DNA from: a virus
Length of the DNA: 27,207 nucleotides
Strand: one strand, 5' to 3'
IMG/VR virus record: IMGVR_UViG_3300034685_000071
Span: 1-27,207 of that record
Shown: one piece after another, positions 1 to 27,207 of the stretch
Position numbering within the stretch: the first letter of the stretch is position 1
Layout of the letters: each line of letters starts with the position of its first letter
Position numbers and translations under genes: made by a program
The notes under the pieces: generated by a model
What the model saw: only the letters and a program-made list of their open reading frames with translations
What the model was told of the DNA's origin: nothing
Database searches by the model: none

Positions 1-1915
1 AACCTTCTTCTAGGTTTCTAAGGTCGCCACACGCATCACAGCGTTCAAACCCTTCTCTGTCTGCGCACTCTTCTGAGCAGTAGTAATAATAGCCCCCTCC
101 ATCTGTTTCAGCGGTGAGCATTCTGTCCTCGGGATACCACTCTTGGCAGTAGTCACATTGCGTATAGCCCTCATAATGTGCACAACGCTCTGAACAGTAG
201 TAATGGCTAGTTCCTTCTGGATTGATAGAATCATCCTCTGAGTGAATCTCGCCACAGCGTTCACAAATCACGTACCCTGCCTCGTTTAGACATTCAGTGT
301 CGCAGTATATTTCATCACCTACTCTGTAGTAGAACCCTTCCTCTAGGTCTATAAGGACATCACAGCGGTCGCAGGTCGCAGTGGGCCCTCCCTCTAAAAT
401 CCCTTGCTTTTGAAGAGGTGAAAGGCCGTGCCCATCATCATAGCCTGCATGTATTCTAGCTGATTTTTCTCTTAGGTTATCTTTGAAGAAGATATAAGCC
501 TCTTCTTTATCCATATCCATAGCCACGCCATCTAAGAAGTTCGCGCCATAATGGTCGTATACTCTGAACCACTCGTGAGTGGAATCATCAGAAAGAAGCT
601 CCATCCCTATTGCGTAGTAATTGTCGTATCTATCTACGAGCCCTTGCCCTTTTGAGATATTCTTAAACTCAGCTTTGGTGAGGTAAGTGTCGCCTAGTGA
701 TTCCTTTAAAGTTGTTCTAAGCCCTGCTACAACTTTCGGGTAAAGCATGTCAAACCAGATTTTATCATCTACCAGAAAAGCGTGGGCTCTAAACTCTACC
801 CCAGATAAACAGAGGTCTGCACCATCCACTTTTATGTTTATTGGTGGCTTTGAGTTCCTCACATACATAACAGCCTTAGTAGTAACGCACCCATAAGCAA
901 GCATTGGAATTATTGCTGAATACTCCCCTGCTGTATTTATAACAGTGTCTTTGTCGTATGAAGAGTAGAAAAACTCTGTGCCCCAGCATGTCCTAAAATT
1001 AGTAGGGTGGTACGACTTGCCCCCATCAGAGATATCCACAACGCTTGCAGGTGTGTACCCTCCATTTGAGCCACCCGCCATCATGAAATGGTCGAACGGA
1101 TTTACAGAGAGGATTATGTCTTTCTCTGGTGAGCCTACGTCTTGAAGCCATTTGTCAGTAGCTACCCACAAGGACGAAGCCCCATATTTGTTCTTTTGCT
1201 CTGTAAGAGTCCTCACAGCCTGCGAGTTTGAGAAATTTGCCCCTTGCTTCCTTAAGACTTTGAGCATGTCACACGCTGATTTATACAGCCTACCCTCTGT
1301 TGAAAAACTTTCCCACAGCTTCTGAGCCTCTTCAAGTATAGACATGAACTTGACGCTGTGCCCATTGTCAACTTGAAGGTACAGCTTGCCCCCCTCAAGT
1401 GTTAGATAGAGCTCTACAGTGGGGTAGGTTTCTGTAAAAAGATTATAGTCCCTGCTGTAGTCATCCCTCGTGCCTAGTCCGTTGTAGGTATCCAAATTGT
1501 ACACAGACACCTCATCTGTGAGGTTACGCCCATACACACAGTATTTATTCCTGTTAGGCGTGTCCTCGGTTCTAAGGTCTACAGTCACCAGAGCCCCAAA
1601 TGATGCCCCAGTACGGTGAAGCAGAGTTCTTTCTTGTGCCTCATTTATGAGCTTTCGCCCCTTAAGCACCTCAGTGATGTAACTGGACCAGTCTTGCAGA
1701 CTACCTTGCAAGCTGTAGTTCTCCTTGATTTTAGCGAGGTAATCCTCCAGACCTATCTCTATCTTGTGTTTACCAATTACAGCCCTGCCTTGCTCGTCAA
1801 ACTGCAAGGCAGTGTTGTAGTGCCAATGGCTAATTTTACGCCCCAGTACCCCATGATAGCCACCCTCGTAGTTGTCATGTAGAAAATCTTCAAGTTCTCT
1901 AATACCGTATCCCAT
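1..1915 (-). CDS. Unidentified large phage protein with C-terminal zinc-finger array (partial, runs off left edge)
   Basis: Reading the reverse strand from ATG at 1915 gives one open frame with no stop down to base 1, so at least 638 residues are present and the C terminus is missing. GGAGGA lies just upstream of the ATG. I do not recognise the first ~510 residues, which look globular and lack an obvious catalytic motif. From about residue 513 the protein becomes a series of Cys pairs: CDRC, then CDTEC, CERC, CSERC, CDYC, CSEEC and CDAC. This is a repeating C-x2-C ... C-x3-C pattern with about 35-40 residues per unit, as in treble-clef or zinc-ribbon modules. The array is still running at the window edge. 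Zinc binding is inferred from the cysteine spacing; a nucleic-acid or protein-binding role is only a guess. It is the last gene seen of the leftward small-gene cluster. Confidence 0.85.
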   Translation of the reverse strand, partial: MGYGIRELEDFLHDNYEGGYHGVLGRKISHWHYNTALQFDEQGRAVIGKHKIEIGLEDYLAKIKENYSLQGSLQDWSSYITEVLKGRKLINEAQERTLLHRTGASFGALVTVDLRTEDTPNRNKYCVYGRNLTDEVSVYNLDTYNGLGTRDDYSRDYNLFTETYPTVELYLTLEGGKLYLQVDNGHSVKFMSILEEAQKLWESFSTEGRLYKSACDMLKVLRKQGANFSNSQAVRTLTEQKNKYGASSLWVATDKWLQDVGSPEKDIILSVNPFDHFMMAGGSNGGYTPASVVDISDGGKSYHPTNFRTCWGTEFFYSSYDKDTVINTAGEYSAIIPMLAYGCVTTKAVMYVRNSKPPINIKVDGADLCLSGVEFRAHAFLVDDKIWFDMLYPKVVAGLRTTLKESLGDTYLTKAEFKNISKGQGLVDRYDNYYAIGMELLSDDSTHEWFRVYDHYGANFLDGVAMDMDKEEAYIFFKDNLREKSARIHAGYDDGHGLSPLQKQGILEGGPTATCDRCDVLIDLEEGFYYRVGDEIYCDTECLNEAGYVICERCGEIHSEDDSINPEGTSHYYCSERCAHYEGYTQCDYCQEWYPEDRMLTAETDGGGYYYYCSEECADREGFERCDACGDLRNLEEG

Positions 1916-1928
1916 TTCCGTTCCTCCT

Positions 1929-2075
1929 CTATAATTCTGGCATCTGCCAGATAACTTTATCAAATTCAAACCATTTTCTCAGAAATGCCTCAAGCTCAAT
2001 CATTGTGAGCCCCTTTTTCATGATGGATACAGGGAAGCGTGTAACCACTTTCCCTCTGTAATATAGGATTAGCAT
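1929..2075 (-). CDS. Small hypothetical protein, 48 aa
   Basis: A 48-residue reading frame begins MLILYYRGKVVTRFPV and ends in WQMPEL. The ATG at 2075 overlaps the stop of the upstream gene as ATGCTAA, a 7-base overlap, and a GAGGAGGTGG ribosome site lies inside the upstream gene's last codons. That arrangement implies translational coupling. It stops 13 bases before the start of the large zinc-finger gene. The protein is short and basic at its front, with an amphipathic helix-like tail. I cannot assign a function. Its reality rests on the strong ribosome site and on the same arrangement at the 2624-2630 overlap. Confidence 0.65.
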   Translation of the reverse strand: MLILYYRGKVVTRFPVSIMKKGLTMIELEAFLRKWFEFDKVIWQMPEL

Positions 2076-2320
2076 CCCTCCACCTCCTCAAACTCTGTAA
2101 TGGTTCGCATAGTGCCACAAGGACTTGTAGACGTATGTTTCTTAGGGCTTGCCTTAGAACCTTGCGTCTCCTCTTTACCTCCTAAGCCTTTAAAAAACGG
2201 TATTGCATCCATAAAACGCTCTACCCACTCACTATCTACTGTTTCGGTTGAGCCACTCACAGTGACCCATTTGCCCGCTTTCTTCTCTTGCCTAGTCTGT
2301 GTTATTTTGTACTTTAACAT
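2069..2320 (-). CDS. Small hypothetical protein, 83 aa
   Basis: The frame starts MLKYKITQTRQEKKAG behind AAGGAGG and ends in FEEVEGC. The final FEEV codons double as the ribosome site of the next gene. The N-terminal half reads like a short beta-rich domain; residues 50-75 are rich in Ser, Thr, Lys and Pro and probably disordered. The leader begins with an 8-bp hairpin followed by ACATAACC and the ribosome site, a pattern shared with the two other leaders in this cluster. No known family was recognised. Confidence 0.75.
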   Translation of the reverse strand: MLKYKITQTRQEKKAGKWVTVSGSTETVDSEWVERFMDAIPFFKGLGGKEETQGSKASPKKHTSTSPCGTMRTITEFEEVEGC

Positions 2321-2414
2321 AATAAAACCTCCTTATATGGTTATGTAGCACCACTGTATTGCGGTGTAGTGCTTTTTTAAAGGCTCACGTGAGTATTTCA
2401 TCATGTAAGCCCTT

Positions 2415-2434
2415 AAAAGGGCACTACGCCCTTT
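2415..2434 (-). terminator. Possible weak intrinsic terminator
   Basis: On the reverse strand AAAGGGC - GTAGT - GCCCTTT forms a perfect 7-bp hairpin with a short T tract, overlapping the stop codon of the 65-aa gene. The T tract is only four bases, so it may attenuate or protect an RNA end instead of terminating fully. Confidence 0.45.
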
Positions 2435-2630
2435 AATCGTTGCCCCACGCCCTATTTATAGCGTTACGGTATTCTATAACCGCTTCAGTAAGCTCTGCCA
2501 TGTCCTCACGGAACTCTGCCTCAGTGATTAATTCTCTGATGTAGTGGGCCACAGCCTTGTCAACTCTATCTCTGTAATAATCAGAGGGACTTATACCCTC
2601 TAATCTTAAATCAGTTACTGATTTTAGCAT
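2433..2630 (-). CDS. Small hypothetical protein, 65 aa
   Basis: The frame starts MLKSVTDLRLEGISPSDYYR and is strongly helical and acidic. Its ATG overlaps the stop of the upstream 124-aa gene as ATGCTAA, and the ribosome site GAGGAGGTGG is inside that gene's last codons, so translation is probably coupled. It ends in a hairpin that may be a weak terminator. No family was recognised. It is the downstream partner of the first of two similarly built gene pairs. Confidence 0.75.
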   Translation of the reverse strand: MLKSVTDLRLEGISPSDYYRDRVDKAVAHYIRELITEAEFREDMAELTEAVIEYRNAINRAWGND

Positions 2631-2998
2631 ACTACCACCTCCTCAAAAGTTTCTAGGTTAAAGATGGCAAGCTGATTACGCTCTTTCCCTAGCTCCAGAG
2701 CTTTATCCCTTGAAGCTATGTTTTCAGATAAATCGAGGTATACAGAGCCCTCGTTTACCCAAGTTCCCAGACACAATGCAGGGTTTGACATTAACTTCTG
2801 GGCGTGCTCACCAATGTAAGCAGCCACTATGCCTGTAAAAAACTCACTCACAGGGACTTTAAGTTCAAATCCCTCAAGTGCCACCATATACCCTCCAGAG
2901 GGCTTTTCACCTGTAAAGGGCTTGATAGTTAACCCTCCATCTTTTAGCGTGTCCTCAACCACGCTGTATAACATATCATAGCTAAATTCTAGTTTCAT
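2624..2998 (-). CDS. Conserved-looking phage protein of unknown function, 124 aa
   Basis: A 124-residue frame starts MKLEFSYDMLYSVVEDTLKD behind AAGGAGG. It has the look of a compact alpha/beta domain: GGYMVALEGFE near the front, a middle GTWVNEGSVYLDLS strand pair, and ERNQLAIFNLETFEE at the end. I have the impression that similar small proteins with a GTWV...VYLDLS core occur in many unrelated phages, but I cannot name a family. The last codons (FEEVVVC) contain the ribosome site for the next gene. The leader has a hairpin with a GCAA tetraloop (AGCAG-GCAA-CTGCT) immediately before ACATAAAC. Confidence 0.85.
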   Translation of the reverse strand: MKLEFSYDMLYSVVEDTLKDGGLTIKPFTGEKPSGGYMVALEGFELKVPVSEFFTGIVAAYIGEHAQKLMSNPALCLGTWVNEGSVYLDLSENIASRDKALELGKERNQLAIFNLETFEEVVVC

Positions 2999-3060
2999 AA
3001 TAGTTCCTCCTTAAATTTTGTTTATGTAGCAGTTGCCTGCTTTTTACAGGGTAGAGCGTG

Positions 3061-3076
3061 AGTTTTAATTAAAACT
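3061..3076. repeat. 16-bp perfect palindrome at a gene end
   Basis: AGTTTTAATTAAAACT is a perfect palindrome overlapping the stop codon of the 71-aa gene. It is AT-only in its centre and could form a weak hairpin or bind a dimeric protein. No function can be read from it. Confidence 0.6.
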
Positions 3077-3284
3077 TGTATTCGTATTCAGTAAAGCTCC
3101 ACAGAGCGTTTTTTACACCCTTCTCAAGAGAAGCTTCAACTAATGTGAAGCCTCCAAAATTAATATCGAGGCGATAGTCTACAAAATGACTATCACTCTC
3201 TGTTTCTAGGGTATGCCCTAGTAACAGGTAGTCAGCCTCTAGGTTGGAAAAATTGTGATTATCCACTAAAATGTTTTTTATCAT
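3069..3284 (-). CDS. Small hypothetical protein, 71 aa
   Basis: A 71-residue frame starts MIKNILVDNHNFSNLEADYL behind a good GAGGAGG site and ends in EYEYKF. It is acidic and probably alpha/beta, with no recognised family. It is the first gene downstream of the leftward promoter at 3950-3978 and sits after about 660 bases of noncoding, hairpin-rich leader. An 18-base inverted repeat brackets it, at 3040-3057 and 3317-3334. Confidence 0.7.
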   Translation of the reverse strand: MIKNILVDNHNFSNLEADYLLLGHTLETESDSHFVDYRLDINFGGFTLVEASLEKGVKNALWSFTEYEYKF

Positions 3285-3339
3285 GGTAAAACCTCCTCAA
3301 ATTTTAGTTTATGTAGGCTCTACCCTGTAAAAAGAAGGC

Positions 3340-3945
3340 ACTTAAGCTTTACGGTATTACAGGATAGTTTGACACCTGTAATTTAACGACTCCATGCGTA
3401 TATATGAGAGGCTCCTCACCTAAAATGAGTTTGCCACGTTCCACCCCCGCCAACCTTCTTTCAGTCCCTGCTCACGTACTCAAACAGAGGCCAATCAATA
3501 GTTCCAGCCCATCCTCCCCGCCCTATATGGGCATTTTAGAGGGATTCAGAGGGTTTTCTCAAACCGTAGGACGGTAAAGAGTCCCAATCTCGCACAAAAG
3601 AACATGCGTTCGTATTTAATTATCAAGGTTCGTTCGTGTCCGTACGGACATATAGTCCCATATTGAGGGCGATTGAACGCTTTTGTAATCCCTCGCATAG
3701 CGTGAAGGCGTTACAGTCACTCAATTAAAGCCTAGGGACAGGCTTGAGGCGTTGCGGTGGGACGGTGTTATTGTAAAGATGTTTACAAAAGGCACACCGC
3801 ATCACAGAATGAACAGAGTGTTCATAATATGGACATGTCCAGAATGTGGACACACTGTGAGCTATAGATAGAGCCCACGCATACGCTATAAAGATTTAAA
3901 GGTACAACCTGCTTGGAGCAGGTGGGAAAGGCTTGCTTTCCATGT
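3340..3945 (-). ncRNA. Hairpin-rich noncoding stretch, possible structured RNA or long leader
   Basis: No convincing gene is present. If transcribed leftward from the promoter at 3950-3978, the RNA would open with two tandem 6-bp hairpins (3925-3941 and 3907-3923). These are followed by the palindrome TGGACATGTCCA (3830-3841), a TGAAC/GTTCA hairpin (3810-3824) and a nested pair of 7-bp stems (TTGTAAA-GATG-TTTACAA at 3771-3788 inside TGCGGTG/CACCGCA at 3753-3801). Next come AAGCCT/AGGCTT (3728-3745), the palindrome TGTCCGTACGGACA (3637-3650), ACCGT-AGG-ACGGT (3563-3575) and GCCC-TATAT-GGGC (3520-3532). That density of short perfect stems suggests a folded RNA, though the two palindromes could instead be protein-binding sites. 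The strand and ends are inferred from the promoter. Confidence 0.35.
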
Positions 3946-3949
3946 ATCC

Positions 3950-3978
3950 ATTACACCATAGATTGACCAAAATGTCAA
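3950..3978 (-). promoter_or_regulatory. Leftward sigma70-type promoter
   Basis: On the reverse strand there is a perfect TTGACA (3978-3973), a 17-base spacer and TGTAAT (3955-3950). The start point would be near 3943, immediately before the tandem hairpins. Two near-identical 13-base direct repeats, GCTCAAAGCATTG (3987-3999) and GCTCAAAGCGTTG (4062-4074), lie upstream of it and could be activator or repressor sites. Confidence 0.6.
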
Positions 3979-4134
3979 TACCTATAGCTCAAAGCATTGA
4001 TATGACTGCGTTTCAGCGATGCGGGATTACAGCATCATTTAATTATTTTAGGGTCAAAATGGCTCAAAGCGTTGGTACTACAGGGGTTGAGGGGATTTCT
4101 CTGCGATACAGAGGCTCTGGGAAGCGGTAAAGCA

Positions 4135-4162
4135 GGGGGGAGGGGCGACCGTGGGGTGGGGG
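4135..4162 (+). other. Strong G-quadruplex motif
   Basis: The top strand carries four uninterrupted G runs of 6, 4, 4 and 5 bases, separated by loops of 1 (A), 7 (CGACCGT) and 1 (T) bases. This meets the usual quadruplex pattern with runs longer than the minimum of three. It lies between the leftward promoter and the AT-rich repeat block in an otherwise AT-rich noncoding region. Confidence 0.7.
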
Positions 4163-4199
4163 TGCGGCTTTAAAGAGGCGCAGTCCGACAGTAATAACG

Positions 4200-4700
4200 A
4201 TTTTAAAACACCCTAGAAAAGTAGCACTACTGTAACAGGGAGTAATTGGAACGGTTTGGCGGTATTACAGGGTATGGTGGTAAAATAAAAAATATAATTT
4301 ACTACCTCATTTACTACCGTCAAACCCAGCTATAGCCTCATATATTATATAAGTAGTAAAAGTAGTAATAATATATATAATATATACACGGAAATACATC
4401 ACATCCTGTAATACATACGTAAAATATATTACGTGTATATATTTGCATATATAAAAAATAAAAGTGCGATTTTTTTTACTACTTTCCCTGTAACGCTGTC
4501 GCAGACTGGATTTGACGGTAGTATTTCGATTTATTACCTTTACTACTACAACCCCTGTAACGCAGTAACACGAACGCCTCAGAGAAACAGCTACTTTTTG
4601 CGAGTTTTCCCTACTTTTCTGCGTTTTTCTTACTACTTGGTAGTCAAATCATAAAATTTTAGAAAAGTAGTTACAAAAAAGTTACAGAATTTTTTAGTTA
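4200..4700. other. AT-rich block of short repeats, candidate replication origin
   Basis: The stretch is very AT-rich and contains many copies of TACTAC or GTAGTA and several copies of CCTGTAA in both orientations (for example 4229-4240, 4261-4272, 4405-4412, 4487-4497, 4552-4565). Two adjacent 20-base near-repeats that begin CTACTTTT and carry TGCG lie at 4591-4610 and 4611-4630. Runs of TATATA and AATATA could unwind easily. It lies beyond the 3' end of the primase-helicase gene. Short iterated sites next to a melting region near replication genes are typical of phage origins, but no initiator is identified. The small reading frames here lack ribosome sites. Confidence 0.35.
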
Positions 4701-4765
4701 CTTAATAGTAATTAAGCTAATAATATAATTATATTGAATAAAAATTTTCTATTTTTAGGCATAAA

Positions 4766-4798
4766 AAAAAGAAACAAGTGGGGGACTCGTTTCTTTTT
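4766..4798. terminator. Bidirectional intrinsic terminator
   Basis: A 14-bp stem with one mismatch (AAAAAGAAACAAGT paired with ACTCGTTTCTTTTT) encloses a GGGGG loop. T-rich tracts occur on both strands. It lies about 70 bases past the stop of the leftward primase-helicase gene, so it should end that transcript and separate it from the noncoding region. Confidence 0.75.
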
Positions 4799-4869
4799 CT
4801 GAGGAGTGTCTTATATATGTTCGGAAGGAACCTTAAGAATATTCTACCAAATCCCTTCCTGTTTGTCAA

Positions 4870-7704
4870 CTAAAATTCGCTCTCACAAACCTCTTCTGTA
4901 TCAAGCCCTAGCTCTGTAGCAAGGAGTCTCCTTTTCTCTACATCAATAGCCTCTTCTGTGAACATAATATCCAGAATCTTCTCCTGTAGCATAGAGGACT
5001 TGAGCTTTTCTAACTGGAACATATAGGCTTTTACTGGGGTATTTTGTTTTGGTACTTTCACGGATTTGTATTCCACTACCTCAGACTTTAGGCAGTATTC
5101 CTTCATCGTATTAACACTGTGAGGCGGTGAGTTCCTTGACTCCGCAAGGTAAGATGCCCAAGCATTGTATAGTGACCTAAAGGAAGTAAATCCTATGCCC
5201 TGCTTAGTCACAATGTAGTGTCTCTTAGGAAGCAGTCTGCCTTCAAGAATCATTGTAGCAAAGTCCTCAAGCATTATACTTACAGGGTCGAACTCTGCAA
5301 TTTCTGCTAGTGAGCACTGAACACTGTGCTCTTGGTTAGCTTTTACACGCTCTTCCAGTTCTGGGAATAGCCAAGAAATCCCTGCATAGGTTACAGCCCT
5401 TATAAAAGCTGTTCTATCATCTGCTCCACTGCTAATTAATTCCTTCCTTCTGTCATTCAGTAGCTTGTGGAATTTCCTGTATTCCCCTTCTATTGTCGAA
5501 AGCCTTACAGCTTCTCTGGCGATAACTTTAAAAAGCTTTTCTTCATAAGGCTTGAACTCTTGGTAGACTCTCTGGTTATTTGTAGCCCTATCTAGCTTGA
5601 TTAGGAAACATCTGGAGAGTAGTCCTCTATCCTCTGGGGAATCCTCGCCAGACAGTATCACTGTAGAGAAGAGCTCTGCCTTTTGTACCACTGACGCAAC
5701 TTTCGTACCTTTGGATACCCCTTGTCTTTCAAAGGCTTCTTTTAAGAACTGTGTCTTATACTGGATGTTCCTATCATTCTCCCTGTATTCATCGTACCAA
5801 ACAGGGATGTTGGAGTAGTAAGCCATCATCCTCGACATACCTACTACTGAGGAGTTGAAAGAATCTGCTCTGGTGTTGTTTACATTAAGGGCACAATTTA
5901 GGTGTCTAGCAAGTGTTGATTTACCAGAGCCACTTCTGCCTGTGACAAAGAGAATAGGGAATCCATTGTGAGCCTCTACTACTTTTTCAGAAAATGCCCC
6001 TGCAATCAGCCAACCAATAGCCTCTACAACATCTGGATTACCATATGCTCTGTCTAAAAGGTCTATTGCCTCTAGCTGTACTTCTCTTTCTAGGTGATTT
6101 TCTAGGTCTATTCTAGGAATGTATCTAGTCGAAGAGTCGCTGTATATAGAGCGGGCTCTTACTGTTAAATCCCCAACCTTGAAGTTGTTTTCTTCATCTG
6201 GAGTGTAGAAAGTGCCATCCATCACTAAGGCGTTACCAAATAGCCAGTATTTGTCTTGCCTTCCTACTGTAGCGGGTAGGGTGATATCCATTACATCATC
6301 ACTGTTATCTAGGATGTACAGCATCACTTGGTCGAAGTCCTCCTTAGAGCCCATGAAGATGAAGTCCCCTACTTCAAAGCATCTTTTCTTAAAGGCGTTG
6401 AGGCTAGTTAGCTCCTCTGCTCTAAACATCACAGGGTCAGATACATAGCCAGACCTAGAAGCTAAAATGAACTCCCTGTTTCTTCCATCTGGCATGTGGA
6501 AGTATGCAACAGGCTGTAGCACAAAATTGGAAAGTGTTACTTCTCTAAATCCAGCTTGGGTTAGTACAGGTTTTATATAGGCGTTGTCATACTCATAAAT
6601 TCCTGTCTCACTTGTTCTGTACTGAGCAACTGCTGTAGCACCGCATGACTTGAACAGTTTGTCTATTGCTCTTTTAGAAATCCCTTTAATCTCTTTAAGC
6701 TCTGACTTTAAAACCTCAGCATCTACTTCTGACATTACACTTAGTAGGAAAGACACAGCATCTTCGTTGTAAGCATAGTTAGGGTCTTTAGCAATCTCAT
6801 TAAAAAAGGCTTTCTTTGTTGCAGGAACTACAGGAAGTTTCATAAGTAGCTCTGTAAATCTATCCATATCCTCTGTACAGGCATCCATAAACATTGAGTT
6901 TACATCCTTTATGCCTTTAGGTAGAAGTCTTATTAAGGTTTTTTCTGGGTGGTCGTTGGCTACAGCCATAGCAAGCTTAAGCCCTGCCTCGTCATTGTCC
7001 TTAGTAACTATTATGCTCTCAAACTCGTCCATAAAACCGCTCTTATCTTCTCTGTACGTGTCAGCCCCTACAATACCTATTGCTGTGAAGCCTGCCATCT
7101 GCATAGTCAGTGCATCTGTCTCACCCTCTAAGATATCAAGGACTTTTTTAGAGCTCTTATCCACAAGGTCTAACCCATAATAAGGGTTGTGCCAGTCATC
7201 TGTCTGTTTGCCCCACGTGAACTTCGCTATGCCTTCTACTTTTTCATAGGTTCTTCTTAGCTTCTCTGCAATTACTTTCCCAGAGAAGTCATAAAAAGGC
7301 ATGAGCACTCCTTCTTTTACATCCTTAAATCCCCTTGACTTTAGGAACTCCTCAGTGTATCCTTTGTACTCAGCTAGACCTTTTATATTCATAACCTCTG
7401 GTGGTGTGATGTTGAAGTCTTTCTTAAGAAGTTGCTCCGCTGTTTTAGCATCTTTAGCCTTTCCTGCGATAACCATAAGCTGTAAGGCGTTGTTGCCTGC
7501 ATCCTTTTTTGAAAAGCAGATACAGTCAAACACACCACCTTTATCATATATCTTAAATGATGGGTCGCTCTCTTTGTGTATGGGGCAACGTGTCTTATAT
7601 ATCTTCTTACTAGCAGTGTTTACTTCCAAAATAAAATCTGAATCTTGGTAACCAAAATACTTTTTGAGAATTTCCCTAATGTCTATCTGGCTAACTTTTC
7701 GCAT
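4870..7704 (-). CDS. DNA primase-helicase fusion protein, 944 aa
   Basis: The product should make RNA primers and unwind DNA at the phage fork. Residues 35-75 resemble a CHC2-type primase zinc finger (C40, H43, then C61 and C63; the last pair is spaced C-x-C, tighter than usual). Residues 185-275 are a Toprim domain: ILEGETDAL with E193, and TKDNDEAG with D236 and D238. A long middle section (about 300-560) resembles the region before the ATPase in phage DUF927-like proteins. Residues 580-720 are an AAA+/P-loop ATPase with Walker A GRSGSGKST (589-597), Walker B VWYDEY (D638, E639) and a later RGLLSRC segment that fits an arginine/sensor region. The fused order primase then helicase recalls T7 gp4, but the ATPase is not RecA-like. 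It begins 11 bases after the 123-aa gene and shares its promoter. Confidence 0.9.
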   Translation of the reverse strand: MRKVSQIDIREILKKYFGYQDSDFILEVNTASKKIYKTRCPIHKESDPSFKIYDKGGVFDCICFSKKDAGNNALQLMVIAGKAKDAKTAEQLLKKDFNITPPEVMNIKGLAEYKGYTEEFLKSRGFKDVKEGVLMPFYDFSGKVIAEKLRRTYEKVEGIAKFTWGKQTDDWHNPYYGLDLVDKSSKKVLDILEGETDALTMQMAGFTAIGIVGADTYREDKSGFMDEFESIIVTKDNDEAGLKLAMAVANDHPEKTLIRLLPKGIKDVNSMFMDACTEDMDRFTELLMKLPVVPATKKAFFNEIAKDPNYAYNEDAVSFLLSVMSEVDAEVLKSELKEIKGISKRAIDKLFKSCGATAVAQYRTSETGIYEYDNAYIKPVLTQAGFREVTLSNFVLQPVAYFHMPDGRNREFILASRSGYVSDPVMFRAEELTSLNAFKKRCFEVGDFIFMGSKEDFDQVMLYILDNSDDVMDITLPATVGRQDKYWLFGNALVMDGTFYTPDEENNFKVGDLTVRARSIYSDSSTRYIPRIDLENHLEREVQLEAIDLLDRAYGNPDVVEAIGWLIAGAFSEKVVEAHNGFPILFVTGRSGSGKSTLARHLNCALNVNNTRADSFNSSVVGMSRMMAYYSNIPVWYDEYRENDRNIQYKTQFLKEAFERQGVSKGTKVASVVQKAELFSTVILSGEDSPEDRGLLSRCFLIKLDRATNNQRVYQEFKPYEEKLFKVIAREAVRLSTIEGEYRKFHKLLNDRRKELISSGADDRTAFIRAVTYAGISWLFPELEERVKANQEHSVQCSLAEIAEFDPVSIMLEDFATMILEGRLLPKRHYIVTKQGIGFTSFRSLYNAWASYLAESRNSPPHSVNTMKEYCLKSEVVEYKSVKVPKQNTPVKAYMFQLEKLKSSMLQEKILDIMFTEEAIDVEKRRLLATELGLDTEEVCESEF

Positions 7705-7715
7705 ATCCTGTCCCC

Positions 7716-8087
7716 CTACTTATCTTGTTTTTTCTTGAATTGATATGGCTTTAGTTGATTAACTTCAAAAGCATGTTCTTCAAATTTTGGACTTGGGAAG
7801 TCAAACCTTGTAGGATTTATCAGCCTGCTGTCCCTGTTAGTCTGGAACTTTATGCCAAGCACATCGCTAGGCTCTTCCCCTTGTCTATAATAAAATAACC
7901 TTCCGTTTTTCATATTGACTGGTCGTGATGCCACCAGTATATCCCCAGTTACATAAGCGAAAATCATTGATGCCATAAAATGTGTTGCTGTGATTTTGTC
8001 CTTCTTAAGTTTCTTCTTAAAAGCCCCCATAAGGGACTTCTCCATGTTGAAAGTAATGGGTGATGTTATTGCTTTTCTAAATATCAT
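7716..8087 (-). CDS. Hypothetical protein upstream of primase-helicase, 123 aa
   Basis: I chose ATG 8087 (MIFRKAITSPITFN) because AGGAGGAGAGG sits just in front of it. An upstream in-frame ATG at 8126 would lie above the likely transcription start of the promoter at 8118-8146, so it cannot be the main start. The protein is basic, with a Lys-rich stretch at residues 24-30, a hydrophobic patch (HFMASMIFAYVTGDILVA) and a KPYQFKKKQDK tail. I recognise no family. As first gene of the replication operon it may be a replication accessory or a DNA-binding protein, but that rests on position only. Confidence 0.8.
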   Translation of the reverse strand: MIFRKAITSPITFNMEKSLMGAFKKKLKKDKITATHFMASMIFAYVTGDILVASRPVNMKNGRLFYYRQGEEPSDVLGIKFQTNRDSRLINPTRFDFPSPKFEEHAFEVNQLKPYQFKKKQDK

Positions 8088-8117
8088 AGCCTCTCCTCCT
8101 GTGTTTTCTATAAATAT

Positions 8118-8146
8118 ACAATACATCTATTAAATGGTTATGTCAA
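8118..8146 (-). promoter_or_regulatory. Leftward promoter of the replication operon
   Basis: On the reverse strand there is a consensus TTGACA (8146-8141), a 17-base spacer and TATTGT (8123-8118). The start point would be near 8111, giving a leader of about 24 bases before the ATG at 8087. This placement decides the start codon of the 123-aa gene. Confidence 0.7.
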
Positions 8147-8187
8147 CAATAAATTTTTAACATGTAAAAAGTCGTGTCTATTTTCAT

Positions 8188-8207
8188 TATAATTAATTGA
8201 AAGGAGG
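8188..8207 (+). promoter_or_regulatory. Rightward TATAAT element and ribosome site of the structural operon
   Basis: TATAAT at 8188-8193 is followed by AATTGAAAGGAGG, closely matching the same segment of the 43-nt block seen at 15228 and 20641. No good -35 box lies 16-18 bases upstream, so it may depend on an activator or a modified polymerase, or be only a translation element. Confidence 0.45.
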
Positions 8208-8213
8208 GTGAAC

Positions 8214-8777
8214 ATGAGCGAGAAGAAAAAAGATGATATAGGTGTAAGTGAAGCATACGAAATTATGGATGCTGACCCTATCCATGAAATAGAGGACGAG
8301 GTAGGGCTTTACGCCCCTGTGAGCACCAGCACACCAGAACATGAGGCAATGAGAATTTTGTATCTTCACAGCTTGGGCTACAGCCAGAGCCAGATAGCAA
8401 TGCACTACAAAATGTCTGCTAAAAGAGTTAGAGAGCTTATGAAGTCTGAGGAGTTTAGACTATTAGCACAGGAGTATACTAAGAATACAACCATGATGGC
8501 TAAGCTTTCTCTTTCTATGGTTACAGAAAAAGCAATGTCAACTCTTATAGGACTTCTTGATTCCAAGAGTGAGAAAGTGAGACTTGCTACTGCTAAGGAT
8601 ATTTTAGATAGAGCAGGTCTAGTTACAAAGCAGACTGTACAGTTTACAGAAAACACAGGTCTTGGAGCTATGGATGATGACCATCTTTTAGATGTTGTTT
8701 CTAAATCCATGCAGGACATACTGAGCAGGAGGGACGCAGAAAATGGCAATAACAAAGGCACAACTGGAACTCCTTAA
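8214..8777 (+). CDS. terS: Terminase small subunit
   Basis: The small terminase subunit recognises the packaging site on concatemeric DNA and hands it to the large subunit. The assignment rests on position directly before a clear large terminase and on a helix-turn-helix at residues 47-75 (LGYSQSQIAMHYKMSAKRVREL), followed by long helices suited to oligomerisation. I chose ATG 8214, since the GTG at 8208 overlaps the ribosome site AGGAGGG; the product is 187 aa. The first ~40 residues are acidic. Its last 35 bases overlap the large-subunit gene, implying coupled translation. Confidence 0.85.
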   Translation: MSEKKKDDIGVSEAYEIMDADPIHEIEDEVGLYAPVSTSTPEHEAMRILYLHSLGYSQSQIAMHYKMSAKRVRELMKSEEFRLLAQEYTKNTTMMAKLSLSMVTEKAMSTLIGLLDSKSEKVRLATAKDILDRAGLVTKQTVQFTENTGLGAMDDDHLLDVVSKSMQDILSRRDAENGNNKGTTGTP

Positions 8778-10299
8778 GCGTGAGTCCTACAATGACTTTT
8801 ACACCTTCGCCAAGTATGTGTGCCAGTGGACTGAAATGGAGGAACAACCTCACAGGGAAATGTGTTACTTCGCCACTATGGGGCTCGAGGACTGGGTAGA
8901 TAACAGAGGCAACAAAATGCTAGTAAACTACCAACCCCCTGTAAGCACTGAGCAGATAAAAGCTATGTATGAAAGAGCAGGGGAGAGTTGGCTTGCTAGG
9001 CACAAGAAGCTTATCCAAGTGCCACGTTCTAGCTTTAAATCCTCAGTAATCTCTAACGCACTTATACTGTGGCTACTTTGGCACAATCCTAATATACGTA
9101 TAATGATAGGCTCAGAGACACTGGGCAACTCGAAGCTTTACTTATCAGCAATTAAAGACCAGATAGAGAACAATGAGTTACTGCGAATCATTTGCACTAA
9201 CGACAAGGGGGTCTACTTACTAGAGCCTGCTAAGGATGTTACAGGAGGTTGGACGGAAGACCAAGTGCTATTGAAACATAGGACAGACCTCGGACGTAAA
9301 GAGCCAACTATATTTTGTACCTCCGTTGAAAATACCAGAACAGGACTTCACCCAGACGTTATAGTATTCGATGACCTTGTTTCTGAGGGTAATGTAAACA
9401 CAGCTAATAACATTCAGAAAACCAAAGATGTTTACAAGTATTCCCTATCCCTGTTAGACCCTACAGGAATTTTATTTGTAGTAGGAACAAGATACCACTA
9501 CAACGACCTGTATAACGACCTTTTAAAGTCCCCCTCATTTGACAAGCTCGTAAGACCCGCTGTACTCCCAGATACAGGAGAGCTTTACTTCCCTAAGAGG
9601 ATAACGCATGCCTTCCTAGAGGAGAAGAAGCAGGAGCAGGGTACTTATATCTTCTCTTGCCAGTACATGCTAGAGCCTGTGGATGATGCTATGAGGGACT
9701 TCCAGAAGCACTGGTTCAAGTGGTTTAAGGCAGATGACTTAGAGGAAATTACAGAGAAATGTATCAACTACTACGTAGTTACAGACTTTGCAATATCCCT
9801 TAAGAAACGAGCCGACTACACTGTAATAATGGCTGTAGGGGAGACCTTTGATAAAAAGCTTTACGTGCTTGAGTACGACAGAGGCAGGCTCAATCCTCAT
9901 GAGACTATACAGGCACTATTTGAAATGTGTGCTAAGTACAAGAAGAGGCTTAGAAGAGTCCAGATAGAATCTGTTGCTTTCCAAGCATCTATGATGTATC
10001 TTATTAAGAATGAGCAAAAAAGAAGAGGCGTAAGACTTCCGTTACTGGAGACTAAGCCCCGCCAGAACAAAGAGGAACGTATCAAATTGCTAATCCCTCT
10101 GTTCGAACGTGGCGAAGTTTTCCTAAAGGAAGGTATGCAGGATTTGTATGACGAGCTAGTGAGTCTTGGCTCATGGGAGCATGATGACGTAGCCGATGCT
10201 TTATCAAACATCCTTGAGTGCCTTAAGCCTTACGCACAGTTAGCCACAGACTCCACAGATGACCCTAGCACCATAAGGAATAGACGAACAAACTACTAA
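8743..10299 (+). CDS. terL: Terminase large subunit
   Basis: This 518-aa protein is the DNA-packaging motor and nuclease. The ATPase half has a Walker A-like PRSSFKSS (94-101), Walker B VIVFDD (206-211) and the coupling-motif segment VVGTRYH (246-252). The nuclease half, an RNase H-like fold, starts with VVTDFAIS (D348), continues with VQIES (E409) and ends in HDDVADAL (D481, D482, D485), which provide the metal-binding acidic residues. The Walker A lacks the usual GKT, as is common in phage terminases, where a deviant P-loop is tolerated. Start ATG 8743 has AGGAGGGA upstream and lies inside the small-subunit gene. Confidence 0.95.
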   Translation: MAITKAQLELLKRESYNDFYTFAKYVCQWTEMEEQPHREMCYFATMGLEDWVDNRGNKMLVNYQPPVSTEQIKAMYERAGESWLARHKKLIQVPRSSFKSSVISNALILWLLWHNPNIRIMIGSETLGNSKLYLSAIKDQIENNELLRIICTNDKGVYLLEPAKDVTGGWTEDQVLLKHRTDLGRKEPTIFCTSVENTRTGLHPDVIVFDDLVSEGNVNTANNIQKTKDVYKYSLSLLDPTGILFVVGTRYHYNDLYNDLLKSPSFDKLVRPAVLPDTGELYFPKRITHAFLEEKKQEQGTYIFSCQYMLEPVDDAMRDFQKHWFKWFKADDLEEITEKCINYYVVTDFAISLKKRADYTVIMAVGETFDKKLYVLEYDRGRLNPHETIQALFEMCAKYKKRLRRVQIESVAFQASMMYLIKNEQKRRGVRLPLLETKPRQNKEERIKLLIPLFERGEVFLKEGMQDLYDELVSLGSWEHDDVADALSNILECLKPYAQLATDSTDDPSTIRNRRTNY

Positions 10300-10311
10300 G
10301 GAGGGATTATA

Positions 10312-12102
10312 TTGATATACAAATTAGAAAGACTGCTAGAAAAAGAGGATAAGGAAATTGTTGAATTAATCTATGACTGCCTAGATAAAGCTGAAAAGAA
10401 TCAGAGACCTTATCTGGAAAGATTTAAAAGATACTATGAGCTTTATAGGAACTACATAGCAGAAGAGAACAAAAGACAGCATGGCTCTAACCTTTTTATA
10501 CCATATACATTCGAGGCTGTAGAGACCATTGCTCCTAGACTTGTTACTGCTATCTTCAACAACAGACCTTACATGACAGCCGTACCTTTAAGTAACACAG
10601 CTTATGAAAATGCTAGGAATATGGAAATGCTTCTTGACTATCAAGCAGAGAAGTACCTAGACCCTATACTATTTTTTACGATGGTGTTTAAGAACACACT
10701 TAAGTATGGGACTTCAATAGTCAAAACTACGTGGAAGTTTACAGAAAAGACAATTAGAGTTAATAAATATGAGAAAAACCCAAAGCTTTCAGCCTTGATG
10801 CAGAGAAAAGTGGAGACTGAAAAAATTGTAACTTACAATGCCCCTTACATGGAGATTGTACCTCTTGAGGACTTCTTCTTTGACCCAAGTGCCAGTGACC
10901 TAGAGAGTGCTAGGTTTGTTATCCATAGATACTATGAAGATATTGATATCATAAAAGAGAAGGTAGAGGATGGGATATATAAGGCTAAGGAAGAAGATAT
11001 TGAGAAGCTTAGTGAGGAGTCTTTCCACTATACTGAAAACACGTTTTCGTCAGCTCAAAGAGTGGATGGTGTCACAGGAGGAGATTCTAAGCCAGAAGGT
11101 ATGGCGGAGATTCTTGAGTTTTGGGGTGACGACTGCGTTATAAAGGTTGCAGGAGATATAATCCTAGACATAGATTACAACCCATTCTTCCACGGAGAAC
11201 GCCCATTTGTTAGATTCCTAGACTACCCTGTAGCGAATGAGTTCTATGGCATTGGTGAGGTTGAGGTAATTGAAAGCCTTCAAGAAGAGCTTAATACCAC
11301 TAGAAGCCAGAGACTCGACAACGTTACTATGGTAATCAATAATATGTGGAAAGTTGTGAGAAACTCAAACATAGACCCCAACCAGTTAATATCAAGACCT
11401 AATGGAATAGTGGAAGTTGAAGACCCTAATGACCTAACTCCTCTAACTGTGCCAGATGTAACTGAGGCGGGCTACAAGGAAGAACAGATAATTAAGGATG
11501 ACATAGACAGAACAACTGGGGTGAATGATTACACTAGAGGAGGAAACCCTGCTAGGCGTGAGACAGCAACCACCGCTTCCCTCCTGTCTGAATCTGCCAA
11601 TGAGAGATTTAAGCTTAAGATTAGACTTCTTGAAAAGACCTCATTCAAGCAGGTAGGATATCAGTTAGTAGCTTTAAATCAGCAGTTTATAACTGAGGAT
11701 GTTGAAGTAAGGCTGTTTGACAAGACTAAACCTATGGAGCAAAACTACACCAACCCAGAAACAGTGAAGCTGTCTCCACAAGACATAGCAGGGCAATTTG
11801 ATTTAATCCCTTGCGGTTCTACTACTGAGCCTTTGGCAAACAAAGAGCTTCGCCAGACACAAATCACTCAGCTTTACAACACTATGGGGCAAAGTGAGTA
11901 TATTAACCAGCCAGAATTTCTTACTGCTATACTTGAAGCCTTTGATTTTAAGAACGTGGATAAATTAATTTTGCAACAGCCACCAATGCCAGAACAACCA
12001 ATGGCAGGTATGGAAGGCATGATGCCAGAAGGAGTTGGGGGCAGTGAGCCTCTTCCAGAAGAAGCTGTTGCGCAAGACCCTTATTTCCAAAATATGCAGT
12101 AG
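10312..12102 (+). CDS. Portal protein
   Basis: The 596-aa product should form the dodecameric DNA channel at the unique capsid vertex. Position directly after terL and length fit. Typical features are the early segment FEAVETIAPRLVTAIFNN (about residues 64-81) and a central region that includes YPVANEFYGIGEVEVIESLQ, where portals carry their wing and stem helices. The C-terminal tail is Met/Pro/Glu-rich (QQPPMPEQPMAGMEGMMPEG). The start is TTG at 10312, supported by GGAGGG six bases upstream; no ATG fits as well. The sequence resembles portals of short-tailed phages, but this was not tested by search. Confidence 0.88.
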   Translation: MIYKLERLLEKEDKEIVELIYDCLDKAEKNQRPYLERFKRYYELYRNYIAEENKRQHGSNLFIPYTFEAVETIAPRLVTAIFNNRPYMTAVPLSNTAYENARNMEMLLDYQAEKYLDPILFFTMVFKNTLKYGTSIVKTTWKFTEKTIRVNKYEKNPKLSALMQRKVETEKIVTYNAPYMEIVPLEDFFFDPSASDLESARFVIHRYYEDIDIIKEKVEDGIYKAKEEDIEKLSEESFHYTENTFSSAQRVDGVTGGDSKPEGMAEILEFWGDDCVIKVAGDIILDIDYNPFFHGERPFVRFLDYPVANEFYGIGEVEVIESLQEELNTTRSQRLDNVTMVINNMWKVVRNSNIDPNQLISRPNGIVEVEDPNDLTPLTVPDVTEAGYKEEQIIKDDIDRTTGVNDYTRGGNPARRETATTASLLSESANERFKLKIRLLEKTSFKQVGYQLVALNQQFITEDVEVRLFDKTKPMEQNYTNPETVKLSPQDIAGQFDLIPCGSTTEPLANKELRQTQITQLYNTMGQSEYINQPEFLTAILEAFDFKNVDKLILQQPPMPEQPMAGMEGMMPEGVGGSEPLPEEAVAQDPYFQNMQ

Positions 12103-12114
12103 GAGTGATAACTT

Positions 12115-12339
12115 ATGAATAAATTCAATATAATGGATGTAGATAGCGGTATCCTCGCTTCTCTTGTTCAAGACCCTCGTTGGGAGCAAGTGGAGCTTGT
12201 CCTTAAGCAGAGGGAAACCTCTCTGATAGACAGGCTCACAACTGCCCCTATTGAAGAGGTTGTGGGTTTACAGGCAAGAATAGCTGAGGTAAGATATCTA
12301 ACGAGAGAGCTTGAAAAGTACAAGGGAGGTAAGCAATAA
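12115..12339 (+). CDS. Small helical protein between portal and scaffold, 74 aa
   Basis: A 74-aa frame starts MNKFNIMDVDSGILASLVQD. Its second half is helical and coiled-coil-like (ARIAEVRYLTRELEKYKGG). AGGAGTGATA precedes the ATG, and the stop overlaps the next start as TAATG. Small proteins of this type are often found between portal and scaffold in podovirus-like genomes, but I cannot assign a role; head assembly is a guess from position. Confidence 0.8.
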   Translation: MNKFNIMDVDSGILASLVQDPRWEQVELVLKQRETSLIDRLTTAPIEEVVGLQARIAEVRYLTRELEKYKGGKQ

Positions 12340-13073
12340 TGGATGGTGAAAACATAATAGGTTCTGGCATAGGACAGGCTAGTGATTTTTTTGGTGATGC
12401 TCCTTCTTATGAAGAGAACGAAGATTTTTTAGATGATGATTTTGAAGATGAAGAGCTAGAAGATGAAGAGCTAGAAGATGAAGAGCTAGAAGATGAAGAG
12501 CTAGAAGACGAAGAGCTAGAAGAGGATAATGGTGAGGAAGAGCCCGAAGAAGATTTAGAGGGTGAAGAAGAAGGGGAAGATGCAGGAGAAACATATGCCC
12601 CAGAGGAATACCTCGATGTAGTTAAGATGCTCGCAGGTGTTCAGCTAGGACTCCTAGATGCACAAGGCAATCCTGTAGAGCCTCAAAGTAACATGATGGT
12701 TGACGTAGCCCAAAGATATGAGAATCAGCTTAGATATCAGAAGCTAGAAAATGATATACTTAAGCTACAAGGGCAGGACGAGGACTTCAACGAAGTCGCT
12801 CCTACATTTGCGCAAACTGTACTAGATATGCCCCAGATTCTTGAATATGAAAATGGAGCTAACATTCTCTACCAGATAGCTAAAGCTAATTATATCCAGA
12901 CAATACTTCCTCAGATTGTAAATGAGCTAGTAGAAGAAAGGGCTAAAGATACTGCGAAGAAGAAATCCTTCCAGACTAGAACATCGGCAGGCTCTTCAAG
13001 AGCAGATAGTGGAGCTAAAGATATCATGAGTGGTATCATGGCAGAGGCTCAAAGAACAGCAAAACTATTTTAA
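12339..13073 (+). CDS. Capsid scaffolding protein
   Basis: The 244-aa product is placed between portal and major capsid genes and has the usual scaffold character. It has a very acidic front half with five ELEDE-type repeats (residues 36-60), then a helical core (about 85-205), and a basic, Ser-rich C-terminal end that would contact capsid subunits. Scaffolds direct procapsid assembly and then leave or are cut. No protease gene is evident in the window, so exit without cleavage is possible. The start overlaps the stop of the previous gene (TAATG). Confidence 0.82.
   Translation: MDGENIIGSGIGQASDFFGDAPSYEENEDFLDDDFEDEELEDEELEDEELEDEELEDEELEEDNGEEEPEEDLEGEEEGEDAGETYAPEEYLDVVKMLAGVQLGLLDAQGNPVEPQSNMMVDVAQRYENQLRYQKLENDILKLQGQDEDFNEVAPTFAQTVLDMPQILEYENGANILYQIAKANYIQTILPQIVNELVEERAKDTAKKKSFQTRTSAGSSRADSGAKDIMSGIMAEAQRTAKLF
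12444..12518 (+). repeat. Five tandem 15-bp repeats in the scaffold gene
   Basis: GAAGATGAAGAGCTA occurs five times head to tail; the fifth copy has one T-to-C change. Each encodes EDEEL. The near-perfect DNA identity points to recent slippage expansion, so copy number may vary between isolates. Confidence 0.9.
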
Positions 13074-13081
13074 GGCAGTTA

Positions 13082-13111
13082 GGGGCACACCGCCCCCTGT
13101 ACATATATAAT
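13082..13111 (+). promoter_or_regulatory. Hairpin and TATAAT upstream of the capsid gene
   Basis: GGGGC-ACACC-GCCCC (13082-13096) forms a 5-bp hairpin without a T tract. TATAAT follows at 13106-13111 and GGAGG just before the ATG. This may be a processing or stabilising structure plus a weak promoter that raises capsid expression; no -35 box is clear. Confidence 0.35.
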
Positions 13112-13133
13112 TTACTATAAGGAGGTAATAACT

Positions 13134-13301
13134 ATGGCTTTACACACATCGGCTAGAGGTACTGCGAATACCGAAGCTAAACGCCAAGTTGTAGATATGA
13201 GCGAAAGCATTTCAATGCTAAGACCATCATCTGCACCGCTTCTAGTTCTTTCTAAGAAACTAGATACAAATAGTTGCCATAACTATAAATTCGAGTGGAT
13301 T
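13134..13301 (+). CDS. Major capsid protein, exon 1
   Basis: ATG 13134 follows AAGGAGG and encodes 56 residues (MALHTSARGTANTEAK ... YKFEWI). Beyond base 13301 the frame meets TAA after one more codon, so unspliced message would give only a short peptide. Joining to 14216 restores FEWIEDDFMARW, a continuous conserved-looking segment of an SU10/DUF5309-type capsid protein. The last nine exon bases, GAGTGGATT, pair with the intron guide at 13325-13333 and end in T, as group I introns require. Confidence 0.9.
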
Positions 13302-14215
13302 AACTAAAGGTTGAAGTCGCCTTCGGTTCACTTTAAACCTGTCTAAAATCGGTGAACACCCTAGTGATAGGACAATACCGAGCCAACCTGCTCTTGCGTT
13401 TTGAGGATGATTCTGATAAACTAGAGGCAGGAGGTGTAACGACTGTGAATAATACGAAAAGAATCAAAGGAATTGTAATGGGTATGACTTTAGGTGATGG
13501 GCACTTAATGATTGCTAAAAAGGGAATAAATGCTTGTATGAGAATAACACATACAGAAAAGCAAAGGGAATACTTGGAACACAAGAAAGCACTGCTAGAG
13601 GAACTAACCTCTGTAGCTGTGAGTGAGAAACCGCCAAGACTTCCCAAGCACCCTAACATTGAGATAATGCTCACATCCAGAAACCACCCTCTGTATACTA
13701 GAACGCACAAAATTCTATATGGAACAGGCACTAAAAGATTAACTCCTGTAGCACTGAGTTGGCTCACGCCAGAAGGTATAGCTCTATGGTACATGGATGA
13801 TGGCTCTCTTACTAAAAGCTACAGAACAGGCTCTACAGGGGCTAGGTTCATAGCAAATAGAACTCTATGGCTTAATACCTGTGGGTTTACTTTAGAAGAG
13901 CAACAGTTAATCATAGATTTTTTTAAAAAGGTGTATGATATAGAGTTTAAGCTACAGGCAAAAACAAAGATAAAGGGTAAGCAATACTACTCCCTAAGAA
14001 CTAATGCAGGGAATGCTAACAAGTTCATAGAGCTAGTAAAACCTTACATCGTGCCTAGTATGCAGTACAAAATAGATATGGAGTATACGTACTCTAGGTA
14101 GATTCTTCGGTTATTCGTACGATGGGGGCTGAAAAGCCAAGATACAGTCTGAACTCTGGTGAGAGCCAGAGAGGATAACAGAAATGTGTATCCCCCTTTA
14201 AGGGTAACAAAATGG
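13302..14215 (+). mobile_element. Group I self-splicing intron in the major capsid gene (914 nt)
   Basis: The 5' exon end GAGTGGATT pairs with the guide GGTTCACTT (13325-13333) to form a 9-bp P1 with a U.G pair at the splice site. The preceding CTTC (13321-13324) can pair with the first four bases of exon 2, GAAG, as P10. Core pieces include CGGTGAAC ... GACAATACCGAGCC (P3/P4 region, resembling phage group IA introns), GACTG (13441-13445) pairing with CAGTC (14145-14149) as P7, the S-like sequence AAGATACAGTCT (14139-14150), and a P9 hairpin CTCTGG-TGAGAG-CCAGAG (14154-14171). The intron ends in G at 14215. The endonuclease gene sits in the loop between the two P7 strands. Confidence 0.92.
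13445..14101 (+). CDS. Intron-encoded LAGLIDADG homing endonuclease
   Basis: Such enzymes cut intron-less alleles so that repair copies the intron in. The 218-aa product has two LAGLIDADG helices: GIVMGMTLGDG (9-19) and PEGIALWYMDDG (109-120), with catalytic Asp at D18 and D119. The layout fits the LAGLIDADG_2-type monomer with two motifs. I chose GTG 13445 because AGGAGG (13429-13434) lies 10 bases upstream. An in-frame GTG at 13352 has no ribosome site and lies in the ribozyme core. The reading frame is intact, so the enzyme may be active. Some LAGLIDADG proteins also help the intron splice. Confidence 0.92.
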   Translation: MNNTKRIKGIVMGMTLGDGHLMIAKKGINACMRITHTEKQREYLEHKKALLEELTSVAVSEKPPRLPKHPNIEIMLTSRNHPLYTRTHKILYGTGTKRLTPVALSWLTPEGIALWYMDDGSLTKSYRTGSTGARFIANRTLWLNTCGFTLEEQQLIIDFFKKVYDIEFKLQAKTKIKGKQYYSLRTNAGNANKFIELVKPYIVPSMQYKIDMEYTYSR

Positions 14216-15190
14216 GAAGATGACTTCATGGCAAGATGGACTACCGCTCTTGCAGGAATTGATGCTGTAGCTACAGCACTAACTGTTCCTGTAGACCAAG
14301 CTTCATTAATTGCTGTAGATGACTTAATCAAGGTTGCTAGAACTAGCGAGGTTCTAAGAGTAACTGGTATTTCTTCAAACACTTTAACAGTAGTTAGAGG
14401 TTACGGAGAGACTACAGGAGCTATAATCAATACAGGAGATAAACTTCTTGTTATTGGTAATGCTATCATGCAAGGTGCGGGAGCTCCTGCTGAGAAGTAC
14501 AATGACGTTGTTCCTGTGTTTAACTACACACAAATCTTCAGAACACCTTTCTCAGTTACTAACACTTTCAATGCTACTAAGGTTTATGGCAAGAAAGAGC
14601 TAGATAGACTTAGATTCAAAAAAGGTGTTGAGCACAAAATGTCTATAGAGTACGCTCTTCTTTTCGGAGAGAAGAAACTAGACACAACAGGCTCTCAACC
14701 TAGAACTACTACTGCGGGAGTGCTTTCATTCCTAAAGGGTACTTCTAATATCATGTCAAAAGCAAAATCTGCTGTAACTGAGGCTGACTTCATCGCCTTC
14801 TGCGAGCAGGTGTTTACTTATGGAAGTGAGTCTAAGATAGTTTTATCTTCTCCTATGCTACTTACTGTTCTTGACAGTTTTGCAAGAAACAGACTTAGTG
14901 TAATCCAAGCAGATAAAACGAAGAGCTACGGACTTGATGTAACTTCATTCGTTACTCCTCACGGAACACTTAAGTTTGTAAAACATCCGCTTCTTGTAGG
15001 TGGATATGATGGGCACGGAATAGTGCTTGACCCAGAAGAGCTTTCTTACAGAAACCTTCAAGGCAGAGACACTAAACTTAATACCAATATCCAACTTCCA
15101 GATGAAGATGGCAAGAAGGAAGAGTATATCACTGAGGCAGGTCTTGAGCTTCGTCAAGTTAAGAAGCACGGACTTATCCAATTGACATAA
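14216..15190 (+). CDS. Major capsid protein, exon 2
   Basis: This is the main part of the capsid protein: 324 residues, giving 380 aa after joining to exon 1. It starts EDDFMARWTTALAG. It includes a beta-rich insertion (SEVLRVTGISSNTLTVVRGY), the helical stretch KKGVEHKMSIEYALLFG, and a P-domain-like end in which SYRNLQGRDTK precedes a C-terminal EEYITEAGLELRQ. These are hallmarks of HK97-fold SU10/DUF5309-type major capsid proteins. An ATG-initiated free-standing start inside the intron (14159) has no ribosome site and should not be annotated. A terminator follows 15 bases after the stop. Confidence 0.92.
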   Translation, partial: EDDFMARWTTALAGIDAVATALTVPVDQASLIAVDDLIKVARTSEVLRVTGISSNTLTVVRGYGETTGAIINTGDKLLVIGNAIMQGAGAPAEKYNDVVPVFNYTQIFRTPFSVTNTFNATKVYGKKELDRLRFKKGVEHKMSIEYALLFGEKKLDTTGSQPRTTTAGVLSFLKGTSNIMSKAKSAVTEADFIAFCEQVFTYGSESKIVLSSPMLLTVLDSFARNRLSVIQADKTKSYGLDVTSFVTPHGTLKFVKHPLLVGGYDGHGIVLDPEELSYRNLQGRDTKLNTNIQLPDEDGKKEEYITEAGLELRQVKKHGLIQLT

Positions 15191-15205
15191 ATCCTCCTGT
15201 AATGA

Positions 15206-15235
15206 AAAGAGAGTCTGATAATAGGCTCTCTTTTT
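15206..15235 (+). terminator. Intrinsic terminator after the major capsid gene
   Basis: AAAGAGAGTCT pairs with AGGCTCTCTTT (11 bp with one G.T) around loop GATAAT, followed by TTTTT. It should reduce read-through from the highly expressed capsid gene. Its T tract is the start of the 43-nt repeated block. Confidence 0.85.
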
Positions 15236-15270
15236 CTGTATAATGAATTGAAAGGAGGAGATTAAATGAA
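15228..15270 (+). promoter_or_regulatory. 43-nt terminator-tail/TATAAT/ribosome-site/start block, copy 1
   Basis: This block is identical over 43 bases to 20641-20683. It runs from the terminator arm (CTCTTTTT) through TATAAT (15239-15244), AATTGAAAGGAGG and ATG to the second codon. A good -35 is lacking. It probably restarts transcription, or at least translation, immediately after termination. Confidence 0.65.
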
Positions 15271-15568
15271 ATTTTATTGTCATGCTTACCCTAATGCTCT
15301 TATAGAAGGGGTTAGATTTAATAACCATTACGCTGAAACATTTGATGCTACGGAGATTATAAACCTTACAAAGTCGCCTCTAGCTGTGCCTGTAGAAGAG
15401 GATACAGGCGGAGAGGAAAGACCAATTACAAGAGACGAGAAAGATATAGATTACAAAGAGTTCACTATGACTGAGCTTAGAGAATACCTAGATTTACTCA
15501 AAATAGAGTATCCTGCAAAGGCTAGAAGATACGAACTACTTAAGATTTTGGAGGAGGCGAAGCAATAA
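15266..15568 (+). CDS. Head-tail joining region protein with HeH/SAP-like C terminus, 100 aa
   Basis: The N-terminal half is a short, probably beta-rich segment. Residues 66-98 (FTMTELREYLDLLKIEYPAK followed by ARRYELLKIL) match the helix-extended-loop-helix pattern of HeH/LEM/SAP-like domains, which bind nucleic acid or proteins and are often found in small phage genes just after the capsid gene. Its ATG is part of the 43-nt block, and its stop overlaps the next start (TAATG). The exact role in the head is unknown. Confidence 0.78.
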   Translation: MKFYCHAYPNALIEGVRFNNHYAETFDATEIINLTKSPLAVPVEEDTGGEERPITRDEKDIDYKEFTMTELREYLDLLKIEYPAKARRYELLKILEEAKQ

Positions 15569-16167
15569 TGGCTACAGTCTCAAACCTAATAATGGAGGGT
15601 AACTCCACAGTAGACGAAACCTTCGATAATGCCGATTGGTTGGCTTGGTTCAATGGTGCGCTAGGCGAGCTATCTCTTGCTCTTAATCTTGAAGGCAAGG
15701 CAGATGTTACAATAGATTATGACCCATACGACCCTGCAATCATTCATAGAGACTTTCCTCTACCCACTGATTGCATAATGCTAAGCGCTATTTTAGACAG
15801 CAATGGGCAGATGCTTAGGCTCACAACTATAGACAAGGCTAAAGAAGGCTCAAAGATATACGAATATGGGGGCAGAATTTACTTTTCTGATGACTACCCT
15901 GTAGGCTCTACATTCAGCCTGCTTTACACAAGGAGACCTACACAGCTTAAGAATGATAGTGATGTTCCCGAAGTTCCAGAGGAATTTCAGCAACTACTTG
16001 TAATCTATGGGTGCTATAAGTCCCAGCTTAAAGATGATGAACTAGAAAGAGCGCAGATGTTCTATATGGAATATTTGACACAAAAGAAAAACTTTGAAAC
16101 TCACATGAAACGTACCCGCCCTAAGAAATCTATGGGCTATGGCAGTTCTTGGCAGGTGATTAGATAA
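15568..16167 (+). CDS. Head-to-tail adaptor (connector) protein, 199 aa
   Basis: The product should sit under the portal and seat the tail nozzle. The first ~40 residues form helices (VDETFDNADWLAWFNGALGEL). A beta section follows (FPLPTDCIMLSAILDSNGQ). The segment YTRRPTQLKNDSDVPEVPEE and then QQLLVIYGCYKSQLKDDELE is a pattern I associate with podovirus adaptor proteins. It is followed by a basic tail. Both ends overlap neighbours by single TAATG junctions, so the joining genes are translated as a block. Confidence 0.8.
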   Translation: MATVSNLIMEGNSTVDETFDNADWLAWFNGALGELSLALNLEGKADVTIDYDPYDPAIIHRDFPLPTDCIMLSAILDSNGQMLRLTTIDKAKEGSKIYEYGGRIYFSDDYPVGSTFSLLYTRRPTQLKNDSDVPEVPEEFQQLLVIYGCYKSQLKDDELERAQMFYMEYLTQKKNFETHMKRTRPKKSMGYGSSWQVIR

Positions 16168-17660
16168 TGGGAAATAGAAGAACAAAAACATATCTTGGGC
16201 TACTGGGGCAAAATGACACATCAGCCCCAGATACCCTTACTGACTTTGAAGCCCGCCTTCTGCAAAACGTAGAGCTCTCTTCAAAGGGGGCGCTCATTAT
16301 GCGTGAAGGTACTGAGCTTTACAAGGCTGTACTTGCGGGTAAGCAGATAGATAGAATCATAGAATACAGGAAGCAAAATGGCACTGTTCACATTCTGTAC
16401 GCTGTAGACGGTAAACTTATGAATCATGCAGGCACTCAAATAGCTACAGGACTTGTAACCAGTAAAATCCACTCCTGTGTCTATCAAGACATTCTTTACA
16501 TAGTTGATGGAACAAATTACTACAAGTACGATGGCACAACCTTTGGGGCTGTGGTGGCTAATACAGGGGAAGGGTGTGACCTAACTCCTATAAAGCGTTG
16601 TAGATACATTTTCCCAAGAGGTGACAGAATATTCTTCGCAGGAGATAGCCAAAACCCTAACTTCCTGTACTACTCTGAGCTTCTTAAGCCAGATTATGTA
16701 AAAGCTCTTAATGTTGTAAAGACATTAACAGATGATGATGACATTATAACAGGGCTTGTGGCGTACAAAGGGGCTATGCTAGTGTTCAAGAAAAAGCGTA
16801 TATTCGCTTGGTTTGGGCACAACATACTAGAAGAGGTAAGTTTTAGAGAAGTTGACTCACAGGCAGGCTCAGTGTCTCAGCAGACAATTCTAAAGGTTGA
16901 GGACAAGCTACTCTTCATGGGGCTAGATGGTATATACATGCTGTATGGGCTCTATCCAGAGATGATAAGCTCTTCCAAAGTCTCAAGGGCTGTGCAAAAG
17001 ACATTTGATAAGTTCACAGACCATACAAACGCCTTCGCCTGTTTCTACAAGGACAAAGCAATGTTCTGGGGTAGCACAGCTACAGGTAAACAGGCTCTTG
17101 TTATGCACACCAATATAGGCACTAAGGAAAGCGACCAAGCCTCTCCATATTCCGTGTACACTGGAATTGATGCTACCTGTGCTAAAGTCTTGTTTGATGG
17201 CACTCTCCTTATAGGCACAGTCACAGGGGATGTTATAAAGTCAAACCCTACTGTATACTCAGATAGGGGCGCAAGAATTGCTGTTAGAATCCTAACTAAG
17301 TATTATGATATGGATACTCCTTTCATAGTTAAGAAGGTTAAGCGGGTGTATTTAGCTGTACAGCAAAATAAGGAGCTACACACTGATATGGATGTTATGC
17401 TCTATGTGGGAGCTGACTACAAGGCGTTTAAGTCCTACCTAGACGTTTCTCTTGTATATGGAGAAGGTAATTGGTCTGGTGGAGCTTGGGGATGGTCTGA
17501 CATAGCACATGGCTCAATTAGTGCCAACATGAAAGGAACTAGAGCATACCTAGATATCCAGAACTTCGAAGCAGGACTACCGTGGGTATACTATGGGTGT
17601 ATGTTCGAGTACAAAGAAAAGAAACCAGAGAGGTTCAAATCCTCCTCTGTAACCTTATAG
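16167..17660 (+). CDS. Tail nozzle / stabilisation protein, 497 aa
   Basis: The translation is almost entirely beta and shows recurring blades such as VHILYAVDGKLMNHAGTQ, CVYQDILYIVDGTNYYKYDG and the segment GDRIFFAGDSQNPNFLYYSE, then DDDDIITGLVAYKGAMLVFK. The phrase NPNFLYYSE followed by ITGL...LVFKKKRI is characteristic, to my reading, of beta-propeller nozzle proteins that close the short tail of podoviruses. The position after the adaptor fits. No enzyme motif is seen. Confidence 0.78.
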   Translation: MGNRRTKTYLGLLGQNDTSAPDTLTDFEARLLQNVELSSKGALIMREGTELYKAVLAGKQIDRIIEYRKQNGTVHILYAVDGKLMNHAGTQIATGLVTSKIHSCVYQDILYIVDGTNYYKYDGTTFGAVVANTGEGCDLTPIKRCRYIFPRGDRIFFAGDSQNPNFLYYSELLKPDYVKALNVVKTLTDDDDIITGLVAYKGAMLVFKKKRIFAWFGHNILEEVSFREVDSQAGSVSQQTILKVEDKLLFMGLDGIYMLYGLYPEMISSSKVSRAVQKTFDKFTDHTNAFACFYKDKAMFWGSTATGKQALVMHTNIGTKESDQASPYSVYTGIDATCAKVLFDGTLLIGTVTGDVIKSNPTVYSDRGARIAVRILTKYYDMDTPFIVKKVKRVYLAVQQNKELHTDMDVMLYVGADYKAFKSYLDVSLVYGEGNWSGGAWGWSDIAHGSISANMKGTRAYLDIQNFEAGLPWVYYGCMFEYKEKKPERFKSSSVTL

Positions 17661-17676
17661 TAAAGGAGGAAACTAA

Positions 17677-18444
17677 ATGGCTCAAAAATCCAGACTGTAC
17701 ACCTTTCCTAATGGGCAACCCTCTGACGGACAGAAGGTACAACTTGAGTTTGATAATGTCTACGCAGGCATAAATAACATAGATGCCACCCAAATACAAG
17801 ATGGCTCTATGACAACTGCCAAGCTAGCCAATGGGGCTGTCACAAGTCTCAAGCTTGAGAATTTAAGCATAACTACTGCCAAGCTTGTTGATGGGGCAGT
17901 CACCACTCCTAAGCTTGCAGACTCCTCTGTTACTTCTCCTAAAATAGCAGATAATGCTATAACCACTATTCATATAGCTGATGGAAGTATAACAAATGCA
18001 AAAATGCAAAGTGACATAATTAATACTGATAATATTTTAGCTGGAGCAGTAACTTCTCCTAAAATAGCAAACAATAGTGTTACAAATGAAAAACTTACAG
18101 GTAATATTGAACAATCTAAAATACTTGATACTGGATATCTTACAACACGAATTGATAAAAAAATTGAAAGTGAAATTATAACAAGTGGTAATTTGCCTAA
18201 TACTGGTAATACACATGTATTAAAAACTACGCAAGGAGCAACAATTTTCCCTGTAACTATCGCATCAGCAATAAGTGATTTAACTGGTGCTAATTTAGGT
18301 GATGGTAGCATCACTGTAGAGAAGTTATCCCCTGCTGTTGTAGATTTAATTAACAACAGTGTAGGATTTGCTACTACAGTTATAGATTGTGGCAACTTTG
18401 AGGATTCAAGTATCATTCTTGAGTTTGATTGTGGCACATTTTAA
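17677..18444 (+). CDS. Tail fibre/appendage protein with KLADGAVT-type repeats, 255 aa
   Basis: Residues about 36-135 consist of a degenerate 10-residue repeat, of the form (T)AKLADGAVTT, with around nine copies. This is typical of fibrous trimeric tail proteins. The end (VIDCGNFEDSSIILEFDCGTF) looks like a small C-terminal cap. The first ~85 codons resemble neighbours in base use, while from about base 17950 the gene turns clearly AT-rich (AAT, ATA, AAA, TTA codons). This suggests a recombination joint inside the repeat region that replaced the distal fibre. The ribosome site is AAGGAGG. Confidence 0.78.
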   Translation: MAQKSRLYTFPNGQPSDGQKVQLEFDNVYAGINNIDATQIQDGSMTTAKLANGAVTSLKLENLSITTAKLVDGAVTTPKLADSSVTSPKIADNAITTIHIADGSITNAKMQSDIINTDNILAGAVTSPKIANNSVTNEKLTGNIEQSKILDTGYLTTRIDKKIESEIITSGNLPNTGNTHVLKTTQGATIFPVTIASAISDLTGANLGDGSITVEKLSPAVVDLINNSVGFATTVIDCGNFEDSSIILEFDCGTF

Positions 18445-18456
18445 AGGAGGTATCAC

Positions 18457-19062
18457 ATGGCAAATAAGGTAAAGATTAAACGTGGTTTAAAAGCCACTCT
18501 CCCTGTTCTTGATGTAGGTGAACAAGGATTTTGCACAGATACAAATGAATATGTTTTAGGGAGTTCCACAGGCAATGTATTTTTTAGTAATAAAGAAGAG
18601 ATTGCTTCGCAATTGGCACAGATTGTAAATTACGTAACCCCTTATTGTAGCGTTTATCATAATGTAAATCAGAGTGCTGCCTCTAATGTATTTACAACAT
18701 TATCATTCAACAGCGAAAGAGCCGACACTAAAGGTATGCATGACTTATCGAATAACAATAGCAGATTAACTTGTAAGGAAAGCGGAAAATATTTAATCAC
18801 AGCAAATGTTACATTTAGTATGTTATCTGCGGTTGGTGTAAGGAGTTTAAGTCTTAGATTGAATGGTAACACTTTTATTGCTCACATTAATAACACTCCC
18901 CCAGCGGCTAATGTGGAAGTAGGTATGAACGTTTCGACAATAATCGAATTAAACGAAAACGACTATGTAGAAGTTGTGGTGTACCAAGCAACTGGCTCGT
19001 CACTAAATATAAATTATACAGGTGATACTTCACCAGAATTTAAAATGATAAAGGTGGGATAG
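18457..19062 (+). CDS. Receptor-binding-like tail protein with C1q/TNF-like head, 201 aa
   Basis: Residues 4-42 (IKRGLKATLPVLDVGEQGFC, then a YVLG...GNVFF strand pair) resemble the short anchoring domain at the start of Mtd-like and other phage fibre proteins. Residues 65-199 look like a C1q/TNF jelly roll: a GKYLITANVTFS strand, LSLRLNGNTFIAH, then ELNENDYVEVVVYQATGSSL. Such trimeric heads commonly bind receptors. The whole gene is AT-rich compared with head genes. It starts behind AAAGGAGG 12 bases after the previous fibre gene. Confidence 0.75.
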   Translation: MANKVKIKRGLKATLPVLDVGEQGFCTDTNEYVLGSSTGNVFFSNKEEIASQLAQIVNYVTPYCSVYHNVNQSAASNVFTTLSFNSERADTKGMHDLSNNNSRLTCKESGKYLITANVTFSMLSAVGVRSLSLRLNGNTFIAHINNTPPAANVEVGMNVSTIIELNENDYVEVVVYQATGSSLNINYTGDTSPEFKMIKVG

Positions 19063-19063
19063 A

Positions 19064-19333
19064 ATGAAAAAAATAGAAATAATTAAAGAATTTAACGCTC
19101 CAAAGCTATACGATGAATTATTGCAAAAAAACTTAATAACTCCAGTACAGGATAACGGGATGTCGAGATTACAGGGGGGTTTATTATTTGTTGAAGATGA
19201 TAGCGATATTGTAGCTATACAGACGGTTATAGATGCACATGACCCAACACCATTACCATCACAACCTACAACAGAAGAAAGATTGAAAATGGCAGAAGAA
19301 ACAATTTTATTTTTATTAATGGGAGGAATGTAA
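19064..19333 (+). CDS. Small tail-cassette protein, 89 aa
   Basis: An 89-aa frame starts MKKIEIIKEFNAPKLYDELL and has the arrangement common to small proteins beside fibre genes: an N-terminal compact part, a link AHDPTPLPSQPTTEERLKMA, and a final helix (EETILFLLMGGM). The (T/L)EERL...E segment is usually a short coiled coil. Function is unknown; chaperone or baseplate accessory are possibilities. AT-rich like its neighbours. Its start lies right after the preceding stop. Confidence 0.72.
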   Translation: MKKIEIIKEFNAPKLYDELLQKNLITPVQDNGMSRLQGGLLFVEDDSDIVAIQTVIDAHDPTPLPSQPTTEERLKMAEETILFLLMGGM

Positions 19334-19334
19334 A

Positions 19335-19478
19335 ATGGTATACGGATTTTTATTAAACATGTGGATTATGGGAAGAATTGACGAGATGTATTTAACACAA
19401 ATGGTTACAATGAAAAGAATTACAGAAGAAGAAAAACAAATGATACTTGCTACTCCACAAGCAGTTGTAACGCAATAG
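19335..19478 (+). CDS. XkdX-like small protein, 47 aa
   Basis: The 47-residue frame reads MVYGFLLNMWIMGRIDEMYL and then a KRITEEEKQMIL helix. The W-x2-G-R-I ... V-x3-R-I-T-x-EE spacing fits the XkdX family of tiny phage proteins found next to tail-fibre genes in Firmicutes phages; their role is unknown. The ATG lies 1 base after the previous stop, and GGGAGGAATG supplies the ribosome site. Confidence 0.7.
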   Translation: MVYGFLLNMWIMGRIDEMYLTQMVTMKRITEEEKQMILATPQAVVTQ

Positions 19479-19511
19479 TTTAAAATTGTGAAGCTTAGAA
19501 AGGAGAGCCTT

Positions 19512-20102
19512 ATGTCTAAAGCAGATATTGCAATTAAGACAGGGCTAGAGCTTAAAAAACAAGGCGTTAGGTACTCTCTGGGGGCTAAAGCAAAGCCTCC
19601 TAGCGTACCTAAATTTTTAGACTGTTCTGGGTTTATACGCTACTGCCTATTATCAGCAGGAGTAAAAATCCCAGACGGTACATACGCCCAGTTTAATAGC
19701 TCTATGCCTATCGAACTGAAAGACCTTAAAGTAGGAGACTTAGGATTCCTGCAAAAGCCCACAGATAAAGGCACAAACCACGTAGGTATTTACGTGGGTA
19801 AAGGGAACTGGATGCACTGCAACTACAGCAGAAATGGTATAACTGTAGAGCCTACTAAGATGTTCAATAAGTACCCTAGAAGATACCTGCCTCTGTTTGC
19901 AGGCGAGAAAGGAGAAAAACCTATGATAGAAGTAACTGACAAAGAAAGAGGTTATGGGGAAGAGGCTATAAAATATTTAGCAGAGCAGAAGGTTATAACA
20001 AACCCAGATAAGCACATAGCCAATCTTCGCATTGATGCCTCTAGCTGGGCACTTTGGGTGGCTCAAGCTAATATACTTAGGGGGATGAAATCAAATGGAT
20101 AA
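19512..20102 (+). CDS. NlpC/P60-type cell-wall endopeptidase (endolysin), 196 aa
   Basis: The enzyme should cut peptide cross-links or stems of peptidoglycan. The catalytic Cys is C38 in LDCSGF, His H90 in NHVGIYVG, and H102 in WMHCN is a possible third residue. An N-terminal segment (GVRYSLGAK) matches the family's start. The C-terminal 50 residues (EEAIKYLAEQKVI, then SSWALWVAQANIL) resemble the small helical domain at the end of some Firmicutes phage lysins and may target the wall. I chose ATG 19512, preceded by AGGAGA; a GTG eight codons earlier lacks a ribosome site. The stop overlaps the holin start. Confidence 0.85.
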   Translation: MSKADIAIKTGLELKKQGVRYSLGAKAKPPSVPKFLDCSGFIRYCLLSAGVKIPDGTYAQFNSSMPIELKDLKVGDLGFLQKPTDKGTNHVGIYVGKGNWMHCNYSRNGITVEPTKMFNKYPRRYLPLFAGEKGEKPMIEVTDKERGYGEEAIKYLAEQKVITNPDKHIANLRIDASSWALWVAQANILRGMKSNG

Positions 20103-20430
20103 AGAGACGATAGAACTCATAGAGGCAGTCTTGCCTAACCTAGCAGTGGTACTCTCTATTACAGCCCTCTACATAGCCAACAAAGTGAAAAACACTGAGG
20201 CGGTTAAGACGCTTACAGAGGGCGAGATAGGTTTTTGGCTCTCCCTGTTTATTGAGGGCGCAGAACGCGTGTTCGGTAGAGCTTCTGGGGATGCTAAAAA
20301 GGAACACGTAAAGAAGTACGCCAAAGCTGTAGGTATAGACTTCTCTGACAAGAAGTTTGACATTGCTATAGACAAGACTGTGGAGAAGCTTACAGAGGCA
20401 GGTGTTATAAATGCCCACCTCAAAAAATAA
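20095..20430 (+). CDS. Holin, LLH-like family, 111 aa
   Basis: The protein should form membrane lesions that let the lysin reach the wall. It has one membrane segment at residues 12-30 (VLPNLAVVLSITALYIANKV), then a helical cytoplasmic part with the pattern FIEGAERVFG...KKEHVKKYAKAVGIDFS and an end IDKTVEKL. This matches LLH-type phage holins in layout. It starts within the last codons of the lysin gene (ATGGATAA), so the lysis genes are coupled. Confidence 0.8.
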   Translation: MDKETIELIEAVLPNLAVVLSITALYIANKVKNTEAVKTLTEGEIGFWLSLFIEGAERVFGRASGDAKKEHVKKYAKAVGIDFSDKKFDIAIDKTVEKLTEAGVINAHLKK

Positions 20431-20629
20431 GCCAATCATCCTGTCAACTCTCGCCACCATAACGAGTGAAGGCGTGCTACTGGTACTACCTCATATAGCA
20501 AACGCTATAGGGCTTGATAGCCATAGTGTATATGTGATTCTGCCAGAGCCTACTAAGATAGTGCTTGAGCAGGTAGGATACAGACCTAAACGCCACAGAA
20601 GTAGATATATAGAAGAGCCAAAAGAGTAG
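20411..20629 (+). CDS. Small lysis-region protein, 72 aa
   Basis: The frame starts MPTSKNKPIILSTLATITSE inside the end of the holin gene (20-base overlap). Residues 8-34 are largely hydrophobic and could be a membrane segment; the tail is basic (KRHRSRYIE). The ribosome site is weak (AGGTG), consistent with coupled translation. Its stop lies inside the stem of the following terminator. It may be a second holin or an accessory; I cannot decide, and it could be chance. Confidence 0.55.
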   Translation: MPTSKNKPIILSTLATITSEGVLLVLPHIANAIGLDSHSVYVILPEPTKIVLEQVGYRPKRHRSRYIEEPKE

Positions 20630-20648
20630 GATAACGCCTACTCTTTTT
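20621..20648 (+). terminator. Intrinsic terminator after the lysis genes
   Basis: AAAGAGTAGG pairs perfectly (10 bp) with CCTACTCTTT around loop ATAACG, followed by T5. It includes the stop codon of the 72-aa gene. Confidence 0.88.
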
Positions 20649-20683
20649 CTGTATAATGAATTGAAAGGAGGAGATTAAATGAA
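20641..20683 (+). promoter_or_regulatory. 43-nt terminator-tail/TATAAT/ribosome-site/start block, copy 2
   Basis: Exact duplicate of 15228-15270, with TATAAT at 20652-20657 and the same GAAAGGAGG site and ATG. The two hairpins upstream differ in sequence; only the T tract onward is shared. Confidence 0.65.
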
Positions 20684-21965
20684 TCCACAAGAGTTTATGC
20701 AGTTTATACAAGAGTTCCCAGAGGTAGTCCCTTATCTTGAAGCAGATGAAGGACTGATGGCTGAGATAATATTAGACCCTAATTTTAGGGAGGAGATAAA
20801 GCAAGAGGTGTACGTTATGAGAGGCGAAGAACCCCCTGCACCAGAGCAACCTGCTCCTATGGTTACAGCGGACCAGTACGGTAGAAAAACAGGAGAGGGG
20901 TTCGCTCCTTCTACTGCTGATGGTGGTTGGGATTTTTCTAACAACCGCAAATTTTACGATGAAGAGGCTTTAGCAATAAAAGGCGGAGAAGCTGGCTCCA
21001 AAGGATATGACTCCCCTGTTACTAGAGAATGGGGAACTTCTGAGCGAGCGGAATACACATGGCAACCATCTTATAAGGTTAATTCGCCTTCTGGCATGAG
21101 CTACGTGGTGGGTGAGGCACAGGCTAAGAAGATGTTCGAGCATATGGTAAATGGGGGCTACGCTAGACCAGAGGACTTCGAAAAACTTGTACAGCCCACA
21201 GGAAACACAATGAAAACCTACGACCTCGAAAACACAAACAAGACTATCGAAAATAACCAGAAACAGTACCAATGGATGAATGAGCAATACGCCAAAGACC
21301 CAGAAGCCGAAATGCAAAGGCGTGCTGAGCAATGGGACGATTATTATAGAGGACAGGACTACAAAAAGACAGGAGCACAAACCCCTGTAGACACATATGG
21401 GCAAAGGGAGCTAGACAGGCTGTACACTGGCAAGCAAAGGGAAGAGGATAACATAAATGCTTTCATAGGTGCTAATGCAGGTAAAGTCTACCCACAGCAA
21501 CCCAAACCTCAAACATATCAATATGAGAATTTCGATGCCTCTGGAAAGTCTATGGGCTTTACTACAGGTACAAATGGGAAGTCTAATTACATGCAAGGCG
21601 CTGTCTATGTAAAAGCCCCTAATGGCAAGAGCTACAACACAGGGTATCAGCCTCCTGCAAATAATCCTGCAACCACTGTAAAATCCCAACCTGCCCTAAA
21701 TTTTAAGGCGGACTTTAATAATTTTAAGAGTGGTGTCAAAGACATTGTGTATGGGAAAAGCTCAAGGGACAAAGATAGGGACAGAAGAAAAAGCCCTGCT
21801 GTGGTTACAGCTAAGCCTGCCACAAAGCCGAAGCCTGCTACAACTACCACAACCAAGGTTACAAGTGGAGGCACAGTGAACAAGAATACAGGTTCTAGTG
21901 TAGGGAGTAGAATAGCAAACTCTATAAAAGACAAGCTACTCGCAAGCTTAAGAAAGGGGAAATAA
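20679..21965 (+). CDS. Putative internal virion/ejection protein, 428 aa
   Basis: I do not recognise the family. The first 60 residues are an acidic helical segment (MNPQEFMQFIQEFPEVVPYL). The middle is hydrophilic and rich in Tyr, Gln and Asn with helical stretches. The end is basic, with KDRDRRK followed by Ala/Lys/Pro/Thr-rich linkers and an amphipathic SIKDKLLASLRKGK tail. It is first in a block of three long, low-complexity genes after the nozzle and lysis region, which is where podoviruses place their internal core proteins. That placement is the basis for the label. Its ATG lies in the second 43-nt block. Confidence 0.6.
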   Translation: MNPQEFMQFIQEFPEVVPYLEADEGLMAEIILDPNFREEIKQEVYVMRGEEPPAPEQPAPMVTADQYGRKTGEGFAPSTADGGWDFSNNRKFYDEEALAIKGGEAGSKGYDSPVTREWGTSERAEYTWQPSYKVNSPSGMSYVVGEAQAKKMFEHMVNGGYARPEDFEKLVQPTGNTMKTYDLENTNKTIENNQKQYQWMNEQYAKDPEAEMQRRAEQWDDYYRGQDYKKTGAQTPVDTYGQRELDRLYTGKQREEDNINAFIGANAGKVYPQQPKPQTYQYENFDASGKSMGFTTGTNGKSNYMQGAVYVKAPNGKSYNTGYQPPANNPATTVKSQPALNFKADFNNFKSGVKDIVYGKSSRDKDRDRRKSPAVVTAKPATKPKPATTTTTKVTSGGTVNKNTGSSVGSRIANSIKDKLLASLRKGK

Positions 21966-21966
21966 C

Positions 21967-24900
21967 ATGGGAATTGTAGCAAGCGTTAAGAATTTTTTTA
22001 CACCATCTAAGAAGAAAGACCCTAAAAATAGTAAGATAGTACAAAGCCAAAAGAGCACAGGCAACAAGAGCACTTCTAACGGCAAAAACACTGGCTCTAT
22101 CAAGAGCAATGTTAAGCCTGCTGTGGAGCTAAAAAAGACTGTGAACACAGTCAATAACAAAGTAGTTAAACCTGCTGTAGACACTGTAACCAAGCCTTAC
22201 GTTCAGAAAGTTAAGCAGGCTGAGCAAAAGGCTACTAACTCTGGAGCTAAATCCACATCTGGAGGCAGAGCACAACTTAGCACAGATGCTAGGTTACAGC
22301 AGGTTCTTGAGCAGAATAAACTCAAGCGTGAGCAAGGCAACAAGACCTCTTTAGACTACACAGGTGGGGTAGGTAATCAGTACATAACTGCAACCAGAGG
22401 AGGTAAGAAGTATAACTTCAAAACTGACCTTGCCACTGCGAAGCAGAGAGACCAAGTTATAGGTACGACAGGAAGATTAGCTCAAAACCTAGCCTTCAAC
22501 AACCCTATGTCAAATGCACCACTTCAAGCTGTAACAGGAGCTTATAGAGGGATGCAGGATGCTAGAAAGCAAGGCTCTAACCCCCTACTCGGAGGCTTAA
22601 AAGGAGCAGGAGGTGCTTTAGGGCAGTACGGTAAAAACCTAGTAACTAGGGATGGCTTCCAGTATGATTCTGAAATTGAGGCTGTGATGAACGCCAGAGG
22701 TAAAGACCCAAGCGGAGCTAGAGATAAGTATGACATAGCTTTAGGACTTGGAGCAGGGCTACTGTCACCTAGCATCACAGACCTCAAGGGGCTAGGCAAA
22801 GGCGTGTCTAAGGGCGTTTCCGCATTAACAGGCGGGAAACTAGACCTTACGGATGCTCTTCAAATGGGAGCTACAGCAAACAGAAAATTAGTTCCTGCAA
22901 CTAAGTCGATGGGTGTAGACCCTAAAGATGTAGACACCCTACTAAATAGTAAGCAGGCAATAAAAAAAGCCAAGGCAGTGAAAGACAGTACCCCAACAGC
23001 TAGTAAACTCACTAAGGATGACTTTATGCAGAGAATGTTAGAAGCTCAAAGAGCGAAGCAAGCTGTTAGTGCAGATATCGCCTCTACTGGGACAAAGTCA
23101 GCCAAAGCTAGTAAGGAGACCAAAGCCTTGATAAGCTCAGAGCTTGCACAAAGAGCAGACGACCTTGCAGGCATGACTCCTGCTATGAGACAGCAAGCTA
23201 TTGGTGAAATAGTAGCCAAGCACGTTGACGACCCTGCGGAGCTTAAAAGACTTACTGATGGTTACACTAGCTCTGCCAATAAGAAGTTCGGGCAAACTAC
23301 CACAGAAGCGGTAGCTAAGCAGGTTGATGACGCCCCTCCTGTAGCCCCTGCTAAAAAGAAAAGAGGCAGACCGCCTAAGAATAAAACAGCACCATCACCA
23401 GAAGAGTTAAAACAGAAGATAACCGCTCCTAAGTCTAATGTCATCCCATTTAAAGCTAATAATACAGGGCAGATGGCTATGGATTTATCTCAGTATGGTG
23501 TTAAAGGTATAGACGAAGCCCCTGCAATGCTTAAGCAAGCTGATGCTTTAACTTCCATGCCTAAGCAGATAGACGGACAGATGGATTTAGCTCAGCTAAT
23601 GAAGCAAAACCAGAACATGCCAAAATTCAACGTAACACCGAGCGGGCAGATGGCTATGGACTTATCTCAGTATGGCATGAAGAACTTTGACGATACGTTA
23701 GGCAGTGCAAGACAGGCGGATGCGGTAGTGCCTCCTAGAATAGAACCTATAAAAGGGCAGATGGATTTTTCTCAGCTAGGTAAACAGGCTGACGATATAG
23801 CAGGGCAAGGAGCTACATTTGGAGCAAAGCAAGCTGATGCTATGGCAGGAGCTAAAGCTGACCCTTTTGCGCCTAAGACAGCAGAAGATATAGCACGTGC
23901 CGAGTTTGAGGCGGATGCAGTTGGGAATACTAAAAACCCTTCTAGGTTAAATAAAACCCTTAAGACACTAGGCACACTAGGAGGAGGAGCTTTCTTAGGC
24001 ACATTACTGTTTGGGGGGGAAGATAAACCTACGAAAGACCCTTACGCTGAGCCTACTGAGGGGGTTGCAGAAGAAGCCACCGCCTCAAGCGGTTCTGGTA
24101 GAGCGGGCGGTGGCGCAGGTTATGGCGGTGGCGCAGGTTATGGCGGTGGCGCAGGTTATGGCGGTGGCGCAGGGATGCTAGACCCTAACATGCAGGATAC
24201 AGGCGGATATGGAACACCTTATAGCGAAGCGGAGTATCAAGCTTACCTTGCTAACCAAGATGCCTACAAGCAGATGGTTGCACAGGCTATGGGACAGCCT
24301 TCTATGGCTAATGATATCATGGCTATGCTAGGGCAACCTTCTGGTGCTGTACTTGGGGATTACGCAGACCTTATGGCACAGCTAGGAATTAACCCTAACA
24401 TCCCTGTGGGACAGCTAGGACAGCAACTTCAAGACTCTGGTATTACTATGATGCCAGATAACTTCATGGACTACGAGCAGTGGGCAGGCGGGTTTGAGCA
24501 GGCAGGACAGGCTCTTGATACAGGGCAGACAGACCTACAGGGTGCTTTAGCCTTTATACAAGCTCAGATGCAACCACAGTTCGACCAAGCTGTAAAAGGG
24601 CTAAACGCTCAGTATGAGGCGAGACTTAACGCTCTTAAGGAGGACTTAGCTTCAAGAGGACTGTTAAACTCTGGAATTTACGACCAAGCAGTGCTTCTGC
24701 TTAATCAAGACCTATCAGCCTCACTGGTAGCCTTAAATGCAGAGCACAACGCCAACCTGTTACAAATGGGTATGCAGTATTGGGGAGATAACCAAGACAG
24801 GGCTATGCAACTTCGCCAGATGTATATGCAAGAGAAGCAAATAGCTATAGAGAACTACTATAAGCAGATGCAGATGCAAATGCAGATAGGGCAAATCAAC

Positions 24901-25110
24901 ACTGAGAACATGCAAAGAGCTAAAGATAGGCAGTACGAGGTAGCTATGACACTGCTTCAAAGTGAGCTTGAGAAACAGGCAATCATGCTTAAGTATGGCA
25001 TGGATGGCATGAACATGGCTAATGAGCAGTACCTAAAAGGTCTTAACAAACAGATTCCTAACGTATACAATACAAATAAGAACACCAACGTGAATATGAA
25101 CTATAATTAA
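21967..25110 (+). CDS. Putative internal virion/ejection protein with AT-hook and glycine repeats, 1047 aa
   Basis: No family recognised. Order along the protein: a basic Ser/Lys/Asn-rich front (1-100), a mixed helical region, an AT-hook-like KKKRGRPPKNK (463-473), and four copies of GQM-based motifs (GQMAMDLSQYG twice, GQMDLAQL and GQMDFSQL once each; about 498-605). Then come a glycine-rich hydrophobic stretch TLGTLGGGAFLGTLLFGG (about 666-684), GGGAGY repeats (714-736), and a long Gln/Met-rich coiled coil (about 850-1030). These fit a protein packed with DNA inside the head and injected through the membrane, but this is inference from composition and position. Confidence 0.65.
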   Translation: MGIVASVKNFFTPSKKKDPKNSKIVQSQKSTGNKSTSNGKNTGSIKSNVKPAVELKKTVNTVNNKVVKPAVDTVTKPYVQKVKQAEQKATNSGAKSTSGGRAQLSTDARLQQVLEQNKLKREQGNKTSLDYTGGVGNQYITATRGGKKYNFKTDLATAKQRDQVIGTTGRLAQNLAFNNPMSNAPLQAVTGAYRGMQDARKQGSNPLLGGLKGAGGALGQYGKNLVTRDGFQYDSEIEAVMNARGKDPSGARDKYDIALGLGAGLLSPSITDLKGLGKGVSKGVSALTGGKLDLTDALQMGATANRKLVPATKSMGVDPKDVDTLLNSKQAIKKAKAVKDSTPTASKLTKDDFMQRMLEAQRAKQAVSADIASTGTKSAKASKETKALISSELAQRADDLAGMTPAMRQQAIGEIVAKHVDDPAELKRLTDGYTSSANKKFGQTTTEAVAKQVDDAPPVAPAKKKRGRPPKNKTAPSPEELKQKITAPKSNVIPFKANNTGQMAMDLSQYGVKGIDEAPAMLKQADALTSMPKQIDGQMDLAQLMKQNQNMPKFNVTPSGQMAMDLSQYGMKNFDDTLGSARQADAVVPPRIEPIKGQMDFSQLGKQADDIAGQGATFGAKQADAMAGAKADPFAPKTAEDIARAEFEADAVGNTKNPSRLNKTLKTLGTLGGGAFLGTLLFGGEDKPTKDPYAEPTEGVAEEATASSGSGRAGGGAGYGGGAGYGGGAGYGGGAGMLDPNMQDTGGYGTPYSEAEYQAYLANQDAYKQMVAQAMGQPSMANDIMAMLGQPSGAVLGDYADLMAQLGINPNIPVGQLGQQLQDSGITMMPDNFMDYEQWAGGFEQAGQALDTGQTDLQGALAFIQAQMQPQFDQAVKGLNAQYEARLNALKEDLASRGLLNSGIYDQAVLLLNQDLSASLVALNAEHNANLLQMGMQYWGDNQDRAMQLRQMYMQEKQIAIENYYKQMQMQMQIGQINTENMQRAKDRQYEVAMTLLQSELEKQAIMLKYGMDGMNMANEQYLKGLNKQIPNVYNTNKNTNVNMNYN
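24106..24174 (+). repeat. 18-bp tandem repeat (3.8 copies)
   Basis: GGCGGTGGCGCAGGTTAT is repeated three times exactly, then in part, encoding GGGAGY units. It is GC-rich within a less GC-rich gene, and likely prone to slippage. Confidence 0.9.
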
Positions 25111-25114
25111 TGGT

Positions 25115-25147
25115 GAGGGCGAAAGCCCTCCCTGTTAAGAAGGGAGG
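25115..25147 (+). promoter_or_regulatory. Two mutually exclusive hairpins over a ribosome site
   Basis: GAGGGC-GAAA-GCCCTC (25115-25130) competes with CCTCCCT-GTTAAGA-AGGGAGG (25127-25147) because they share 25127-25130. The second hairpin hides the ribosome site AGGGAGG of the next gene. Confidence 0.5.
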
Positions 25148-25153
25148 CAGGTC

Positions 25154-27207
25154 GTGGGATTAAAAAGTGAACTTAAAAAGGGATGGGACAAAATAACCTC
25201 CACATTTACAGGCAAGAAGAAAGAGAGCCAACCTACAAATAAGAATAAATCCACTTCCAACAGCAGGAAGAAGGTTCAAATAGAGAATCAGAGAAAATCA
25301 GCAGACACAATCTCAAACTACAAAAGCCAAAATGCAAATAAGGCTATCAAGATACAAAACCAAGGGGGCACTGTACCAGAGCTTAAGAAAAAAGATGATA
25401 AAGCAGGCTCTAAGCTTTGGAAAAAGACGGTAGAGGTTCTCGACAAAGGAGGTAACTCCTTTAGGACAGGGGCGGATGCTCTTCAAACCAAAAAGACAAT
25501 CAAGGCTACTGTTGAAGGCTTTAAGCAAGGGTGGAACTGGGAGAAGGAGACAAGAGGAAGGGACATAATAGACCACAACCGCATCCTAACCAAAGCAATT
25601 GAAGCGCCTGTTGACTTGCTAGTTAAGGATAAAAAGAAAAATGCCCACACTAAAGAGACTGCAAAGAATGTTGCAGGCTTCGGTGTTGAAGTGGGTCTAG
25701 ACCCTCTTAACTATGTATCATTTGGTGGAGGAGGCTTTGCTAAAGGGCTTGTTTCTGGAGTGGGCGGAACTGTAGCGAGAGAGACAGCAGAAGCAGGGGC
25801 AAAGATAGCAGGCAAGCAGTTAATCCGTGCTACAGCGGGAAAAGGGCTTAAGGCAGACGACCTTCTTAGAGCCATTAAAGATGTGCCGGAGGAGAAAAAA
25901 GTTAAAGTTATGCAGGAGCTCGTTAAGCAGGTAAAAACAGGAGGCGCTGTGGGGAAGTACAGCGATGACGTGAGCAAGCTTGCAGGGGATGCCTACGAGC
26001 AAGTAGCCAAGACAATGGCTGAGAAGCAAGGTTTCAGTATGCAGAAAATGCTAGATGCTAAAGCAGGCTCTGGTGTTAAGATAGGCAATAAAACTCTAAT
26101 TAGCTCCTCAAAAATGCGTGATGCGGGTGCAAAACTTAATAGAGGGCTTTTCGGTGAGGCAGGCAACTTAAGAAGAGGAAATGACCGCTTTATGGAGGCT
26201 ATGCGTAAAGGCTACAAGGCAGGGCTTACAGATGATGAATACCATCTTCTTAGAATGATAGACTCGTCTGCTAGAGGGTACTCAGCTAAAGGCTTTGACA
26301 GAGCCCTTGAGAATATCTCCTCTGTTGCTAAAGGCGCAACTAAAGGGGATGAAGCGGTAGTAAGACGTATGCTTGAGCGTGGGGCTGATACTGTCGTAAA
26401 TCCTACAGCTAAGCAGATGCAGATGTACAATGCTCTTAAGAAAACAGGAGGGGAGATTGCTGAAAGAGAAGTAACTACAGGTATGCTTGGGGCAGACAGG
26501 CTTCTTGATAACTACATGCCTAGAATGAAAAGCACTAACCTTCCTAAAATAGATAACAACGCTTTAAGCAACAATAAGGTGTATCAAGAGATAGGCAAGC
26601 TTAGAAAAGAGCTAAACCCAAAAATGGGGAGTTCTAATGCTAGAAAGATGGATACTCTAAGCGTTAGGTATGCTAATAAGCTCTTATCAGAAAGTGCTCC
26701 AGAGCTTAAAGGGGTTAAGTTCTTTGAGGAGTCCCCAACTAAAGCCTTTGCACTTAGAGCCAAAGACCACTACGACAAAATGGCGCAGAAATTCAGAGCC
26801 GATGATATCATAAACTCAGTAGGTAAAAAACTTACGCTGGGCGACATACAAGAACTATCTCAGCCGAAGGGGAATGTTAAGAACTTACTTATCAAACCAT
26901 CGGAGGCTACAGTTGTACAGCGCTCTACACTGATGCAAATACCTCTTGATGCTAAAGGAACTACTCTCGGTGACGTGGTGGCGTTTGCTGAAAATCAAGG
27001 AGCAGACCTTCTGACTGTGCTTAAACAAGGAGGCTTTAAGGGAGACCCTACAGCCCTAGCCCATTTGGGCAACAGACTAGGCAAGCAGAAAGACGAGATA
27101 ATCACGCACTTAACAGACAGGGACTTATCCGCAATCTCCTCTGTAATGCAGACTAACTTACCTGCTGGAGCAGACCTTCCTGTGTATGCCCTTCCTAACA
27201 GGGTGCT
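25154..27207 (+). CDS. Putative large internal virion/ejection protein (partial, runs off right edge)
   Basis: A frame from GTG 25154 (preceded by AGGGAGG) stays open to the window end, giving at least 684 residues. The front (about 1-80) is Lys/Ser/Asn-rich and basic. Then come helical segments, VGLDPLNYVSFGGGGFAKGL (about 180-199), and RLLDNYMPRM. The DPL(N/T)Y and NYMPR phrases occur, as I recall, in large phage internal core proteins. No transglycosylase or protease motif is visible in the part present; a domain could lie beyond the edge. It is the third long gene of the ejection block. Calling it GTG-initiated rests on the ribosome site and the absence of a better ATG. Confidence 0.7.
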   Translation, partial: MGLKSELKKGWDKITSTFTGKKKESQPTNKNKSTSNSRKKVQIENQRKSADTISNYKSQNANKAIKIQNQGGTVPELKKKDDKAGSKLWKKTVEVLDKGGNSFRTGADALQTKKTIKATVEGFKQGWNWEKETRGRDIIDHNRILTKAIEAPVDLLVKDKKKNAHTKETAKNVAGFGVEVGLDPLNYVSFGGGGFAKGLVSGVGGTVARETAEAGAKIAGKQLIRATAGKGLKADDLLRAIKDVPEEKKVKVMQELVKQVKTGGAVGKYSDDVSKLAGDAYEQVAKTMAEKQGFSMQKMLDAKAGSGVKIGNKTLISSSKMRDAGAKLNRGLFGEAGNLRRGNDRFMEAMRKGYKAGLTDDEYHLLRMIDSSARGYSAKGFDRALENISSVAKGATKGDEAVVRRMLERGADTVVNPTAKQMQMYNALKKTGGEIAEREVTTGMLGADRLLDNYMPRMKSTNLPKIDNNALSNNKVYQEIGKLRKELNPKMGSSNARKMDTLSVRYANKLLSESAPELKGVKFFEESPTKAFALRAKDHYDKMAQKFRADDIINSVGKKLTLGDIQELSQPKGNVKNLLIKPSEATVVQRSTLMQIPLDAKGTTLGDVVAFAENQGADLLTVLKQGGFKGDPTALAHLGNRLGKQKDEIITHLTDRDLSAISSVMQTNLPAGADLPVYALPNRV

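Follow-up and report, generated by a model that had tools for sequence, protein, structure and literature searches.

The noncoding DNA downstream of a phage primase/helicase gene contains a compact, strongly folded segment on its minus strand, from 3943 to 3718. In our estimation there is about an even chance that this segment forms the structured 5' end of a long leader, itself untranslated and placed ahead of a leftward operon of small genes, and the best reading is that of a lineage-specific leader. The fold is a predicted one, and the role proposed for it in the cell is putative. The window, i.e. the whole stretch of DNA analysed, is a virus record of 27.2 kb (27,207 nucleotides) that carries the primase/helicase gene on the minus strand, as well as terminase, portal, major head protein and tail-type genes. 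Protein searches yielded relatives from viral contigs as well as from three genome assemblies, with TerL mostly 40-53% identical and the head protein about 38-60% identical. None of them is close, and the phage records searched gave distant matches, the best rows being below 30% identity for TerL and primase/helicase. The features on which the following paragraphs rely are listed below.

4870-7704, minus strand: primase/helicase gene, with CHC2 zinc finger, Toprim and P-loop (PHROGs and Pfam)
4841-4869, minus strand: promoter P1, TTGACA-17-TAGAAT with an extended -10, immediately following the stop codon of the primase/helicase gene
4766-4798, minus strand: intrinsic terminator followed by a T run (inverted repeat I5; 4755-4840 z -4.7), some 35 nt past the point where P1 is inferred to initiate
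4219-4670, no strand assigned: putative replication origin, short AAGTAG/CTACTT repeats converging on an AT-rich centre (about 4330-4460)
4135-4162, plus strand: G-rich block with four G runs, quadruplex-like in sequence, upstream neighbour of P2
3950-3978, minus strand: promoter P2, TTGACA-17-TGTAAT with an extended -10 (TGG before the -10), inferred start at about 3943
3718-3943, minus strand: structured block, corresponding to the opening ~225 nt of the inferred transcript
3925-3941, minus strand: hairpin 1, GGAAAG/CUUUCC, mean pairing probability 0.99
3907-3923, minus strand: hairpin 2, ACCUGCU/AGCAGGU, mean pairing probability 0.94
3749-3886, minus strand: four-hairpin junction closed by GCGU/ACGC (3752-3888 z -4.4)
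3720-3748, minus strand: hairpin after the junction, which rearranges when the whole leader is folded
3340-3717, minus strand: remainder of the region initially annotated, inferred untranslated leader with no structure beyond chance
3069-3284, minus strand: 71-aa gene that opens the leftward small-gene operon, with a GAGGAGG ribosome-binding site

By codon usage, with that of the phage itself as the reference, the whole interval from 3285 to 4869 is noncoding. Open frames examined within this gap obtain -0.05 to -0.49 bits per codon, as wrong-frame DNA does, while true genes average +0.38 and the neighbouring small leftward genes score as coding (+0.23 for the 71-aa gene, +0.28 for a 124-aa gene). 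The initial annotation was therefore correct in describing the region as free of genes. A hidden zinc-ribbon gene was considered on the plus strand at 3701-3871, ending with WTCPECGHTVSYR, and rejected on the basis of a Pfam E-value of just 0.13-0.23 and a codon score in the noncoding range; no convincing start site was seen for this frame, and the gene reading is unproven.

The reverse-strand promoter reported at the right end of this region is genuine as a pattern. P2 matches the sigma-70 consensus at 11 of 12 positions, with a 17-bp spacer and TG at -15/-14, and on this pattern match it is a putative promoter. Sites of such quality occur only twice in the 27-kb window when both strands are considered, namely P1 and P2, both on the minus strand of the gap and alike in their 17-bp spacer and in the TGG ahead of the -10. 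About 0.8 of them would be expected in the whole window and 0.03 on the minus strand of the gap; when the gap was simulated 1000 times, no copy contained two. The combined pattern TTGACA-N14-TGGTNNAAT, composed after both sites had been seen, gives 2 matches for 0.00 expected. P2 was omitted by the automatic scan because its -10, TGTAAT, is devoid of an A at position 2. Its -35 sits inside the inverted repeat TTGACATTTTGGTCAA, and a 33-nt direct repeat (3984-4016 and 4059-4091, 73% identical), possibly corresponding to regulator sites, lies just upstream. A weaker minus-strand promoter (3562-3533, 10/12) would start past the structured block. In one relative, L054, a looser TTGACA-N14-TGNTNNAAT is found on the minus strand at 3172-3200, between the origin-like region and the primase/helicase gene. 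At the other end of the gap, P1 and the strong terminator that follows it delimit what may be a small RNA, about 75 nt long (4759-4869, minus strand) and exposing an unpaired CUCCUC, which could pair with ribosome-binding sites.

The folding of this DNA was compared with that of shuffled sequences and of 134 control blocks of equal length, all taken from 4900 rightwards. On the minus strand, 3718-3943 reaches a z of -5.96, and none of 500 shuffles folded as well, the lowest control being at -3.49. The minus-strand blocks flanking it are unremarkable (z -1.76 for 3944-4169, just upstream, and -1.4 on the other side). No more than 2 nt separate the inferred start at 3943 from the onset of the structure, and the tandem hairpins begin at about +3. 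The initial annotation had placed two tandem 6-bp hairpins at the head of the transcript; both are indeed present, the second one having 7 bp. They are followed by the junction, whose hairpins occupy 3878-3857, 3853-3835, 3831-3803 and 3800-3762, and by the last hairpin. Folding the leader at full length preserves hairpins 1 and 2 as well as the four hairpins inside the junction, but gives other partners to the closing helix and to the last hairpin. Within these models, the local hairpins are the robust part of the prediction and the long-range architecture is not. A tRNA-like cloverleaf noticed by eye at about 3957-3901 was discarded: ARAGORN reports none, the region has a z of -1.6 and the 5' strand of the cloverleaf would overlap the -10 box.

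The proposal of a structured transcript of about 600 bases holds only for its first ~225 nt. The whole of 3340-3978 has a z of -3 to -3.7 on the minus strand, and for 3340-3717 this value drops to -0.9, with 35 of 200 shuffles folding equally well, so that the later stems and palindromes are at chance level. Counting hairpins along a long noncoding DNA can thus be misleading, as here just the first third exceeds chance. The plus strand of 3718-3943 also folds beyond chance (z -4.42); much of the signal therefore consists of inverted repeats and does not single out an RNA. G-U pairs are slightly more numerous on the minus strand (5 vs 3 on the plus strand).

Homologues of the element were searched for in several ways. 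Rfam gave no match at the gathering threshold for the whole window and none at E<=10 for 3200-4900, and a DNA search of phage and plasmid records gave no match to the element. Three pattern scans of viral contigs returned a single match, in a GC-rich contig devoid of other similarity, which was judged to be due to chance. A single-sequence covariance model of the junction domain (3750-3892), run against 454 kb of relatives, recovered only itself and its own reverse strand, and a covariance model run without a positive control against 200 genomes, from the family of one relative-carrying genome, gave no match. In the relatives, no convincing shared sequence was found in the segment left of the G-rich block, and none of them displays the same layout of promoter and hairpins. 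Because these searches gave no homologue in which covariation could be examined, a new RNA class cannot be claimed from this window alone. A T-box leader was also envisaged on account of GGGGGUGGAACGUGG at about 3440, which we take to resemble a T-box sequence, and abandoned as Rfam does not support it.

The initial annotation had left the choice between a large ornate RNA and a long leader regulating the small-gene cluster. The leader is the better of these two readings, with a structured portion of ~225 nt: it is supported by a promoter far above chance and correctly oriented, by a structure that sets in at most 2 nt after the inferred start, by a gap devoid of genes, and by genes with ribosome-binding sites lying downstream in the leftward direction. 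An RNA is favoured because the structure starts at the start site of the promoter and because the transcribed strand folds better than its complement (-5.96 vs -4.42); its slight surplus of G-U pairs goes in the same direction. The terminator located 3' of the primase/helicase gene implies that the genes on the left need a start of their own; this need, together with the presence of a structured gap inside the operon, favours a role in transcription. On the basis of these elements, RNA polymerase would start at P2 and copy two tandem hairpins, the four-hairpin junction and one further hairpin, before crossing about 430 bases that show no unusual structure and reaching the leftward small-gene operon. 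The most likely role of the hairpins would be one in cis, at the start of the message, either protecting its 5' end from decay or helping the polymerase past the hairpins and terminators situated within the operon. Against the leader stand the lack of a homologue, the folding of the plus strand, a -10 without its usual A and the weaker promoter at 3562-3533, as well as the relatives, whose hairpin-rich windows are about equal on both strands and none of which has the same layout.

As a working model the nearest parallel, in layout alone, is putL of phage HK022, which follows closely on an early phage promoter and comprises two stem-loops in about 70 nt (PMC9378689). Two perfect hairpins are predicted here from about +3 of the inferred transcript. 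The likeness with the putL and putR antitermination RNA, a type that suppresses termination without a phage protein, is one of layout, and further structure follows the hairpins in the present case. With structured 5' operon leaders of bacteria and phages in general, the element has in common a promoter, a long untranslated leader, 5' hairpins and small genes downstream; it differs in that it matches no riboswitch or leader family described in Rfam. A bolder version, in which it would represent a new class of phage RNA heading early transcripts, acting in cis on RNA polymerase as in put-like antitermination by means of an unrelated fold and possibly also used at the origin, appears quite improbable to us. 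If transcribed, the element would be a structured leader with clear boundaries, in a phage group for which the phage records searched gave no close relative. It would also be a candidate for a purely RNA-based control of early transcription in phages.

Three other explanations have to be weighed against the leader. The large ornate noncoding RNA of about 600 nt, either similar to GOLLD or ROOL or of a new class, draws on the noncoding nature of the region, on its promoter and on the z of -3 to -3.7 obtained for the region as a whole. The element shares with GOLLD and ROOL that it is noncoding, phage-borne and better folded than expected by chance. Many GOLLD members, however, exceed 800 nt (PMC12286853), compared with the ~225 structured nucleotides observed here, where the signal is confined to the beginning and the remainder is unexceptional. 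These RNAs often reside near tRNA islands, even if this vicinity is not strictly required (PMC12286853); ARAGORN detects no tRNA gene in the window. Given in addition that Rfam is empty even at E<=10 and that the element occurs in no relative, GOLLD and ROOL are excluded as far as they are testable, and an ornate RNA of any kind is highly improbable. A separate small structured RNA, initiated at P2, ending or processed near 3718 and acting in trans, would account for the compactness of the block and for its own promoter, but the automatic scan listed no terminator-like site close to 3718 on the minus strand, and no homologue was found; we consider it improbable.

The third explanation places the function in the DNA: the hairpins would be parts of an origin, inverted repeats next to the G-rich block and the iterons that are bound or extruded as the primase/helicase initiates replication, and little conserved in sequence, like origins of the pRN1 type. 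The protein is likely the replication initiator of the phage, and the DNA adjoining the element does appear better explained as a replication origin, with an architecture common to several phages of the group. In several relatives the primase/helicase gene is followed by about 0.9-1.3 kb of noncoding DNA in which a G-rich block is found together with short repeats converging on an AT-rich centre, a locus that looks like a putative iteron-type origin. The repeat is a different one in most of them (TTGTCT in L024, TGTAAC in L043 and L054, TTGTTC in L026, GTGTCA in L034, AAGACA in L042, GACATT in L048); compared with shuffles, the arrays are clear in four relatives and marginal in three, and L031 is without a clear array. 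In the window itself the AAGTAG array is weak, its score of 6 exceeding the shuffle maximum of 5 for 3963-4760 and not that of 8 for the whole gap. Similar G-rich blocks stand between the hairpin segment and the iterons in L024, L043, L026, L048 and L054, and they are on the same strand in several relatives despite their differing sequence. The structured element is situated in the left flank of the putative origin. In the relatives, windows below z -3 represent 13% of those left of the G-rich block vs 2.7% elsewhere, on both strands (one-sided p 0.04, with overlapping windows), and the block itself contains a 46-bp imperfect palindrome at 3813-3858. In pRN1 and phage BIP-1, the replication gene has on its 3' side a stem-loop whose sequence is poorly conserved (PMC4234260), so that structured, sequence-variable noncoding DNA in this position is shared with the present locus. 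The pRN1 origin, however, consists of one stem-loop of about 100 bp located 54 bp after the gene (PMC4234260), whereas the window has several short hairpins starting about 900 bp from the gene, beyond the iterons, with no single long stem-loop, and its protein has a Toprim primase instead of an archaeo-eukaryotic one. The block is moreover outside the iteron arrays, its folding sets in where the promoter would initiate and is the stronger on the strand that would be transcribed, and two relatives (L024 and L042) have no hairpin excess in the corresponding segment. A role at the DNA level stays alive, as the main rival, because of the signal on both strands and of the adjoining origin, and we regard it as rather unlikely, the structured leader being the preferred reading.

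The operon that this leader would precede has several features of its own, and the structured block has company in this left arm of the window. The first gene of the operon, of 71 aa, folds far above chance on both strands (z about -5 on the minus strand and -4 on the plus strand; -6.2 on the minus strand for 3120-3240) and yet scores as coding. The intergenic gap at 2321-2432 is also strong on both strands (z -6 to -7) and displays a terminator-like hairpin together with apparently mutually exclusive pairings. Three small leftward genes carry the leader motif CTACATAA-C-(A-rich)-AGGAGG just ahead of their start codon (upstream of 2320, 2998 and 3284, minus strand). The product of the 124-aa gene (2624-2998, minus strand) is about 40% identical to those of mycobacteriophage genes, e.g. 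in Rockstar and Phantastic. Elsewhere in the window, the major head protein gene (13134-15190, plus strand), unsplit in the relatives, is in two pieces, 13134-13307 and 14159-15190, separated by a LAGLIDADG endonuclease gene (Pfam E 7e-29). This insertion is probably a group I intron, for which Rfam gives a weak match to an intron 3' end (E 0.61).
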